Shown in pieces: positions 1 through 64,000 of a stretch of DNA of 64,000 bases (position 1 is the stretch's first letter; the number at the start of each line of letters is the position of its first letter). The translations under genes were made by a program, and so were the position numbers. Source of the stretch: an uncultured Saprospiraceae bacterium (GTDB taxonomy: Bacteria; Bacteroidota; Bacteroidia; Chitinophagales; Saprospiraceae); the NCBI GenBank assembly GCA_937125475.1, contig CAKZLL010000316.1:1-64000 (forward strand), in the 5' to 3' direction. The notes beneath the pieces are model-generated. The model was given only the letters and a program-made list of their open reading frames with translations. It was not told where the DNA came from and did no database searches.

Positions 1-1
1 A

Positions 2-322
2 AAAGACCTTGAATTGCTTTGGAATAATTCTTTACAAAACGATGGACACAAGAAAAGCTATCTCACCATTCGATATTTGAATGGACGAAAACGCTTTGAA
101 AAAACGAGATGGCTTCCGTCATTAGCAAAAGTGAAATTGCCTGTTCATTTGTGTTGGGGTGATGCGGATCAAGTCGCGCGAGTGGAAATGGTTGATTATT
201 TGAAAAAGAATGTTTGCCCCGATGCGAGCGTAACAATCATGAAAGATGTTGGTCATTTTTGCCAAATAGGAAGTCCCGAAATTTGGGTCAAAAGTGTTTT
301 GGCTTTTTATGAAAAATCGTAG
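2..322 (+). CDS. Alpha/beta hydrolase, C-terminal part (5' end outside window)
   Basis: The frame is open from the first base, so the gene begins upstream. The visible 106 residues are the end of an alpha/beta-hydrolase fold: the strand leading to the acid residue (LCWGDADQV, with Asp in WGDAD) and the catalytic histidine region (MKDVGHF, about 17 residues after the second strand), followed by a closing helix. This spacing fits haloalkane-dehalogenase-like and epoxide-hydrolase-like esterases. The nucleophile is not in the window, so the substrate cannot be inferred. A strong hairpin follows the stop at once. Confidence 0.8.
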   Translation, partial: KDLELLWNNSLQNDGHKKSYLTIRYLNGRKRFEKTRWLPSLAKVKLPVHLCWGDADQVARVEMVDYLKKNVCPDASVTIMKDVGHFCQIGSPEIWVKSVLAFYEKS

Positions 323-327
323 TTGTT

Positions 328-371
328 AGATTGCTAAATTGTTATTTTAACTTACAACAATTTAGCAATCT
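328..371. terminator. Bidirectional hairpin terminator between convergent genes
   Basis: A perfect 15-bp inverted repeat (left arm 328-342, AGATTGCTAAATTGT; right arm 357-371) with a T/A-rich loop lies 5 bp after the hydrolase stop and 6 bp before the end of the convergent gene, a typical position for a shared terminator. Confidence 0.75.
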
Positions 372-377
372 TACAGT

Positions 378-1088
378 TTATGTAATCAAATTACCTGCTT
401 CATCCCATTCTGCAATAACATTTCTTTGACTTTGATCGACGCATTTAGCAAGCCATTCTGCTTCATACTTCATGCCGTGTTTCTTTAAAACATCATCAGG
501 CACGCCATCCCAAACATTCGGAATATTACCGACGTATCCTAAATCTTTCATGCCTATTTTAGAAGTGTAATAACCTGTTACAGTCAAGCCTCGAATTAAA
601 TCAAAAAACTTAATCCCGTGTGCCATTTCTGGTTTTTTATTATCAGGATCAGGATAAGCAATATCGTCAATGATCTCGATTTGTTGCGAATTGGTTAAAT
701 CCTTAAATATGATATCAAAACGTTGATTCGCCTCTCGATCCAACCACATCAAACCACCACGTAAAGGCAATTGATTGTCAGGCAAATCCTTAACCATAAA
801 TTCAATAAAAGCGGGTACTTCTGCATCTGTTGCAGAACCTGCGGTTGTTGTCGCAGGCAATATAATATCACACAAAATAGCAACAGTAGCTAGTTCATGT
901 TCATTTAAATATTGTTCGCCCATTATTTTATTATCATGCTCGATTTCTTTTGGCGTTCGACCATATAAGGGCAATTCTGTTATACCTTTTCCTACGGCTG
1001 TCTCGTCCTTACAACCCGTTGTAGTGCTAATCGTCGCGCCTGCAACTGCACCTATAAATAAAGTTTTGAATGTATCTCTCCTATTCAT
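378..1088 (-). CDS. Gluconate 2-dehydrogenase subunit 3 family protein (Tat-exported lipoprotein-like)
   Basis: 236 residues. The N-terminus has a twin-arginine-like start (NRRDTFKTLFIGAVAG) followed by a small-residue stretch and a cysteine at residue 26 (STTTGCKD), so it looks exported through Tat and possibly lipidated. The rest fits the small non-catalytic subunit that accompanies membrane or periplasmic GMC dehydrogenases: the AEVPAFIEFM segment and the conserved GGLMWLDREANQRF region. It is last in the minus-strand cluster GMC oxidoreductase - SDR - this gene, so it is probably the partner of the GMC enzyme at 1968-3686. The oxidised sugar or alcohol is not evident. Confidence 0.88.
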   Translation of the reverse strand: MNRRDTFKTLFIGAVAGATISTTTGCKDETAVGKGITELPLYGRTPKEIEHDNKIMGEQYLNEHELATVAILCDIILPATTTAGSATDAEVPAFIEFMVKDLPDNQLPLRGGLMWLDREANQRFDIIFKDLTNSQQIEIIDDIAYPDPDNKKPEMAHGIKFFDLIRGLTVTGYYTSKIGMKDLGYVGNIPNVWDGVPDDVLKKHGMKYEAEWLAKCVDQSQRNVIAEWDEAGNLIT

Positions 1089-1116
1089 TATTTTAGGTAT
1101 TTTTTTTTATTAAAAG

Positions 1117-1192
1117 GTGTCAGGGGTGAGGTGTCAGGTGTCGGGGGAAAGCGAATGATCTTAGCTGTCTATTCGCCCCTGACATCTACCTC
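1117..1192. repeat. GTGTCAGG-rich intergenic repeat, copy 1
   Basis: A G-rich cluster of GTGTCAGG and GGTGAGGTGTCAGG units is followed by a complementary CCCCTGACATCTACCTCC segment, so the block can fold into a long imperfect hairpin. Related blocks lie at 19438-19530 and 33687-33777, each just after or between genes. Confidence 0.55.
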
Positions 1193-1200
1193 CTCAATAA

Positions 1201-1902
1201 TCACCCTGGATTTCCTAATGCTACTGGCAAAACTCGCCCATTAAAAAATCGGTGTCCATTTTGACTAAAATCTACTAAAAATGCTGCCATTTCATTGCTA
1301 TTCAAAGGCGCTTTATAACCTGGGAATGCTGTTTGAAGCATTTCTGTATTCACAGCGCCCAAACACAAACAATTACAAGCGATATCGAATTCGATCAATT
1401 CTGATGCAAGGCATTCTGAAAAACAAGCCAATGCCGCTTTGCTCGCGCTATAAGCTGACAAGCCATTGAATTTGCTACTACCTTGAAAACCGCCCATACT
1501 TCCAATATTGACAATATGAGCTTTTGCTGTTTTTTCTAGCTTTGGCAAAAGATGTTGAATCAATTGCGACACGCCAAATAGATTGACATTAAAAGTTTGT
1601 TGCCAATCGCTTTTGGTTAATTCCTTAAAGCTTTTATTAATCAATAAACCTGCATTATTAATTAAAATATCAATTGTATCGAATGGTTCTAAAGCTATTT
1701 CTAATGAACTGTAATCTTCATTTGTAATATCCATCGCGACACAAGTCAATCGGTTTCCAACTGTTTCCTCTTTTGCCAATGCTTGAAGCGGTGCAATATT
1801 TCTAGAAATTGCAATTACATTAATTGTAGGGTCGCTCAAAAATAACTTTGTCGTTTCAAATCCTATTCCTCTACTCGCGCCTGTAATAACGACGTTTTTC
1901 AT
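1201..1902 (-). CDS. SDR-family oxidoreductase
   Basis: 233 residues, normal for a classical short-chain dehydrogenase. The cofactor glycine motif TGASRGIG is at residues 7-14, the structural NNAG at 82-85, and the catalytic set is complete: Ser135 (NIGSMGG), Tyr151 and Lys155 (YSASK). The fold ends normally. It lies between the GMC oxidoreductase (66 bp upstream in transcription order) and the subunit-3 gene, so the three may act on the same alcohol or sugar substrate, but the substrate is unknown. Confidence 0.92.
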   Translation of the reverse strand: MKNVVITGASRGIGFETTKLFLSDPTINVIAISRNIAPLQALAKEETVGNRLTCVAMDITNEDYSSLEIALEPFDTIDILINNAGLLINKSFKELTKSDWQQTFNVNLFGVSQLIQHLLPKLEKTAKAHIVNIGSMGGFQGSSKFNGLSAYSASKAALACFSECLASELIEFDIACNCLCLGAVNTEMLQTAFPGYKAPLNSNEMAAFLVDFSQNGHRFFNGRVLPVALGNPG

Positions 1903-1967
1903 ATTTCTTCTTATTAATTATCAACTAAATAAAACGCCAACTTAGGCATTCTCAATTTTCAACTAAA

Positions 1968-3686
1968 TCAAAGGTTCATTTTTTTCAATTCGCCCGCGAT
2001 ATATTCCGAAGTTCGCATTGCTAAAGCTAGGATTGTCCAAGTACAATTTTTGTCTGCTTGTGATGTAAATACGCCTGCATCAACTACAAAGACGTTTTTC
2101 GCATCGTGCAATTGACTAAATTTATTTGTCACAGATGTTTTTGGATCATCTCCCATGCGTGTAGTACCAACCTCATGAATGATTTGCCCAGGAGCTAATA
2201 AACCATAATCTTTGTCTTTTCCTGGCTTGTCGCCCAATGCAATACCACCCAAATTATGGATAATTTCTTCAAAAGTATCATGCATATGTTTTGCCTGCAA
2301 ACGCTCATTATCCGACCATTTATAATCAAACTGCAAAACAGGAATACCAAACTGATCGACTACATTTGGATCAATAGTACAACGGTTTTCATATTTTGCA
2401 AGCGATTCTCCTCGTCCTGCCATACCGATATATGAGCCATAAAATCGCTTCACATCATCTCGCAATTTATCCCCATAACCACCGACTTGACCTTCGATAT
2501 GTTTATTCATTTCGTCAGCAGCCCAGCCAAAACCATAACTCGGCATGCCCATACCACCCCAGATTTCGATGTGATAGCCACGCGGAAAATCGAGTTTTTT
2601 ATTATCTAACCACCAAGGCGAATAGACGTGTAATCCGCCAACTCCATCTTCATTATAGGTTTTTCTATTCATCAATGCAGGTACAAATGCGCCTCGTCCT
2701 GCTCCAGTCGAATCATGTAAATATCGCCCAACATGATCGCTGCTATTACCTAAACCATTAGGATGTTGCTTGCTTTTTGAATTCATTAAAATTCGAGCAG
2801 TGCTACAAGCCGATGCGCCAAGAACGACGACTTTGCCCTTCATTTGATATTCTCGTCGATCTTTTTTCTTAATATAAGAAACGCCCGTTGCTTTGCCTTC
2901 GCTGTCGGTTGTGACGCTTCTGACCATGCAATCATTATACAAATCAATCTGCCCGCCATTTGCCATAGCTGGAAAAATCAAACACGAACCCGATGAAAAA
3001 TCAGCATAAATACCACAAGAGCGATTACATTGCGCACAATAAAAACAAACACCTCGATCATTATTGAGCTTTTTGGTGAGAATAGACAAACGCGATGGAA
3101 TGACATCTACACCTGTTTTTCGAGCTGCATTGATATAATACAATTCGTGCAAACGTGGCTTTGGTGCAGGTAGAAAAAAGCCATCAGGATCATTTCGTCT
3201 GCCTTCGTTTGAACCAAAAACACCGATCATTTTGTCTAATTTGTCATAATATGGCTTGACATCATCATAACTAATGGGCCAGTTTTCACCTAGTCCATCA
3301 ATATCTTTATGTTTGAAATCATCTGGTCCAAAACGTAGAGAAATCCTTCCCCAATGATTGGTTCTACCGCCCAACATTCGAGATCTCCACCACATAAATT
3401 CCGTGCCTTCTTTTTTGGTGTAAGGCTCGCCATCGACTTCCCAATCACCATAAGACATATCAAAATCGCCAAAAGCACGTTTAGTACTTGCGCCTCGACG
3501 CGGAGATTCATACGCCCATTTCATTTGGGTTTTCGTGGCTGGATCTTTTGGATCGAAAAAAGGGCCAGCTTCGACTAATGCGACTTTTAGCCCTTGGTTA
3601 GCGAGTTGATTGGCAGCCATGCCTCCGCCAGCACCCGAACCGACAATAATTGCGTCGTAGACTTTTGATGATTTTATTATTTGCAT
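1968..3686 (-). CDS. GMC-family FAD-dependent oxidoreductase (catalytic subunit)
   Basis: 572 residues. The N-terminal Rossmann motif VGSGAGGG (15-22) binds the FAD ADP part; the C-terminus carries the GMC signature region with HEVGTTRMG and the final VVDAGVFTSQADKN segment, where active-site His and Asn lie in this superfamily. A central four-cysteine cluster (C214, C217, C220, C224 in CFYCAQCNRSC) is typical of dehydrogenase-type members rather than oxidases and could hold an Fe-S centre; this is inferred from spacing only. First gene of a minus-strand cluster with an SDR and the subunit-3 lipoprotein, consistent with a periplasmic or membrane-linked dehydrogenase complex. No signal peptide of its own, so it may ride on the Tat substrate partner. 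Confidence 0.92.
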   Translation of the reverse strand: MQIIKSSKVYDAIIVGSGAGGGMAANQLANQGLKVALVEAGPFFDPKDPATKTQMKWAYESPRRGASTKRAFGDFDMSYGDWEVDGEPYTKKEGTEFMWWRSRMLGGRTNHWGRISLRFGPDDFKHKDIDGLGENWPISYDDVKPYYDKLDKMIGVFGSNEGRRNDPDGFFLPAPKPRLHELYYINAARKTGVDVIPSRLSILTKKLNNDRGVCFYCAQCNRSCGIYADFSSGSCLIFPAMANGGQIDLYNDCMVRSVTTDSEGKATGVSYIKKKDRREYQMKGKVVVLGASACSTARILMNSKSKQHPNGLGNSSDHVGRYLHDSTGAGRGAFVPALMNRKTYNEDGVGGLHVYSPWWLDNKKLDFPRGYHIEIWGGMGMPSYGFGWAADEMNKHIEGQVGGYGDKLRDDVKRFYGSYIGMAGRGESLAKYENRCTIDPNVVDQFGIPVLQFDYKWSDNERLQAKHMHDTFEEIIHNLGGIALGDKPGKDKDYGLLAPGQIIHEVGTTRMGDDPKTSVTNKFSQLHDAKNVFVVDAGVFTSQADKNCTWTILALAMRTSEYIAGELKKMNL

Positions 3687-3878
3687 TGCTTCTTTATTTT
3701 AAAAAGGCGCGTTTTTTGCTTTTGTATTCATAGGCAAATTACAAAAATGATCGGAATAAGAAGAAGAAAGTCTTATAATTGTTTAATGGTTTGATGAGTA
3801 AAAGGGAGATTAAGAAATTAGAGAATACTTTTGTTCTAACTCAAATTCCTTTGTTCTGTCTTTTTATTATTTTTATCA

Positions 3879-4025
3879 AAATTTATGGTTCATTGACAAT
3901 TTTTGCCAGAATGAATATTTTTTTAGTCCAGCGGTGGCTTGCCCCGTTGTTTTTCAAGAAGTTAGAGCAACGGGGCAAGCCCACATTGGACTTAAAGACA
4001 AAAATTATCAATGAACCAAATTTAT
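3879..4025. mobile_element. MITE A: 131-bp GGTTCATTGA-ended element with perfect 8-bp target duplication
   Basis: The element is 3887-4017. Its left end reads GGTTCATTGACAATTTTTGC and its right end is the inverted match (last bases ATCAATGAACC). It is bracketed by AAATTTAT at 3879-3886 and again at 4018-4025, a perfect 8-bp duplication. The interior is a long imperfect palindrome (TGGCTTGCCCCGTTG ... CAACGGGGCAAGCC). The 82-codon open frame across it is a by-product of the repeat. Related copies: 8826-8950 and 12942-13034. Confidence 0.85.
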
Positions 4026-4044
4026 AATTTAAAAAACTAATCTT

Positions 4045-4830
4045 ATGAAAAAATTGTTGTTTGTTTTCTTGTTTTTAATTCCGATTAGCCTTTTGTCACA
4101 AATACCTTTAGATTCAACTGACTTATTAGGATATTGGGACTTTTCCGTGACAGAATCCGAAAACAGCAAAATATGCAGTTTCACAGGAGATGGGTTTCTA
4201 ACTGATTTTGAAACAGGCGGTAAATCAAAATATGCCCTTGTTAATAATGTACTGATATTTTTTGATTACAAAAATCGACCAATGTGGATTTATACGGTAT
4301 CACCTAGTAGCGATAAAAAAACGATTCAATTAAAAGAAATAGCACCTCAAAAACTAAGAAATGCTAATATGACATTTGTTTTTCGATCAAAATTAAGTGA
4401 TAAACCAGCAAAACCAGCTACCAAAAGACCTATTGAAGGTTCTACAACTGGAACTCTTTCTCCTAAAAAAGAAAAAGGATCTAATGACTCAAATCAATCA
4501 GGTGAAAAGAATGGAGATAAATCTAGTGATTCAAATCAATCAGGTAGAACAAAGGGAACTGCTGGAGGAGGCTTGTCGGGGCGAGCTGTCATAAAATCAA
4601 TTAAAGTCCAAAATACGACTTCGCATTTTGGAACAGTTGTAATGAAAGTATGTGTTAATCCTAAAGGGGATGTAATTGAGGCAGTTTTTACTCAAAGAGG
4701 TTCAACAACGGCGAATAACAATTTAACTAAAAAAGCTGAGGAAGCTGCAAAAAAATACAAATTCAAGGCGAATCCCTATGCTCCAAATAAACAATGTGGA
4801 ACGATTACATTTCGATTTTTACCTAGTTAA
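4045..4830 (+). CDS. Secreted TonB-C-domain protein, paralog 1
   Basis: 261 residues. A signal peptide (MKKLLFVFLFLIPISLLSQ) is followed by a small beta-rich domain (about 20-115), a low-complexity linker with two DSNQSG-type repeats, and a C-terminal TonB-C-like domain (about 177-261: GRAVIKSIKVQ, VCVNPKGDVIEAVF, then YKFKANPYAPNKQCGTITFRF in shorter pieces). The last part matches the end of Bacteroidota TonB-family proteins, where it contacts outer-membrane receptors. Here there is a cleavable signal and no retained N-terminal anchor, so it is not a standard energy transducer. The next gene, 9 bp downstream, is a diverged duplicate, so the two probably share a transcript. Confidence 0.75.
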   Translation: MKKLLFVFLFLIPISLLSQIPLDSTDLLGYWDFSVTESENSKICSFTGDGFLTDFETGGKSKYALVNNVLIFFDYKNRPMWIYTVSPSSDKKTIQLKEIAPQKLRNANMTFVFRSKLSDKPAKPATKRPIEGSTTGTLSPKKEKGSNDSNQSGEKNGDKSSDSNQSGRTKGTAGGGLSGRAVIKSIKVQNTTSHFGTVVMKVCVNPKGDVIEAVFTQRGSTTANNNLTKKAEEAAKKYKFKANPYAPNKQCGTITFRFLPS

Positions 4831-4839
4831 ATTAATTTC

Positions 4840-5538
4840 ATGAAAAATGCATTATTAGCTTTAGTTCTTTTAATTCCGATTAGCCTTTTTTCACAAATAA
4901 CGTTAACACCTGTTGATCTAGTAGGCAAATGGGATTATTATTTCTTTGGAATAAAAAAAGACAATCCTGTTATTTTTAAATCGGATGGATTTGTAATAGG
5001 AATCAAAAAAGATGGGAAAAAGTTGAAATATGTAATGGATAATAATGTGATGGTTTTTTATGGTTGGGGAACAGATAAAGCATATACTCAACAAGAGGCA
5101 GTTTTTGTTTTGTATCCGAGTAAGGATAAAAAAACAATTGAAGTCAAAAAATTTCTTCCCGAAGGATTAGCTGATTTGAATATAAAACTTGTTTCTAAAT
5201 CAAAAAAAATCTCTCTTTTCAAAAAAAAGCGGTCAACTAAAACTGAATTTGATTTTATTGATGAATACATTGAAGGGGATTTGTCTAGTCGAGAAGTGAT
5301 TGAAACGGCTCGTGTTACCGAAGATGTTCCAAATTCGGATAAGGTTGTGATAAAAATCTGTATTAATCGTGATGGGGATTTATTGGAAACTATTTTTCTA
5401 ACGAAAGGCTCGACTACAACAAACAAAAAGCTTATTCAATTCGGAATTGATCGTGCAAAACGGTATAAATTCAAGTCAGACCCTAAAGCACCAGATAAGC
5501 AATATGGAACAATTATCTTTCGGTTTTCATCCAATTAA
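4840..5538 (+). CDS. Secreted TonB-C-domain protein, paralog 2
   Basis: 232 residues, a tandem paralog of the preceding gene: nearly the same signal (LIPISLFSQ), the same start of the mature part (TPVDLVGKWDY against DSTDLLGYWDF), and the same C-terminal TonB-C-like domain ending GTIIFRFSSN. The repeat linker of paralog 1 is replaced by a shorter basic linker (KKISLFKKKRSTK). The separate 9-bp gap suggests co-transcription. The function is unknown; the shared N-terminal domain resembles small Bacteroidota lipocalin-like domains only in general pattern. Confidence 0.75.
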   Translation: MKNALLALVLLIPISLFSQITLTPVDLVGKWDYYFFGIKKDNPVIFKSDGFVIGIKKDGKKLKYVMDNNVMVFYGWGTDKAYTQQEAVFVLYPSKDKKTIEVKKFLPEGLADLNIKLVSKSKKISLFKKKRSTKTEFDFIDEYIEGDLSSREVIETARVTEDVPNSDKVVIKICINRDGDLLETIFLTKGSTTTNKKLIQFGIDRAKRYKFKSDPKAPDKQYGTIIFRFSSN

Positions 5539-5550
5539 ATTTCTTAAAAT

Positions 5551-5590
5551 ATAAAACGAGCACATTTTCAAAAAAATGCGCTCGTTTTAT
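5551..5590. terminator. Bidirectional terminator hairpin
   Basis: An inverted repeat with outer arms ATAAAACGAGC (5551-5561) and GCTCGTTTTAT (5580-5590), extended by CATTTT/AAAATG, lies between the + strand TonB-C pair and the end of the minus-strand FAD oxidase. The A and T tracts on both sides allow it to work in both directions. Confidence 0.75.
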
Positions 5591-5609
5591 TAGACTTGTT
5601 ACGCTTTAT

Positions 5610-8488
5610 CTACCAACCTAAATAATACTTCTTATCTAACCAATCTGGACAAACCAAACCATACTTTTCACGCATGATATGTTCCGTCACACAGAATGCA
5701 CCTTCGACCCAACCTTGTTGGTCAGAATAGGCTTCTCCAGCTAAATAAATGCGTTCTTCCACCATTGGTTGTCGCAAATAAGGCATAACTTTCCATACTT
5801 TATAGCCTGCTTTCCAAGCATGATAACCACCTCCATAAGGATCAGCCGTCCAATCTTTGAAAGCAGAAGTATAAGGCTCTGGCACTTCGATAGAAGGTCC
5901 ATCAAGTTCTCTTACTTGATTCATCACCTCTTGAACAATTGCTTTGCTCGCATGCTCATAATTTGGATAAATAGTATTTCCTCCTTTGACTAATTTGGTT
6001 TCTCGCGTTTCGAAAAGGTCTTTTTTATTCCGTGTTTCCAATGCTTGCCAAAAAGAAACACTTCTCATATCATTATAACTTGCCAAAAACAAAGAATGAG
6101 AATTTTTGGGATCAACCCCAAAATAATAACATTGACGCATTGGTAAATCAGTGATTGACTCGCCTGCATGCGCGCCAAGCGTTTTTTCCCACCACGGTTC
6201 TTCAAAACCAAGTAGAATTTTCAAAGATGGTTCGATAATTACTGAAGCCAAGTTCTTTTGTAATTCCTTTTGATGATCAATGTTAAAGAAGAAGTTCTCT
6301 TGATCAAGCAATTGTAAGGAACGACGCGGCATACCTAAAATAATATCTTTGGAATAAACCGTCCAATTTTCATCTGCTTCTATATTGTGAAAAGTGAGTT
6401 CATACGGATAATCACCATCAGTTGATTTTTTGAAAGTGACCAATCGATTTTTAGCCCAAATTGTTCCATTTTGTTGAATAAATGCCGATCCTAAAGAGGT
6501 CAATATTTGATCATAACCACCATCAATGGTTTTATAAACAACATCGCCATCCGCAAAATCTCCTGCCATATATGGCAAAGCTTCTGCTGCATTCCAATTA
6601 ATCGTATTAGAATAATATCCTCCAGCTTGCGCCAAAAATTCATAACATTCTTGAGAAGATTGATCTTTTAATAAGTTCCAAAAACCAATTTGATAGACTC
6701 GCATATTCTTGTATGGACCATCAAAACGATATTTTAATTTCTTTTTAACCTTATTCCACTTCTTTCTTGGATTTTTACTATTCTGAATTTCTGATAAAGA
6801 ATATCCATCCGCCTCTAATACTCTTTCGATAATAATATTGAAAATATCATCTGCACTTTTGCCTTGATACTCTTTCCCTACAAAATAGCGGGTTTTGAAT
6901 TTTTCGCCTGTAATATCAGCTTGAGAAAAACGATTGGCAAAAAATCGTTGTTTTCTTAAATAGAATAGATGATGATCTGCATTTCCCATTGGAAAATCAA
7001 TTGGCTTTAAGCCAAATTGAACAGAAAAAACATCCTCAATGAGTGCTGTCACGATTTGTTGCTCCGTCATGTAACGCATCCCACCTAGCTCGCCTACAAC
7101 GTTCATTCCAGGTAGTTTGATCGATTCGAGCCTTCCTCCAATACGATCACTCATTTCAAAAATATGCACATCTAAATCAAGTGCCGCTTTCTCTTCGTTT
7201 GTTCCTGTTTTCAAACGATAACCAGAATACAAACCAGAAGCACCACCACCGACGACCGCAACGTCGATTTTTAAACCAGCCTGCATGCCCGTGTTAAATA
7301 AGTTACTCACGTCGCCTCTAACACTTTGCCATTCTATATTAAAATTAGAAATATTAGAAGTTGTTGTGCCTGTCAATGCCAAATCGGAAAGAATTTTTCC
7401 TAATAACGGCACAAACTTAGCTGCCCAGCCTGCCGTATAAATAATAATATTTTCATTATTATGAACCCAATCAGGCGCGGTATCTAATAACAATTCTTTG
7501 CCATTATTACTTAAAGCAATCAAACAAGTTGACGTAAATTCAGGTTCTTCGCCTAAACCAGTCATGTGATTGTTGACCCAATGCGTATTTAAAGCTAAAC
7601 TTTCCTTACTCGGAACACCTGATCTTTGACTTGGATCTTGAATAATACGATCTGGAATATCTGGCGCGACGCGGATATAACCAGGGTTTGCCCAATCTAC
7701 TGAAGGGAAACCATAAAATAAGCGTTTATTTTGTGGTTCTTGAAAAACAAACCAAGTCGGATAATTAATTTCTTCTTCTAATTTATAATAAGCCGAAGAC
7801 ATTTCCCAAATATCCAAATTGACATGTAAACCTAAGTGCGTCAAAATATCATTGGTATAAGCACCAGCCGTAACGATTAGTTTTTCTGTTTTGTAAATGG
7901 CTTTATTGGCTGTTGTGACAAAAATATCTCCATTGCTCAATGACTTGACATCCACAACATCCGTATATTCTCGCAAATCAATATTATCCGCTGCATCAGC
8001 AATTTGGAATAATGCCCTTTGAGTAGCTTCTAAATTAATAGAACCGCCATCTGCTTGGAAAAAACCACTATAATCTTCTGGAAGGTTTTTAAATTGATAC
8101 GTTTCTTGGATTTCTGCGGCATTAAGCGGCGTATAATCAATCCCCAATTGATCCATCACTTGTTCTGCTGCTGCAATACCACCTTCTTGTGAATTGACAC
8201 TTGGAGAACCGAACCAAAGTGAACCTACTTTATCAATTAAAGTTTCATCTGTCTGTGCTTGTAATGCATCCCAATAAGGAATAGATTCTATTGCCAATTC
8301 TGACATATAATCCTGTGCGTATTGCAATCGGAATTGTCGAGATATACCAGCAGAACTACCATTTTGATTAAAAAAACCGAATTTTTCAAGGAGAAGAACT
8401 TGTTTGTCAGAATTGGCTAATTGAGCGGCTGTTGAAAGCCCATAGCACCACCACCAACAATAATAATGTCGTAATTTTTGTATTCCAT
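5610..8488 (-). pseudogene. Two-domain FAD oxidoreductase (DAO-type + flavin amine oxidase-type), frameshifted near the N-terminus
   Basis: An ATG at 8488 starts MEYKNYDIIIVGGGAMG, a FAD-binding Rossmann start, but the frame runs into TAG after 23 residues. One extra base near 8435-8440 (GGCTTTCA read as GGC-TTTTCA) would restore G-F-S-T-A-A-Q-L-A and join the long downstream frame, which is open from 8327 to 5610 (905 residues). The restored product of about 958 residues would be a sarcosine-oxidase/DAO-like half followed by a second Rossmann motif (VAVVGGGASGLYSGY, about residue 355 of the long frame) and a flavin monoamine oxidase half with GGMRYM and a C-terminal FAD-binding end (YLAGEAYSDQQGWVEGA). 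The rest of the frame is undamaged, so this is a recent lesion or a sequencing error. Two FAD domains in one chain is unusual. Confidence 0.8.
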
Positions 8489-8817
8489 TTTAAGATATTA
8501 ATGAAAGAATAAAGTAATAATGTAAGGGGGATTTAATGAAAATAGAATTAATAAACCTTCGTTTTATTCTTTATTTAAAAAATAAGGTTTTGTTTTTCTT
8601 TCAATTTTCAAAATAATACCACTTTTCAACTAACAACTAGCAGGATATATTTTTCTATAAAAATTAAATGACTACATTTGTTTATCTTTGATTTTCTTTT
8701 TTTGTTACCCAAAGGATCATTTAAAATTTATTATTATTTTTAATAAAAAAGTTAAGTGATGCAAATTCTAAAACAATAATATCTAAAATGACCATAATGG
8801 ATTAATTATAAGTTAGA

Positions 8818-8958
8818 TTAATAATGATTCATTAACAATTTTTCCAAAGATAAACAGCACATTGAAGGTGCTTTTTATCTAAATCTTGATTTTCAAAGAA
8901 TTATAATTTTTTAAATAAAATTTAGTTCTGACAAAAATGGTCAAAGCACCTTAATAAT
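8818..8958. mobile_element. MITE C: diverged 125-bp copy with perfect 8-bp target duplication
   Basis: Element 8826-8950. The left end GATTCATTAACAATTTTTCC matches the left end of copies A and B at most positions; the right end (GACAAAAATGGTCAAAGCACC in two pieces: GACAAAAAT at 8930-8938 then GGTCAAAGCACC) matches theirs at 17 of 21. TTAATAAT occurs immediately before (8818-8825) and immediately after (8951-8958). The interior has its own hairpin (AGCAC / GTGCT around 8855-8873), unrelated to those of A and B. Confidence 0.75.
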
Positions 8959-8991
8959 TAGGTCTTTCATTTAATTATTAATTCATTCTAT

Positions 8992-9150
8992 TAAGGCGGC
9001 GCGAAAAAAAATAATCTCCCCATCTTGCTATTTTACTTTTACTATATTGCCTTTTTCTTGCATAGCTCGCTATGCGGCGTAAAATGCGCCTTGTAAAAGA
9101 TAAAATTCATTACACAATCTTCGGTAGGTGATTTATTTCCTTGTCTCTTA
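8992..9150. mobile_element. Element D1: about 159-bp inverted-repeat element
   Basis: Aligns along its whole length with 15152-15312: shared blocks include ATAATCT, CCCATCTTGCTAT, TTGCCTTTTTCTTGCATAGC, GTGCCTTGTAAAA-like, AAAATTCATTAC and TTATTTCCTTGTC. The ends are imperfect inverted repeats (TAAGG... / ...CTTA). It carries the internal palindrome GCATAGCTCGCTATGC. No transposase inside. It lies directly upstream of the small gene at 9171. Confidence 0.7.
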
Positions 9151-9170
9151 AAACCTAAACTTTTAATAAA

Positions 9171-9545
9171 ATGGGCTTGCGAAACAATTTCCCAGATACA
9201 GGGGAATATATGGGCGGTTATTCTGATGGGTGGTGCTACGAAACGGCTTTTATGGGGTCGAGTTTGCAGCATTGTTTTGATATGGTTCGCATTTTTTTGG
9301 AAGAAGAAGGCTATGGACATATTCCTTTACCTGCTGATGCTAAAGAGTTATTATTGTTTAAGATTCCAACTCGAAATCGCCAGATTATATTATTTGAAGA
9401 TAATGGCTATGTTCATAATCCAATAAAAATATTATTTCCAGCAAATGATCGCAAACAGAAAAAATTATTACTCCAAGTATATAACGAATTATTGCCAGAT
9501 CATTTAATTCGTTTTCATAAAGTGGTAGAAAGAAGAAAGCATTAA
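9171..9545 (+). CDS. Hypothetical protein, 124 residues
   Basis: Unrecognised small soluble protein, no signal peptide or membrane segment. It has an aromatic and glycine-rich start (GEYMGGYSDGWCYETAF), two cysteines (22 and 34), and a basic C-terminus (VVERRKH). It lies between element D1 and infC, with 170 bp to infC and no clear shared promoter. Codon use looks like its neighbours. The open frame is long for this AT content and starts with ATG, which argues for a real gene. Confidence 0.6.
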   Translation: MGLRNNFPDTGEYMGGYSDGWCYETAFMGSSLQHCFDMVRIFLEEEGYGHIPLPADAKELLLFKIPTRNRQIILFEDNGYVHNPIKILFPANDRKQKKLLLQVYNELLPDHLIRFHKVVERRKH

Positions 9546-9715
9546 AGTTCTCAATGCTTGGAAATAAGTGTAAAATCCTTACAAAATCTTATAAATCATT
9601 GACTTATTGAACTTTTAATGAAAAAAAGATATTTTAAATAATAAACATCCATAAATTTTACGTTTCTTTGGGGAGTGAAATAAAATCCCTCATTTTTTAA
9701 CTAAAACTTTTAATA

Positions 9716-10450
9716 TTGAGTAGAAGATTTAACAGGAACAATAATAATAGAAAGGAGGATAAGCCTCAATTCAGAATCAACATGATGATTCGAGTTCCCG
9801 AGATCAGATTAGTCGGAAATAACCTTGATGTAATTAGCGGGAAACTAGGAGAAGAAATTGAATCAGGGATATATCCTACTCGTAAGGCATTGTCATGGGC
9901 TAACAAGTTGGAAATGGATCTTGTAGAAATTTCTCCAAAGGCAAAGCCTCCTGTCTGCCGTATTATTGATTACAGCAAGTTCTTATACGAACGCAAGAAG
10001 AAAGAAAAAGAAATCAAGTCTAAAGCAGTCAAGACGGTTATTAAAGAAATCCGTTTTGGTCCGAATACAGATGATCATGATTTTGCTTTCAAGGTGAAAC
10101 ATGCGCAAGGCTTCATGGAAGATGGCGCAAAAGTAAAAGCTTATGTTCAATTTAAAGGACGTACTATTGTCTTTAAAGAACGAGGTGAATTATTGTTGTT
10201 ACGCTTCATGAAGGAATTGGAAAAACTAGGTGCAGCAGAAGCATTGCCAAGATTAGAAGGCAGAAGAATGTCTGTCATCATCAGTCCTAAGAAGAGAAAG
10301 AAAGCAACAACAAAAAAGAAGAAGTCTAGAAACGGAGATAATAAAAAATCGGATAAAAAAGCTAAAGTTGAAAGTCCAAAAGTTGAACAACCAAAAGCTG
10401 AAAGTCCAAAAGCTGAACCGCCAAAGGTTGAAAAGCCCAAAGTCGAATAA
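9716..10450 (+). CDS. infC: Translation initiation factor IF-3 (TTG start)
   Basis: 244 residues. The N-terminal IF3 domain ([30 protein letters not shown]-type core reading [20 protein letters not shown]) and the C-terminal domain ([39 protein letters not shown]) are complete. IF-3 binds the 30S subunit, blocks early 50S joining and proofreads initiator tRNA and start codon. The only plausible in-frame start that keeps the N-terminal domain is TTG at 9716; a non-AUG start is a family hallmark that lets IF-3 repress its own translation. After residue 205 there is a lysine-rich tail with six repeats of the type K-V/A-E-x-P-K. The usual rpmI and rplT partners are absent: a strong terminator follows 36 bp after the stop. 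Confidence 0.96.
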
Positions 10451-10486
10451 GCAATTAGTTTTTACAAATATCCTTTATATAATATA

Positions 10487-10521
10487 AAAAGCTAAAGCAA
10501 CATTGTGTTGCTTTAGCTTTT
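10487..10521 (+). terminator. Intrinsic terminator of infC
   Basis: A perfect 16-bp stem (AAAAGCTAAAGCAACA at 10487-10502, its complement at 10506-10521) with a TTG loop, followed by a short T-rich run, 36 bp after the infC stop and 34 bp before the end of the convergent aminopeptidase gene. It can serve both genes. Confidence 0.85.
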
Positions 10522-10554
10522 CTATTTGAACAGCCTCAAAGCCCTAAAATCTAT

Positions 10555-11652
10555 CTAAAATAGAAATTTACCACTTTGATAAATTAATTCATCATCCGCA
10601 TAGATTTCTCCCCCGTTTTTCATTTCTGCAATCATATCCCAATGAATGGAAGATTGGTTTTTCCCGCCTGTTTGCAAATATGATTGTCCGATTGCCATAT
10701 GAACCGTTCCGCCCATTTTTTCATCAAAAAGAATATTTTTGGTCGGCGTTTGAATATTATCATTTGTACCAATCGCGACTTCGCCAAATCGTTTTGCCCC
10801 AGCTACATTGAAGACTTTATCTAAAATATGTTGCCCTTTTTTAGCTTGCCATTTTTGGACTTCTCCATTTTCGACCCAAAGCGTTACGCCTTGCAATTCT
10901 TCTCCCATTCGGTAAGCAGGATAATCAAAATAAATCACACCATTCATACTATCTTCTACGGGGGAAGAATATACTTCTCCAGAAGGCATATTGGTCTGAC
11001 CATCCGAGTTGATCCAAGTTCGCCCTTCTGTCGAAAAAGTAATATCAGTACCTTCACCTTTATATTGAATCTTCGAACGGCTATTCAACAAATCCACTAC
11101 TTTCTGTTGTTTGGCACGTACTTCTAGCCATTTTTCCATAGGATTTTCCTCAAAAAGAAAGCAGGCATTATAAATAAAATTCTGATAATTTTCATAAGAC
11201 ATACCAGCATTTTGTGCCATTGCTTGCGTAGGAAACTCACAAAGATTTCGTTTCAATTCCCTTACTGCCGTTCTTTTTGAATAAATATCCCGATAAGGTT
11301 GTCTTGCTTTAGCAATAATACTGGATTTTGAACCGTCTACTCCACGCATTTCACTGGTATTGAATGGTGCGCGAATGTAGAGATAACATTCAAAATTGGT
11401 CATTGCTTCCTTAAAAAGTGGCGAATTATAAGCCAATTGTGCTTCATTGGCAGTATCCATAAAAATGCGGCTTCTGCCTTGAAATTCTAAATCAATATGA
11501 GGCAAGCCCCCAGCTTTCAAAACAGAGCGATAGACTTCCCTCAAAAGCGGCTCTGCTATCGTAGTTGTCTGTATATAAACACGTTCTCCTTCCTTGACTT
11601 CTAATGAATAATTAACTAATAATTCAGCGTATTTTTTTAATATTTGGCTCAT
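10555..11652 (-). CDS. M29-family aminopeptidase (AmpS/aminopeptidase T type)
   Basis: 365 residues, usual length for peptidase family M29 (thermophilic aminopeptidases, dimetal enzymes of the cytosol). Family landmarks are in order: the N-terminal KKYAELLVNYSLEVKEGERV, the metal-ligand segment NMPSGEVYSSP, then GEVAIGTN, the FDEKMGGTVHMAIGQSY segment and the late SSIHWDMI with the ligand His and Asp. All expected acidic and His residues of these motifs are present. It would remove N-terminal amino acids from short peptides. Monocistronic, convergent with infC. Confidence 0.93.
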   Translation of the reverse strand: MSQILKKYAELLVNYSLEVKEGERVYIQTTTIAEPLLREVYRSVLKAGGLPHIDLEFQGRSRIFMDTANEAQLAYNSPLFKEAMTNFECYLYIRAPFNTSEMRGVDGSKSSIIAKARQPYRDIYSKRTAVRELKRNLCEFPTQAMAQNAGMSYENYQNFIYNACFLFEENPMEKWLEVRAKQQKVVDLLNSRSKIQYKGEGTDITFSTEGRTWINSDGQTNMPSGEVYSSPVEDSMNGVIYFDYPAYRMGEELQGVTLWVENGEVQKWQAKKGQHILDKVFNVAGAKRFGEVAIGTNDNIQTPTKNILFDEKMGGTVHMAIGQSYLQTGGKNQSSIHWDMIAEMKNGGEIYADDELIYQSGKFLF

Positions 11653-11751
11653 TGGATTGTATTAATTTCTGTTAGTAATTGAGAATTATTTCAATTTTAA
11701 TGACCATTTTATAAAAAGTCATTTTTAATGATGAACTAGCTCTTTAACAAT

Positions 11752-11820
11752 AGACTTCTTGTACGGCGGCTAGTGAATTTAATGAAACGGCAGCAAATTA
11801 AGTAGCCTCCGTACAAGTCT
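11752..11820. repeat. Element E1: 69-bp inverted repeat with AGACTTGTAC-type ends
   Basis: The two halves are near complements: AGACTT(CT)TGTACGGCGGCTA at the left and TAGCCTCCGTACAAGTCT at the right. The right half, read in reverse, contains GGCTACTTAATTTGCT, which is also found in the 42-bp element at 15539-15580. MITE-like, no coding capacity. Confidence 0.65.
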
Positions 11821-11834
11821 AATGGTATAATCTC

Positions 11835-12173
11835 TCAATATTTATAAAGTTTTCCTTGTTCTTTTAGCATTTTTTTAGCGACTTTCCATTTTGGTAACTT
11901 ATCCGCATCAATTGTCAGGATTCTGATTTCGGATGCGAGTTCAGCGCTTTTTTTCATAGCGGCTAAATGCCCACCTTGTCTTGCAAAATCTTTTATTTCT
12001 CCTTCGTTTTCCCATAAAGTCATGGTATAATGTAAAGTCCAAATTCCTTGTGATTTGAAATCAAGGACATTTGTTTTCTTTATTTGTCGAACGACTTGAA
12101 GCGATGCGAGAGACAACTTGAAGAATAATAGAGGATTTTTTAATTTAATACTGGTAATCGTTATTTTTTTCAT
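11835..12173 (-). CDS. DUF3291-like / antibiotic-monooxygenase-fold protein
   Basis: 112 residues. The sequence has the ferredoxin-like alpha+beta pattern of the small monooxygenase (ABM) superfamily, with WTLHYTMTLWENEGEIKDF followed by GGHLAAMKKS as in DUF3291 proteins. The enzymatic role, if any, is unknown; related proteins use a His or aromatic pocket for redox-active substrates or heme. The gene stands alone, opposite to the NUDIX gene, with which it shares a 218-bp upstream region. Confidence 0.65.
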   Translation of the reverse strand: MKKITITSIKLKNPLLFFKLSLASLQVVRQIKKTNVLDFKSQGIWTLHYTMTLWENEGEIKDFARQGGHLAAMKKSAELASEIRILTIDADKLPKWKVAKKMLKEQGKLYKY

Positions 12174-12391
12174 TGGTTGTTCTTTAACGTAGTGTAGACA
12201 AAATATATACGGGCAAGAAATCCCTGTATTACATTGTAAAAATAGGAAATATCAAGCCCTTTTCCAGTTTCAATAGTTTTTTTAAATATAAATTGCAATT
12301 TGTAATCAAATATCTATATTTTTCCGTTTTCAATTAGTCTAAATAATGAATAACCAATTTTATTTAGTGCAGTAATTAAATATTAATAAGT

Positions 12392-12922
12392 ATGAAAGGA
12401 CCTAAATTTTGCCCAAATTGCGCAACAGCATTAATTCTTAAACACACAAAAGATAGAGATCGCCTAATTTGCCCAGCCGAAAGCTGTGGTTATGTGCATT
12501 GGAATAATCCAATTCCAGTTGTTGCAGCAGTCGTTGAATGCGGTGATGATGTTGTTTTGGTTCGTAGTATTGGCTGGCCTGCTGGATGGTATGGGTTAGT
12601 GACTGGCTTTTTGGAGCAAGGCGAAGATGTAGTTGAAGGCGTAAAAAGAGAAGTTAAAGAAGAAACAGGGCTAGAGCCAGAAGAAGTGAATTTTATTGGT
12701 ATTTATCCATTTTTTAGGATGAACCAAATCTTGATTTGTTATCATGTGAAAGTGCCTGATGGAGAAATTAAAATTGATACTAGTGAATTGGAAGGCTATA
12801 AAAGAGTACCAATTACGAAGGTGCGCCCTTGGCGAGCAGGTACAGGAATTGCGCTAAGAGATTGGTTAAGAACGAAGGGTATAGAGGCTGAATTTATGGA
12901 ATTTGGAAAAGCGAATAAATAA
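12392..12922 (+). CDS. NUDIX hydrolase with N-terminal zinc ribbon
   Basis: 176 residues. The zinc ribbon has Cys7, Cys10, Cys27 and Cys32 (CPNC ... CPAESC). The Nudix box is perfect, residues 72-94: G72, E78, R86, E87, E90, E91, G93, which binds the catalytic divalent metal. Zinc ribbon plus Nudix is the layout of NAD-pyrophosphatase-like NudC relatives, but the chain lacks the large N-terminal domain and the typical SQPWPFPxS motif of NudC, so the substrate (nucleotide diphosphate linked to another group) is open. Confidence 0.93.
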   Translation: MKGPKFCPNCATALILKHTKDRDRLICPAESCGYVHWNNPIPVVAAVVECGDDVVLVRSIGWPAGWYGLVTGFLEQGEDVVEGVKREVKEETGLEPEEVNFIGIYPFFRMNQILICYHVKVPDGEIKIDTSELEGYKRVPITKVRPWRAGTGIALRDWLRTKGIEAEFMEFGKANK

Positions 12923-12933
12923 CAATCACTATA

Positions 12934-13042
12934 AAAAATAGGGTTCATTGACGATTTTTGCCAAAATGAACATTTCAATATATCCAATGGGTCATGACCC
13001 ATTGGATGAAAATGACAAAAATCATCAATGAACCATAAATAG
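12934..13042. mobile_element. MITE B: 93-bp GGTTCATTGA-ended element with 7/8 target duplication
   Basis: Element 12942-13034. Its left 34 bp and right 21 bp match copy A (3887-4017) almost exactly, yet the centre is different: a perfect 26-bp palindrome at 12982-13007 whose half is ATCCAATGGGTCA. Flanks are AAAAATAG (12934-12941) and ATAAATAG (13035-13042), 7 of 8 identical. The element follows the NUDIX stop by 19 bp. Confidence 0.82.
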
Positions 13043-13232
13043 ATTTTTTTGGGTAAAAAATTGAATAACTAGTGCTAATAGCTATTTTTAGAAGGAAAAA
13101 ACAATATGATTAAAATGCTAATTTATTCATTATAACCACCCTCACTCCCCTTAATTTACAAGTTTTAACACATTTAAAATAATTTTAATATAAATTAAGT
13201 AAACACATATTTAAAAAAAATAAATATTTACT

Positions 13233-13240
13233 TATATTTG
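13233..13240 (+). promoter_or_regulatory. Candidate -7 box for the coiled-coil gene
   Basis: TATATTTG matches the Bacteroidota TANNTTTG box, 46 bp before the ATG at 13287. No good TTTG -33 box is at the expected spacing, so support is limited. Confidence 0.4.
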
Positions 13241-13286
13241 CTTTTGCTAACTTAAACCATCACAAAAAGTAAAGTAAAAGTAAATA

Positions 13287-14231
13287 ATGAAAAAAAATGT
13301 ATTAATAGGTTTAGGTGTTGTATTAGGCGTTTCGTTCTTATTCAATATCTTACAATTAACCACAGGCAATAGTAAACGAAAACAAATCAAAAAACTAAAA
13401 TCCTCTTTAACTCTAGAAAAAGAAAAAGCGGATACTTTAGAAGTTCAATATAATGATTTAACAGTTGACGTGAATAGTCTTCAAGACGAGAATGTTCAAC
13501 TCGCTGATAGTGTCGTCTATTTGAATAAAAAGATCCGAAGATTACGCTCAAAAATCAAAGGATATACCTCTCGTTTAGAAACTTTGCAGAGTTCAATGGC
13601 ATTTCTAGAAGAAAAACATGCTACCTTAGAAAGTCAGATAGCCAATCAATTACAGGCAGATAAAGCAGATGATAGTCAAGTCCAAGTACTTCAACAAGAG
13701 AAAGCAGCATTAGAACAGAAAATTCAAGCAATGATTGCTAAAAATGATAGCTTGGAAGAAGTGAAGGAATCGCTTTATGAACAAGTCTTGAAAAAGGAAG
13801 AAGAGAAACAAGAGTATATCAAAAAAGATGAAGTTTCGAAAAAGACATTGGATATTATTCAAAATACAACCGTTGAATTTTTTGAAGTTTTTGCTCGTAA
13901 GAAAAATCAAAAACGTGCTAGATCGGCTAAACGTTGGCATGATACAGTGATTAATTTGTCGCTTTTGTATGAAACGCAAGAAGACCTTAATAATCAAGAA
14001 TTTCTAATAAAAATAATGGATACTTCAACAGGTAAAATCGTTTCGCCACGCGAAAATAGTGAAAGCGATACGCCAGGTATTTCATTTATCTTTGTTGGCA
14101 ATCCTGCTCCAACGATTACTTATAGCAATTACGAAAAGAAAAAGGGCGAGAACTATGTTGTACAGGTCTATTTAGTACAAGACGGTACGCCTTATTTATT
14201 AAGTCAAGGTACTTCAGCAATTGTATTTTAG
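13287..14231 (+). CDS. Membrane-anchored coiled-coil protein, function unknown
   Basis: 314 residues. One N-terminal transmembrane segment (VLIGLGVVLGVSFLFNILQL) and then a long heptad-rich coiled coil to about residue 185, rich in K, E, Q and L. The C-terminal third (about 215-314) is globular and beta-rich: FLIKIMDTSTGKIVSP, FIFVGNPAPTITY, VVQVYLVQDGTPYLLSQGT. This resembles envelope scaffolds, but no family is recognised. Likely type II topology with the coil and C-terminal domain in the periplasm. Followed by a lipoprotein gene 170 bp downstream with element D3 between them. Confidence 0.75.
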   Translation: MKKNVLIGLGVVLGVSFLFNILQLTTGNSKRKQIKKLKSSLTLEKEKADTLEVQYNDLTVDVNSLQDENVQLADSVVYLNKKIRRLRSKIKGYTSRLETLQSSMAFLEEKHATLESQIANQLQADKADDSQVQVLQQEKAALEQKIQAMIAKNDSLEEVKESLYEQVLKKEEEKQEYIKKDEVSKKTLDIIQNTTVEFFEVFARKKNQKRARSAKRWHDTVINLSLLYETQEDLNNQEFLIKIMDTSTGKIVSPRENSESDTPGISFIFVGNPAPTITYSNYEKKKGENYVVQVYLVQDGTPYLLSQGTSAIVF

Positions 14232-14300
14232 TAAATTCTAAAGTAATTTTTTCGTTTTTTGCTAGAATAGTAGTCCAATCAAAAAAGAAAAATCGTAGTT

Positions 14301-14356
14301 TAGGAACGTGTAAAAAATAACTTATAACATTTGACGGTTTCTTTGCACGTTCCTTA
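14301..14356. repeat. Element D3: 56-bp short relative of D1 and D2
   Basis: Inverted-repeat ends TAGGAACGTGTAAA / TTTGCACGTTCCTTA with AAAAAATAA just inside, like the ends of D1 (8992-9150) and D2 (15152-15312), but with almost no internal sequence. It could also act as a terminator for the upstream gene. Confidence 0.5.
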
Positions 14357-14401
14357 GTAACGATTAAATATTTTTTGAACATCAATTAGACTATTAATAA
14401 T

Positions 14402-15142
14402 ATGAAAAAGCGATTTCTCCATATTTTTTTAATCACAATCACTTTGGCTAGTTGCGCTCCTAATAACAAGCCAGAAGTAAAAGCAAGAGGCAATACCACC
14501 ATGATTAATGTTCAAAAAAAGGAAAAAGAAATAGGAAAAGAAGTTGTTTCAAAAATTGATACGGCTATAAAACAAGCAGAAAAAAATAGTCAAAACGAGG
14601 CTAATTCTGATAATACTCAACAGGCTACTGAACCAAAAAAACAAACAACAAGCAAGTCAGAAGCTGCCAAAAAATCAAAGGCAACACTATTTGCGGAAAG
14701 CCGATTTGAGGAAGTTATCACAAATACATTGGGCAAAGGATCATTTCAAAGATCGATAGTAAATTGTGCCCAAAATAACAGTTTTTGTACTGATAATATT
14801 AGTAAAAATTGGTTAGTCAAAGGTCTTAATCGCTACGCTTCAATTGATAAAGATACAATTCTTCGCATCAAATATTGTCAATTAGAAGGCAAATATAATG
14901 GGCGAACTAGAGCTTATAAAATCGGTCGAGTAGAAGAATGGATCGTTTCGGACGTACAAAGCGCAGATAATATTATTAGAAAACTTAATAAATTATCAAG
15001 CACAAATTGGCAAAAAATCTATCCACAAAAAGTAACTTATTGGAGAGATCAGCAAAGTATTTTTATCATTCAGCCACAAGATTCTTATTCTGTTGGCTTC
15101 GCTGATGCACTCAAAAAAGATATGCAAAAAACGTTAAAATAG
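14402..15142 (+). CDS. Lipoprotein, hypothetical
   Basis: 246 residues with a lipobox (ITLASC, Cys18). A charged, low-complexity, probably helical or disordered linker (about 30-100, rich in K, E, Q, S, T) is followed by a globular domain with several cysteines (CAQNNSFC, YCQLEGKYNG) and WIVSDVQSADNIIRKL and TNWQKIYPQ segments. Predicted on an envelope membrane; no family recognised. Weak neighbour link with the coiled-coil gene. Confidence 0.7.
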   Translation: MKKRFLHIFLITITLASCAPNNKPEVKARGNTTMINVQKKEKEIGKEVVSKIDTAIKQAEKNSQNEANSDNTQQATEPKKQTTSKSEAAKKSKATLFAESRFEEVITNTLGKGSFQRSIVNCAQNNSFCTDNISKNWLVKGLNRYASIDKDTILRIKYCQLEGKYNGRTRAYKIGRVEEWIVSDVQSADNIIRKLNKLSSTNWQKIYPQKVTYWRDQQSIFIIQPQDSYSVGFADALKKDMQKTLK

Positions 15143-15151
15143 AAACTTGTT

Positions 15152-15312
15152 TAGGGAGTGCGCAAAAAATAATCTACCCATCTTGCTATGAATTTTACTT
15201 TTTACTGCGTTGCCTTTTTCTTGCATAGCGAGCTATGCAAGAAAAAAGTGCCTTGTAAAAAATAAAATTCATTACGCAATTTGGGGTATGTTATTTATTT
15301 CCTTGTCCCTTA
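15152..15312. mobile_element. Element D2: about 161-bp inverted-repeat element
   Basis: Full-length counterpart of D1. The ends TAGGGAGTGCGCAAAAAATA and TTATTTCCTTGTCCCTTA are imperfect inverted repeats. Its centre is a perfect hairpin with TTTTTCTTGCATAGC, two spacer bases GA, and the complement. No obvious target duplication was found. Confidence 0.72.
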
Positions 15313-15327
15313 ATTTTAAATTTGGCT

Positions 15328-15374
15328 AAAAAAAGCTTTTTATTGTGATTTTTACACAATAAAAAGCTTTTTTT
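15328..15374 (+). terminator. Intrinsic terminator-like hairpin
   Basis: Long stem AAAAAAGCTTTTTATTGTG / CACAATAAAAAGCTTTTTT with a 7-nt loop, followed by T8. It lies 185 bp after the lipoprotein gene, beyond element D2, so it probably ends that transcript after the element was inserted. Confidence 0.65.
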
Positions 15375-15538
15375 TTGCGATTCTAGAATATGACATTGGC
15401 ATTAGTTATGTTAAATTCCTTATTTTGTTCATATATTTTAGCAATCAAACGTTATAAAGGTAATTAATGAAAGCTAATAGAAAAATTGGTCATATAATTG
15501 ACTGATAATATTTAGAAAAAATTACTATTCAAATAAAT

Positions 15539-15580
15539 AGATTTGTACAACGGCTACTTAATTTGCTACAGTATAAGTCT
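15539..15580. repeat. Element E2: 42-bp AGACTT-ended inverted repeat
   Basis: AGATTTGTAC at the left and GTATAAGTCT at the right, with GGCTACTTAATTTGCT inside, the block it shares with E1 (11752-11820). It ends 16 bp before the ATG of the next gene, so it forms part of that gene's leader. Confidence 0.55.
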
Positions 15581-15595
15581 AATAACGAGAGAGAA

Positions 15596-16198
15596 ATGAT
15601 AACGAGAATAATCATAGCAATGTCTTTGCTTTTTGCAATGAACCTTATTACGGCTTGCTATGCACTAGATTGTGGGGATATGGCAACTTACTACCTAAAA
15701 GATGTCAAAACTTACGCTATTGATGCTGAATACAATTCAGTTAATCAGCAAACAGAGAGAAATATTGTAGATACACTCCGCCATCAATTGACATTTGAAA
15801 CCAATACTTATGTAGAATTTGTCTCAAATCTCCCACAAAAACCATCCTTTGGAGGAATGAATGTAGCTTATGGTTGCCAAAATGTCTTACTTAATCCTAT
15901 TACAACGACCAAATCTTCGTTTTCTGTCAACAAAAATATTTATATTACAGATATTTCTCAACCTGGACTTTGTGTAGATTCTATCCCTGCTTTTACCAAT
16001 TTATTGGAAAATGAAAGAATAAAAGCCGCAATTACTTTTCCTGAACAACTTGTTTTAGAAAGAAGTGGAACAACTAATATTGATTATAAAAATCATCAAT
16101 TAATGTTTCTTGAGGACGATTATGAATTTTATTTCAAATGGGAAACCAGTGATGGAATTGAGTTAGAAGACATTGTAAAGGTATATTTAGCTTTATAA
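15596..16198 (+). CDS. Lipoprotein, hypothetical
   Basis: 200 residues from the ATG at 15596, chosen because GAGAGAG just upstream is a purine-rich ribosome site and it places a lipobox (NLITAC, then YALDCGDM) correctly; an upstream TTG would run through the repeat element. The mature part is beta-rich with several Cys (CGDMATYYL, YGCQNVLL, GLCVDSIPAF) and ends in YFKWETSDGIELEDIVKVYL. No family recognised. Followed 43 bp later by the gamma carbonic anhydrase gene. Confidence 0.7.
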   Translation: MITRIIIAMSLLFAMNLITACYALDCGDMATYYLKDVKTYAIDAEYNSVNQQTERNIVDTLRHQLTFETNTYVEFVSNLPQKPSFGGMNVAYGCQNVLLNPITTTKSSFSVNKNIYITDISQPGLCVDSIPAFTNLLENERIKAAITFPEQLVLERSGTTNIDYKNHQLMFLEDDYEFYFKWETSDGIELEDIVKVYLAL

Positions 16199-16241
16199 CA
16201 AATGAGATAAATTACTCATTTTCAATTTTCAATTTAAAAAA

Positions 16242-16763
16242 ATGGCACTTATTAAATCGGTTAGGGGATTTTCTCCAACATTTGGATCAAATTGTTTTTT
16301 AGCAGAAAATTCAACAATTGTAGGTGATGTCCAAATGGGTGATGATTGCAGCATTTGGTTTAATGCCGTGGTCAGAGGCGATGTAAATGCCATTCGATGC
16401 GGTAATAAAGTGAATATTCAAGATGGAGCAGTCATTCATTGTACTTACGAACAATCTCAAACAATAGTAGGCAATTCCGTTTCTGTTGGACACAATGCGA
16501 TTTTGCATGGTTGTACCATAAAGGATAATGTATTGGTTGGAATGGGCGCAATTATTATGGACAATGCGATTGTAGAATCGAATTGTTTAATCGCAGCGGG
16601 CGCGGTTGTTTTAGAAAACGCACATCTAGAATCGGGTTTTATCTACGGCGGAGTTCCTGCCAAAAAACTCAAACCACTCACACCAGCGACCTTTCAGCAG
16701 TATGTTGGTCGAATTGCGGATAATTATGTCATGTATGCAAGTTGGTTTAAGGAAGAGGTTTAA
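16242..16763 (+). CDS. Gamma carbonic anhydrase family protein
   Basis: 173 residues, left-handed beta-helix of hexapeptide repeats (WFNAVVRGDVNAIRCGNKVN and on). The three metal-ligand histidines are all in place, His66 (AVIHC), His84 (SVGHN) and His89 (ILHGC), as is the Arg-Asp pair RGD (45-47). These enzymes hydrate CO2 as homotrimers with Zn or Fe/Co; many homologs of this YrdA/PaaY-like length have other or no proven activity. The C-terminal tail ends in a short helix. Possibly co-transcribed with the isoprenoid-synthase-like gene 115 bp downstream. Confidence 0.9.
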   Translation: MALIKSVRGFSPTFGSNCFLAENSTIVGDVQMGDDCSIWFNAVVRGDVNAIRCGNKVNIQDGAVIHCTYEQSQTIVGNSVSVGHNAILHGCTIKDNVLVGMGAIIMDNAIVESNCLIAAGAVVLENAHLESGFIYGGVPAKKLKPLTPATFQQYVGRIADNYVMYASWFKEEV

Positions 16764-16878
16764 ATAATCTAATCGGTCAAATTGGTTCAATTGATAGTTA
16801 AAATTGTAGAATTATTAATCTTCAATTGTTCTCTTTCAATTATTTCTTATCATTGCATCTTAATATAAAAAACGACCG

Positions 16879-17910
16879 ATGAGCTTTTTAAAAAATACCT
16901 TTTACTTAATTGATTCTTCAAGAAAAGTCTATTTAGCCAGCCATAAAAATCGCCCTTTGCAAAAGTATGTCACAGCCTCAACGCTTGACGTAACAGCAAA
17001 AGCTAGAGCGATGAGCGACGATACGATTTCAGAAGATCTATTTGCCAAATTTCGTTGGTATATGACGAATACCTTGTTTTTTGGTCAAATGCTCACTGAT
17101 TTGACAGGTATTGAACGCACCGAAAAAGAGGATAAAGCCTATATGTATTTAGGTACAATTATCGCATTTACAGATTTATTGATTGATGATTATAAAGTCG
17201 ATGAGGAAAGTATGCGAACAATTTTGTCAGATGTTTTTTTAGAAAGCGAAAGTAGAAATGTAACAGGATTATTGATCGAAGACCTATTCCGATTATATTT
17301 AAATGCCTTTTATGATCATTTTGATCGTTCCAATATTAATGAATTTAAACGGTGTTTGGTTGGTTTGATGACTGCTCAAATTGATAGTGCTAGACAATTC
17401 AACCCAGATATTTCTGAAAAGGAAATTATTAGAATTACTTCCGAAAAAGGCGGTTATTCTTTTGAATTATGTTGCAATATTTATCCAAAATTGAAAGGAA
17501 AAGTAACTGCTGCGATGTATAAGATTGGTGTAATTGACCAATTTTTGAATGATGCACAGGATATTCATAAAGATTTAAAATCAGGTATTAAGACCTTTGC
17601 TCATTTCAAAAATGACTTTGCTGACATTTCTAATACTTTAATTCAGCACCGCGATGAAGCCTTTCAAGCCGTGATGTCATTGGATTTACCATTTAAAAAT
17701 AAAGAGAAATTCTTATTCGGTTTTAATGCCATTGTTTCGGGTGTGATATATAAAACACATTGTTATTCTAAGGTGATGAACAATGATTTGGATTTTAGTA
17801 AAATGGCGAAACTGCCGAAATCAGACTTCGATATTCCTGTTTTTAATTTGAATTCTTTCAAATTTAATTTTCCTAAAATTGTAGGTTTTGATGCTAAGAA
17901 ATATCTTTAG
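16879..17910 (+). CDS. Class I isoprenoid-synthase-fold protein (putative)
   Basis: 343 residues, all-helical. Two acidic motifs suggest a class I prenyl/terpene synthase fold: D99-LLI-D103-D104-YKV-D108, and later QFLN-D225-AQ-D228-IHK-D232. The second resembles the N/D-rich second metal motif, and both sit in helices about 120 residues apart as expected for binding a diphosphate through Mg2+. The N-terminal 60 residues and the tail after 300 match no family I know. Product and chain length cannot be read from sequence. It ends facing a geranylgeranyl-reductase-like gene, which fits an isoprenoid pathway, but the two are convergent, not an operon. Confidence 0.6.
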   Translation: MSFLKNTFYLIDSSRKVYLASHKNRPLQKYVTASTLDVTAKARAMSDDTISEDLFAKFRWYMTNTLFFGQMLTDLTGIERTEKEDKAYMYLGTIIAFTDLLIDDYKVDEESMRTILSDVFLESESRNVTGLLIEDLFRLYLNAFYDHFDRSNINEFKRCLVGLMTAQIDSARQFNPDISEKEIIRITSEKGGYSFELCCNIYPKLKGKVTAAMYKIGVIDQFLNDAQDIHKDLKSGIKTFAHFKNDFADISNTLIQHRDEAFQAVMSLDLPFKNKEKFLFGFNAIVSGVIYKTHCYSKVMNNDLDFSKMAKLPKSDFDIPVFNLNSFKFNFPKIVGFDAKKYL

Positions 17911-17959
17911 ATAAGCGGATTATTTCATTAGTTAATGGCCAAGCTAAAATATATATTTC

Positions 17960-18000
17960 AATGAGATTATGTCAATTTTTCAAATTGACATAGTCTCATT
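17960..18000. terminator. Terminator hairpin after the isoprenoid-synthase-like gene
   Basis: 19-bp arms (AATGAGATTATGTCAATTT and its near complement, one mismatch) with a TTC loop and a T5 run at 18000-18004. A second weaker hairpin (GGAG...CTCC, 18057-18084) follows before the convergent gene. Confidence 0.75.
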
Positions 18001-18148
18001 TTTGTCTAGTCCTAAAATAGAGTTACAGGTAAAAAAATAACTAACGTATATAAAATGGAGTATTTCAACTAAGGTTGATGCTCCTTTTCAGTAAATGAAC
18101 CAACAATATTTCAATAATCACATTAACTATAATAATCTATTTTTCCCA

Positions 18149-19402
18149 CTATCCAAAAAACAATTTATAATAAAACCTAGGGTTAATAAGATCTTTAGCG
18201 GCATTTTTGCTGTACATTAATTTGACTAAAAGCTGGCTATCAGTGCTTTTTTTCATCCAATAATTGAGCAACCAAGTTGATAAAGAAGGAAAGAAAGGCA
18301 TATTAAAAAATGGCGAAACCATACGGCTCAATTTGAGTGAATTTTTCATCCTCTTTTGGAGGGCTTTATCGTATGATTTTAAAATTTGAGCGGAGTAATT
18401 TTGAGTATCGAGGCTCTTTTTTGCAAAATCGGCTGCGAGTTGTCCGCTAATCATCGCATGACCAATTCCGTTGGCATTTGTAGCGTCGATCAATCCTGCG
18501 GCATCTCCAACCAACATAAAATGATCGCCCGAAACTTCCCACCAGCGAGAACCTAACTCTAAGGAACAACCTTGGATTTTACCAACCATTTCTGCATTTT
18601 CAAAGCGCTTGCGAAGTGCTTCATTTTGCTCTATTGCACTCATCATTAAGCCTCTAAGATTAACTTCACGCTCTTCCGCAATATCTTTTCGAACCATCGT
18701 ATTAACATTGATTAGTCCGTTAGGAAGCGGTGTGATATAAAGCCCATAAGGCATGTATTTTTTCTTAAAAAAGTAAAACTCCGCCATGTCTGGCTGATTG
18801 CTCGGCACTACATTTTTAAAATAAGCTCGAACGCCAGCGGCTTCATGTTTCGGTCTTTTTTTCGCTTTTGTTGCGCGTTTAGTGAGGGCATTTCCTGCAC
18901 CATTAGCAAAAATAACTAAACGGCTTTTGATGGTTGATTGGTTCTTTTTACTTTTTAAAATAGCAAAATCTTCCGCTACTTCAAAAGAAGTAAGATGACA
19001 ACCTTCGATCACTTGAATACTCGGATAGTGTTTCTTAATACTTTGTACCAAAAAATTATCAAAATCATAACGGGAAGCCGTGTAGCAATGCGGCAAACCC
19101 AATTCTTCATTAGAAGGAGACTTGTATTCGATTTCTAGCGTATATTGATTAGGCGCGACGAAGGTATTGCCTTCTATATCAAACTTGAAATCCGCGTTTT
19201 TCAAATCATCAAAAATGGCTGGCGCAAGTTCTGCCAATTCCCGAATACAATTGCTTGTAATGACTTCTCCACAAGCTTTGTGTCTCGGAAAAACAGCCCG
19301 ATCTACCAAAACAGTTGCAATGCCTTTTTGTGCTAAAGCGATTGCCGTTGTACAGCCGCCTGGCCCTGCTCCTACTACGCATACTTCCGTTTTGATATTC
19401 AT
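18149..19402 (-). CDS. Geranylgeranyl-reductase-family FAD-dependent oxidoreductase
   Basis: 417 residues. The FAD Rossmann motif VGAGPGG (10-16) is followed by the family's RAVFPRHKACGE motif (the P-R-x-K-x-CGE signature after strand 2) and the second FAD motif LVGDAAGLIDATNANGIGHA. This is the flavin monooxygenase-like group that contains geranylgeranyl diphosphate/phospholipid reductases and also other hydroxylase-like enzymes. Substrate likely a hydrophobic isoprenoid, supported but not proven by the convergent isoprenoid-synthase-like neighbour. Confidence 0.85.
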   Translation of the reverse strand: MNIKTEVCVVGAGPGGCTTAIALAQKGIATVLVDRAVFPRHKACGEVITSNCIRELAELAPAIFDDLKNADFKFDIEGNTFVAPNQYTLEIEYKSPSNEELGLPHCYTASRYDFDNFLVQSIKKHYPSIQVIEGCHLTSFEVAEDFAILKSKKNQSTIKSRLVIFANGAGNALTKRATKAKKRPKHEAAGVRAYFKNVVPSNQPDMAEFYFFKKKYMPYGLYITPLPNGLINVNTMVRKDIAEEREVNLRGLMMSAIEQNEALRKRFENAEMVGKIQGCSLELGSRWWEVSGDHFMLVGDAAGLIDATNANGIGHAMISGQLAADFAKKSLDTQNYSAQILKSYDKALQKRMKNSLKLSRMVSPFFNMPFFPSLSTWLLNYWMKKSTDSQLLVKLMYSKNAAKDLINPRFYYKLFFG

Positions 19403-19437
19403 TTTTGAAAAATTTTAATGCTTGAATTTAAATTAAG

Positions 19438-19530
19438 GAGTGAGGGCGAGGTGTCAGGTGTCAGCTATAATTAATAATTATTTTCAAATACCAAAAGCAT
19501 TTTCTAATAAAATGCTGACACCTCGCCCCT
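19438..19530. repeat. GTGTCAGG-rich intergenic repeat, copy 2
   Basis: GGCGAGGTGTCAGGTGTCAGC at the left (given as 19448-19468) and TGCTGACACCTCGCCCC at the right form a hairpin of about 17 bp around an AT-rich loop. Same unit as at 1117-1192 and 33687-33777. It lies upstream of the GGR-like gene on its 5' side. Confidence 0.55.
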
Positions 19531-19562
19531 GAATCCTTCTAAATAATTACGAATTTATGATT

Positions 19563-19595
19563 AAGGGTCGAACACTTTTAAAGTGTTCGACCCTC
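19563..19595. repeat. 33-nt palindrome (REP-like), 16+1+16
   Basis: Arms AAGGGTCGAACACTTT and AAAGTGTTCGACCCTC with a single central T; one mismatch at the outer end. It has the same length and symmetry as the palindromes around the RayT-like gene. Confidence 0.75.
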
Positions 19596-19697
19596 TTAAA
19601 ATATCTATTTATTTTAGAAAAAACAAGTCTTAATTAATCAATTGAACGTATTGACAATAATTCTCAACTATCAATTATCCATTCTCAATTAAAAACA

Positions 19698-20996
<1,299 letters not shown>

Positions 20997-21029
20997 TTAT
21001 TTTATTCCTAATTTGTCATTTACATTTTT

Positions 21030-21062
21030 AGGGATCAGATCTTTTAAAAAGATCTGATCCCT
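21030..21062. repeat. 33-nt palindrome (REP-like), 16+1+16
   Basis: Perfect arms AGGGATCAGATCTTTT / AAAAGATCTGATCCCT around one A, extendable by two more pairs (21028-21064). It matches the RayT-associated arm AAGGATCGGATCTCTC at 11 of 16 positions. Located between the carA stop (21077, minus strand) and the eno start. Confidence 0.82.
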
Positions 21063-21076
21063 AAGTTTTTATATTT

Positions 21077-22207
21077 TTAAATTGCTAATGATTTTTCAAT
21101 ACTTGCTTCTTTCATTAATTTAACAAAATTGTCGAACAAGTAGCGAGAATCGTGTGGACCTGGCGCTGCTTCTGGGTGATATTGTACCGAAAAAGCACGT
21201 CTTTCCTTCACTTGAATGCCTTCAATTGTATCATCATTCAAATTAATATGCGTCACTTCTACGTCTGGATGTGCTTCAATTGCTTCTCCACTTACTGCAA
21301 AACCGTGATTTTGACTTGTAATTTCGCCTCTTCCTGTAATCATATTTCTAACAGGATGATTAATTCCTCTATGCCCGTTGTGCATTTTGAAAGTAGGAAT
21401 GCCCATTGCTAAAGCTAGGATTTGATGCCCCAAACAAATACCAAAAACAGGACTATTATCTGCTAATATTTGTTTAGCTACATCTACTGCATACTGCATT
21501 GTAGCAGGATCACCTGGACCATTTGACAAGAAAAACCCATCTGCTCCCCATTCTTTTAATTCTGCATAAGAAGTTTTAGCTGGAAAAACTTTCAAATGAC
21601 AATTTCTTTTAGCGAAAGAACGCAAAATGTTTCTTTTTGTACCAAAATCTAAGACTGCCACTTTGAATGCTGCATCTGGTTTCCCAATATAATACGGCTC
21701 TTTTGTACAAACCTCTGAAGCTAATTCTAAACCTTTCATTGACGGAACTTCTGCCAATTTTGCTTTCAAATCCTCCAAATCAAGGTTGTCAGAAGAAATA
21801 ATTGCATTCATAACTCCTTTATCGCGAATGTGCTTAACGAGTGAGCGCGTATCTATAGCTGTAATAGAAACTATATTATTTTCCTCCAAATATGCTTGTC
21901 CTGATTGATCCGCTTGAGGGCGAGAATACTTTTTATAAGTAAAGTTTTTGGTGACTAACCCTGCTATTTTTACACTTTCCGACTCTACTTCGCTATTTTT
22001 CATGCCATAATTGCCAATATGAGCGGCAGTCATGACCATGATTTGACGATAATAAGAAGGATCAGTAAAAATCTCTTGATAGCCCGTCATGCCTGTATTA
22101 AAGCAGATTTCGCCCGTGGTTGTTCCAATTTTTCCTGCTGCTTTGCCATGAAAAGCAGTGCCATCCTCTAAAAGTAATACTGCTGGTTTGTGATTGATAG
22201 TTGCCAT
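21077..22207 (-). CDS. carA: Carbamoyl-phosphate synthase small subunit (glutaminase)
   Basis: 376 residues. The N-terminal CPSase small-chain domain (LEDGTAFHG, GEICFNTGMTGYQEI) is followed by a class I glutamine amidotransferase domain with nucleophile Cys258 (FGICLGHQ), His344 and Glu346 (YHPEAAPGP). It releases ammonia from glutamine for the large subunit to make carbamoyl phosphate for pyrimidines and arginine. carB is not in the window. A purine-poor leader with a hairpin and a C-run at the likely start site lies upstream. Confidence 0.97.
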   Translation of the reverse strand: MATINHKPAVLLLEDGTAFHGKAAGKIGTTTGEICFNTGMTGYQEIFTDPSYYRQIMVMTAAHIGNYGMKNSEVESESVKIAGLVTKNFTYKKYSRPQADQSGQAYLEENNIVSITAIDTRSLVKHIRDKGVMNAIISSDNLDLEDLKAKLAEVPSMKGLELASEVCTKEPYYIGKPDAAFKVAVLDFGTKRNILRSFAKRNCHLKVFPAKTSYAELKEWGADGFFLSNGPGDPATMQYAVDVAKQILADNSPVFGICLGHQILALAMGIPTFKMHNGHRGINHPVRNMITGRGEITSQNHGFAVSGEAIEAHPDVEVTHINLNDDTIEGIQVKERRAFSVQYHPEAAPGPHDSRYLFDNFVKLMKEASIEKSLAI

Positions 22208-22336
22208 TTGTTACCAAATTTTTCTACGAAGATACTTTTAAATTAGTTAACTTGTTATTCAAACTATGTAAATTAACAATTTCTTAATTTACACCACTTC
22301 TTGAATGATTGAATAGCATTAAGTTGTCTTTAAGGG

Positions 22337-22374
22337 CGTTATGCTGGTACATAACGATTCGGGGGGCAAAGATA
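22337..22374 (-). promoter_or_regulatory. Candidate carA promoter with C-run at the start site and 5' hairpin
   Basis: On the minus strand TATCTTTG (22374-22367) is followed at once by six C (22366-22361), then by a 7-bp hairpin CGTTATG-TACCAG-CATAACG (22356-22337). The start would fall in or just after the C-run. A TTTG -33 box at the normal distance is not clear. The leader is about 150 nt long. Confidence 0.45.
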
Positions 22375-22527
22375 AGAATTTTATTTTTTCATTTAGCAAT
22401 TTTCTAAAATTGTCGTTGATTTGATGATTCATCATTTAGATTTCAACGCTCTAGGCTGTTTTTTCGTTTTGATAAATAACACGTAACTAAAACAAAAGAA
22501 ATTATTTAGCTAACTCAATTATTAATA

Positions 22528-23187
22528 ATGAAACCATTACTTTACATTTTCTCTATTATTGTATTATTTACAGCTTGCCAAGATGATCCGGGTAAGATTT
22601 TAGCATCGTCCGATGATCCACATGAGATCAAAAAAGCGCTACACCAACTCGGTCAAGATACAACTAAAGCTGCACCAGAAGGATTAAAAGAAGGAACGCA
22701 AGCACCTTATTTCGCAGCAACAGATCAAGAAGCACGACCGATTTCTTTGAGTAATTTGACAAAGGAAGGAAAAGTTGTTTTGTTTTTTTATCGAGGATAT
22801 TGGTGTAGCATTTGCAATCGTTATTTGTCTGATTTTCAAGATTCATTATCGCTCATTACTGCTACGGGGGCAAATGTCGTGGCAGTCGCGCCAGAAACTG
22901 CTTCGTATCAAGAGCGGACAATTTTGAAAAACAATTTAAAAATTACAGTTATTTCGGATACGAAACAAACCATTATGAACCAATATAAAGTGGCTTTTGA
23001 TGTGAATAAAAAGTATGAAAAGCGGATTGGTATTGATTTGAAGGAAGTCAATGGTGGTGCGGCGGTTTTGCCTGTTCCTGCGACTTATATTATCGGGGAA
23101 GATGGGAATATTATTAAGACCTTTTTTAATCCTGTTTTCTCTAAACGACCTTCAATTAAGGAAATTGTAGCAGTTTTGGAGCAGTAG
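22528..23187 (+). CDS. Thioredoxin-fold lipoprotein (peroxiredoxin/AhpC-TSA-like)
   Basis: 219 residues, lipobox LFTAC (Cys17). The thioredoxin-like domain has YWCSIC (Cys93, Cys96) in the AhpC/TSA context LFFYRGYWCSICNRYLSDF, and a late cis-Pro segment VPATYIIGEDG. The CxxC with an AhpC/TSA body suggests bacterioferritin-comigratory/PRX-like or TlpA-like thiol chemistry in the envelope. The preceding domain of about 45 residues (DDPHEIKKALHQLGQD) is unrecognised. Confidence 0.88.
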   Translation: MKPLLYIFSIIVLFTACQDDPGKILASSDDPHEIKKALHQLGQDTTKAAPEGLKEGTQAPYFAATDQEARPISLSNLTKEGKVVLFFYRGYWCSICNRYLSDFQDSLSLITATGANVVAVAPETASYQERTILKNNLKITVISDTKQTIMNQYKVAFDVNKKYEKRIGIDLKEVNGGAAVLPVPATYIIGEDGNIIKTFFNPVFSKRPSIKEIVAVLEQ

Positions 23188-23196
23188 TTTTAAAAA

Positions 23197-23229
23197 AAAT
23201 CGTGTCAGTTTTAAAAACTGACACGATTT
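23197..23229. repeat. 33-nt palindrome (REP-like), 16+1+16, with A/T-tract terminator flanks
   Basis: Perfect arms AAATCGTGTCAGTTTT / AAAACTGACACGATTT around one A, extended by flanking A and T tracts (A8 before, T7 after), so it is also a good two-way terminator for the convergent genes on either side. Confidence 0.82.
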
Positions 23230-23242
23230 TTTTAAAGTAATA

Positions 23243-23956
23243 TTAGTTATTAGAACTTACTTTTCCCGAACCGTTCGTTATCTTTTTCACAGTAGGTTTT
23301 CCTTTGTATCTCACATCGCCCGAGCCAGAAGTTTTAGCCATTAACGAATGCTCTACATGTAAATAAACATTGCCACTACCCGAAATTTGTGCTTTAGCAT
23401 CTTTTACCTTCATCTCTTTTCCACTAATATTTCCACTACCAGAAACCGAGGCATTGATGGATTTTGCTTGTCCATTGATTTTAATATTACCACTTCCTGA
23501 AATAGCGGTATTAATATGTCCCGAAGCACGAATACCAATATTAAGATTTCCTGAGCCACTAATAGCTATTTTAACATTATTTAATCCTTTAAATTTACTC
23601 GAATTAACATTGCCCGATCCACTCAATCCGATAGCTGTCAATTTAGGAATGGTGATATAAACGATGGTTTTGTTTTTGTTCTTATAATTGGATTTTGCCC
23701 ATTTTTTTGATTTAAGTTTGGATTCAATCTTCCAAACACCATTTTTCACTGTTGTATTAATATTATCAATGACCTTTTTTGTGCCTTCTATTCGAACGCT
23801 TTGTTCATTTCCTTGCTTTAAAACCACATCATAAGAGGCATTTAATTCAAAACCAGTGAAGGTTTTCAAGTTTAATGTACGTGATTCTGCTTGCGCATTA
23901 ATAGAAATAAAGGCAATTAAAATAAAAAGAAAACCTGCGTTTTGTATCGCTTTCAT
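23243..23956 (-). CDS. Secreted head-GIN domain protein (DUF2807)
   Basis: 237 residues with a signal peptide (AGFLFILIAFISINAQA). The body is a right-handed beta-helix with repeated GSGN/GSGD turns (GLSGSGNVNSSKF, AISGSGNLNIG, AISGSGNIKINGQA, SVSGSGNISG, QISGSGNVYLH, KTSGSGDVRYKG), the hallmark of the putative auto-transporter adhesin head GIN domain common in Bacteroidota. The repeat has no T9SS tail. Likely surface or periplasmic; function unproven. Confidence 0.9.
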   Translation of the reverse strand: MKAIQNAGFLFILIAFISINAQAESRTLNLKTFTGFELNASYDVVLKQGNEQSVRIEGTKKVIDNINTTVKNGVWKIESKLKSKKWAKSNYKNKNKTIVYITIPKLTAIGLSGSGNVNSSKFKGLNNVKIAISGSGNLNIGIRASGHINTAISGSGNIKINGQAKSINASVSGSGNISGKEMKVKDAKAQISGSGNVYLHVEHSLMAKTSGSGDVRYKGKPTVKKITNGSGKVSSNN

Positions 23957-24535
23957 ATTGTTATGATTATAGAATTGTTAGAAAGAATTAAGAGATGATA
24001 GACTGTTTTAAGAGACAAGGCAAGAAAATAAAGGTTGCATCAAGTCAGAATTGATTGTTTTTATTTTTAGGATGTTTTATTACAATTTTTTTTAAAAAAA
24101 ATAAATCATTAGTTATCAAGCCCTTATTAGTCGAAATAATTAATCTAATTATAGCTTTATTTTTGTAAGAAAGCAAGTCGAAAAAAGATATGTATATTTA
24201 CATAAAAATAAATATATCTATTTTAGGTATTATTCATCATTCAGGAAATAAAGACTTTGACTATATAAATTTATAATCTGCCAATTTAACGCATTTGAAC
24301 TAAATAGGTAAATTCAATGGAATACAATTCATGGAATAGGCATCAATTTGGCTAAGTCATAAGAATATTATTCGATTGAACGAAGAACTTTCTGTTGATG
24401 AGATACCAGAATTTAAATCAGATGAAATGGGGATTATGACAAGAGGTTCTTTTCATGCAAATACTTCTGGAACTATATTAATACTTTTAGATATCAAGTA
24501 AATAACCCAGAGCATTTTTAAAAATAAATTATAAT
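23957..24535. other. 579-bp intergenic region with a gene remnant
   Basis: The first 380 bp are AT-rich with no open frame, promoter or repeat that I can support; the last part holds the remnant at 24340-24501. Confidence 0.45.
24340..24501 (+). pseudogene. C-terminal gene remnant
   Basis: After a TAG in frame at 24337 the frame reads ASIWLSHKNIIRLNEELS, then VDEIPEFKSDEMGIM, then TRGSFHANTSGTILILLDIK to a TAA at 24499. It has protein-like composition but no start codon. It may be the 3' part of a decayed gene related to the secreted hypotheticals beside it. No family recognised. Confidence 0.35.
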
Positions 24536-25495
24536 ATGAAAAATATCATTATAGTTTTTCTTCTTGGATGTGTTAAAATAGTAAGTGGTCAAAATTGTGA
24601 TTATGATTCTATTACACTTACATTCGAATTAGAAAAAGATACAATTACATCTTTTGAGCCATTATATTATACGATAAGAATGACTAATAATAGGGACTCC
24701 GAAAGAGATATCTTTCCTCTTTGGGAGAAAGGCCGGTTTGAGCCAATGATGGAATATAGATTAATAGGAGATAGTTTATGGGAAAAGCTTCCCAATTCTG
24801 ACAAAATATGCGGTAGTCTTATGGAATACCCTGCGGAAGAAATAAGGATGAAAGCACAGGAAACTATTATATTGTCAACACAATGGCTCAAAATGGCAAA
24901 GTATTCAGGAATACCACAAGCAAGAGAGCACAGTGCTTTTAATAATGTATTTTTAGAAAAAAAGAAGTATGAAATAAGAGTCGCAGCAAGAGGATGTTTC
25001 TTAAAAGGAAGCCGCTATTATTCTAGTCCTCAAAAGCTATATATCAGACCTTATGATAATAAAGAGAAATTTGCGATAGAATGGTTGAAAGAAAAAATAG
25101 AATATCCTGCTCTCATTTATGGATTGAGGGAACGGCTAGGTTATTCTTCTTATGCCTCAACTAGAGGCTTATGGAGGGAGAAAAAAATAAACATCAATCC
25201 TATTCTAACCGAATTTATTCAAAAATTTCCAGAAAGTGAATTGATTATTTATGCTAAGTTGTATCTAGTGGATTGGAATTTAATTGGATTTAAATTTATT
25301 CCAAATCCATTAAAATCAAGTGAAATAGAAATGAGAGGAGGATTTCCTAATATTAAAAAAAGTCGAATTTTATTAGAAGAAGTGAAAGAATATCTTAAAT
25401 CAAATAAAAATAAATATATAGAAGAATTGTTTCCTTTTTATGAAGGAAAAGTAATACATGCAGAAATTAAAGCAGGTATTAGAAGCCGATTTTAA
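24536..25495 (+). CDS. Secreted protein, hypothetical
   Basis: 319 residues, signal peptide (MKNIIIVFLLGCVKIVSGQ). The N-terminal half is beta-rich (ITLTFELEKDTITSFEPLYYTIRMTNN), like bacterial intracellular-proteinase-inhibitor or immunoglobulin-like folds that start with a 'need for balanced extremes' strand, but no clear family. The C-terminal half is helical, with TPR-like runs (FAIEWLKEKIEYPALIYGL, ILTEFIQKFPESELIIYAKL). Pattern as in secreted Bacteroidota proteins of unknown role. Confidence 0.65.
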   Translation: MKNIIIVFLLGCVKIVSGQNCDYDSITLTFELEKDTITSFEPLYYTIRMTNNRDSERDIFPLWEKGRFEPMMEYRLIGDSLWEKLPNSDKICGSLMEYPAEEIRMKAQETIILSTQWLKMAKYSGIPQAREHSAFNNVFLEKKKYEIRVAARGCFLKGSRYYSSPQKLYIRPYDNKEKFAIEWLKEKIEYPALIYGLRERLGYSSYASTRGLWREKKININPILTEFIQKFPESELIIYAKLYLVDWNLIGFKFIPNPLKSSEIEMRGGFPNIKKSRILLEEVKEYLKSNKNKYIEELFPFYEGKVIHAEIKAGIRSRF

Positions 25496-25527
25496 GAACT
25501 AATTAAATCATCTAAAAACACAACAAT

Positions 25528-25632
25528 ATGAAAAAAATAACTATAATTATACTAAGTCTGATTTTCTTCTTGGTAAGTTATCAGCTAGAAGGTACAATAG
25601 CAATAGGAACAAATGTTTCTACATCTAACTAG
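25528..25632 (+). pseudogene. Truncated signal-peptide ORF
   Basis: 34 codons: a typical signal peptide start (MKKITIIILSLIFFLVSYQ) and then a stop. In another frame the sequence continues as HLTSAIHTYYDEYIEWDLTK (to about 25684), so a frameshift appears to have cut a small secreted protein. Placed 32 bp after the preceding gene. Confidence 0.4.
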
Positions 25633-25700
25633 TGCGATTCATACTTATTATGATGAATACATCGAATGGGATTTAACTAAATAAAAATCTAAAATTAGAT

Positions 25701-25733
25701 AAGGCTCGGGCGCTCATTGAGCATCCGAGCCTT
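25701..25733. repeat. 33-nt palindrome (REP-like), 16+1+16
   Basis: Arms AAGGCTCGGGCGCTCA and TGAGCATCCGAGCCTT around one T, one mismatch. It lies 5 bp before the end of the minus-strand permease gene and can also act as its terminator. Confidence 0.78.
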
Positions 25734-25738
25734 ATTAT

Positions 25739-27955
25739 TTACTCTCCTACTACTCGTCCATAAAGCGCTTTCACAGGATGATAATGCTTAACAACGATAA
25801 CCGTTTTATCAGTATCTCTAGCAATAGCTTCTGGAATATTACCAAACAAAATTTGTGGGTAAATACTCTGTCCTGCTGCACCGACCATAACTGCGTCATA
25901 GCCTTTTGCTGCTTCAATAATTCCTTTTGTTACATCATTATTAACAATCAACCTACTTGTAGCTGGCAACCCATTAAAAGAAGCAATTCGATTTAATGCT
26001 TCTTGTAATGTTGCTTCACTTTTTTCTTTATCCTTCATCGTTTCAGAGCCAGAAGACACTCTACAAACCGTTAATTTTCCTTGTGTTTTTTTCATTAATG
26101 ATGCCCCATATTGTTCCGCGGCTCTGGCATGTTCGCCTCCAGCAGTTGGCAAAAGAATGCGTTTGATCGCTTGAGTTCCCATTAATTTAACTAACATTAA
26201 GTCTGTACGAGCATGCGTAATAATTGCATCTGTAATTGTTCCTAATATTTTTTCTCGGCTTGTTGTATGTCCTTTCCAACCCAATAAAACTAGATTGCAA
26301 CTTCGCTCACGAGATGTTTCCAAAATAGCTCTTGCAACATTATGACCTACTCGAACCAAAGCACTTACAGTTGCGCTTTTGCCTCTCGCATAATCTTCTG
26401 CTTGCTGAATAATGGCTTGCTCTTTCTTGAGCATTGCTGAACTGATACTTGCTGGCGAAACCTGTTCAGGCACTTTCATTACATGCAACAACAATACTTC
26501 CCCGTTTCGTTCTGCTGCAATCGCAATCGCCATCTCAATAAGGCGTTCTGTATTATTTGGATTAGCAATTGGTACAAGTACTCTAAATTTTGATTTATTA
26601 AATGTGCCGCTTCCTTGTGTATGTGCTACGACTGACGAAAGCCCAGGTAAAGCATTTTCTTCTGCTTCTGTTCCTTTCCAAGCTATAAATCCGAGCATTC
26701 CTAAAATCAAAGCAGCAATCGCTAAAAAGAATGGAATTGGATGTTGGAAAATTTGGCTGATTAAGTACAAATTAGCAATAATTCCTACAAATGGTATAAA
26801 TGGAACTAAAGGCACTTTAAATGGGCGTTCCATGTCTGGAAATTTCTTACGATGTACAATCAAAGCAGCATTCACTAAAATCAAAGCAATTAATAAAACG
26901 GTATTAGAGAAATAAGATAAATCTTCTAATGGTAAAATCAATGAGAATATAATTATTGCAGCTCCAACGATGATTGTCGCAGCAATAGGAGTCCTTGTTT
27001 TAGGATTAATTACCCCCAATTCTTTAGGCAAATGACCTAACTGACTCATCGAAAGCATAACGCGCGCACCTGCCATAATCGTCGCATTAGAAGCCGAAAT
27101 CATAGAAAAAATCGCCCCTCCAATAATGACATAACCGCCAGTTCCACCTAAAAATTTCTTAGCTGCTTCTCCCATAGAAGCCTCTGTATATTCAGTTAAA
27201 CCCGCAAATAAAACGACCAAAACGACCAAAATATATAAAATCGTCACAACCCCCATAGAAATGAAAATCGCTTTAGGAATGTTTTTAACGGGATCTTTCA
27301 CCTCTCCTGCCGAAGCAGCAATTGCAGAAAAACCAAAGAAAGTAATAAAAACCAAAGCGGCAGTACTACCTAGTTTTAAAATATCATTATCAAACTTATT
27401 AATCAATTCTTCTGGCTCGATATAACTCAATCCACCAAAAATGAACCAAATCAATAAAATCACCTTTGCAGCAGTCACAATGACCTGAAACTTGCCACTT
27501 TCTTTCGTTCCTCGAATATTTAATAATGTAAGTAATACTAAAATAACGATGCCCGAAAGTGCTTTGATAGGCGATTCAAATATAAATTCGTAAAAATAAC
27601 TCGACAAACTTGTGATATAAAAAGCACAAGAAGAAGTATAACCTAAGAACAATGCCCAACCGACAAAATAAGCCAAAGGGGCAGAAAATGTCTTCCGAGC
27701 ATACAAGTACCCTTCACCCGTTTGTGGATAAATAGATACAAATTCACAGTAAGTCAATGCAGTAAAAGTCGCGACAATAGCCGCAAGAAGAAAAGCAACG
27801 ATCGCACCCGAACCAACATTATTGATTGCCAAGCCCGAAAGCGTAAAAATACCAGCGGCTATCATCGTTCCGATACCAATAGCCAAAGCGGAGGTAAGTC
27901 CCAGATCTCGACTGAGTTCTGTTTCTACACCAGAATTATTGTTGTGATTAGTCAT
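25739..27955 (-). CDS. APC-superfamily amino acid permease with two C-terminal universal-stress domains
   Basis: 738 residues. About 12 transmembrane helices cover residues 20-440 with the APC start LTSALAIGIGTMIAAGIF (unwound helix with GIGTMIG-like motif). After a short linker, two UspA-type domains follow: about 455-595 (FRVLVPIANPNNTERLIEM, with LVLLGWKGHTTSREKILG as the nucleotide-binding loop) and about 600-730 (RILLPTAGG, VMVGAAGQSIYPQILFGNIPEAIA). Such permease-Usp fusions are common in Bacteroidota; the Usp part may sense ATP or stress. The substrate is likely an amino acid or polyamine; the sequence does not settle it. Confidence 0.9.
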   Translation of the reverse strand: MTNHNNNSGVETELSRDLGLTSALAIGIGTMIAAGIFTLSGLAINNVGSGAIVAFLLAAIVATFTALTYCEFVSIYPQTGEGYLYARKTFSAPLAYFVGWALFLGYTSSCAFYITSLSSYFYEFIFESPIKALSGIVILVLLTLLNIRGTKESGKFQVIVTAAKVILLIWFIFGGLSYIEPEELINKFDNDILKLGSTAALVFITFFGFSAIAASAGEVKDPVKNIPKAIFISMGVVTILYILVVLVVLFAGLTEYTEASMGEAAKKFLGGTGGYVIIGGAIFSMISASNATIMAGARVMLSMSQLGHLPKELGVINPKTRTPIAATIIVGAAIIIFSLILPLEDLSYFSNTVLLIALILVNAALIVHRKKFPDMERPFKVPLVPFIPFVGIIANLYLISQIFQHPIPFFLAIAALILGMLGFIAWKGTEAEENALPGLSSVVAHTQGSGTFNKSKFRVLVPIANPNNTERLIEMAIAIAAERNGEVLLLHVMKVPEQVSPASISSAMLKKEQAIIQQAEDYARGKSATVSALVRVGHNVARAILETSRERSCNLVLLGWKGHTTSREKILGTITDAIITHARTDLMLVKLMGTQAIKRILLPTAGGEHARAAEQYGASLMKKTQGKLTVCRVSSGSETMKDKEKSEATLQEALNRIASFNGLPATSRLIVNNDVTKGIIEAAKGYDAVMVGAAGQSIYPQILFGNIPEAIARDTDKTVIVVKHYHPVKALYGRVVGE

Positions 27956-28267
27956 TCTGTTAGCTGATTAGATTTGAAAAGTTAAGGAAATTAGGATTAA
28001 TTTAATTGCTAAGATCATAACAATTAAAAGTTATATTAAGCAATTTACATATTATAATTATGTAAATATAAAAGAAGTTTGTTCAAATCAAAAGAACTCA
28101 ATAAAAAAATCTCGCAAGAATTATAAAAATTCTATACGAGATTTTTTTCTTTGACTTTTTTCACAAAAAAATGGCTAAAATAACTCATTATGAATAAGTT
28201 ATTTTCAATTCAATTTTATAATGTATCTACTTATTGCCAAAAAAATGTCAATAAGTAGGTCTTATTT
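27956..28267. other. 312-bp intergenic region with three hairpins
   Basis: Three inverted repeats in a row: 28102-28147 (AAAAAATCTCG ... CGAGATTTTTTT), 28177-28203 (AAATAACTCAT / ATAAGTTATTTT) and 28228-28260 (CTACTTATTG ... CAATAAGTAG). The last two precede the end of the DUF2795 gene and may end its transcript on the minus strand. No gene seen. Confidence 0.55.
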
Positions 28268-28489
28268 CTAATATTCGTCTGCGTTGAAAAAATAATCCTC
28301 AGTAGTTGGATAATCAGGCCAAATGTCCTCAATCCCTTCGTAATGCTCGCCTTCATCTTCCAACATTTGCAAGTTTTCGATAACTTCTACTGGAGCACCA
28401 GAACGGATGGCATAATCAATTAGTTCGTCTCTTGTCGCTGGCCATGGTGCGTCTTCTAAATGTGAAGCTAAATCAAGTGTCCAATACAT
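28268..28489 (-). CDS. DUF2795 domain protein
   Basis: 73 residues, acidic. The pattern LASHLEDAPWPATRDELIDYAIRSGAPVEVIENLQ is the DUF2795 helical core (a DNA- or protein-interaction-like fold of unknown role), followed by an acidic tail (EDEGEHYEGIEDIWPDYPTTEDYFF). Small standalone gene; typical length for the Bacteroidota form. Confidence 0.85.
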   Translation of the reverse strand: MYWTLDLASHLEDAPWPATRDELIDYAIRSGAPVEVIENLQMLEDEGEHYEGIEDIWPDYPTTEDYFFNADEY

Positions 28490-28869
28490 AATTCAGTTAT
28501 TGTATAATAATTTATAAGTTAAATAATAATAGTATTGAAAATCATAAGAATAAATATTTTTTAATTCAATATTTTTCATCAAATTATACATTAAATTAAT
28601 TCTAACTTATGTTTCAACTTTGTTAAAATGCTCAATACTCTTCTAAATATTTCTCAAAAAAAATGGAAGATAATAAATAATCTTTCTCTTTCTTCTTTTA
28701 TTCTAGATTGTTGATCGATTTTATCTTATTCCTTCTTTTTTAAGAAAAAAAAATAATTGTATTTCCTTATTAGAAATCAAATTTCCTATGGAAACGCCCT
28801 ACTATATAAAAAGTTTCACAAACTTCCAAAAAAAAGTGACTTTGAAAACCAACTATCTTCACAATCTGT
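28490..28869. other. 380-bp AT-rich intergenic region
   Basis: Very AT-rich with T and A tracts; no gene, terminator of note or repeat family seen. It would contain the promoter of the DUF2795 gene (minus strand), but no TANNTTTG match is convincing. Confidence 0.5.
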
Positions 28870-29742
28870 CTAATACATCCGTAATAAATCGTGAACATCC
28901 TTAAAACTAGGCGAAAGCACTAATTCTATTCGCCTGTTTTTCGCTTTATTCTCTGGCGTGTCATTCATAGCCTTAGGCGCAAATTCTGCCCGAGCCGATG
29001 GGACAATCTGAGTTGGTGCTACACCGCCTTTTATCAAAAATTTAGCAATACTCGACGCTCGTTTTGAAGTGAATGCCCAATTGTCTCGGTTCGGATTATC
29101 ATCTGAATGCGTTTCAACATAGACTTTAAATCTTGAATTTTGTCCAATTACATTAGCAATAGCCATCAATGACATTTCGCCATCTTTTTTTAAATTAGTC
29201 GTATTACTCGAAAAAAGAACAGATTCTGGAATGATAACTCTAACACTTCCTTCACTTGCTTCATACTCAACGTTTTTTCCTTCAAAGCCTGCTGTAACAC
29301 TAGCTGAAGCCAACCTTAAACTCCGAATAAGTTTATTTTGAGCGTTGATATATCCTTCAACTTTTTTCAGTTGTGCAGCATTTTTATTGTCCGAAGCTGT
29401 TACTTTTTCTAATTGAGTTTTAGTTCTCTTTAATTCTTGTTCTACCTTAACAATCCGTTCATTTTTTTTATCTAAATCTGAATTTTGCGAATTCATTTGT
29501 TTATACAACATAGACTGTGCATAAGTCGTATATTCTTCTAATTCCTTCTTCTGTTTCTGTGTTACTCTAAGGGTTTGCCCTATTTTTGAGGTATCTTTCT
29601 CAAGATTGCGAACTTGCTGTTTCATTTTCAATAAGTTCGTTTCTGCTATCATTAAACTACCTTCTGTGGCTTTATATTTTTTGCCAGAGACACAAGAAGA
29701 CAGTAAGAGAATACTTAAAAAAAGTAAATAATAATTTTTCAT
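28870..29742 (-). CDS. OmpA-family lipoprotein with coiled coil
   Basis: 290 residues. Lipobox LLLSSC (Cys17), a coiled coil (about 30-140, KMKQQVRNLEKDTSKIG and more), then an OmpA_C peptidoglycan-binding domain (about 170-285) with RASSIAKFLIKGGVAP and the NRRIELVL end. In this family the domain binds the diaminopimelate of peptidoglycan, tethering the outer membrane. The conserved Asp/Arg pair of the ligand pocket is not verified here (HSDDNPNRDNWAF is present). Confidence 0.9.
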   Translation of the reverse strand: MKNYYLLFLSILLLSSCVSGKKYKATEGSLMIAETNLLKMKQQVRNLEKDTSKIGQTLRVTQKQKKELEEYTTYAQSMLYKQMNSQNSDLDKKNERIVKVEQELKRTKTQLEKVTASDNKNAAQLKKVEGYINAQNKLIRSLRLASASVTAGFEGKNVEYEASEGSVRVIIPESVLFSSNTTNLKKDGEMSLMAIANVIGQNSRFKVYVETHSDDNPNRDNWAFTSKRASSIAKFLIKGGVAPTQIVPSARAEFAPKAMNDTPENKAKNRRIELVLSPSFKDVHDLLRMY

Positions 29743-29782
29743 AGGTGATTACATTATAATTAATAGTTATATTCATACAACG

Positions 29783-29814
29783 CAAATGTAAGGCTAAAGT
29801 CACCTAGCTGCAAG
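29783..29814 (-). promoter_or_regulatory. Promoter of the OmpA-family gene
   Basis: On the minus strand CTTG (29814-29811) is followed 20 bp later by TACATTTG (29790-29783), a good -33/-7 pair; the start codon is about 40 bp downstream. Confidence 0.6.
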
Positions 29815-30089
29815 GTATAATGACTTTAATTTAACTCCTTTCTTATCAAAACGAATATTTAAAAAAAATAGAATAACCTTTAGGTCTTAATCATTTTATA
29901 ATAATATATTTTGAAATATCAGAAGAATATTGAGGTTTGACAAGTTTATTATTATTCACCGAAATAGGGTATAATTTTTGCAATTAAAAAAAAGATTAAT
30001 AACAGGTTGTTAATATCTCTTATTTTGGCAACTAAATTGAAACTATTGTCGTTTAAGAAAATATCAATCAACTAGATATACCTGTGATA

Positions 30090-30662
30090 ATGGCTAAAAT
30101 TCACCTATTCTCTTTCGCATCTTTTCTTCTCATCATATCCTCTATTGGGACAGGTTGGAATGAAACCGTTCCTAGTAGAACCTTATATAATTTTCAAGAT
30201 ACTCAAGAACGTAGAACTTGGTTTCCATTAAATGATAATGTAATGGGCGGTGTTTCTACGGGCAATTTTGATTTCTCTGATGAAAATACATTAGTCTTTT
30301 CTGGAAAAGTCTCCTTAGAAAATCGAGGTGGTTTCGCTTCTATTCGTAGCAAAACTGATGCGATGAATTTAGAAGGTGTTAAAAAATTTACGCTCCGAGT
30401 AAGAGGCGATGGCAAATATTATAACTTTAATATATCAAGTAGCAATTTTATTGCTGACCCAGGATTTCAAGTTCGTTTTAAAACAAAGAAAAACACTTGG
30501 GAAGAAATCGCCATTGATGTTGATGATTTTAGTCCTGCGTTTGGTAGTAGATATGGCAAAGAAAACCTAAAAATGGCGGAAATTAAATTGATGGGTGTTT
30601 TAATTTCGGATAAACAAGCAGGGGCTTTCAATATCGAAATTGATTGGATCAAATCTTCTTAA
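30090..30662 (+). CDS. CIA30-family protein
   Basis: 190 residues from the ATG at 30090 (an upstream GTG two codons earlier is less likely). A short N-terminal signal (IHLFSFASFLLIISSIG) precedes a CIA30-like beta-sandwich domain: WFPLNDNVMGGVSTG, LVFSGKVSLENRGGFASIR, KKFTLRVRGDGKYYNFNI, KFNTWEEIAIDVDDF-type segment, ending FNIEIDWIKSS. The family is named for mitochondrial complex I intermediate-associated protein 30; bacterial members are thought to bind carbohydrate-like ligands. The signal suggests an exported form. Confidence 0.88.
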   Translation: MAKIHLFSFASFLLIISSIGTGWNETVPSRTLYNFQDTQERRTWFPLNDNVMGGVSTGNFDFSDENTLVFSGKVSLENRGGFASIRSKTDAMNLEGVKKFTLRVRGDGKYYNFNISSSNFIADPGFQVRFKTKKNTWEEIAIDVDDFSPAFGSRYGKENLKMAEIKLMGVLISDKQAGAFNIEIDWIKSS

Positions 30663-30788
30663 CGATTAAAAAATAGCCATTCTATTCAAAAAATAGGAAA
30701 CAGAAGTTCATATTTAATTGAAATGCGTATTATTTGCCGTTCTGAGTATATCCCCCAAATGCTATTAATTTCTTTTATCTACAATGTA

Positions 30789-32189
30789 TTAATCATTTAT
30801 AATTAAATCATCATCTAGAAAAAGAACCAAATCAGGAAGAAGCGTATTAATTTTTTTAATATCAGTTGATAAAATTCGATTTCCTTTCAAATTAAGTACC
30901 ATAAGTTTTTTTAATAAAAAGATCTCCTTTGGTATTACTGTAATATTATTATCACTTAAATCCAAATACTCTAATAAAGGTAATTCAGCAATGTAGGGCA
31001 AAGCTTCCGATATTAATAATTCTTTGTTTTGGCTTAGATTTAAATGTATTAAAGCCTGAAACTGTTGAATACTTTGGGGTAGTTTTTTTATATTCATATT
31101 GCTCAAATAAAGCCATTCTAGCTGCTTATTTTGAGATAAAAGGTCAATAACATTATTTATATTCAAGGCTGGATTTCCGCTTAATCTTACTTCTTTCAAA
31201 GTTGATAATTCCTCAAGAGATTGTGGCAATTTTTGTAAATTATTATCCGCTAAATAAAGCTCTTTCAACTGAGTTAACTTTCCCAAATCATTCATATTAA
31301 CATGAAATCTAAAGGAAGGATTATTTTCTAAATATAATTTTTTCAAATTCAATAATTCAGTAAATTCCTTTGGTAAATACTCCAAATTGTTATAAGATAA
31401 TCTTAATACCTCCAACTTAGTCAGGTTCTTGATTTCGCTAGGCAAATATTTAATATCATTATCACTTAAATCTAAATATTCTAATTCACTCAGTTCACTC
31501 ACTTTTTTAGACATTTCTGTTAATCCGCTTTCTCTAAGATGAAGATGAGTGATTGCATTTGTTTTTTGGGTATCTAATTGTAAAAGCGGATCAGGAAACC
31601 CGCTAAATTTTTTTAATTCATTTCTAAAACTACGGTTCTTAGGAAATTTTGTAGCCAATTGATCATATAAGTTTTTTGCCAAAAGAAAGTCTTCACTAGT
31701 AAGATATTTCTTTGCAAGTTGCTCTTTTTTTTGATAATCCATTACTTCGGATAATCGAAGTTTGATCGCCTCACTCGGTTGAATATGATCTATAATCATC
31801 AAATATGATAGTGCATTATTAAATTCTCCTATTATAAAATGAGTTTCCACCGAAGAGAGAAAATAAGGATAATATCTTTTAATAACAATCGCTTTAAATT
31901 CTTGTAATTTCTCATCATTAGCCGTTCCATTTTCTTCTGGATAATAGGCAAGTCCCAACAAGTTTTTTATTGCAGAAACAGATTCATGTATAGAAATATC
32001 ACAATCATCCGTAACCATTTGAGCTGTAAAATAATACTTTAAGGCTTCCTCATATGCTTTGTCTTGAAGCGCCTTTTCTCCTTTTACCATCATTTCTTGA
32101 TACATCGGACATGGTCTACTCAATAATTGAAAAGAGCAAAAAAAGGAAACAAACAATAGAAAAGACCTTCTTTTTGAAAAAACTATCAT
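30789..32189 (-). CDS. Secreted leucine-rich-repeat protein
   Basis: 466 residues with a signal peptide (RRSFLLFVSFFCSFQLLS). A TPR-like helical part comes first (about 30-200, ALQDKAYEEALKYYFTAQ), then at least eight 22-24-residue LRRs of the bacterial LxxLxLxxNxLxxLPxE type (ELEYLDLSDNDIKYLPSE, KLEVLRLSYNNLEYLPKE, and so on) to about residue 450. No T9SS tail is seen. LRRs mediate protein binding; target unknown. Confidence 0.88.
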   Translation of the reverse strand: MIVFSKRRSFLLFVSFFCSFQLLSRPCPMYQEMMVKGEKALQDKAYEEALKYYFTAQMVTDDCDISIHESVSAIKNLLGLAYYPEENGTANDEKLQEFKAIVIKRYYPYFLSSVETHFIIGEFNNALSYLMIIDHIQPSEAIKLRLSEVMDYQKKEQLAKKYLTSEDFLLAKNLYDQLATKFPKNRSFRNELKKFSGFPDPLLQLDTQKTNAITHLHLRESGLTEMSKKVSELSELEYLDLSDNDIKYLPSEIKNLTKLEVLRLSYNNLEYLPKEFTELLNLKKLYLENNPSFRFHVNMNDLGKLTQLKELYLADNNLQKLPQSLEELSTLKEVRLSGNPALNINNVIDLLSQNKQLEWLYLSNMNIKKLPQSIQQFQALIHLNLSQNKELLISEALPYIAELPLLEYLDLSDNNITVIPKEIFLLKKLMVLNLKGNRILSTDIKKINTLLPDLVLFLDDDLIIND

Positions 32190-32347
32190 TTGAATTGTTT
32201 TTAGGTTCTGAAATTCATGTTTTTATCCATCAATAAACGCGCAATTTAAATGCCATTTTATTTCCTTCCTTATTTATAATGAAAATAAATATTTATCATT
32301 TTGACAAAACCTAAACACAAAGATTAACAATACAAAGATCGGTTTGT

Positions 32348-32355
32348 TATTTTTG
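32348..32355 (+). promoter_or_regulatory. Candidate -7 box of hemL
   Basis: TATTTTTG fits TANNTTTG, 39 bp before the hemL ATG. No TTTG -33 box at proper spacing; weak evidence. Confidence 0.35.
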
Positions 32356-32394
32356 TGAGATTGGAAGAAAAAAAATATCCACAAAATAAAAATA

Positions 32395-33684
32395 ATGAAA
32401 AGAGAAACTTCTGCACAATTATTCGAAGAAGCCAAAACATATTTCCCAGGTGGGGTAAACTCTCCTGTTCGAGCATTTAAATCCGTTTCTGGACCGCCCG
32501 TTTTTGTCAAAGAAGGACGAGGAGCGCGATTTTATGATGAAGATGATAATGAATTTATTGATTTCTGTTGCTCTTGGGGACCTTTGATTTTAGGACATAA
32601 CAACGAAAAAGTTCGCAACGCAGTTCTTGATACGGTCAAAAAAGGAACATCTTTCGGAACACCTACACGATTAGGAAATGTCATTGGTCAACTCATCCTA
32701 GACAACAATCCTTACATTGAAAAATTACGCTTCGTTAGTTCTGGTACTGAGGCTGTTATGTCTGCTCTGCGCTTGGCAAGAGGCGTAACAGGAAAGAGCA
32801 AAGTCATCAAATTTGATGGTTGTTATCATGGTCATGTTGATAGTTTATTAGTGAAAGCAGGATCTGGATTAGCTACTTTTGGTGTGAGTACTTCCGCAGG
32901 TATTCCCGAAAGTTTTGCAAAGGAAACAATCGTTTTGCCACTTAACGACCTTGACGCAATAGACGAAACACTTCAAAAACATGGCGATGATATAGCTTGT
33001 ATTATCATCGAACCTGTACCAGCTAATAACGGTTTATTGCTTCAAGATGCTTCTTATTTAAAGGCATTACGAGAAAAATGTGATGAACATTGCGTTTTGT
33101 TAATTTTTGATGAGGTGATTTCTGGTTTTCGAGTAGGTTTCGGTGGTGCGGCTGGTTATTATGGTATTCAGCCCGATATTATTACCTATGGAAAAATCAT
33201 TGGCGGCGGAATGCCTGTTGGTGCATATGGCGCGAGTAAAGGAATTATGAAATATATTTCGCCAGACGGGCCAGTTTATCAAGCTGGGACGCTTTCCGCA
33301 AATCCTGTGGCAATGTCAGCAGGAATTGCCATGATTGAGCAGTTATTAGCTCCTGATTTTTATACCGATTTAGAAGCGAAAACTAAAGCTTTTATTAGTG
33401 ATATTTTAAGTTATTGCGACGAAAAAGGCTATGAAGTGACTATTCCTTCAATCGGTTCTATTTTTTGGATTGCTTTCACAAAATCTCGTATTACAAAAGC
33501 CGATCAAATCGACGCTGCAAGCATGGAAAAATTCAAGGTATTGCACCACGAATTATTACAAAAAGGTGTTTATCTCGGACCTTCTGGCTATGAAGTAGGT
33601 TTCGTTTCTGCTGCTCATACAAAAGAAGATTTGGCGGAAGCTGCGACTAAAATGAAAGCTGCATTTGATGTTGTTTTTGCTTAG
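32395..33684 (+). CDS. hemL: Glutamate-1-semialdehyde 2,1-aminomutase
   Basis: 429 residues, a complete class III PLP aminotransferase fold. The N-terminal FPGGVNSPVRAFKSV, the LRFVSSGTEAVMSALRLAR phosphate loop, the YHGHVD segment and the PLP lysine Lys267 (TYGKIIGGGMP) are the GSAM signatures. It converts glutamate-1-semialdehyde to 5-aminolevulinate in the C5 tetrapyrrole pathway, cytosolic. hemA is not in the window. Promoter weakly supported; followed by a GTGTCAGG repeat. Confidence 0.96.
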   Translation: MKRETSAQLFEEAKTYFPGGVNSPVRAFKSVSGPPVFVKEGRGARFYDEDDNEFIDFCCSWGPLILGHNNEKVRNAVLDTVKKGTSFGTPTRLGNVIGQLILDNNPYIEKLRFVSSGTEAVMSALRLARGVTGKSKVIKFDGCYHGHVDSLLVKAGSGLATFGVSTSAGIPESFAKETIVLPLNDLDAIDETLQKHGDDIACIIIEPVPANNGLLLQDASYLKALREKCDEHCVLLIFDEVISGFRVGFGGAAGYYGIQPDIITYGKIIGGGMPVGAYGASKGIMKYISPDGPVYQAGTLSANPVAMSAGIAMIEQLLAPDFYTDLEAKTKAFISDILSYCDEKGYEVTIPSIGSIFWIAFTKSRITKADQIDAASMEKFKVLHHELLQKGVYLGPSGYEVGFVSAAHTKEDLAEAATKMKAAFDVVFA

Positions 33685-33686
33685 AA

Positions 33687-33777
33687 GTAGAGGAGTGAGG
33701 TGTCAGCGGTCAGGGGTGAGGTGTCAGTGAATTTTGGGACAGACCGTTGGCAATTGACACTTCCTTCCTGACACTTG
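33687..33777. repeat. GTGTCAGG-rich intergenic repeat, copy 3
   Basis: GAGGTGTCAGCGGTCAGGGG and further GTGTCAG units at the left and CTTCCTGACACTT at the right form an imperfect hairpin, 3 bp after hemL. Same unit as copies at 1117 and 19438. Confidence 0.55.
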
Positions 33778-33855
33778 GATAAAATGACTAGGGTTTTCTA
33801 TTATAAATAATCACAAAAAATCCTTACTTTCATCCAGAAGAAAACAACACAATCT

Positions 33856-34929
33856 ATGTCCGACATAACTACTCATTTTGACCATATTCAAAAAGCCACT
33901 GTCCAGATTGCCACACCGCAATGCACAGGTAAGGGCGTAGTATTGTCTGAACATGGCTTAATCGTGACGCATCAACATTTAGTCGATAGCACGCCCGAAG
34001 TCGTTATTTCTAATCCCAATTTTCAGCCGCATTTAGGCAAAGTGCTTTTCACTGATGAGATTTATGATTTAGCATTTATTGAATTACCAACCGATTTTCC
34101 AGCCGTTTCACTTTCTTTTTCGACTGCGCCTCTTCAGAAAGGTGATAAAGTTTTTTGTATGGAAAGTGAGCAACGAGAAGGAACAATTATTCAAACTGAA
34201 TATCCTTTTATCAATGTAAATTATCTTCAAACGAGTATTTGCATTGATACCGAATACAGCGGAAGTCCTTTGATTAATGACGCTGGTGAAATTGTTGCTT
34301 CGTTGACTGGATTACTCCAAAATGGCTTTCAAAAAGTGGGTTATGCTTTGCCGCATTCCTATATTTTAAAAGCAATTGAAGATTATAAAAATAGCTTGGA
34401 ACGGATTGCAACTCGTTGTAGAAATTGCGAAACAATCATTACGAATAAAACGATAGCGCCTGCTTCTAGTTGTTCTAGCTGTGGGGAATCCGTCGAATTA
34501 CCTTCTCAAATTTTGCCATATAAAGCAAAAGGTATTAGCCGAACCATAGAAAAGTTAATTAAAAAACAAGGGTTTCGACCAGAATTATCGCGTCGTGGCC
34601 CTAATTTGTGGGCATTAATACAAGGCAGTGCCACAATCTTTTTGTCTTATTATGAGCGAAAAGGCTATATCACTGGAGATGCTTTTTTATGTCAGTTTCC
34701 TGAAAATGGCAATACTGATAAAATATATGAATTCCTTTTGCGCCAAAACTATAAAGTCAAAGGCTTAACGTTTAGCATCAATCAACGCGATATTGTCTTA
34801 TCTTTAATTATCTATGACCGACATTTAAACACAGATACCGCGCAACAACTTTTGCAAAATCTTCTTGAACAAGCAGATTATTATGATAATGTTTTAGTTG
34901 AAGAATATGGCGCAATTTGGAAACGATAA
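33856..34929 (+). CDS. Trypsin-like serine protease with zinc ribbon and CesT/Tir-chaperone-like C-terminal domain
   Basis: 357 residues, no signal peptide, so cytosolic. The N-terminal domain (about 10-175) is a chymotrypsin-fold protease with the triad in order: His41 (VTHQHLVDS, where HtrA has TNAHVV), Asp71 (IYDLAFIEL) and Ser135 (TEYSGSPLIN, where HtrA has GNSGGPL). Residues 188-209 hold a CxxC...CxxC zinc ribbon (Cys188, 191, 206, 209). The C-terminal part (about 220-357) has the alpha/beta pattern of type III secretion chaperones/YbjN-like domains (KLIKKQGFRP, FLLRQNYKVKGLTFSIN, DRHLNTDTAQQLLQNLL). Substrate unknown. The next gene, a lipid kinase, is 28 bp away. Confidence 0.78.
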   Translation: MSDITTHFDHIQKATVQIATPQCTGKGVVLSEHGLIVTHQHLVDSTPEVVISNPNFQPHLGKVLFTDEIYDLAFIELPTDFPAVSLSFSTAPLQKGDKVFCMESEQREGTIIQTEYPFINVNYLQTSICIDTEYSGSPLINDAGEIVASLTGLLQNGFQKVGYALPHSYILKAIEDYKNSLERIATRCRNCETIITNKTIAPASSCSSCGESVELPSQILPYKAKGISRTIEKLIKKQGFRPELSRRGPNLWALIQGSATIFLSYYERKGYITGDAFLCQFPENGNTDKIYEFLLRQNYKVKGLTFSINQRDIVLSLIIYDRHLNTDTAQQLLQNLLEQADYYDNVLVEEYGAIWKR

Positions 34930-34957
34930 TTTAAAAATTTCTCACAAAATCTAACTA

Positions 34958-35875
34958 ATGTGGCACTTCATCGTCAATCCTTCCGCAGGTAATGGCAAAA
35001 CAGGGCAACAAATCCCTGCCATTAAATCCGCTTTAAAAAAAGCAGGAATTCCTTATAAAATGCTACTTTCTGAACGGGGTTGGCATTGCGCAGAATTGGC
35101 GCAAAATGCCATTGAAAATGGAGCGCGTAAACTCGTCGCAGTTGGCGGAGATGGAACGGGGCATGAAGTGATGAACGGTATTTTTAATCAAAAAGTCGTG
35201 CCTACTTCGGAGATCAGTTTTGGTTTTATTCCCATAGGAACGGGCAATGATTGGGTCAAAACCTATAAAATACCTCGCAATATTGAGCAAAATATCGCCA
35301 TTCTAAAAGCCGAAAAAACCACTTTCCAAGATATTGGTTTGGTTCATTATCTCAATGATAAAAACGAACCTACTCAGCGATATTTTCTTAATGTAGCTGG
35401 CATGGCTTACGATGCATTTGTAGCTAAAATTTCTAATAAAGAAAGACGAAAAGTTTCCTCTACCTTATATTATTACTGGCTCATTTTCAAGTGTTTATTT
35501 AAATATAAAACGAAACACGCCCGTTTGATTTTGGATCACAAAACGACCGAACAAAAGTATTATACTATTAATATTGGCTTATGCAAATATAGCGGCGGCG
35601 GTATGCAATTCACGCCTCATGCTTTGCCAGATGATGGTTTTTTTGCTGTTACTGGCGTTAAAGCGATGAGTTATTTAGGTGTTTTAGTTGCGACGGCTTT
35701 CCTTTATGGGCATATTGGGAAACATTCAAAATCGGATTTATCCAAATCAAAATCCATCAAAGTTGAGCCAATGCACGATGGCGAAACGCTTTTAGAACTA
35801 GATGGCGAATATGTTGGAAAAGCGCCCGTTGAGTTTGTCTTATTAGAAAAAAGTTTGAAGATTATTGTGCCTTAG
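34958..35875 (+). CDS. Diacylglycerol-kinase-family lipid kinase (YegS/BmrU type)
   Basis: 305 residues. Catalytic domain motifs: FIVNPSAGNGK near the start, VAVGGDGTGHEVMNG (the GGDGT nucleotide-binding motif) and FIPIGTGNDW. The C-terminal beta domain (LGCKYSGGGMQFTPHALPDDG-like segment, reading GLCKYSGGGMQFTPHA) completes the fold. It would phosphorylate a lipid alcohol such as diacylglycerol or a sphingoid base, at the inner face of the membrane. Likely co-transcribed with the protease 28 bp upstream. Confidence 0.92.
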   Translation: MWHFIVNPSAGNGKTGQQIPAIKSALKKAGIPYKMLLSERGWHCAELAQNAIENGARKLVAVGGDGTGHEVMNGIFNQKVVPTSEISFGFIPIGTGNDWVKTYKIPRNIEQNIAILKAEKTTFQDIGLVHYLNDKNEPTQRYFLNVAGMAYDAFVAKISNKERRKVSSTLYYYWLIFKCLFKYKTKHARLILDHKTTEQKYYTINIGLCKYSGGGMQFTPHALPDDGFFAVTGVKAMSYLGVLVATAFLYGHIGKHSKSDLSKSKSIKVEPMHDGETLLELDGEYVGKAPVEFVLLEKSLKIIVP

Positions 35876-35896
35876 CTTAGGGAAATTTTAAAATCT

Positions 35897-35929
35897 AAGC
35901 GTCGAATGCCTTTGATATATCCGACGCTT
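35897..35929. repeat. 33-nt palindrome (REP-like), diverged
   Basis: AAGCGTCGAATGCCTT, one T, then GATATATCCGACGCTT. The outer 8 bp still pair, the inner part has mismatches. It keeps the AAGCGTCG start of the copy at 53943. Placed 21 bp after the lipid kinase stop; also followed by a T run, so a terminator. Confidence 0.7.
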
Positions 35930-35944
35930 TTTTTAATCTAAGAT

Positions 35945-36355
35945 TTAAAAAATATCAAAAATATCAAACGTGTTTATCGCTATAAGAACAGACATGACAA
36001 TAATTATAAGTATAATATATTCCCAACCAATCGCTAAAACTGACAAACCAGCAGCAATTTTAGAAATCGTCCGATCCTCTTTTCTAACAAAGGAAAAAAC
36101 AGCCAATACAAAGGCAATAAAACCCAAGCCCATAAAAATCATCGGAATAGGAGAATCTGTTATTCCTCCTTTATCAGTAAGCAATTTAGCGGCTTGTTCT
36201 AAGAGCGATTGATCCGCCTCTGGAAAGAACATATTAGTCAATTGAATCTGAAAAATCGCGATAAAAATCCCAATTAATGCGGTAATTATAGCAATATATC
36301 CTAAATTGTTTTTAGAAAAAGAATAGCCTGGTTCTGCGTTATTTATTGTACTCAT
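35945..36355 (-). CDS. Multi-pass membrane protein, hypothetical
   Basis: 136 residues from the ATG at 36355; the longer frame begins with TTG and adds seven residues without a better ribosome site. Three to four hydrophobic helices: LGYIAIITALIGIFIAIF, PMIFMGLGFIAFVLAVFSF, and a long C-terminal stretch GWEYIILIIIVMSVLIAI. No family recognised. Convergent with the lipid kinase. Confidence 0.7.
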   Translation of the reverse strand: MSTINNAEPGYSFSKNNLGYIAIITALIGIFIAIFQIQLTNMFFPEADQSLLEQAAKLLTDKGGITDSPIPMIFMGLGFIAFVLAVFSFVRKEDRTISKIAAGLSVLAIGWEYIILIIIVMSVLIAINTFDIFDIF

Positions 36356-36477
36356 GTTTAGATTTTTAATTTTCAATTATTATAAGCAATTGATTATTAG
36401 TTTTTTACTATTCAATTACAATGACTAAGATATAAATTATTTAACCAACTTTTTTAATTAAAAAATATCATTCATCA

Positions 36478-36966
36478 ATGACAGCACCTAGAATTGAAAC
36501 ACTTTCCGAAAAAAAAATGATTGGTCAATCTTTACCTATGACTTTGGGAAATGATCAAACTTTTAAGTTATGGAGCAGTTTTATGCCACGCCGAAAAGGA
36601 ATCAAAAATGCCATTGGAACGGATTTTTATTCTATTCAGGTATATGATAAATTATATTCTTTTGAGACATTTAATCCCAAAATTTCATTTGAAAAATGGG
36701 CAACTATCGAAGTGACAGGCTTTGAAAATGTGCCAGAGAATATGGCAACGCTAACAATAAAAGAAGGGCTGTATGCCGTTTTTATACACAAAGGAACGGT
36801 TCAAGATTTTCCGCGTACGATGGGTTTTATTTTTGGAAAATGGCTTCCTAACTCACCTTATCAATTAGATAATCGCCCTCATTTTGAAGTATTAGGCAAG
36901 AAGTACAAGAATAATAATCCTAGCTCAGAAGAGGAAGTTTGGATACCGATTTGTCCGCGCGATTAA
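36478..36966 (+). CDS. GyrI-like / AraC effector-binding-domain protein
   Basis: 162 residues. Pattern of the GyrI-like SHS2-module proteins: ETLSEKKMIGQSLPMTL at the start, FKLWSSFMPRRKGI, YSIQVYD, the EVTGFENVPENMATLTI and LYAVFIHKGTVQDFP strands, and a C-terminal FEVLGKKYKNNNP. These stand-alone domains bind small organic ligands; no DNA-binding domain is fused. Role unknown. Confidence 0.82.
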   Translation: MTAPRIETLSEKKMIGQSLPMTLGNDQTFKLWSSFMPRRKGIKNAIGTDFYSIQVYDKLYSFETFNPKISFEKWATIEVTGFENVPENMATLTIKEGLYAVFIHKGTVQDFPRTMGFIFGKWLPNSPYQLDNRPHFEVLGKKYKNNNPSSEEEVWIPICPRD

Positions 36967-37021
36967 AAACTAGCAAAAAACACAATCAAATAGCTTTAAT
37001 TTGATAAAAGACATCAAAAAA

Positions 37022-37376
37022 ATGTTAGTTAAAACCGCGGATGAAGGGCAAACGGTAGCACAAAATCCTAGAGAAGATAAAGATCCTTTGAAATAAGGAG
37101 AAGCCTTATTAATACGCATTTCATAGAGAAGTCTCAATTAATAAAGTTCGTCAATTATTGGCTAGAGGTAAGTTAGAAACAGCTTTAGAGCAATATCAAG
37201 TTTTATGTTTAAAAGGAAAGATGGAAAAGAAGTTGGAAGAATTGAGGATGATTAAGAGCCGTTTTTATCGCCTAAAAAAAGATTCGCAAAAAAGCTTAAT
37301 TAATTCAGAAGATCATGAAATCAGGATTAATCGATTAATTAATTCGCTATTTCAATTAATTAATACTATTTAAAAT
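37022..37376 (+). pseudogene. Remnant with an effector-associated-domain-like (EAD11-like) segment
   Basis: A short frame MLVKTADEGQTVAQNPREDK ends at 37096. A second frame is open from 37113 after a TAA at 37110 and ends at 37376: KVRQLLARGKLETALEQYQ, then LEELRMIKSRFYRLKKDSQK, SLINSEDHEIRINRLINSLF. This reads like the EAD11 death-like adaptor domain of Bacteroidota conflict systems. No ATG precedes the domain; TTG at 37158 falls inside it. So either a decayed gene or an unusual start. Confidence 0.45.
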
Positions 37377-37516
37377 AGAGGGATTCCGTTTTTTTGATTA
37401 GTATTAGGCAAAAAAAATCAGTATATTTCAAGTTTATTTCTAAACTAAAATATACTGACTGATTGCTGGTTTAACATTGATAATCAATTGATTATACTTT
37501 GTTAAATAACTTGTTG

Positions 37517-37589
37517 TGATCCCGCTGGGGTTCGAACCCAGGACCCCTTGATTAAAAGTCAAGTGCTCTACCAGCTGAGCTACGGAATC
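37517..37589 (-). tRNA. tRNA-Lys (anticodon TTT)
   Basis: 73 nt cloverleaf on the minus strand: acceptor GATTCCG / CGGGATC with one G-U pair, D arm GCTC...GAGC, anticodon loop CTTTTAA, T arm with TTCGAAC. The 3' CCA is not encoded (ACA follows). Confidence 0.97.
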
Positions 37590-37623
37590 GTTATTTGTTT
37601 TATGCCTTTCTTGTAAAGCGATG

Positions 37624-37654
37624 CAAAGATACGACGTATTTTTAAAAAACCAAA
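37624..37654 (-). promoter_or_regulatory. Promoter of tRNA-Lys
   Basis: On the minus strand TTTG (37654-37651), 19-bp spacer, TATCTTTG (37631-37624): full match to the Bacteroidota consensus. The tRNA starts 34 bp after the -7 box, giving a leader of about 28-30 nt. Confidence 0.8.
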
Positions 37655-37760
37655 TTTACTAGCATTTTTTTTCAAAAAAAATAAAAATTATCTATTTCAG
37701 GATGATTTTAACTAGTAAACTTGATATTCTAAACTGTATAAGATCCAAAAAGGTTCACGC

Positions 37761-38267
37761 TTATGATTCTTTTTTTGCGTCTGTCCCTTGTTTGATAATT
37801 ACGCCCGTTGCTTCAAATTTCAATTCAACTTTAGGCTCTGTAATTTTAGCGATCTCATCTTTACTTTTTCCAGCATCTTCTGCGTAATGACGTAATTCGT
37901 CAACAGAAGTTGTCTCCTTGTAAGCTTTACCCTCCATGATAACGGTTTTACCTGAAATATCTAAAGGCATGAAAAAACCATAATCTTTGAATTTCACAAC
38001 CATTTCTTTTTGATTGTCATCAGAATAAAGTGTCATCCAACAACCTTTCTTTTGACAAACCTCTCTCACTTTTCCTTCAACTTGAACGCCTTCTAAACCA
38101 CCTTTTTTCTCCAACTTAGTCAACATCTGATTATAAGTCATTACTTTGCCGACGGTTATCTTTTCGCCTCTATACTCGACTGCGCCTAAATTTTCTTGAA
38201 CGTTAGTCGTAGGAGTACAAGCTACAAAAACGGATAAAACGGCAAATAACCCGATTAATTTTTTCAT
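37761..38267 (-). CDS. DUF4920 lipoprotein
   Basis: 168 residues with a lipobox SVFVAC (Cys17). The DUF4920 core is seen in VEGKVREVCQKKGCWMTLY, with the CxxxxxCW pattern, then MPLDISGKTVIMEGKAY. The C-terminal helix is charged (VDELRHYAEDAGKSKDEIAK). An envelope protein with an OB-like fold and two cysteines; function unknown. Confidence 0.9.
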   Translation of the reverse strand: MKKLIGLFAVLSVFVACTPTTNVQENLGAVEYRGEKITVGKVMTYNQMLTKLEKKGGLEGVQVEGKVREVCQKKGCWMTLYSDDNQKEMVVKFKDYGFFMPLDISGKTVIMEGKAYKETTSVDELRHYAEDAGKSKDEIAKITEPKVELKFEATGVIIKQGTDAKKES

Positions 38268-38455
38268 ATTAATTTTTTAAATTAGGATATATTCATCCTA
38301 GATTTTTCATTGAATAATTTATTAATGCCTTACAAATTTAAGGATTTATCAAGAGCATTGAAAGGCATTATCTGTTAAAACCTTTCAAATTTGAGTTAAT
38401 TCTCTCTTTAGAAGCTTTTTAAAAAAAACTTTTTCGTGAATAAAAATATAAAAGA

Positions 38456-38486
38456 TTTGTTTTTATCCATAAAAAAGCTACTTTTG
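38456..38486 (+). promoter_or_regulatory. Promoter of tRNA-fMet copy 1, ends 3 bp before the tRNA
   Basis: TTTG (38456-38459), 19-bp spacer, TACTTTTG (38479-38486). The tRNA starts at 38490, so transcription would start at or within about two bases of the mature 5' end. Confidence 0.85.
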
Positions 38487-38489
38487 CAC

Positions 38490-38562
<73 letters not shown>

Positions 38563-38567
38563 CTAAT

Positions 38568-38599
38568 AAAATGCCTGACTATATAATAGTTAGGCATTT
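38568..38599 (+). terminator. Terminator of tRNA-fMet copy 1
   Basis: AAATGCCTGACTAT / ATAGTTAGGCATTT stem with a short ATA loop, 5 bp after the tRNA, followed by T-rich sequence. Confidence 0.8.
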
Positions 38600-38681
38600 C
38601 TATTTTAAAGCAATTAAAAAGAGCTTTAAAACGTTTCTCTAAGAAAAATAGAGAGAGGCTTGAGATGATAAAAATCAACTT

Positions 38682-39044
38682 ATGAAGAACAGATTAATTT
38701 TAGTGATGCTATTATTAAGCCATTTTGCCTACACTCAAGTTTTAGTAAATGAGGTAAATATTAATGAATTAAAGGATGTAAAATATATTCAGTTACTTGC
38801 TACACAGAAGGGTTTTTCCACAAAAATTGTAATCTCGGTAGATTATGGACAGCCTCGGAAGCTATTTAAAAGTCAACGAATAAAAGGGCTTGAAGGCAAA
38901 AACAAGGCATTCAATTCAGTTATTGATGCTTTAAACTTTATGGAAAAAAATGGCTGGGCATACGTAAATAGCTATGTTGCAACCGAATCTGGCTCGAATG
39001 AGTATCATTATCTCCTCAAGCGTAAAGAAGAGAAAAAAAAATAG
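38682..39044 (+). CDS. Small secreted protein, DUF4177-like
   Basis: 120 residues, signal peptide (MKNRLILVMLLLSHFAYTQ). The mature part has the pattern of DUF4177-like small proteins: KYIQLLATQKGFSTKIVISV, then ALNFMEKNGWAYVNSYV and YHYLLKR, and a basic end (KRKEEKKK). It sits between two identical initiator tRNA genes. Function unknown. Confidence 0.7.
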   Translation: MKNRLILVMLLLSHFAYTQVLVNEVNINELKDVKYIQLLATQKGFSTKIVISVDYGQPRKLFKSQRIKGLEGKNKAFNSVIDALNFMEKNGWAYVNSYVATESGSNEYHYLLKRKEEKKK

Positions 39045-39085
39045 AGGTACTTATGAAGTGATTATTGTGTATCTTCTATTTTAGA

Positions 39086-39136
39086 AAAATCAGAAAAGCC
39101 TTTCAGATTAATTTCTGAAAGGCTTTTCTGATTTTT
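39086..39136 (+). terminator. Terminator of the small secreted protein gene
   Basis: A 20-bp perfect stem (AATCAGAAAAGCCTTTCAGA and its complement) with a short loop, then T6. Confidence 0.85.
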
Positions 39137-39274
39137 TATCAAGAACTAATAAATCTTATTGCTGCTAAAATTAATCATTTATTTGTTTTTAAAAATAAAA
39201 AATGATTTAACCTACTGATTTTAAATAACTTAGAACAAGCTAATATAATTAGTCAATAAAGTTGATTTCATTCC

Positions 39275-39306
39275 TTTGGTTATTATCAAAAAATGACCTA
39301 CATTTG
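39275..39306 (+). promoter_or_regulatory. Promoter of tRNA-fMet copy 2, ends 3 bp before the tRNA
   Basis: TTTG (39275-39278), 20-bp spacer, TACATTTG (39299-39306); the tRNA begins at 39310, the same geometry as copy 1. Confidence 0.85.
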
Positions 39307-39309
39307 CAG

Positions 39310-39382
<73 letters not shown>

Positions 39383-39398
39383 CCAATAAAATTTTTGA

Positions 39399-39430
39399 GG
39401 TCTTTCAGATTAATTTCTGAAAGACTTTTT
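39399..39430 (+). terminator. Terminator of tRNA-fMet copy 2
   Basis: GGTCTTTCAGATTAATTTCT... stem: arms GTCTTTCAGA / TCTGAAAGAC with T5 after. It shares CTTTCAGATTAATTTCTGAAAG with the hairpin at 39086-39136 (given here as shared block 39402-39423), so one was probably copied from the other. Confidence 0.75.
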
Positions 39431-39781
39431 TAATTTTATACCATTAAATTATTAAACATCCTTTTTTTCTTGTTATTCTTACACTCAAACTATTAAACAA
39501 AAGGGCATTTCTAGTACTAATAAAATTCAAAAAAATCAGTCTGAATGCTGTAGTGAGTTGACGAATAGGCGAGCCAATTATCTTTCCACGAATGATATTA
39601 CTCAAGGCTTGTAACAAGGAAAAACTTCACTTCTTTAATTTTTACAGAAAAAAGAAATACTAGGATAATTACCAAGATGAAAACCCTCATTTTGACAATA
39701 TATCGCCTGATAATGATAGAAAACGATGAACATTTTGATTTGAAGATAGTGAAAGGGACGGAAGATTTGGAAAATTAAAAA

Positions 39782-39816
39782 TGCTCTAGCATAACCTTTT
39801 GGACTATACTAGAGCA
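39782..39816. repeat. Hairpin repeat, copy 1 (TGCTCTAGCATAA type)
   Basis: Arms TGCTCTAG and CTAGAGCA with CATAA / TATA inside, preceded by AAAAA. A sister hairpin lies at 40166-40199. Fits a terminator for a lost gene. Confidence 0.6.
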
Positions 39817-40165
39817 ATAAATCACTATTCCCTATATTTTTTTATTGTAAAGTAAATATAATTATATCGCAGTGTGGTAGTATCATAAAATGAGAAAAAA
39901 CTCACGACATTCTGTTTTATGAGTAAGGGATCTAGCAATTATGGGTTTAGTAAACAAGTGCAATATCTCGGCACATTGTTGTTAGAATAATTAAATTAAT
40001 TATCTATTTATTAATCTCATTTGAGGCGATTATGTTACCCTCTTTTTATTTATTTTTATAAATAAAATTCAAAACCCAAATTAAAAGTGGAATAATATTT
40101 TTCGAAGGAAGAAGGAATTTTTGGAAAAATTTCTTTCACTTATTTTGTGGAGTAGAACAAAAAAA

Positions 40166-40199
40166 TGCTCCAGCATAATTATTACATTATACTGGAGCA
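40166..40199. repeat. Hairpin repeat, copy 2 (TGCTCCAGCATAA type)
   Basis: TGCTCCAGCATAA at the left, TTATACTGGAGCA at the right. Relative to copy 1 the third-from-inner stem pair changed from T-A to C-G on both sides, a compensated change. Confidence 0.6.
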
Positions 40200-40699
40200 A
40201 AAAAATCGCTGTTAAATAAATATTAATTAGGTTGTAATCATAAAGATTTGACAGTTTGAGCTACATATAAACCATCAATAGGAAGTAAACATATAAATTG
40301 AGGGAGAATGTTTACTAAATTCTTGTTTCATTTTGAATTAAAAAAACTATACAGGGTTGTGAGGTTTAATATATTGGGAATATTAATAATCTATGTGATA
40401 TAAACAATTTTACAAACTACAAGCACACTAACTAAAAGAAGTATTGTGTCCTATATTAGTTAATGTACCAAAACAAGAAAATGTTACTCATTTTTTTGTT
40501 TTTTTTTAAAAAAAAATTTATTTATAAAAAAAAGGTATCTACGGGTAACAATTTTAGCTAGAAATAGATAGATAAGTAGACCGTGTTACATTATTTTTTA
40601 ATAAAAAAATAAATGAAGTGATATCGTTTAAAATAAAGCAATGTCCTATTTTTACATTGCATAAAATTCTATTTCATAACAAATTAAAAAATTAGACAA

Positions 40700-41134
40700 A
40701 TGAGTGGTGGTGATAAAGGTAAACTTAGAGGAAGACCAAGATGTGCTTCTGTAAGGGTTAGAGCTATGATTACTGGTGGAGATGATGTTGTTCGTGTAGG
40801 GGATTATGATATAACTTCAATGGAAGTTACAATTGGTTACAGTACTCCAGCTGAATCCCCTGATGGATATACAATAGACACATTAATAATTTCTCCTGAC
40901 CCTGAAAATATTGGTAGTGTCATACTCAATGGTTCTTTTCAGGTCGAAGATCCTGCACCAGATACAGGAACATTTAAAACAACTGTTACAAATGAAGAAA
41001 AAATGTTCGAATTATATGCTTTGCATGAATTAAAAAATGCTTATGCAGGGACAACACCTTTAGTTTCTGGAGAGGAATTGCTTTCTGAGGTTTCATATTC
41101 GTATTGTGTAGAAGGTCAGCCTTGTGATGAGTAA
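40700..41134 (+). CDS. Small acidic protein upstream of the CHAT protease, function unknown
   Basis: 144 residues, no signal peptide. A short basic start (SGGDKGKLRGRPRCASVRVRA) of 21 residues is followed by a beta-rich body (VVRVGDYDITSMEVTIGYST, TLIISPDPENIGSVILNG) and an acidic end with a CVEGQPCDE tail. No family recognised. It has its own strong terminator 48 bp after the stop and lies 203 bp before the large TPR-CHAT gene. In CHAT-type loci small neighbours are sometimes substrates or partners; this is a hypothesis here. Confidence 0.7.
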   Translation: MSGGDKGKLRGRPRCASVRVRAMITGGDDVVRVGDYDITSMEVTIGYSTPAESPDGYTIDTLIISPDPENIGSVILNGSFQVEDPAPDTGTFKTTVTNEEKMFELYALHELKNAYAGTTPLVSGEELLSEVSYSYCVEGQPCDE

Positions 41135-41181
41135 TTCACATATTACTCGAAAAGTAAAAAGTAATTCATAAAATAAAAACG

Positions 41182-41203
41182 GGGAACGAAAGTTCCCTTT
41201 TTT
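41182..41203 (+). terminator. Terminator of the small acidic protein gene
   Basis: GGGAAC-GAAA-GTTCCC followed by T6: a 6-bp GC-rich stem with a GNRA tetraloop, a textbook intrinsic terminator. Confidence 0.88.
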
Positions 41204-41337
41204 ATTCTAGAATAATTTCCGTTCTTAGAGTTTTTAAATAGAACTGTAATTCTTAATATTTTAGGATTACAAAGTACCTCGACCAAAAATTGCTCATTTA
41301 GATCAATTTTCAGGGAGAGTATTTAAATTCAATTAAA

Positions 41338-44300
41338 ATGGTACAGAAGGGAGTTTTACTTTTTCTTATTGGAGTAATCATTATTTTCTTAGTAGGTTTT
41401 CAACTTAATGAATTAGATTCTATTGAATCAAAAACTGAGATAGAGAAATTACTCCTAGAAAAAGATCGTTTATTAAACGAAGAAAAATATGACTTAGCTT
41501 TAGGAAAGTTGTTAAATATTAAGGATTTTTATATTAAAAATAAAAATTGGAATGAAGCTGTTATTTTTCTAAATAAAGCAACAGATCTACATTTAAATAT
41601 ATTTCCAGATAGCTATTCTCAAGAAGAATATATTCGAGAGGCTATTAATATTATACAAGAACATATAAAAGATGAAACAACACTAGCCAAGGCAATTGCG
41701 GTTACTTATCAAAATATGGGGCAAATACACCTTGAAGCCAATCAAAAAGATAGTGCAACACATTATTTATCCTTGTCTATCAACCTTTTCGCTACCATTA
41801 AAGATTGGCATAATCTAGGATGGGCTAAAGTTACTTTAGCGGTTAATTATTATTATGGGGGTGATTTTGTGTATATGAAAAAGCAGTTGAAAGAAGCTGA
41901 ATTATTAGTTAAAACACACGAATTATCTCCTGATATATTAGATGCAATATATGATTTATTAGGTGTTTTTTATTTCCATACAGAGGCGGATTATGAAAAA
42001 GCGATTGAAGTAACAGAACATTCATTGCAACTCGTACTAGAAAAAGAAAGTAAAAGCGGACAAGATTCTTTTCATATTGCTAATATTTACAACAATTTAG
42101 GTGTTTATTTTTTATACAAAAGAGATTTTACTAGAGCAGGACATTACTTTGAAGTTTGTTTACATTATTTTGATCTGTTGGGTATAGCTGATGAAAATAA
42201 AGTTGATGTTTTGGCTAACTATGGAATAGTTAATTTTGAATTAAAAAAACACCCTTTGGCTATCCAGTTTTTTCAAAAATCTTTATTTTTAGGTAAAGAA
42301 CAGAACAATAAAAGCCAACAAATAGAAAATGAATTAAGTGCATATCAAAATTTAACAACCATTTATGACCGAATAGAACATCAAGATAGTGCCTTATTTT
42401 ATGTAAATAAAGGAATTGAACTCATTGTTTCACAAAAACAAGAAGATCCTTTTTTCTATTTCTTGAAAGCACGTGTTTTATTACACCAAAAACAGTTTGT
42501 CCAAGCAAAAGAAATTATATCTAGTCATTTGAATAGAAAGACACAAGGCACTTTAATTTTTGATTTACAACGAGATTATTTAGCTTATCAGTTATTGGGA
42601 GAGATATATCGTTCGCTAAAAGATTATGACCAATCATTGTTTTATTATCAAAAAGCATTGGTTAGTAATATTCCAAATTTTAATGATACTACTGATTTTA
42701 ATCAACCTCATAGCATTGAAAATGCTTATATCATTAATAATTTAATTAAAATTTTACAGGAAAAAGCGATTACCTTTAATGCTATTGGTACATTTAAAAG
42801 CAAGTATCAAGCCTTCAAAAATTATGAACTTGCTATTGAATGGGCAGAAAAGCTTCGATTAGATTTTACTTTTGAAGAATCAAAAATAAAATTAAATGAA
42901 GAAACGGCTGAATTATACAGTAATGCTGTGGCAATTGCTTATGATCTTTATTCTGAAACAAATGATGAAAAATATTTAAAAGAGGCTTTCATTATTGTTG
43001 AAAAACAAAAAGCTATCTTATTATTAGAATCATTAATTGATGCTAAAGGAAAACAATATTATGGTGTACCTGAACATTCATTAAATAGAGAGCGAAGTTT
43101 GAAGAATAGTATCGCTTTTTATCAACAAAAAGTATTGGAAGCAGAAAAAAATCAAGATGAACCAAAAATCCAAATGTATAAGCAGTATTACACGGATTTT
43201 AATGTTCAATTAGCTAACCTTAAAGATAGTTTGCAAGCGTATTATGAAAATTACTTTAAATTAGAGTATCAATCTTCCATAGCGGATATTCCTGCCGTTC
43301 AGAAGGAATTACTAAAAGAAAACCAAGTTTTTGTTCAATACTTCACGACAGATAGTTTGACCTATGCTTTTATTATTGAAAAGAATAAATCCCATTTTAT
43401 CGCTGTTCCTAATACAGAAAAGGAAAAACTTTTATTACAGCATTTTCAAGCAACGTTGCGCTCACCTCAAGGGTTAGAAAGTGATGGTAGAGCTGCATTT
43501 CAAGAATTTACAACCTTATCTCATCAAGCTTATCAACTTATTTTCGAACCGATTATAAAAAAAGTATCTCCTCAAACAACAGGCTTTTTGATTGCTGCTG
43601 ATGGATCATTAAATTATTTACCTTTTGAAGTTTTATTAAATCAAGCTATTGAAAATAATACGATAGATTTTATTCGATTACCTTATTTAATTAAAAAATA
43701 TCAATTTCATTATGGTTATTCAGGGACTTTATTATTAGAAAATCAATATAAATATAATGAAGTGCCTGCGAATGATAAATGTTTTGCTGTCGCGCCACTC
43801 TATGAAACTTCTCCGATTATTGCTCAGCGAGGGGATTTAGCAGCATTAAACAATCAAACAGCCCCATTGAAAGGGACAGCCAAAGAAGTCCAAGCTATTT
43901 CAAAGCATTTTAATGGAACTTTTGATTTTAGTGAAACTGCTACGAAAGAAAACTTTGTAAAAAAGGCAAATGATTATGGTATTCTACACTTAGCCATGCA
44001 TGGAAAACCAGATATGGCACAACCTAAATATGCTCATTTGATTTTCTCAAATACAATAGAAGATACCCCAAGTAGTCATTTATTGTATCATTATGAAGTT
44101 GCTAATCTAAAAATGAAAGCACAAATGGCAGTGCTAAGTGCTTGTGAAACAGGAGTAGGTAAAGCAATTGAAGGAGAAGGAGTGATGAGTTTAGGCCGTG
44201 GTTTTATGTATGCAGGAATACCTAGTGTTGTGATGAGTTATTGGAAAATGAATGATCTGTCAACTAGCCAATTAATGCCTATGTTTTATGAAAAACTAGC

Positions 44301-44532
44301 AAAAGGTATGCGAAAAGATGTGGCACTACATGAAGCTAAAATTGAATATTTAGAAAATGCCACTATGGAAAATGCACATCCTTTTTATTGGGCTGGATTT
44401 ATAGGTATAGGAGATGCACGTCCGATTAAACAAAATAAATCGACTAATTTATTTTATCTAATCGGAGGAGCGGGTCTATTTTTATTCAGTTTATTTTTTT
44501 TATTCCAAAATCAAAAATCAAAGTTTAGTTAA
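41338..44532 (+). CDS. Membrane-anchored TPR-CHAT protease
   Basis: 1064 residues. An N-terminal transmembrane segment (VLLFLIGVIIIFLVGF, 6-21) is followed by about ten tetratricopeptide repeats (to about 560; for example DSFHIANIYNNLGVYFLYKR), a coiled linker, and a C-terminal CHAT peptidase domain (about 720-1030) with the catalytic dyad His888 (LHLAMHGKP) and Cys936 (AVLSACETGVG), both intact. A second hydrophobic segment (FYLIGGAGLFLFSLFFLF) sits at the very C-terminus with a basic tail (KSKFS). With both ends positive the TPR-CHAT part is most simply placed in the periplasm. CHAT domains are caspase/separase-like proteases. The gene ends overlapping by 15 bp the convergent anti-sigma-like gene, whose sigma factor lies beside it. 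Confidence 0.93.
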   Translation: MVQKGVLLFLIGVIIIFLVGFQLNELDSIESKTEIEKLLLEKDRLLNEEKYDLALGKLLNIKDFYIKNKNWNEAVIFLNKATDLHLNIFPDSYSQEEYIREAINIIQEHIKDETTLAKAIAVTYQNMGQIHLEANQKDSATHYLSLSINLFATIKDWHNLGWAKVTLAVNYYYGGDFVYMKKQLKEAELLVKTHELSPDILDAIYDLLGVFYFHTEADYEKAIEVTEHSLQLVLEKESKSGQDSFHIANIYNNLGVYFLYKRDFTRAGHYFEVCLHYFDLLGIADENKVDVLANYGIVNFELKKHPLAIQFFQKSLFLGKEQNNKSQQIENELSAYQNLTTIYDRIEHQDSALFYVNKGIELIVSQKQEDPFFYFLKARVLLHQKQFVQAKEIISSHLNRKTQGTLIFDLQRDYLAYQLLGEIYRSLKDYDQSLFYYQKALVSNIPNFNDTTDFNQPHSIENAYIINNLIKILQEKAITFNAIGTFKSKYQAFKNYELAIEWAEKLRLDFTFEESKIKLNEETAELYSNAVAIAYDLYSETNDEKYLKEAFIIVEKQKAILLLESLIDAKGKQYYGVPEHSLNRERSLKNSIAFYQQKVLEAEKNQDEPKIQMYKQYYTDFNVQLANLKDSLQAYYENYFKLEYQSSIADIPAVQKELLKENQVFVQYFTTDSLTYAFIIEKNKSHFIAVPNTEKEKLLLQHFQATLRSPQGLESDGRAAFQEFTTLSHQAYQLIFEPIIKKVSPQTTGFLIAADGSLNYLPFEVLLNQAIENNTIDFIRLPYLIKKYQFHYGYSGTLLLENQYKYNEVPANDKCFAVAPLYETSPIIAQRGDLAALNNQTAPLKGTAKEVQAISKHFNGTFDFSETATKENFVKKANDYGILHLAMHGKPDMAQPKYAHLIFSNTIEDTPSSHLLYHYEVANLKMKAQMAVLSACETGVGKAIEGEGVMSLGRGFMYAGIPSVVMSYWKMNDLSTSQLMPMFYEKLAKGMRKDVALHEAKIEYLENATMENAHPFYWAGFIGIGDARPIKQNKSTNLFYLIGGAGLFLFSLFFLFQNQKSKFS

Positions 44533-45333
44533 TACTTCTTGTGCTAATCTAGGGTATTTTCCAACTTTTCTAGCAGCTAATACCTCTAAATAAGGTTTAG
44601 CCAAAGTTGGTTTGCCTTTTTTTATATAAGCCAATGCTAAATACCAACGAGCTGTTTCTTGATAAAGACTTGATGATCCTTCTGTTAAAGGTTGCAAGAT
44701 TTCAACGGCTTTTTCAATTTGCGGCATTGTTGTATTTAAATAACAATTTGCTAATAAAATCTTAGAAGGCGTATCGCTAGGTTGAATAGTGATACGTTCT
44801 AACAATAAAGGTATTGCCTTTTCATAATCGCTATTTTCATAGAAATTAATCGTCTTTTTTTGATTATCTCCTATCGTATTATCACCTCTAGTGATCTGAC
44901 TAGAAGGATAAGCTTCATAATATGACGCAAAAACATCTGGTGTATTATCTATATTTTGATAAGCTCTATTTATTCCTATTCCTCCTAAAACAACCAATAA
45001 AACAGTAGCTGCCACCGCCCAAGGTCTTCTATAAAAAGGAATACGTTTAATTTTTCTTGTACTTTTAACTGAAGAAAGCTTACTTTCTTTAGGCGTTATG
45101 TTTTTCACAGCATCATCAAACAGGTATTTTTTGCCTAAAGAATCTAGTTTTGTTGTTAGATCTTTTTCAAAAAAAACATCGTCCAATGCTATTTTTATAT
45201 CTTTTGATATTTCTACATCCATTGCTAATTCCTCATCGGTTAGCAATGCCTCCTCAAAATTGATTAATTCTTCTCCTTCTAGTGTGTTTTCTAGGAATTT
45301 TTCAATTTCTTCTTGTCTATTGTCTCTATCCAT
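44518..45333 (-). CDS. Anti-sigma-like membrane protein with TPR-type C-terminal domain
   Basis: 271 residues. N-terminal 90 residues are acidic and soluble (NRQEEIEKFLENTLEGEELI, EEALLTDEELAMDVEISK), as in zinc-less anti-sigma domains; then one transmembrane helix (PWAVAATVLLVVLGGIGI, about 106-123), then a periplasmic helical-repeat region (AIPLLLERITIQPSDTPSKIL, LANCYLNTTMPQIEKAVEIL). It starts 14 bp after the sigma gene ends, so they form an operon. The topology fits an anti-sigma factor whose outer part could sense or bind the TPR-CHAT protein encoded convergently. Confidence 0.8.
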   Translation of the reverse strand: MDRDNRQEEIEKFLENTLEGEELINFEEALLTDEELAMDVEISKDIKIALDDVFFEKDLTTKLDSLGKKYLFDDAVKNITPKESKLSSVKSTRKIKRIPFYRRPWAVAATVLLVVLGGIGINRAYQNIDNTPDVFASYYEAYPSSQITRGDNTIGDNQKKTINFYENSDYEKAIPLLLERITIQPSDTPSKILLANCYLNTTMPQIEKAVEILQPLTEGSSSLYQETARWYLALAYIKKGKPTLAKPYLEVLAARKVGKYPRLAQEVLTKL

Positions 45334-45347
45334 GATTTACCGATTCC

Positions 45348-45926
45348 TCAATTCATTAAATAATGTTCTACATAGTATGCATCATTTTTTATTCGGTTTA
45401 AGAGCTTTTCTTTACATTTAAACTTTCGTTTACGGGCATACCCCTCACTTTTAAAACCCATTATAGCAACAATTTCTTTCATTCTTTTTCCTTCGATATA
45501 AAGTCTGAGTATTTGACGACAACCTGCGCTTAATTCTTCCATTTTTTTGAGGTAGAATTGGTGTCGTTCTCGCTGAATAATCTCTTTTTCAATATCTGTA
45601 CTATCTATTAATCCCAATTCTCCTTCAATTGTTACCGTTGTTCGCTTATTTTTTTTCAACATTTTCCACCAAACATGGCGACAAATGGAATAAAAGTAAG
45701 TTAAAAAGGTACTAGTCAATTTTAGATCACTATTTCTTACTTTTTTTAATACAATAATTAAACTTTCCTGGATTACATCTCTTGCATCTTCTGCTGTGCC
45801 ATTATTTTGTTTAACTAGTTTGAGTATTGCGGGGGCATAATTGACATAAATTTCCTCTAAGATCTTAGAATCTCCATTTTTAATGCCTTCCAAATATTTT
45901 TGATCTTTATGCTCTAGTTGTGCCAT
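45348..45926 (-). CDS. ECF-type sigma-70 family factor
   Basis: 192 residues. Region 2 (AILKLVKQNNGTAEDARDVIQESLIIVLKK: the DARDVIQES helix that binds core and melts -10) and region 4 (LSAGCRQILRLYIEGKRMKEIVAIMGFKSEG, HTH with EGYARKRKFKCKEKL recognition helix) are both clear. Length and two-domain layout suit an ECF sigma. Together with the anti-sigma-like gene 14 bp downstream and the CHAT gene convergent with them, it probably controls the locus. A TATTTTTG -7 box lies 30 bp upstream. Confidence 0.92.
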   Translation of the reverse strand: MAQLEHKDQKYLEGIKNGDSKILEEIYVNYAPAILKLVKQNNGTAEDARDVIQESLIIVLKKVRNSDLKLTSTFLTYFYSICRHVWWKMLKKNKRTTVTIEGELGLIDSTDIEKEIIQRERHQFYLKKMEELSAGCRQILRLYIEGKRMKEIVAIMGFKSEGYARKRKFKCKEKLLNRIKNDAYYVEHYLMN

Positions 45927-45955
45927 ATTGTAATTTCACTTTATTTCTATTGAAG

Positions 45956-45963
45956 CAAAAATA
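45956..45963 (-). promoter_or_regulatory. Candidate -7 box of the sigma-factor operon
   Basis: On the minus strand TATTTTTG, 30 bp before the start codon at 45926; the TTTG -33 box is not evident. Confidence 0.4.
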
Positions 45964-46097
45964 CGATTTTGGTTAGTAACTTAGGCATAAATTATCCTAA
46001 AATTGAGGAATTGGCTTTCAGCTCTTACAAAAAATGCAATTTCTTTTTTGACGTAATTATAGATTATCAAGTAACTGTTTTATTTTTAAATATCTAA

Positions 46098-47570
46098 TTA
46101 TGATCTAATTTGTTCTATTAACCATATCTTTTCTACTAACTGTTTTTTATTTTTTATTTCTTCTAAAAGTTCTTTTAGTTCTATTTTTACTAATGGTTGT
46201 TTTTTACGTATGATTTTCTCAATTGTATTTAAAAAATTTTGATTAGCTTCAATTTCAAAAAGAGCAATATCTTTCTCAGCATGATAATTTAAATACTGAC
46301 GAAATTTGCCAACTTCAGTAATTAACTGTTCTTTGTAGGCTTTAAAGTTTTCAAAAAAGATTTTAATAATTAAAACTCGATACATTAGATTATAATAGAA
46401 ATCAAAAAAGCCTTCTTCCTCTTGATAGATTTTATATAAATAATTTAATGCTTTTTGGTATTCTTTGCGAGCAAAATGTAACATTGCCCGATTATAAGGC
46501 ATTACTCTTTCAAGGTATTTTTGATCGACTTTACATTGATAACCTTTCAAAAACTGTTCTGTCCAAAAAAATGGCGTTGCTTCACATTGCACCCCATATT
46601 CGACAATTCGATTAAAATGATGAGGCGAAAGAAATCCATTAACCAACAAGATTTTATTATTTAAAAGATATTGATAAATCTCAAATGCTTTTTGGACAAA
46701 ACCCGTTTGACCAGCTTTCACTTGCCATCTCGTATAATTCAGCAATACTGCATAAGCTTGACGGCTTTCGTCATCAGAAAAGGCGGTTTCGTGTGTTTGT
46801 AAATACTCCCGAATCGCATCAAATTGAATCGTTTGATTATCTTCTTTTATCAATAAAACCAATTGATGATAGAGATGAATAATCGGGATTTCTCCAAAAG
46901 GAGGCGCATTCAAAAAACTCAACAATTCCGATTCTAGCCATGCCGTTTTCCAATTTATCACGGTCATGCGTTCCCAAGAATATTTGCCTAATAGATATTT
47001 GAGTTTGGTCGAAATATAGAAACGATCTAATGCCTCGGACATGGCTTGTAGGCTGGTATTCCCGTTTCGAGGCGCATGAATAGTGGTGTGATGATGAACT
47101 GTTCGTTTAGCAAAAAACTCAGATAACATCGTTTCTGGATCTTTAACACGGCATTCAAAAGCAGGGAGCATATTTTTTTGCTGCTTTTGGAAAAGGTCAT
47201 GAATGCGAAACCGTAATAACCCTTCCAAGTAGAACTGAGGCTGTAAATGCGTTTTTTTTTGATATTCTGAAAAGGCGAGGTAAGTTTCAGTTAGTTTTTT
47301 AAGGTCAGAAACCAAATTTTTGAATGTTCCTGCGTTGTATTGCTTTCGTTCTGGATAGGCTTTGTAGAATAATTTTTCTTTGTCTAATTGATCAAAGTCA
47401 GGGAATTTCTTTTTGTTTCGCCCTCGGATGCTTTCAAAAAGTTTTAAGGCTCTTTGGTTTGTATTAAAAATGGGCGATTGCAAAAACAAGTGTAATTGTG
47501 TTAATTCATTGAGTGGTAAATGTCTCAATATCTCAATTAATTGGCTGTTAGTTAGGTATTTCTTAGACAT
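46098..47570 (-). CDS. Helical repeat-like protein, hypothetical
   Basis: 490 residues, soluble and all-helical in appearance, with no signal or membrane segment. Start KYLTNSQLIEILRHLPLNEL, then leucine- and aromatic-rich helices (LYHQLVLLIKEDNQTIQFD, RAMLHFARKEYQKALNYLYK, FYYNLMYRVLIIKIFFENF) that suggest TPR-like pairs. Resembles large hypotheticals of Bacteroidota beside CHAT or sigma loci, but I cannot name a family. Same strand as the sigma operon, 172 bp upstream of it, possibly a separate transcript. Confidence 0.72.
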   Translation of the reverse strand: MSKKYLTNSQLIEILRHLPLNELTQLHLFLQSPIFNTNQRALKLFESIRGRNKKKFPDFDQLDKEKLFYKAYPERKQYNAGTFKNLVSDLKKLTETYLAFSEYQKKTHLQPQFYLEGLLRFRIHDLFQKQQKNMLPAFECRVKDPETMLSEFFAKRTVHHHTTIHAPRNGNTSLQAMSEALDRFYISTKLKYLLGKYSWERMTVINWKTAWLESELLSFLNAPPFGEIPIIHLYHQLVLLIKEDNQTIQFDAIREYLQTHETAFSDDESRQAYAVLLNYTRWQVKAGQTGFVQKAFEIYQYLLNNKILLVNGFLSPHHFNRIVEYGVQCEATPFFWTEQFLKGYQCKVDQKYLERVMPYNRAMLHFARKEYQKALNYLYKIYQEEEGFFDFYYNLMYRVLIIKIFFENFKAYKEQLITEVGKFRQYLNYHAEKDIALFEIEANQNFLNTIEKIIRKKQPLVKIELKELLEEIKNKKQLVEKIWLIEQIRS

Positions 47571-47650
47571 AGTGTGATTTGTTAGTTTTTTGTTTCTGCT
47601 TATAAAAATATTAAATTTTTCGGTATTTTTGAAATAAGATTGTGGAAGCT

Positions 47651-47683
47651 AAGGATCGGATCTCTCCGAGAGATCCGATCCTT
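47651..47683. repeat. 33-nt palindrome flanking the RayT-like gene (upstream)
   Basis: Perfect 16-bp arms AAGGATCGGATCTCTC / GAGAGATCCGATCCTT around C, followed by GAAA, 37 bp before the transposase start. As a + strand sequence it is the exact reverse complement of the copy at 48667. Confidence 0.88.
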
Positions 47684-47720
47684 GAAACTCTTAGAGTCCT
47701 AAAACCCAAACACACTTACA

Positions 47721-48385
47721 ATGACAACCAAAAAGAAAAATTACTACGCAAAATTATTACCTAATCAATGTTATCATATTTACAATCACGCCATTGGACA
47801 AGAAAATTTATTCAAAGTACCTCGCAATTTTGAATATTTTTGGGAGCGATGGAATAGATATATCTCACCTTATTTTTCTAATTATGCGTATTGCCTAATC
47901 ATTTTCACATACTTTGCAAATCGAAAACCATTAACGATAATATCAAAAAAGTAATTGAAAAGGAAGGCACACGAAAAGGAATTGCTTTTCTAAATGACGA
48001 AGTAGCGATCAATGTTTTTTATGAAGATCAATTTAGGCGTTTTTTTATCAGCTATACCAACTCGATTAACAAACAAGAAAAAAATCGTCATGGTGGTTTA
48101 TTCAACGCGAAGTTTAAACGGACATTAGTTTCTACTGTGGATGATTTTTTGTACTTCCTTCATTATATTCATCACAATCCTATTCATCATGATTTCGCGC
48201 TTGATTATTCGGATTGGGACTATTCTACTTATCACGTCTATCATGACCAAATTACAGCAAAAGGATTATCTAAATCTCCTGTTTTAAAATTATTTGCCTC
48301 AAAGACTGATCCATCGGGTTGGACTGGATTTGTAGAATCGCATGAGGCATTTCGAACTAATTTTAAGGATTTTTATGGTCGTTAA
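47721..48385 (+). pseudogene. REP-associated tyrosine transposase (RayT/Y1-type) with a 7-nt deletion
   Basis: The first frame (47721-47954) reads QCYHIYNHAIGQENLFKVP..., the usual RayT start. At 47890 it loses phase, and the second frame (from 47891, ending 48385) continues PNHFHILCKSKTINDN, RRFFISYTNSINKQ, GLFNAKFKRTLVS, and the end YIHHNPIHHDF. Relatives read AYC-L-M-PNHFH; here the codons for L-M are lost. The 7-nt loss fits slippage between two TGCCT copies. The HUH-type histidines (NHFH) are retained and YIHHNP carries the likely catalytic Tyr region. REP palindromes lie on both sides (47651 and 48407), with GAAA/TTTC tags pointing inward. Inactive as it stands. Confidence 0.85.
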
Positions 48386-48406
48386 AAATTGGGATTTAAA
48401 AATTTC

Positions 48407-48439
48407 AAGGATCGGATCTCTCGGAAAGATCCGATCCTT
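48407..48439. repeat. 33-nt palindrome flanking the RayT-like gene (downstream)
   Basis: AAGGATCGGATCTCTC, G, GAAAGATCCGATCCTT: one substitution (GAGA to GAAA) from perfect. Preceded by TTTC. Placed 22 bp after the transposase end. Confidence 0.86.
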
Positions 48440-48666
48440 AACATCCCAACATTTTCACATTTAAAAAATCATTATTTTCTACCAAAAAAAACTAAATTTT
48501 GGCTTGTAAATATTTAACAATCAAGTAGATGCAATTTTAATCATTTTCAAAAACATACACTTTTTTTCTACTTTTACTACTTTTTTCTATGTAGAACACT
48601 ATTGCCCACCGTGATCGAAGTCCTTACCTTGCGAGCAATTCATTATTAAACATTTAACGGGAATAT

Positions 48667-48699
48667 AAGGATCGGATCTCTCGGAGAGATCCGATCCTT
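48667..48699. repeat. 33-nt palindrome, third copy near the RayT-like gene
   Basis: Perfect 16-bp arms, central G, followed by GAAA. 228 bp from the second copy and 43 bp before the S74 gene start. The space between 48440 and 48666 is AT-rich with no gene. Confidence 0.86.
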
Positions 48700-48741
48700 G
48701 AAAAACGCTCAATCCCTATTTTTTAACAATTAAAATCTAAT

Positions 48742-51072
48742 ATGATGAAAAAATTGCTCATGATGATGATTTATTTTTTATTGACTTTAACTGCCTTTGG
48801 GCAAAGTAATACTCCTGCTTTTCAGTGGCAGGGCGTGATTAGAGATGCGTCTGGAACGCTCTTCAATAATCACACGATTCAACTCAAATTTTCTATTTTG
48901 AAAGGAAGTTCAACTGCTACAGGTGCAGAATACACAGAAATCCATTCTAATATTCAAACCAATGCTTATGGTATTGCCCATGTAAAAGTAGGTCGAGGAA
49001 CGGCAGACACTAATCTTCCAGCTACTAATCTTGGTGAAATTAATTGGTCTACCGATGTTTATTTTATCAAAGTTGAATTAGATACTGGTTTAGGGACTTT
49101 TATGGAAATGGGAGCGACTGAAATTCTCTTACCTCCTTTTTCTTACAATCATTCTTTCATCATAGAAAATGATAGTTTAAAAATTACCGATACCAATGGA
49201 ACGCTATCCGTTAGTATTAGCGAGCTACAGCAACGAACCGATAGTTTAAAATTAGTGAATAATACGTTACGATTAGTGGCAAGTGATACGACTTATAATG
49301 TGGATTTGACCTATTTGAATAAAATTACTGTTTTTGATTTTGATACAAGTACCAATGTTTTGAGGATCATTGAGGCAAATGATACTTTGTTAGTGGATCT
49401 GGGAAAATTGAATACTACTACGGTTAATACGATTGTTGCTACAGAGAGTTTGACTGTTGGTGAGGTTGATACGACTTCTACTGATGATGCGCAACAATCA
49501 ACAAATGATGCAATAACTCCATCAATAACTACAGAAAGAACTCAAACTTTTACTGTTGAAAATACTGGCAAACTCTCTAAAATTAACTTAACCATTAGTT
49601 CAAATAATGGATGTAATATAAAAATACTTAACGCTGATGGATCATCGACAGGTACTTTTTATAATATAAATCAAAATGGGAATACCCCTACTCTTCAAAC
49701 AATTGTTTTTCCAACTCCTCTTGATGTTCTTGCAACAGAACAATATATTTTGGAAATAAATCCATTTGTAGAAATGAAACTGGCTTATGGAAACAACAAT
49801 CCTTATACTGATGGAGTTTCCGATCTCTCGGTTGGTACTGATCCTGACCTTGTTTTTGAAGTTTTTGTGGATGTGGTTTCTCCTTCTCCTATTCAGTCAA
49901 ATGCTGATGGAACAGTTTTGAAAGCACCTGTGGAGATTAGAAATGATGATAATGAATTAATTGCTAGATTTAATGATGATGGCTTTGATATGCGCGAAGA
50001 TAGAACATGGTACTCTAGCAAAGATATAGACTTAGTTGAAACAGGAAACGTAATTGGAGCATATGAATGGAGTTTTGATTTTCCAGATGGTGATGGTAAC
50101 GATAGATGGAGTATTCATGATCCAGTTCATGGAAGTATTCTTACTGTGAGAAATGATGGTAATGTTGGTATTGGTATCGATAATCCTACAGCAAAACTTC
50201 AAATTATTGGTACTCCTTCTGGCTCTAATGGTAATACTCTAATATTAGGCTATGGAAGTAGTTCTAATTTAAGACTAGGCTATCATAATGATTATAGTTG
50301 GATACAATCACATGGCACAAAACCGCTTAGAATTAATGAGTTGGGAAATAACACAATTTTAAATCTAAATAGTGGTAAAGTTGGTATTGGTAATCCTAAC
50401 CCAGTAAATTTACTTGACATATTGGTAAGTAATTCTAGTACAAATTCAATTGAAGGAATACATACACAATGGGATACAGATTTTCTTTTTATAGGTTTAA
50501 AAGATGAAGGAAGTGATAGAAAAGATGCCTTAATTAGGTGGGGTGATGGAAGTCCTGATAAATTAAGATTTATGTTTCACCTTCATCAATCACAAGACCA
50601 AGATATTTTAATCTTACATTCAAGTGGTAATGCAAACCTAACAGGAAACCTAACCCAAAGCTCCGACATCCGCTACAAAACAAATATCAAAGCAATTCCC
50701 AACGCACTAGAAAAAACACTACAACTAAGCGGAGTTAATTACATTTGGGAAAGAGAAAAATTCCCAAACAAAGCATTTTCAAAAGAAAAGCAGATAGGAG
50801 TAATTGCCCAAACCGTAGAAAAATGGTTTCCAGAATTGGTACATACGGACGAAGATGGCTATAAATCAGTAGCTTATTCCAAGTTCACACCAATCCTAAT
50901 AGAAGCGATCAAAGAGCAACAAATCCAAATCGAAGACTTAAAAACCGAAGTCAATGACTTACAAACGCTCTTACAAAAAAATGCGGACTTAGCTCAAAAA
51001 CTAGACACATTAACCAAACAAGTCCAAGCCTTGAATCAAAACAAAAACGCTTCAACGGTCAGCAAGCAATAA
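48742..51072 (+). CDS. Secreted tail-fibre-like protein with C-terminal S74 intramolecular chaperone domain
   Basis: 776 residues with a signal peptide (LLMMMIYFLLTLTAFGQ). Beta-rich repeats follow (for example PAFQWQGVIRDASGTLFNNH, the tail-fibre-like start), then a long Thr/Asp-rich region, and from about 635 the Peptidase_S74 chaperone domain (SSDIRYKTNIKAIPNALEKT, KQIGVIAQTVEKWFPELV, YSKFTPILIEAIKEQQIQ) ending in a coiled coil. In phage endosialidases this domain trims itself off by a Ser-Lys dyad after folding the trimer; many Bacteroidota secreted proteins carry it. No phage genes are nearby. The next gene (22 bp downstream) has a T9SS tail and may share its transcript. Confidence 0.9.
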   Translation: MMKKLLMMMIYFLLTLTAFGQSNTPAFQWQGVIRDASGTLFNNHTIQLKFSILKGSSTATGAEYTEIHSNIQTNAYGIAHVKVGRGTADTNLPATNLGEINWSTDVYFIKVELDTGLGTFMEMGATEILLPPFSYNHSFIIENDSLKITDTNGTLSVSISELQQRTDSLKLVNNTLRLVASDTTYNVDLTYLNKITVFDFDTSTNVLRIIEANDTLLVDLGKLNTTTVNTIVATESLTVGEVDTTSTDDAQQSTNDAITPSITTERTQTFTVENTGKLSKINLTISSNNGCNIKILNADGSSTGTFYNINQNGNTPTLQTIVFPTPLDVLATEQYILEINPFVEMKLAYGNNNPYTDGVSDLSVGTDPDLVFEVFVDVVSPSPIQSNADGTVLKAPVEIRNDDNELIARFNDDGFDMREDRTWYSSKDIDLVETGNVIGAYEWSFDFPDGDGNDRWSIHDPVHGSILTVRNDGNVGIGIDNPTAKLQIIGTPSGSNGNTLILGYGSSSNLRLGYHNDYSWIQSHGTKPLRINELGNNTILNLNSGKVGIGNPNPVNLLDILVSNSSTNSIEGIHTQWDTDFLFIGLKDEGSDRKDALIRWGDGSPDKLRFMFHLHQSQDQDILILHSSGNANLTGNLTQSSDIRYKTNIKAIPNALEKTLQLSGVNYIWEREKFPNKAFSKEKQIGVIAQTVEKWFPELVHTDEDGYKSVAYSKFTPILIEAIKEQQIQIEDLKTEVNDLQTLLQKNADLAQKLDTLTKQVQALNQNKNASTVSKQ

Positions 51073-51094
51073 ATCAACACAAAAAATCAAAAAA

Positions 51095-53887
51095 ATGAAA
51101 AAGATATTTTTCATATTCATTCTGAGTATGATGGTGTTGGACTATGCCCAAGCTCAAAGCATTTCACCGACAACTCATGCTAATTCTGGAGGATCGCTAT
51201 ATAATAGCGGTTTCTCCATTGACTTTACACTTGGAAATCTAGTGGTACGAGATATGTTTAACAGTGGTCTCATAATTCATAATGGTTTTTGGATTCCCGA
51301 TTGCGCGCCAAGAGGTAATGGCGAAATTAATGGATGTGATTTTCTATGTGCCGAGGATAGCATTACTGTTTATCGTTATAAATTAGATAGTGTAAAAAAT
51401 GTAGATGCTACTTTGTGGTCGATCACGCCAACTACTGCCGTGAGTATTCAAAATCAAGGAAGTGATTTTATTGAATTTAAAGTCATAGACGATACGATTA
51501 CTCAACTAATGATACATGTTACGCCTCGAAATGCTTGTGGAAATGGGGTTTCTGTGGTTGATAGCGTGGAATTGGATACAGCTTGTGTTGTACCAGGGGA
51601 TATTAATCGGGATGGAATTGTAGACGAGTATGATGGAGATTTATTATTAGCAGCTTTTCAACAAGCTCCTCATGACTTCCTTATTCCAGAACCTAGATCA
51701 ATGCCTTGTAATACTTCAACGGGTAGTTTACCTTATTCTTTTAGGTATCATCCTGCACGATTGTGGTATGATACACAAGGTGATTATGGCGTTTTTGGAT
51801 ATAATTATGATACAATAACCCAACAATTCCAAGATATTATTAATTATAAATACGCTGATCCGAATGGAGATGGAGCTATTTCTTATGGAGGAAGCACTCC
51901 TGCTCAACCACAAAGTATTGATAGTGATGCTTATTTTTTACACAAAGGTAAAACGAATTATGATATAGGTTTAGAATCTGGTGTTGCAATACCTGGAGCA
52001 AGAATAGAACATGTGCAAGGTTTTGATTCTACAGGAAACAACCTTTTATTTAATATTGTCGTTGGAGATGCGCAAAATACATTTAAAATTAATCGAGTTG
52101 TTTTTAGTCTTCGATTTGAAGAAGGGATTCATCATAGACCACGAATGAATTATGATAGTTCTCATTTAGGCAATTTTACAGAAGTAATTGAAGCTAATTA
52201 TTTTGAAAAATTATCTGATGACACTTCTGAATTTCATGTATTATTAGGTCATAAGGATGAAATTCAAAACACTTATTTTACTAATAATATATTATGTGGA
52301 GTGATTTGTGAAATACCTGTTTCATTGAATTCAGAAGCAGAAAACACAGATAGCCTAATTAATGGTTCATTTCCTTTTAAAGTGAGGATTAGTAACATTT
52401 TTGCAACAGACATAGAAGGTAATCACATTGAAATTGAAGGTTTTGAACACACGTTCGAAGTCGAACCGCTTCCACAACCAAAAAACATCACAGCTCAAGC
52501 ACAAAGCGCGCATCAAATTGATATAAGCTGGCAAAGTCATATTGTCAAACCAGAAAAATTCATCATTGAGCATTATAGCCCCGATACATTAACTTTGCAA
52601 ATGAGCGACACGATTTTGGTAGGTGATTATCAATCGTTGGATACTTCGGCGAATATTGGAACTTACGTTTATTCCGATAATTCTTCGTATATCGAACCAG
52701 ATCAGCTATATGTTTATCGTGTTCGCTCGTTCAATGACACGATTGGAAAATCTCATTGGAGTGATTGGGCTTATTCGCTTTCTGGGCCTGCTGCGCCTGA
52801 TAGTTTGACTGTTACTTCACAAGGTTATCAAAATGCCTTGTTGTTTTGGGCGGATCGCTCGCCTTATGTCATCAATACCTTGATTGAGGTCGATAGCGGT
52901 AACACTGGCGCATTTACTCATGTTAATCAATCTGAAATTCAAGGCTTTACGCATAACGGACTACAACCTTACACGGATTATTGTTATCGCGTTCGTTCGG
53001 TGAATATGGATGGCGTTTATTCGGATTATAGCTCGGTTGAATGCGTTACAACGATGCCAGCACCGCCACAATCACCACAAAATCTTTATGCGGAAGGTTC
53101 TGGAACTACTGTCGAATTAACTTGGAATTTAGATACTAATTCTATTGTTGATAAAGTGTATGTCAATCGTATTCGTTATTCGAGTGTGGGCAATCCGCAG
53201 AGTTTTAATGATACAATTAATCAAGCTAATACTACGGTTTATATTGATACAACTGTAGAAAGGGGGTATTATTATTCTTATCGAATTTATGCAGAAAATG
53301 CTTCGGGAACGTCGATTTATAGCGATACTAGTAATGTATTATTGTGTCATTTGCCGAATTTGTCGATGCATCAATATTCAGATACCATAAAATTGGACTG
53401 GGCAGATAATTGCAAATCTGAAAGTACTTACATCATCCGACAAACCAATTTAATTACTGGCGATACAAACATTATTTCAACGGGTTATAATCAAGATAAT
53501 TATGACTTTATCTTACCACAAGATACGTTTAGTTATTGTTATGAATTAGCGTTTCATATTGTGGATGGTTTGTATTATTCTCATTATGGTCATGAATTTT
53601 GTGTAAATGGGAATTTAACGCCGATTTCGAGTACAACAAATTGGAGGGCGAAGGCAATTAATATTTTACCTAATCCAACAAAAGACTGGGTTAATATTTC
53701 GCATCCGATTACAACGGGTTTAACCCTAGAAGTTCATAATATTTTTGGTCAACAATTATTAACCAAAACACTTAATAATGATCAAACTCGAATTGATTTA
53801 AGTCGTTTTCCTATTGGTGTTTATATTTTTAACTTTAAGACAGAAACGGCTATTATTAGAACGATGAAAGTTGTAAAATCAGAATAA
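51095..53887 (+). CDS. Large secreted FN3 protein with type IX secretion sorting domain
   Basis: 930 residues. Signal peptide (IFFIFILSMMVLDYAQA). A Bacteroidota surface-type head, then an EF-hand/dockerin-like calcium site (PGDINRDGIVDEYDGDLL, about 167-185) and a second acidic turn (DPNGDGAISYGG, about 253-264), several fibronectin type III-like domains (about 455-800) with YRVRSFND and YCYRVRSVN strands, and a C-terminal T9SS type A sorting domain (about 855-930: NILPNPTKDWVNIS, LEVHNIFGQQLL, GVYIFNFKTE). Likely exported through the T9SS to the cell surface. Co-transcribed with the S74 protein by spacing. Confidence 0.93.
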   Translation: MKKIFFIFILSMMVLDYAQAQSISPTTHANSGGSLYNSGFSIDFTLGNLVVRDMFNSGLIIHNGFWIPDCAPRGNGEINGCDFLCAEDSITVYRYKLDSVKNVDATLWSITPTTAVSIQNQGSDFIEFKVIDDTITQLMIHVTPRNACGNGVSVVDSVELDTACVVPGDINRDGIVDEYDGDLLLAAFQQAPHDFLIPEPRSMPCNTSTGSLPYSFRYHPARLWYDTQGDYGVFGYNYDTITQQFQDIINYKYADPNGDGAISYGGSTPAQPQSIDSDAYFLHKGKTNYDIGLESGVAIPGARIEHVQGFDSTGNNLLFNIVVGDAQNTFKINRVVFSLRFEEGIHHRPRMNYDSSHLGNFTEVIEANYFEKLSDDTSEFHVLLGHKDEIQNTYFTNNILCGVICEIPVSLNSEAENTDSLINGSFPFKVRISNIFATDIEGNHIEIEGFEHTFEVEPLPQPKNITAQAQSAHQIDISWQSHIVKPEKFIIEHYSPDTLTLQMSDTILVGDYQSLDTSANIGTYVYSDNSSYIEPDQLYVYRVRSFNDTIGKSHWSDWAYSLSGPAAPDSLTVTSQGYQNALLFWADRSPYVINTLIEVDSGNTGAFTHVNQSEIQGFTHNGLQPYTDYCYRVRSVNMDGVYSDYSSVECVTTMPAPPQSPQNLYAEGSGTTVELTWNLDTNSIVDKVYVNRIRYSSVGNPQSFNDTINQANTTVYIDTTVERGYYYSYRIYAENASGTSIYSDTSNVLLCHLPNLSMHQYSDTIKLDWADNCKSESTYIIRQTNLITGDTNIISTGYNQDNYDFILPQDTFSYCYELAFHIVDGLYYSHYGHEFCVNGNLTPISSTTNWRAKAINILPNPTKDWVNISHPITTGLTLEVHNIFGQQLLTKTLNNDQTRIDLSRFPIGVYIFNFKTETAIIRTMKVVKSE

Positions 53888-53942
53888 AAAATAATTATTT
53901 ATCCAAATAAATGTGTATTTTTCAATTGGAATATCAACTTAA

Positions 53943-53975
53943 AAGCGTCGGAAGCCTTGAAGGCTTCCGACGCTT
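53943..53975. repeat. 33-nt palindrome (REP-like), 16+1+16
   Basis: Perfect arms AAGCGTCGGAAGCCTT / AAGGCTTCCGACGCTT around G, 56 bp after the T9SS protein gene and 24 bp before the Dabb gene. Confidence 0.85.
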
Positions 53976-53998
53976 AAATTTATATAAAATCCAATCGA

Positions 53999-54436
53999 AT
54001 GAAATTTTATACCTTACTTCTTAACTTAACACTTCTAGCAAGTTGCTCTAATTCAGCATTAGAAAAAGAACTAGTCACAACTAAACAAAAATTAGCGGAA
54101 GCCGAACAATCTTTAGGCGAAGCTAATTCTGATAATTATCCTTTAGTTCATGTCGTTTACTTTCAACTCAAACCTGATGCTGATCAAGTTAAATTGATCG
54201 AATCAATTCAAAAACTTAAAGACATAGAAGTATTACACGATTTGGAAATTGGTAATTTTGAAGACTTGAAGGATCAACGCGCTTTATCAGATTATCAAGT
54301 CATGATGAGTATGGCTTTTAAAAATGCCGAAGATTATGCCATTTATCAAGCACATGAATTGCATCTAGCCCTGAAAGCTACAGCTAAAGACTTATTAGCT
54401 AGTCCGCCTGCAACATATGACTATTTAAAAAAATAG
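53999..54436 (+). CDS. Dabb-domain lipoprotein
   Basis: 145 residues, lipobox LLASC (Cys16). A short coiled segment (ALEKELVTTKQKLAEAEQSL) precedes a stress-responsive A/B-barrel (Dabb) domain: LVHVVYFQLKPDADQVKLI at the first strand and SDYQVMMSMAFKNAEDYAIY, then YQAHELHLAL. These ferredoxin-like barrels usually dimerise and, in some relatives, bind aromatic or polyketide-like ligands. The lipoprotein form is unusual, so it sits in the envelope. Confidence 0.82.
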   Translation: MKFYTLLLNLTLLASCSNSALEKELVTTKQKLAEAEQSLGEANSDNYPLVHVVYFQLKPDADQVKLIESIQKLKDIEVLHDLEIGNFEDLKDQRALSDYQVMMSMAFKNAEDYAIYQAHELHLALKATAKDLLASPPATYDYLKK

Positions 54437-54482
54437 CCTTTTTTTATCAAAATGATCCAATTATTCTGATGCAAATTTTCCT

Positions 54483-54518
54483 AAGCCCAATATTTAGAAA
54501 CTTCTAGATATTGGGCTT
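54483..54518 (+). terminator. Terminator of the Dabb gene
   Basis: Arms AAGCCCAATATTTAGA / TCTAGATATTGGGCTT-like, followed by T-rich sequence; one to two mismatches. Confidence 0.75.
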
Positions 54519-54609
54519 TTCTTCAAAAACACACTCATTCAATGTATCTTTTTCTGCTTCATCCATTATTATTATAACCTATAATAATCCATCTTAAAAC
54601 GAAGCATGA

Positions 54610-56346
54610 ATGAAACCTACTATATTTTTACTCTCCATATTCTTATCTTCTACCCTCAATATCTTTGCACAAGAATCTGAAAATTTGGTATTGAATGGCG
54701 ATTTTGAAACCTTGATTTCTGATAGTTTAATCCATACCTATTTGCCAACTAAAGCTTTTGATTTGCAAATGAAAGGTTGGACAACACCTTCTTATGGTTC
54801 TACGGATGTACTTAATCCTTTATTTTGGTACGATTCTATTCCGCTAGCTAAAAAGGGAAAAAATGCGGTCGGTATGATTATTAATTCATATCGTAAAAAA
54901 TCAGCCCAAAAAATAACACGCTATTCTGAATATGTTCAAGCCAAATTAAAAGTCCCATTAACACCGAATAGAAAATATTTAGTAAAATTTGATATTTGCG
55001 GAAAATCTTTACCTAGAGAGGTCAGCCAATACTTTGGAATAAGTTTGACTAAAAAAGAAAAATTCAATCTTAGTACAAATATTATGAGTATGTCTCCTCA
55101 AGTGAAAATGCGCACAGCACTCACCAAAAAATGGCAAACCATCAGTGAAATATTTACACCAAAAGAGGCTTATGAATATATAACAGTTGGTTTTTTCGAT
55201 CCGACTACCAATCTAAAGCAAATTACTTATGCTGTTGATAATGTGACAATTACAGAGGTGAGCACTTCCGCGAATATTGCTGATTATTTGAGTTTCATGG
55301 GAGAAGAGGTCGTTTTATCCAATGTGCATTTTAATACAAATAGTAGTAAATTATTGACTAGTTCGTTTTCAGAATTGGAAAAAGCCGTGGTTTGGCTCGA
55401 ACGAACTCCTGAATACTCTATCGAAATACAAGGGCATACCGATAATCAAGGCGATCCGAAAAGTAATATGAAATTGTCTAAAGAACGGGCGACTGCGGTT
55501 TATCAATATTTAGTCAATAAAGGTATTCCAACTTATCAAATTCAACAAAAAGGATATGGAGAAACCATTCCAATAGCCAACAATAAAACCGACGAAGGGC
55601 GAGCTACAAACCGCAGAGTAATGTTGAAAAAAATAAATATTTTATCTAATGAAGACCTATATACGGAAGCCCTCAAAAGTATTCAAGGTAATAAAATAGA
55701 CAATGCAATTGCCGTTTTTCAGCGAATGATAAAAATAAGTGATTTGCCAATGCATTTACTTGTTGATCCTGATTTATCTCCATTACATAATCATGAAGAT
55801 TGGGAAACAAAAATCAAAACAACAATTATTCAACAATTTCAAAATACTAATCGCGTCAAAAATAAAGAGGTAGCTTTTGAGTTAAAATTAATGTTGTTAG
55901 AAAACCAAGCTATTCTCCAAAGTGACTCAGTGTTTTGGAAAGGTATTCGTCCTTTTCGTGGCGATTTTCAAATAAAAAAACAAGACTTAATCACTCTTAA
56001 CAAAAAACAATGCAACCGATTAAACGAATTATTTAGTGATGCTGAAATATTACCAGGGCGATTTGAAATTGGTATAAGTGGCGTAGTAGCTATTTTCACT
56101 ATTATCAAATCAGCTGATTCTATTGATTTTCAAAAAGAATGGCTTAAAAAAATGCAACAATCAATTCGAAAAAAAACGGAATATAGAAATGCAGTTGCTT
56201 TTCTTACCGATCAAATTGCAGTGCGAGAAAACCGACCTCAGATATATGGAACACAACAAAAAGATGGGAAATTATACCGAGTTGATGATCCAAATAATCT
56301 CAATAAAAGAAGGAAAAGTATGAGTTTACCAAGCATTAATTTTTAA
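54610..56346 (+). CDS. OmpA-family protein with N-terminal lectin-like domain and C-terminal extension
   Basis: 578 residues, signal peptide (FLLSIFLSSTLNIFAQ). The first domain (about 22-220) begins SENLVLNGDFETL, the pattern of carbohydrate-binding/DUF642-like beta-sandwiches. A full OmpA_C peptidoglycan-binding domain follows (about 230-340: FNTNSSKLLTSSFSELEKA, IQGHTDNQGDPKSNMKLSKE, GRATNRRVML). The last 235 residues are helical, of no known family. A protein that ties the envelope to peptidoglycan and probably to a surface glycan. Confidence 0.85.
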   Translation: MKPTIFLLSIFLSSTLNIFAQESENLVLNGDFETLISDSLIHTYLPTKAFDLQMKGWTTPSYGSTDVLNPLFWYDSIPLAKKGKNAVGMIINSYRKKSAQKITRYSEYVQAKLKVPLTPNRKYLVKFDICGKSLPREVSQYFGISLTKKEKFNLSTNIMSMSPQVKMRTALTKKWQTISEIFTPKEAYEYITVGFFDPTTNLKQITYAVDNVTITEVSTSANIADYLSFMGEEVVLSNVHFNTNSSKLLTSSFSELEKAVVWLERTPEYSIEIQGHTDNQGDPKSNMKLSKERATAVYQYLVNKGIPTYQIQQKGYGETIPIANNKTDEGRATNRRVMLKKINILSNEDLYTEALKSIQGNKIDNAIAVFQRMIKISDLPMHLLVDPDLSPLHNHEDWETKIKTTIIQQFQNTNRVKNKEVAFELKLMLLENQAILQSDSVFWKGIRPFRGDFQIKKQDLITLNKKQCNRLNELFSDAEILPGRFEIGISGVVAIFTIIKSADSIDFQKEWLKKMQQSIRKKTEYRNAVAFLTDQIAVRENRPQIYGTQQKDGKLYRVDDPNNLNKRRKSMSLPSINF

Positions 56347-56365
56347 AAATAAAACATCATAATTT

Positions 56366-56398
56366 AAGCATCGGACGCATTGAAAGCGTTCGACGCTT
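56366..56398. repeat. 33-nt palindrome (REP-like), 16+1+16, diverged
   Basis: AAGCATCGGACGCATT, G, AAAGCGTTCGACGCTT: few mismatches. It lies between two convergent genes (stops at 56346 and 56408) and acts as a shared terminator candidate. Confidence 0.78.
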
Positions 56399-56407
56399 AA
56401 CTTAATC

Positions 56408-57169
56408 TTAACTTGTTACTTCTTTTTCTTGCTTCATTGCCACTCGAATAACTCTTTCTGCTTCATGAATAATCGCCTCATTATTAAACTTTTCCCGATC
56501 CAAAGGAGATAAAACCGTACAACGATATTGATAACCTAATGGCACAGGAAATAATTTGAATTGTTCCAAATACCAAAAATTTTCTAAAACAACAGGAATA
56601 ACAATTGCATTAGGCATTTTTTCAAGCATGACTCCTAGACCTAGCTTCTTAAATGGAAGTACATTACCATCTTTTTCGCGCCTACCTTCTGCAAAAATAA
56701 CACCTGCTCGATTATGCTTTTTCAAGTATTTACACAAATTAATAATTGCTTTAGATGCTGCTAGTTGATCCTTTCTATCAATCGCAATCGAACCGCCATT
56801 TCTAATATTAAAAGACACACTCGGTAGCCCTTTTGCTAAACTTTTCTTGGCAATAAATTTAGGATGATACGGCTTTAATGCCCAACCGATAGCTGGAATA
56901 TCATACATACTTTGATGATTACTAATGACAATCATCGGTCGGTCAGTCGGAAGTTTGCCTGCATGATTAGTAAATTTAATATAATTACCAGATAATAATA
57001 GGACATTGTTCAGCCACCAGATCATAGAACTAATCACTCGATTGTGGGCATGATAGCCAATTCTAATACTAATCACCTGAAAAACATGGAAGACCAGTAA
57101 CACTAGTGCAAAACCAATTAGAAAAGGAATAGTCGTTATCCAAGATAATAATTTTCTTATTGAGTTCAT
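56408..57169 (-). CDS. 1-acylglycerol-3-phosphate acyltransferase-like (PlsC family)
   Basis: 253 residues with an N-terminal membrane segment (PFLIGFALVLLVFHVFQV). Acyltransferase motifs: NHQSMYD (H85 x4 D90), then the EGRR block (161-164, FAEGRREKDGN) in place of FPEGTRS and VIPVVLENFW. This fits acylation of lysophosphatidate to phosphatidate on the membrane. Substitution of the G-T pair in EGTR by EGRR is seen in some members; activity not certain. Confidence 0.88.
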   Translation of the reverse strand: MNSIRKLLSWITTIPFLIGFALVLLVFHVFQVISIRIGYHAHNRVISSMIWWLNNVLLLSGNYIKFTNHAGKLPTDRPMIVISNHQSMYDIPAIGWALKPYHPKFIAKKSLAKGLPSVSFNIRNGGSIAIDRKDQLAASKAIINLCKYLKKHNRAGVIFAEGRREKDGNVLPFKKLGLGVMLEKMPNAIVIPVVLENFWYLEQFKLFPVPLGYQYRCTVLSPLDREKFNNEAIIHEAERVIRVAMKQEKEVTS

Positions 57170-57216
57170 AAAGCATTATTTTGGTCATAAAAGTATAAAA
57201 TTGTAGGATTGATTCG

Positions 57217-57224
57217 CAAAATTA
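57217..57224 (-). promoter_or_regulatory. Candidate -7 box of the acyltransferase gene
   Basis: Minus strand TAATTTTG, 48 bp before the start codon; no clear TTTG box upstream. Confidence 0.35.
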
Positions 57225-57373
57225 AATGATTTGATTTTTTAAGGTTCTAAATTTAAATTTTTGAAAAAAGAAAGATTAAAGAAATATATTACTTTAGCAC
57301 GGTGATTGCAGGTTATTCAGTATAATGAAACTTCATGCTACTTTTTTTTACTCAAACAAAGATTAATTATTAT

Positions 57374-58681
57374 ATGAAAATCCAACATTTTTGGAATTTA
57401 ATTACTAATATAGGAGTAGATGAAGCGGAACTTGGGCGGGAAGTTATCAAAGTACGTTTACTGAATCAATTAATTTTTCTAGGCTTTACCACGTCAATTT
57501 TGGTTCTGATTTCCTATATCATTACCAATGATGCCAAAATGTTGATTCTCACTACAGGAGTTAATATCATTATTGAATTTACAGGGCTTTTCGCATCCTA
57601 TAAAAAACGACATCGACTAGCACGGTATCTTGCTTTTCTTGTTTTCCCGACTTGGGTCAGTATTAATGTGATATTAAATGCTGGCGGTTTTGGTGAGGCT
57701 AATATTTTTTGTGCAATGGCTTTTTGTGCTTTTATTATGTTTGAAGGAGAACGAAAACTACAAATTCCCTCTGTAATTTATGTCACTTGCCTTTTTATTG
57801 CTTCCAAGTTGTATGTGATTAATTATGTTCCTACGGTTGATAAAGTTTTCAATCCTTATGATGAAATCATCACCTTTCCACTTATTTTGATCATCCTTGG
57901 TTTACTCACTTTATTATATCAACGAGAAATAAAACGATTTCAAATTCAGCGAGAAAAGTTAATTTTGGATTTGGAACAAAAAAATATAGCTTTATCGGAA
58001 ATCAATGAAGAACTTGAACAATTCACTTATATCGCTTCTCATGATCTCAAAACACCACTTCGAACAGTCAAAAGTCATTTAGATTTAATCGAATGGCATA
58101 TCAAAAAAGAAGATTTTGAAGGGGTTAAGGAAGATATTATTTATGCAAAACAAGGCGCGAAACAAATGTATGCTTTGATTAATGATATTCTAGAATATAA
58201 ACAATTAAGTAATCAAGATGAATTACCTATTCCAGTTGAATTAAATGATATTGTTCCAAAAGTTGTTGCTCAATTAGATGTGTATATCAAGGAGAAAAAT
58301 GCAGAAATTTATATAGCGACATTACCTAAAATGATGATTCGACGGAATGATGTCTTTGTTTTATTCCAAAATTTAATCGAAAATGGTATAAAATATAATC
58401 AATCCAAACGCCCTATTATCAAAATATCTCATCAAATTAAAGAAGATTATATCACATTTCGCTTCGAGGATAATGGGATTGGAATTGATGAAAAATATCA
58501 CGAAAAAATATTTCAATTCTTTAAGCGATTACATGGCTCAAAGGAGTACGAAGGAACAGGAATAGGTTTAGGTTTATGTAAAAAAATAGTTCAGAATTAT
58601 AATGGTTTTATCAATGTAGAAGCACTCACAACTGAGGGAAGTGTGTTTGTTTTACATTTTCCTTTGACTATGTTAGCCTAA
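57374..58681 (+). CDS. Sensor histidine kinase
   Basis: 435 residues from the ATG at 57374, chosen over the ATG at 57335 because the extra 13 residues (MLLFFTQTKINYY) are not typical; the choice is not certain. Five or six transmembrane helices (about 30-185: LLNQLIFLGFTTSILVLISY, LILTTGVNIIIEFTGLF, and so on) form an unfamiliar sensor. HisKA with phosphoacceptor His223 (ASHDLKTPLRT), then HATPase_c with the N box (NLIENGIKYN), G1 box (EDNGIGID), F box and G2 (GTGIGLGLCKKI). No cognate response regulator is adjacent. Confidence 0.9.
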   Translation: MKIQHFWNLITNIGVDEAELGREVIKVRLLNQLIFLGFTTSILVLISYIITNDAKMLILTTGVNIIIEFTGLFASYKKRHRLARYLAFLVFPTWVSINVILNAGGFGEANIFCAMAFCAFIMFEGERKLQIPSVIYVTCLFIASKLYVINYVPTVDKVFNPYDEIITFPLILIILGLLTLLYQREIKRFQIQREKLILDLEQKNIALSEINEELEQFTYIASHDLKTPLRTVKSHLDLIEWHIKKEDFEGVKEDIIYAKQGAKQMYALINDILEYKQLSNQDELPIPVELNDIVPKVVAQLDVYIKEKNAEIYIATLPKMMIRRNDVFVLFQNLIENGIKYNQSKRPIIKISHQIKEDYITFRFEDNGIGIDEKYHEKIFQFFKRLHGSKEYEGTGIGLGLCKKIVQNYNGFINVEALTTEGSVFVLHFPLTMLA

Positions 58682-58877
58682 AATAAGATAGAATAATTCT
58701 TATTGATCATAAAACCTAATAACAATGAAAAAACAAGTATTTGAAAATAGCTGCTTTTTTGTTATTATTTTTAGATAAGGTTTACCGCTTTCATTTTAAT
58801 TCAAATTTGATTATTTTTTTGAAAATAAATTAAAAATCAATAAGTTATTTACACTGCAACAAAAGCTATTTAATCAA

Positions 58878-59010
58878 TTACACTGCTACTTTAGTCCAGT
58901 GATTTATATCGGTTATAATATCTCGACTTTAGTCGAACATACTGATAATGTTGCGGTTAAAACCACGGTCTTAGTCCATTTTAGAGCACCATGCTAAAGT
59001 AGCGGTACAA
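58878..59010. mobile_element. Element F: 133-bp inverted-repeat element
   Basis: Left end TTACACTGCTACTTTAG and right end, read in reverse, TTGTACCGCTACTTTAG, share CTACTTTAG and nearby bases. Internal TCGACTTTAGTCGA forms a second palindrome. No target duplication is clear. Confidence 0.55.
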
Positions 59011-59252
59011 TTTAAAATATCAAATCACTTTTATTACAATGTATTATGATGTAATTGTTGGTAATTTTATTCTTCTTTTATAAAATGAATTTTAATATAA
59101 TTATAGGTAATTTTATATTAGATTTCGTATAAAATAACATTAATAAAATCTTTCTTCAAATAGGATAATTAATAAATTCGACTCGTCTAAACAATCATAA
59201 ATTTAAAAATCAAATCAAATTTAAAAATCAAGCATATAATAAAACAATAATT

Positions 59253-59260
59253 TATATTTG
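59253..59260 (+). promoter_or_regulatory. Candidate -7 box of the C39 ABC exporter gene
   Basis: TATATTTG, 109 bp before the ATG at 59369; no clear TTTG box. Confidence 0.4.
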
Positions 59261-59368
59261 ATAGATCACTATTTTTTGTTAACTTGCTTTTTTTATTTAA
59301 AACTGGTAATAAAACACACTTATAACAACAATAAACATCAATTACCAATTTATATACTCCAACTAATT

Positions 59369-61555
59369 ATGAGTTTTAAACATTATCGACAATTAGATGC
59401 AATGGACTGCGGTCCAACTTGCCTTAGAATGATTGCCAAACATCATGGCAGGGCTTTTAATATCCAATATCTAAGGAAACAGAGTTTTATCTCAAGACTA
59501 GGTGTTAGCCTGCTTGGTATCAGCGAAGCTGCTGAACATATTGGTTTCAGAACCATGGCGATTAAAGTTCCTTATGATTTTGATCGTGTTAATGCTGGAT
59601 TAATCGAAGCACCACTTCCCTGTATTCTTCACTGGCGGCAAAATCACTTCATTGTTCTTTACAAAATTACTAAAAAACACGTTTGGATTGCTGATCCTGC
59701 CGATGGAAAAGTGAAGTTAGATCGAGCTACTTTTGAACAACATTGGGCAACTGACAACGGTAAAGGCGTTGCGCTTTTACTAGAAACTACACCAGATTTT
59801 TATGTGCATGAAGGAGAAAGCGTGGAAAAAACAGGCTTGGGTTTCCTTTTTACTTATTTACGTCCTTATAGAAAATTGATTGCACAACTAATCATAGGGT
59901 TATTGTTGGGTAGTGTTTTCCAATTAATTTTTCCTTTTCTGACGCAATCCGTAGTTGATATTGGTATTCAAAATCAAAATATCAACTTTGTACGGCTCAT
60001 TTTGGCTGGGCAATTAATGCTTTTTCTTAGCCAAACTTCGGTTAGTTTACTTCAAAATTGGATATTGCTACACATTAGTACACGAATTAATGTGGCGCTT
60101 ATTTCCGATTTTTTAATTAAATTAATGAAATTGCCCATTGGTTTTTTTGATGCCAAAATGATCGGGGATTTAATGCAACGGATCGGAGATCATCAGCGGA
60201 TAGAGCATTTTTTGACTGGCTCAACACTTCGAGTGTTATTTTCTATCGTTAATTTCTTCGTTTTTGGCATTGTGTTACTAATGTATAATGTCCCTATTTT
60301 TGCTGTTTTTCTTACCGCTAGTATTTTATACATCCTTTGGGTCGCGTTCTTTTTGAAAAAACGTAGAGAAATAGATTATCAACGATTTCAAGAATTATCA
60401 GATAATCAAAGTACTGTAATTGAGTTAATACAGGGTATGCAAGAAATCAAATTGCAAGGTAGTGAACGCAAAAGACGTTGGGAATGGGCACATATTCAAG
60501 CCAAATTATTTCGCGCCAATATTCGTTCTTTAGCAATTTCTCAATATCAAGATGCTGGTGGTGGTTTTATTAATCAATTAAAGGATATTCTAATCACTTT
60601 TTTGGCAGCAAGCGCAGTTATTAATGGACAAATGACACTGGGAATGATGCTCGCGGTACAATATATTGTCGGTCAATTGAATGGACCACTTAATCAAATG
60701 ATTGAATTTGTTCGGTCTGCTCAAGATGCTAAAATTAGTTTGGAACGATTGGGCGAAATTCATAATAAGCAAGATGAACAAAAAGAACAAACCATTCCAG
60801 CAGAGTTATTACCGCAGGAAGATATTAAAATAGAAAATCTTTCTTTTAGGTATAATGAACTTTCAGCCGATGTATTGCGAAATGTTAATTTGACTATTCC
60901 GAGAGGAAAAATCACGGCAATTGTAGGTACGAGCGGGAGTGGAAAAACGACTTTAGTCAAATTGTTACTTGGGTTTTATGAAGCTCAAAAAGGACGTATT
61001 AAAATAGGGAGCATTGACATTAATAATGTTAATAAACGAGATTGGCGAAAAAAATGTGGAGCAGTAATGCAAGATGGTTATATCTTTTCTGATACCATTT
61101 CTAATAATATTGCAGAAAGCGATGAAAGTACACCTGATCGGACAAAACTGTTAAATGCAGTGCAGGTCGCCAATATTCAAGAATTTATCGAAACGATGCC
61201 TTTGAGCTATAATACGATGATTGGCTCGCAAGGAAACGGACTTAGTCAAGGTCAAAAACAACGATTGTTGATCGCTAGAGCCGTTTACAAAAATCCTGAA
61301 TACCTCTTTTTTGATGAAGCAACTAATGCATTAGATGCAGTCAATGAACGAAAAATAGTAGAAAATCTAAACAATTTCTTTGAAGACAGAACCGTAATTA
61401 TTGTCGCGCATCGTTTGAGTACTGTCAAACATGCTGATCAGATTATTGTATTAGAACAAGGTGAGGCCATAGAAATAGGCACGCATCAAGAATTAGTGGA
61501 TAAAAAAGGAGCGTATTATCATTTAGTCAAAAACCAGTTAGAATTAGGAAGTTAA
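59369..61555 (+). CDS. C39-peptidase ABC exporter (bacteriocin/peptide maturation and export)
   Basis: 728 residues from the ATG at 59369 (MSFKHYRQLDAMDCG), which puts the C39 domain at the N-terminus; longer starts add a non-homologous stretch. Peptidase: Cys14 (DCGPTC), His93 (NHFIVLY) and Asp109 (IADPADGK) are intact. Transmembrane domain about 165-440. ABC domain: Walker A GTSGSGKTT (520-528), signature LSQGQ (625-629), Walker B LFFDEA, H-loop IVAHRLSTVKHAD. These exporters cleave a leader after a double glycine and export the product. No substrate gene is visible nearby. Confidence 0.95.
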   Translation: MSFKHYRQLDAMDCGPTCLRMIAKHHGRAFNIQYLRKQSFISRLGVSLLGISEAAEHIGFRTMAIKVPYDFDRVNAGLIEAPLPCILHWRQNHFIVLYKITKKHVWIADPADGKVKLDRATFEQHWATDNGKGVALLLETTPDFYVHEGESVEKTGLGFLFTYLRPYRKLIAQLIIGLLLGSVFQLIFPFLTQSVVDIGIQNQNINFVRLILAGQLMLFLSQTSVSLLQNWILLHISTRINVALISDFLIKLMKLPIGFFDAKMIGDLMQRIGDHQRIEHFLTGSTLRVLFSIVNFFVFGIVLLMYNVPIFAVFLTASILYILWVAFFLKKRREIDYQRFQELSDNQSTVIELIQGMQEIKLQGSERKRRWEWAHIQAKLFRANIRSLAISQYQDAGGGFINQLKDILITFLAASAVINGQMTLGMMLAVQYIVGQLNGPLNQMIEFVRSAQDAKISLERLGEIHNKQDEQKEQTIPAELLPQEDIKIENLSFRYNELSADVLRNVNLTIPRGKITAIVGTSGSGKTTLVKLLLGFYEAQKGRIKIGSIDINNVNKRDWRKKCGAVMQDGYIFSDTISNNIAESDESTPDRTKLLNAVQVANIQEFIETMPLSYNTMIGSQGNGLSQGQKQRLLIARAVYKNPEYLFFDEATNALDAVNERKIVENLNNFFEDRTVIIVAHRLSTVKHADQIIVLEQGEAIEIGTHQELVDKKGAYYHLVKNQLELGS

Positions 61556-61582
61556 TATTTTGGTTTTTTTATGGGCTTCCTT

Positions 61583-61615
61583 AAATCGGGTCGGTTTTGA
61601 GAACCGCCCCGATTT
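61583..61615. repeat. 33-nt palindrome (REP-like), 16+1+16
   Basis: AAATCGGGTCGGTTTT, G, AGAACCGCCCCGATTT: one or two mismatches. Between convergent stops; it overlaps the receptor stop codon by 2 bp. Confidence 0.8.
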
Positions 61616-63944
61616 AAAATTTAATATTCATACCCAATGTTACACTTCGTCCGAGATCATCTGCAAAATACCGTTGCCTATTAAGATAATCTCGATATTT
61701 TATATTGAATAAGTTGTCCGCTTTCGCAAAACACCTAATTTTATAATTAGGAAAGATTATATTAGTAGAGATTTTTAAGCCCAAAAGATTGTAAGTCGGC
61801 GGAGGAGCTGAAAAATCCTGTTCAGGCAAAATATGTTGTTGCTCCAAGACCAATCTATTATTAATTTCGATTTCAGTATCTTCCATTACGATATTTTCAG
61901 AAAGATTGATTGATCCTTTAAGTCGATAAATAAGACTTCCATAAAAACTATTGGGCGGCATAAAAACTAATGGAATATCTTTTTTGGTGTCATTTCCACG
62001 CAAGTAACTATATTTCAAAAGACCAAAAAATGAATTACTAAACGTAAATTGAGTAGATAAATCTAAGCCATAAATACTGGCATCTGTTTGTTCATATTTG
62101 AATACTGGAAATGCGCCACGAATCGTCAAACGAGCTTCATCTTGCGGATTCAGAAAAATAAATGAATTGAAATATTGATGATAAGCTAAGGCATTCAAAG
62201 AAAAATTGGAATTAGGAAACCATTTATATTCCAATGTATTTTTAAGGGCTTTTTCAGTATTAAGCCTAATCTCTCCTTCTTCAATACCACTTACACCTTG
62301 GTGCAAACCATAACTATATAGTTCATTTATGGCAGGATTTCGCATCGCAAAACCTGTATTCCAACCCATTGATTGCGTGGCAGATAGCTTCACTTGCATT
62401 GCTGCAAGACCACTTATATTGTGAAAATGTTTTTCATATTGAATAATTTTTCTTGGAATACTTTGGCTAATTGCTAGTGTATTCTGATATTCATAATCGT
62501 ATCGAATACCAAAGTTAAAATGGGTGCTGTGCTTGCTTTTTGAAAGTGTTGCGAACAACCCACTTTTCCATGAAAGATAATCTGGGATAAGAGGTAAAAT
62601 TCCTGTTTCTGGATTATTGGTATTATCTATTAAGCTATTTTGATTACCTATTTTGATATTCCAGTCCTCTCCTAAAGTATTAGAATATTTCAGATCCGAA
62701 TTGAACGTAAATTGCAGAAGATTAAGCGCAGGAATATCTGTTCGTCCGCTTCGTCTTACATCAAACTCCTTGCGCTCATTGATTTGACCTGCGATCACAA
62801 ACTCAATCACCTGTTTGTTCGTTAGATAGTATTTTGCTTTACCTTTTATTAAATGATGGGAAACGGATTGTTTAGGTGCTTCAATTTCATAGCTAAAATT
62901 AGGCTCTGTAAAAAAGGGCGTTTGATTATTTAATGCTTCTTTCAAATCGGTTAAATTACCAATATGTGCCCCGCGTAATACACCCAATTGAGTATTAAAA
63001 GTACTCGCATAAAAATCCAAGAACAACTTATCTTGCCAAGATTTTTCCAATTGAATAGATAAATTAGCTTCGCTTGCTCCTGTATTATTTAAATAATAAT
63101 CAACCGTCTTTTTATCTCCAGATTGCTTTAATGTCGCATTTATACGCCAAGTTAATATTGGAGAATATTTTTCTAAACGAGCGTTTAAGCTATGCCCTCT
63201 TCCATTAGTTTCAAAAATATAGTTAATTTGACCATGAAGATGAGGTTCTTTGTCAATTCGTTTGGGCTCAACCAAAATCACACTTCCTAGATTTCCACCG
63301 CCATATTCAATAGCATTAGCACCTTTTAGCACAACAATTTTATCAGCAGCAAAAGGATCAATTTCAGGACTATGATCGTTGCCCCATTGCTGACCGCTTT
63401 GTACAATACCATTATTGAGTATCATTAGCCGATTGCCATACAAACCATGAACAACTGGTTTAGAAATACCATTCCCGTTTTTAATTAGATGAACACCTGT
63501 TTCATTTTCGAGCAATCCTGATAAATTTTGATGAGTATTATCCTCAATTGCCTGTCGATTAATTGAAAGATTGGGTTGATAAGTTGTTTCATCTTTTTTG
63601 CCTTCAACTACAATGGTGCGTAAGGAAGTTGGCGTGTGCGATAATTTAATGTTAATAATAGTATCTTTCAATAAATCAACATGAATTTTTATTTCTTCAC
63701 AACCAATGTGAGAAAAAATAAGGTGGTATTCTCCTTCGCAAACGTTATCTAATAGAAAATTACCTTTATCATCTGTAATTGTACTTTTAGCAATTTCTTG
63801 AATAAAAATATTTACAAATGATAAAGGCTTTTCTGACTCTTCGTCAAAAACATATCCTTTAATAGATAAAGGACAATTTTGAGCAGTGCCTTTAACAAGG
63901 ATAAAGGCACTGATAATCAATACAATAATTTTTTTATTGAACAT
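61614..63944 (-). CDS. TonB-dependent outer-membrane receptor with carboxypeptidase-like N-terminal domain
   Basis: 776 residues. Signal peptide (IIVLIISAFILVKGTAQ), carboxypeptidase-regulatory-like domain (about 25-110: IKGYVFDEESEKPLSFVNIF, GNFLLDNVCEGEYHLIF), a plug domain (about 125-240: DNTHQNLSGLLENETGVHLI, GLYGNRLMILNNGIVQSGQQ, PEIDPFAADKIVVLKGANAI) and a beta-barrel to the end. The plug motif VHGLYGNR and the QQWGNDHSPEID pattern are reminiscent of ZnuD-type metal receptors, but many sugar and peptide receptors share plug features, so the substrate is open. A small upstream gene overlaps its start. Confidence 0.93.
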   Translation of the reverse strand: MFNKKIIVLIISAFILVKGTAQNCPLSIKGYVFDEESEKPLSFVNIFIQEIAKSTITDDKGNFLLDNVCEGEYHLIFSHIGCEEIKIHVDLLKDTIINIKLSHTPTSLRTIVVEGKKDETTYQPNLSINRQAIEDNTHQNLSGLLENETGVHLIKNGNGISKPVVHGLYGNRLMILNNGIVQSGQQWGNDHSPEIDPFAADKIVVLKGANAIEYGGGNLGSVILVEPKRIDKEPHLHGQINYIFETNGRGHSLNARLEKYSPILTWRINATLKQSGDKKTVDYYLNNTGASEANLSIQLEKSWQDKLFLDFYASTFNTQLGVLRGAHIGNLTDLKEALNNQTPFFTEPNFSYEIEAPKQSVSHHLIKGKAKYYLTNKQVIEFVIAGQINERKEFDVRRSGRTDIPALNLLQFTFNSDLKYSNTLGEDWNIKIGNQNSLIDNTNNPETGILPLIPDYLSWKSGLFATLSKSKHSTHFNFGIRYDYEYQNTLAISQSIPRKIIQYEKHFHNISGLAAMQVKLSATQSMGWNTGFAMRNPAINELYSYGLHQGVSGIEEGEIRLNTEKALKNTLEYKWFPNSNFSLNALAYHQYFNSFIFLNPQDEARLTIRGAFPVFKYEQTDASIYGLDLSTQFTFSNSFFGLLKYSYLRGNDTKKDIPLVFMPPNSFYGSLIYRLKGSINLSENIVMEDTEIEINNRLVLEQQHILPEQDFSAPPPTYNLLGLKISTNIIFPNYKIRCFAKADNLFNIKYRDYLNRQRYFADDLGRSVTLGMNIKF

Positions 63945-64000
63945 CTATTGGAAATGTTACTTCTATGTCTGTTTCACCACCTGCATTAGTTATATCACCA
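63934..64000 (-). CDS. C-terminus of the gene upstream of the TonB receptor (partial)
   Basis: On the minus strand the frame GDITNAGGETDIEVTFPIDV-Q ends with TAA at 63936-63934, overlapping the receptor start by 11 bp. The overlap suggests translational coupling in one operon. Too short to name the family. Confidence 0.6.
   Translation of the reverse strand, partial: GDITNAGGETDIEVTFPIDVQ

Follow-up and report, generated by a model that had tools for sequence, protein, structure and literature searches.

A probably decayed REPtron-like locus with tagless 33-nt palindromes in an uncultured Saprospiraceae bacterium

A broken RAYT gene between palindromes

The window, by which we mean the whole 64,000-nucleotide stretch of DNA analysed here, carries a RAYT-like gene with a 33-nt palindrome on each side and a third palindrome further downstream (Table 1). 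All three have GAAA or TTTC on one side, as can be read directly from the sequence; in the two that bracket the gene this is the gene-facing side, and at the third it points away from RAYT. An earlier sequence-only reading had reported the palindromes with these flanks, the same tetranucleotide facing the gene from both sides and the third copy with its GAAA, and all of this stands. A perfect 16-bp palindrome in 64 kb is far beyond chance, and each of the local palindromes folds 4.7-6.1 sd better than its shuffles on either strand. The three have the centre CTCTCSGAGAG in common (one with a mismatched pair), which is rarer among the copies elsewhere. Four more palindromes in the window are probably diverged members of the same class. 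The one nearest the locus has the length, odd centre and layout of the locus palindromes, from which we infer common descent. Just past the third palindrome, positions 48742-51072 encode a protein of 776 aa that looks secreted and has a Peptidase_S74 chaperone domain.

Table 1. Features of the RAYT locus, other palindromes of the window, and palindromes inside the RAYT genes of relatives
Feature	Position	Strand	Description
Upstream 33-nt palindrome, perfect	47651..47683	.	AAGGATCGGATCTCTC-C-GAGAGATCCGATCCTT; 16/16 pairs, 1-nt centre; 37 nt ahead of the RAYT ATG
GAAA flank, proposed "tag", not conserved	47684..47687	+	directly after the upstream palindrome
RAYT pseudogene, N-terminal part	47721..47954	+	MTTKKKNYYAKL..YHIYNHAIG..NYAYC, then out of frame
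RAYT pseudogene, C-terminal part	47891..48385	+	other frame; HUH and Tyr motifs
HUH motif PNHFH	47894-47908	+	in the RAYT C-terminal part
Tyr motif YIHHNP	48164-48181	+	in the RAYT C-terminal part
TTTC flank	48403..48406	+	directly before the downstream palindrome
Downstream 33-nt palindrome	48407..48439	.	one mismatched pair (15/16), 1-nt centre; 21 nt past the RAYT stop
Third 33-nt palindrome, perfect	48667..48699	.	16/16 pairs, 1-nt centre; next gene (48742) begins 42 nt on
GAAA flank of third palindrome	48700..48703	+	directly after the third palindrome
33-nt palindrome	53943..53975	.	AAGCGTCGGAAGCCTT-G-AAGGCTTCCGACGCTT; probably of the same class, diverged
33-nt palindrome	25701..25733	.	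AAGGCTCGGGCGCTCA..TGAGCATCCGAGCCTT; probable diverged member
33-nt palindrome	21030..21062	.	AGGGATCAGATCTTTT-A-AAAAGATCTGATCCCT; probable diverged member
33-nt palindrome	19563..19595	.	AAGGGTCGAACACTTTT..GTTCGACCCTC; probable diverged member
In-gene palindromes of relatives	L084, L089, L091, L092, L094, L106, L112, L123, L125, L137, L139, L142 and others		two copies in L048

The motifs PNHFH and YIHHNP, together with the family matches, bear out the earlier claim of a RayT-like gene, but that reading overlooked a frameshift. All 12 sequences of a set made up of the window ORF and 11 relatives match the NCBIfam family NF047646 (REP_Tyr_transpos) at E <= 0.01, the best at 1.7e-18; one displayed score is 55.4 bits against a curated cut-off of 80. 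A PDB profile search gave 4ER8 (TnpAREP with REP) as its sole match, at E 5.6e-7. When an intact relative, L036, was modelled with AlphaFold (pLDDT 94.8), the closest fold was again 4ER8, at E 3.7e-8 and TMt 0.71, followed by the ISDra2 and IS608 transposases. The HUH motif and the Tyr motif Y---NP of RAYT class 2 are present in the window and in its relatives, and the Y1 fold is modelled on the relative. Pfam Y1_Tnp did not match the window ORF, and a match to DNA_gyraseB fell below the cut-off and was taken as spurious. RAYT matches occur in 250 of the 398 genomes of the order, and the close relatives collected for the window RAYT come from Saprospiraceae and other Bacteroidota, the C-terminal part reaching 38-48% identity with the closest.

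The reading frame is broken just upstream of the HUH motif. The frame that begins at the ATG has the usual YHIYN...AYC N-terminus and matches profile positions 3-110, and the two overlapping profile matches mirror the break. Relatives read AYCL(I/M)PNHFH at this point, where the window gene is short by two codons and one base. Judging by these letters, a 7-bp deletion between short CCTAAT direct repeats would fit the frameshift better than a programmed shift; no slippery heptamer was seen, and a programmed -1 shift would drop two residues that are present before HUH in relatives. The frameshift could also be an assembly error, the assembly being fragmented into 559 contigs. No other near-complete gene of this family was found in the 92%-complete assembly (G000); the only other trace found there is a small piece of a further RAYT of the family, at C179:2315-2517 (L210, L211). 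We believe the RAYT in this genome is probably dead or recently lost. No palindrome was found inside the window RAYT gene, and PADLOC found nothing. The genome does encode a separate, intact 146-aa Y1 protein (C60:6968-7309; L030) with the motif Y---Q--HH, of the subclass 1.2 type, and subclass 1.2 proteins have no link to REPs.

Palindromes beside RAYT genes and across the genome

The palindromes are cognate to RAYT by association. Across the 73 Bacteroidota RAYT loci with enough flank, a matching palindrome lies on both sides at 31, compared with 1 of 390 sham positions drawn from the same loci, and at least one similar palindrome is present at 58 loci compared with 27 sham positions; none was detected at the other 15 (about 20%). 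The commonest length is 33 nt (49/102), and the nearest palindrome lies at a median of 43 nt upstream and 9 nt downstream of the gene, which the window locus fits. Each locus has its own palindrome sequence, and similarity between palindromes tracks similarity between proteins (rho 0.36, where permutation gave an sd of 0.075 and a maximum of 0.23). L040, which at 48% is the nearest relative of the window gene, has the palindrome AGGTATCGGATAC..., which has ATCGGAT...ATCCGAT in common with the window palindrome. Another locus, L075, carries arrays of one palindrome on both sides of RAYT, with a spacing of about 57-59 nt, and these reach into the 3' end of the RAYT open frame. In 16 of 76 relatives the RAYT gene itself contains an in-frame palindrome of about 33 nt in the stretch from HuH to Tyr; it often resembles those that flank the gene and often encodes a peptide like NLQGFQNLEGL. 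The rate in control coding sequence is 0.007 per 250 nt.

The palindrome is also dispersed through this genome, and the analogy with REP systems that the sequence-only reading had drawn is upheld. Genome-wide counts rest on pattern searches and on a 590-kb sample. The patterns gave 29 close copies in the 5.76 Mb when the centre was left free and 40 with a looser pattern; reversed control patterns gave 0 matches. With 3 mismatches allowed the family was not found in any of 100 relatives, one of them of the same genus, so it is lineage-specific. The dispersed copies, mostly CTCTTNAAGAG as opposed to the centre of the local copies, hold their pairing through two-sided compensatory changes. By a count from the list of close copies, 8 of the 12 with two mismatches have both at paired positions, where about 0.5 would be expected, and 506 of 528 pair cells in 33 unique copies are Watson-Crick or GU, a figure that leans towards pairing since at least 12 pairs were required for a copy to enter the set. 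Other hairpins in the genome, as seen in the 590-kb sample, have A-run stems, vary in length and form no family. In Draconibacterium we find 15 copies with sharp 33-nt borders and unrelated flanks.

Where the copies lie is far from even. They favour gene 3' ends, mostly just past stop codons, and gene ends are also favoured by REPs in other phyla (PMC3733652). The 35 copies with both neighbours comprise 15 in convergent gaps, 19 between co-directional genes and 1 in a divergent gap, the last being the palindrome upstream of RAYT; measured against shares of intergenic length, the bias carries a p of about 1e-4 in each direction.

Two further repeats were seen in the same genome. In one, a 33-nt palindrome lies within the outer inverted repeats CAGGYTRGACGGGAAT ... 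ATTCCCGTC; it has five copies (G000 C108:6, C204:13, C230:54681, C482:7086 and C496:10481; L194, L199, L200, L201 and L198), two of which are at contig ends. The other is a second palindrome family, GTAGGGCAAAGGCATGCCTTTGCCCTAC, whose two ends carry GTAG and CTAC (L217:16718, L226:7109, L233:4314 and a variant at L219:2323), which resembles the "double foot" REPs of subclass 2.4.

Some positions within the palindrome are conserved. Among 16 palindrome sequence clusters, position 15 is T in 91% and position 14 is T or C in all (100%), the outermost base is A in 81%, position 6 is T in 81% and position 10 is A in 75%. An arm mini-hairpin of at least 5 bp occurs in 53% of non-redundant arms and in 2.6% of shuffles. 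We regard these internal traits as candidate recognition features, the alternative being common descent, and the signals of an internal template and of co-variation could come partly from descent rather than recognition. In group 3 RAYTs both the loop bases and the stem matter (PMC8266576), so recognition inside a hairpin has precedent.

Flanks and competing explanations

The sequence-only reading had proposed that TTTC (GAAA on the other strand) marks the strand for RayT as GTAG does in E. coli. The arguments for it are that the tetranucleotide is on all three local copies, faces the gene in the two bracketing ones and recurs as GAAA at 3 of 30 Draconibacterium feet, and that a purine often comes first in the flank, both in the genome copies and at RAYT loci. 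The flank counts show the lack of conservation that the reading itself had said would refute a tag. Among the 47 non-duplicate copies in this genome, 5 have GAAA at a foot and 3 of these 5 are at the RAYT locus, leaving 2 among the other 44, compared with a mean of 0.5 and a maximum of 3 at shifted positions. At the palindromes that flank RAYT genes in other Bacteroidota, the place where conservation was to be looked for, 3 of 154 feet carry GAAA, against a mean of 1.2 and a maximum of 4 at shifted positions, and none carries TTTC; neither GTAG nor GTGG occurs at any of these 154 feet, nor GTAG at any of the 94 feet of copies in this genome. Where palindromes are paired, at 31 loci, the two flanks that face the gene resemble each other no more than outer or same-side flanks do. 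The Draconibacterium count is a small unexplained excess and a loose end, which we do not read as a tag because feet are generally purine-rich. A GA dinucleotide, at 15 of 94 feet against a control mean of 3.1, is not claimed either, since it mostly follows from purine-rich and A-rich first flank positions and the motif was picked post hoc.

The agreement among the local copies still has to be accounted for. Three other copies drawn at random from the genome have some foot 4-mer in common, on one side each, in about 1.3% of draws, so the sharing of GAAA is somewhat unusual and not extraordinary. Since the rarer centre is also common to the three copies, they probably spread locally and took GAAA along; a tag can be inherited by local duplication in this way. 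The inward GAAA/TTTC tag is a local feature, a strand-marking role for it seems to us very unlikely, and the palindromes are better viewed as tagless REP-like repeats.

Two other explanations deserve the same treatment. The palindromes might be ordinary bidirectional terminators that lie around RAYT by chance, an idea suggested by their position at gene 3' ends and often between convergent genes, by stable RNA hairpins and by flanks that are T-rich at positions 4-7. It is weakened by the fact that the palindromes are homologous in sequence, exactly 33 nt long and odd-centred, unlike other hairpins in the genome, by an association with RAYT far above sham positions, and by the copy upstream of RAYT, which sits between divergent genes, a place that calls for no terminator. 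The T-richness does not differ between transcript-3' flanks and the other sides; we rejected a terminator T-tract on the ground that the enrichment is equal on non-terminator sides. We judge this explanation improbable. The whole locus might instead be an insertion sequence like IS200/IS605 that moves as a unit, having palindromes at both ends as a transposon would and an HUH/Y1 fold that matches the IS608 and ISDra2 transposases too. Against this, the genome has one near-complete gene and one remnant set beside dozens of solitary palindromes, the Tyr motif is the class-2 Y---NP and not the Y---Q of IS200 (PMC6006769), and no second whole element was found, nor any set of near-identical whole copies, which would support it. 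We hold this explanation to be very unlikely.

Known systems and what the locus means

We place the locus, as a decayed member, in a RAYT type of Bacteroidetes that has been described and little studied. The nearest published class is subclass 2.6 (RAYT group 5 of Bertels), Bacteroidetes RAYTs with "atypical" hairpins that lack GTRG (PMC6006769). The two agree in phylum, in the absence of a GT[AG]G foot, in the HuH-Tyr distance (a median of 80 among relatives here, 82 in PMC6006769) and in flanking secondary structures that have copies elsewhere in the genome. When compared with the published motifs, the YIHxNP part of the subclass 2.6 motif YIH[QN]NP is present here. The differences are that HuH is NHFH in 32 of 36 relatives rather than NH[LIV]H, that F takes the W position in almost all of them where PMC6006769 gives WQ, and that the hairpins here are perfect and strong whereas PMC6006769 calls the 2.6 structures weaker. 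Subclass 2.4 (RAYT group 4) allows NHFH, and YIxNNP, common in the relatives here, is a further likeness to it. In-frame REP insertions in the gene are unique to subclass 2.4 according to PMC6006769, and the in-frame palindromes of the relatives, absent from the window gene, therefore make the class here a mixture of 2.4 and 2.6 features. Subclass 2.4 differs in having REPs with GT[AG]G feet, which GTAG/GTGG at 0/154 do not match, and the W position is again F here.

Comparison with the canonical GTAG REPtrons of E. coli and Stenotrophomonas (PMC2817692, PMC8266576) shows the same arrangement of REPs that flank RAYT and are dispersed, with one family per RAYT, and the same 4ER8 fold. The palindrome here differs in lacking GTAG, in being longer (33 nt) and in being fully symmetrical, so that both strands fold alike. 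In the passages of PMC3733652 on TIRtrons and TIRYTs, the genomes have no matching GTAG REPs, and a RAYT-like gene likewise stands between inverted repeats of another kind, of which some are self-complementary and some form repeat families; the examples those passages name are outside Bacteroidota and no common 33-nt template is reported in them.

We believe the locus is quite probably a decayed REPtron-like locus of Bacteroidota type, made up of an HUH/Y1 RAYT gene and its cognate tagless 33-nt palindromic repeats. By homology, the palindrome would fold when single-stranded, for example on the lagging-strand template; RAYT would bind the hairpin, cut nearby with its tyrosine and rejoin the strands, and over time such cutting and rejoining would copy palindromes to new sites. 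For recognition RAYT would probably rely on parts of the palindrome itself, namely the T-rich arm ends by the centre and the outer A or purine positions, and on no external TTTC tag. In this genome the palindromes seem to outlast the gene. Those past stop codons, often between convergent genes, are placed where they may serve as RNA 3'-end or terminator hairpins.

A wider proposal is made tentatively, and we hold it at well below an even chance. There may be a large Bacteroidota RAYT clade that has lost the external guide tag and reads a fully symmetrical 33-nt palindrome through a template within it, formed by T-rich ends of the arms next to the centre, an outer A that is conserved and one mini-hairpin per arm. 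In such a clade both strands would be substrates, and in about one fifth of relatives RAYT would also carry the palindrome in frame within its coding sequence.

Recognition or cutting in the REP systems characterised so far depends on the GTAG foot. If RAYTs with symmetrical tagless palindromes are truly widespread, they would require another means of choosing the strand and the cut site, and the tagless group would offer simple intact test systems, such as Draconibacterium orientale. Palindromes that outlast their likely enzyme, as they may do here, bear on the question whether a host function is what maintains such repeats.
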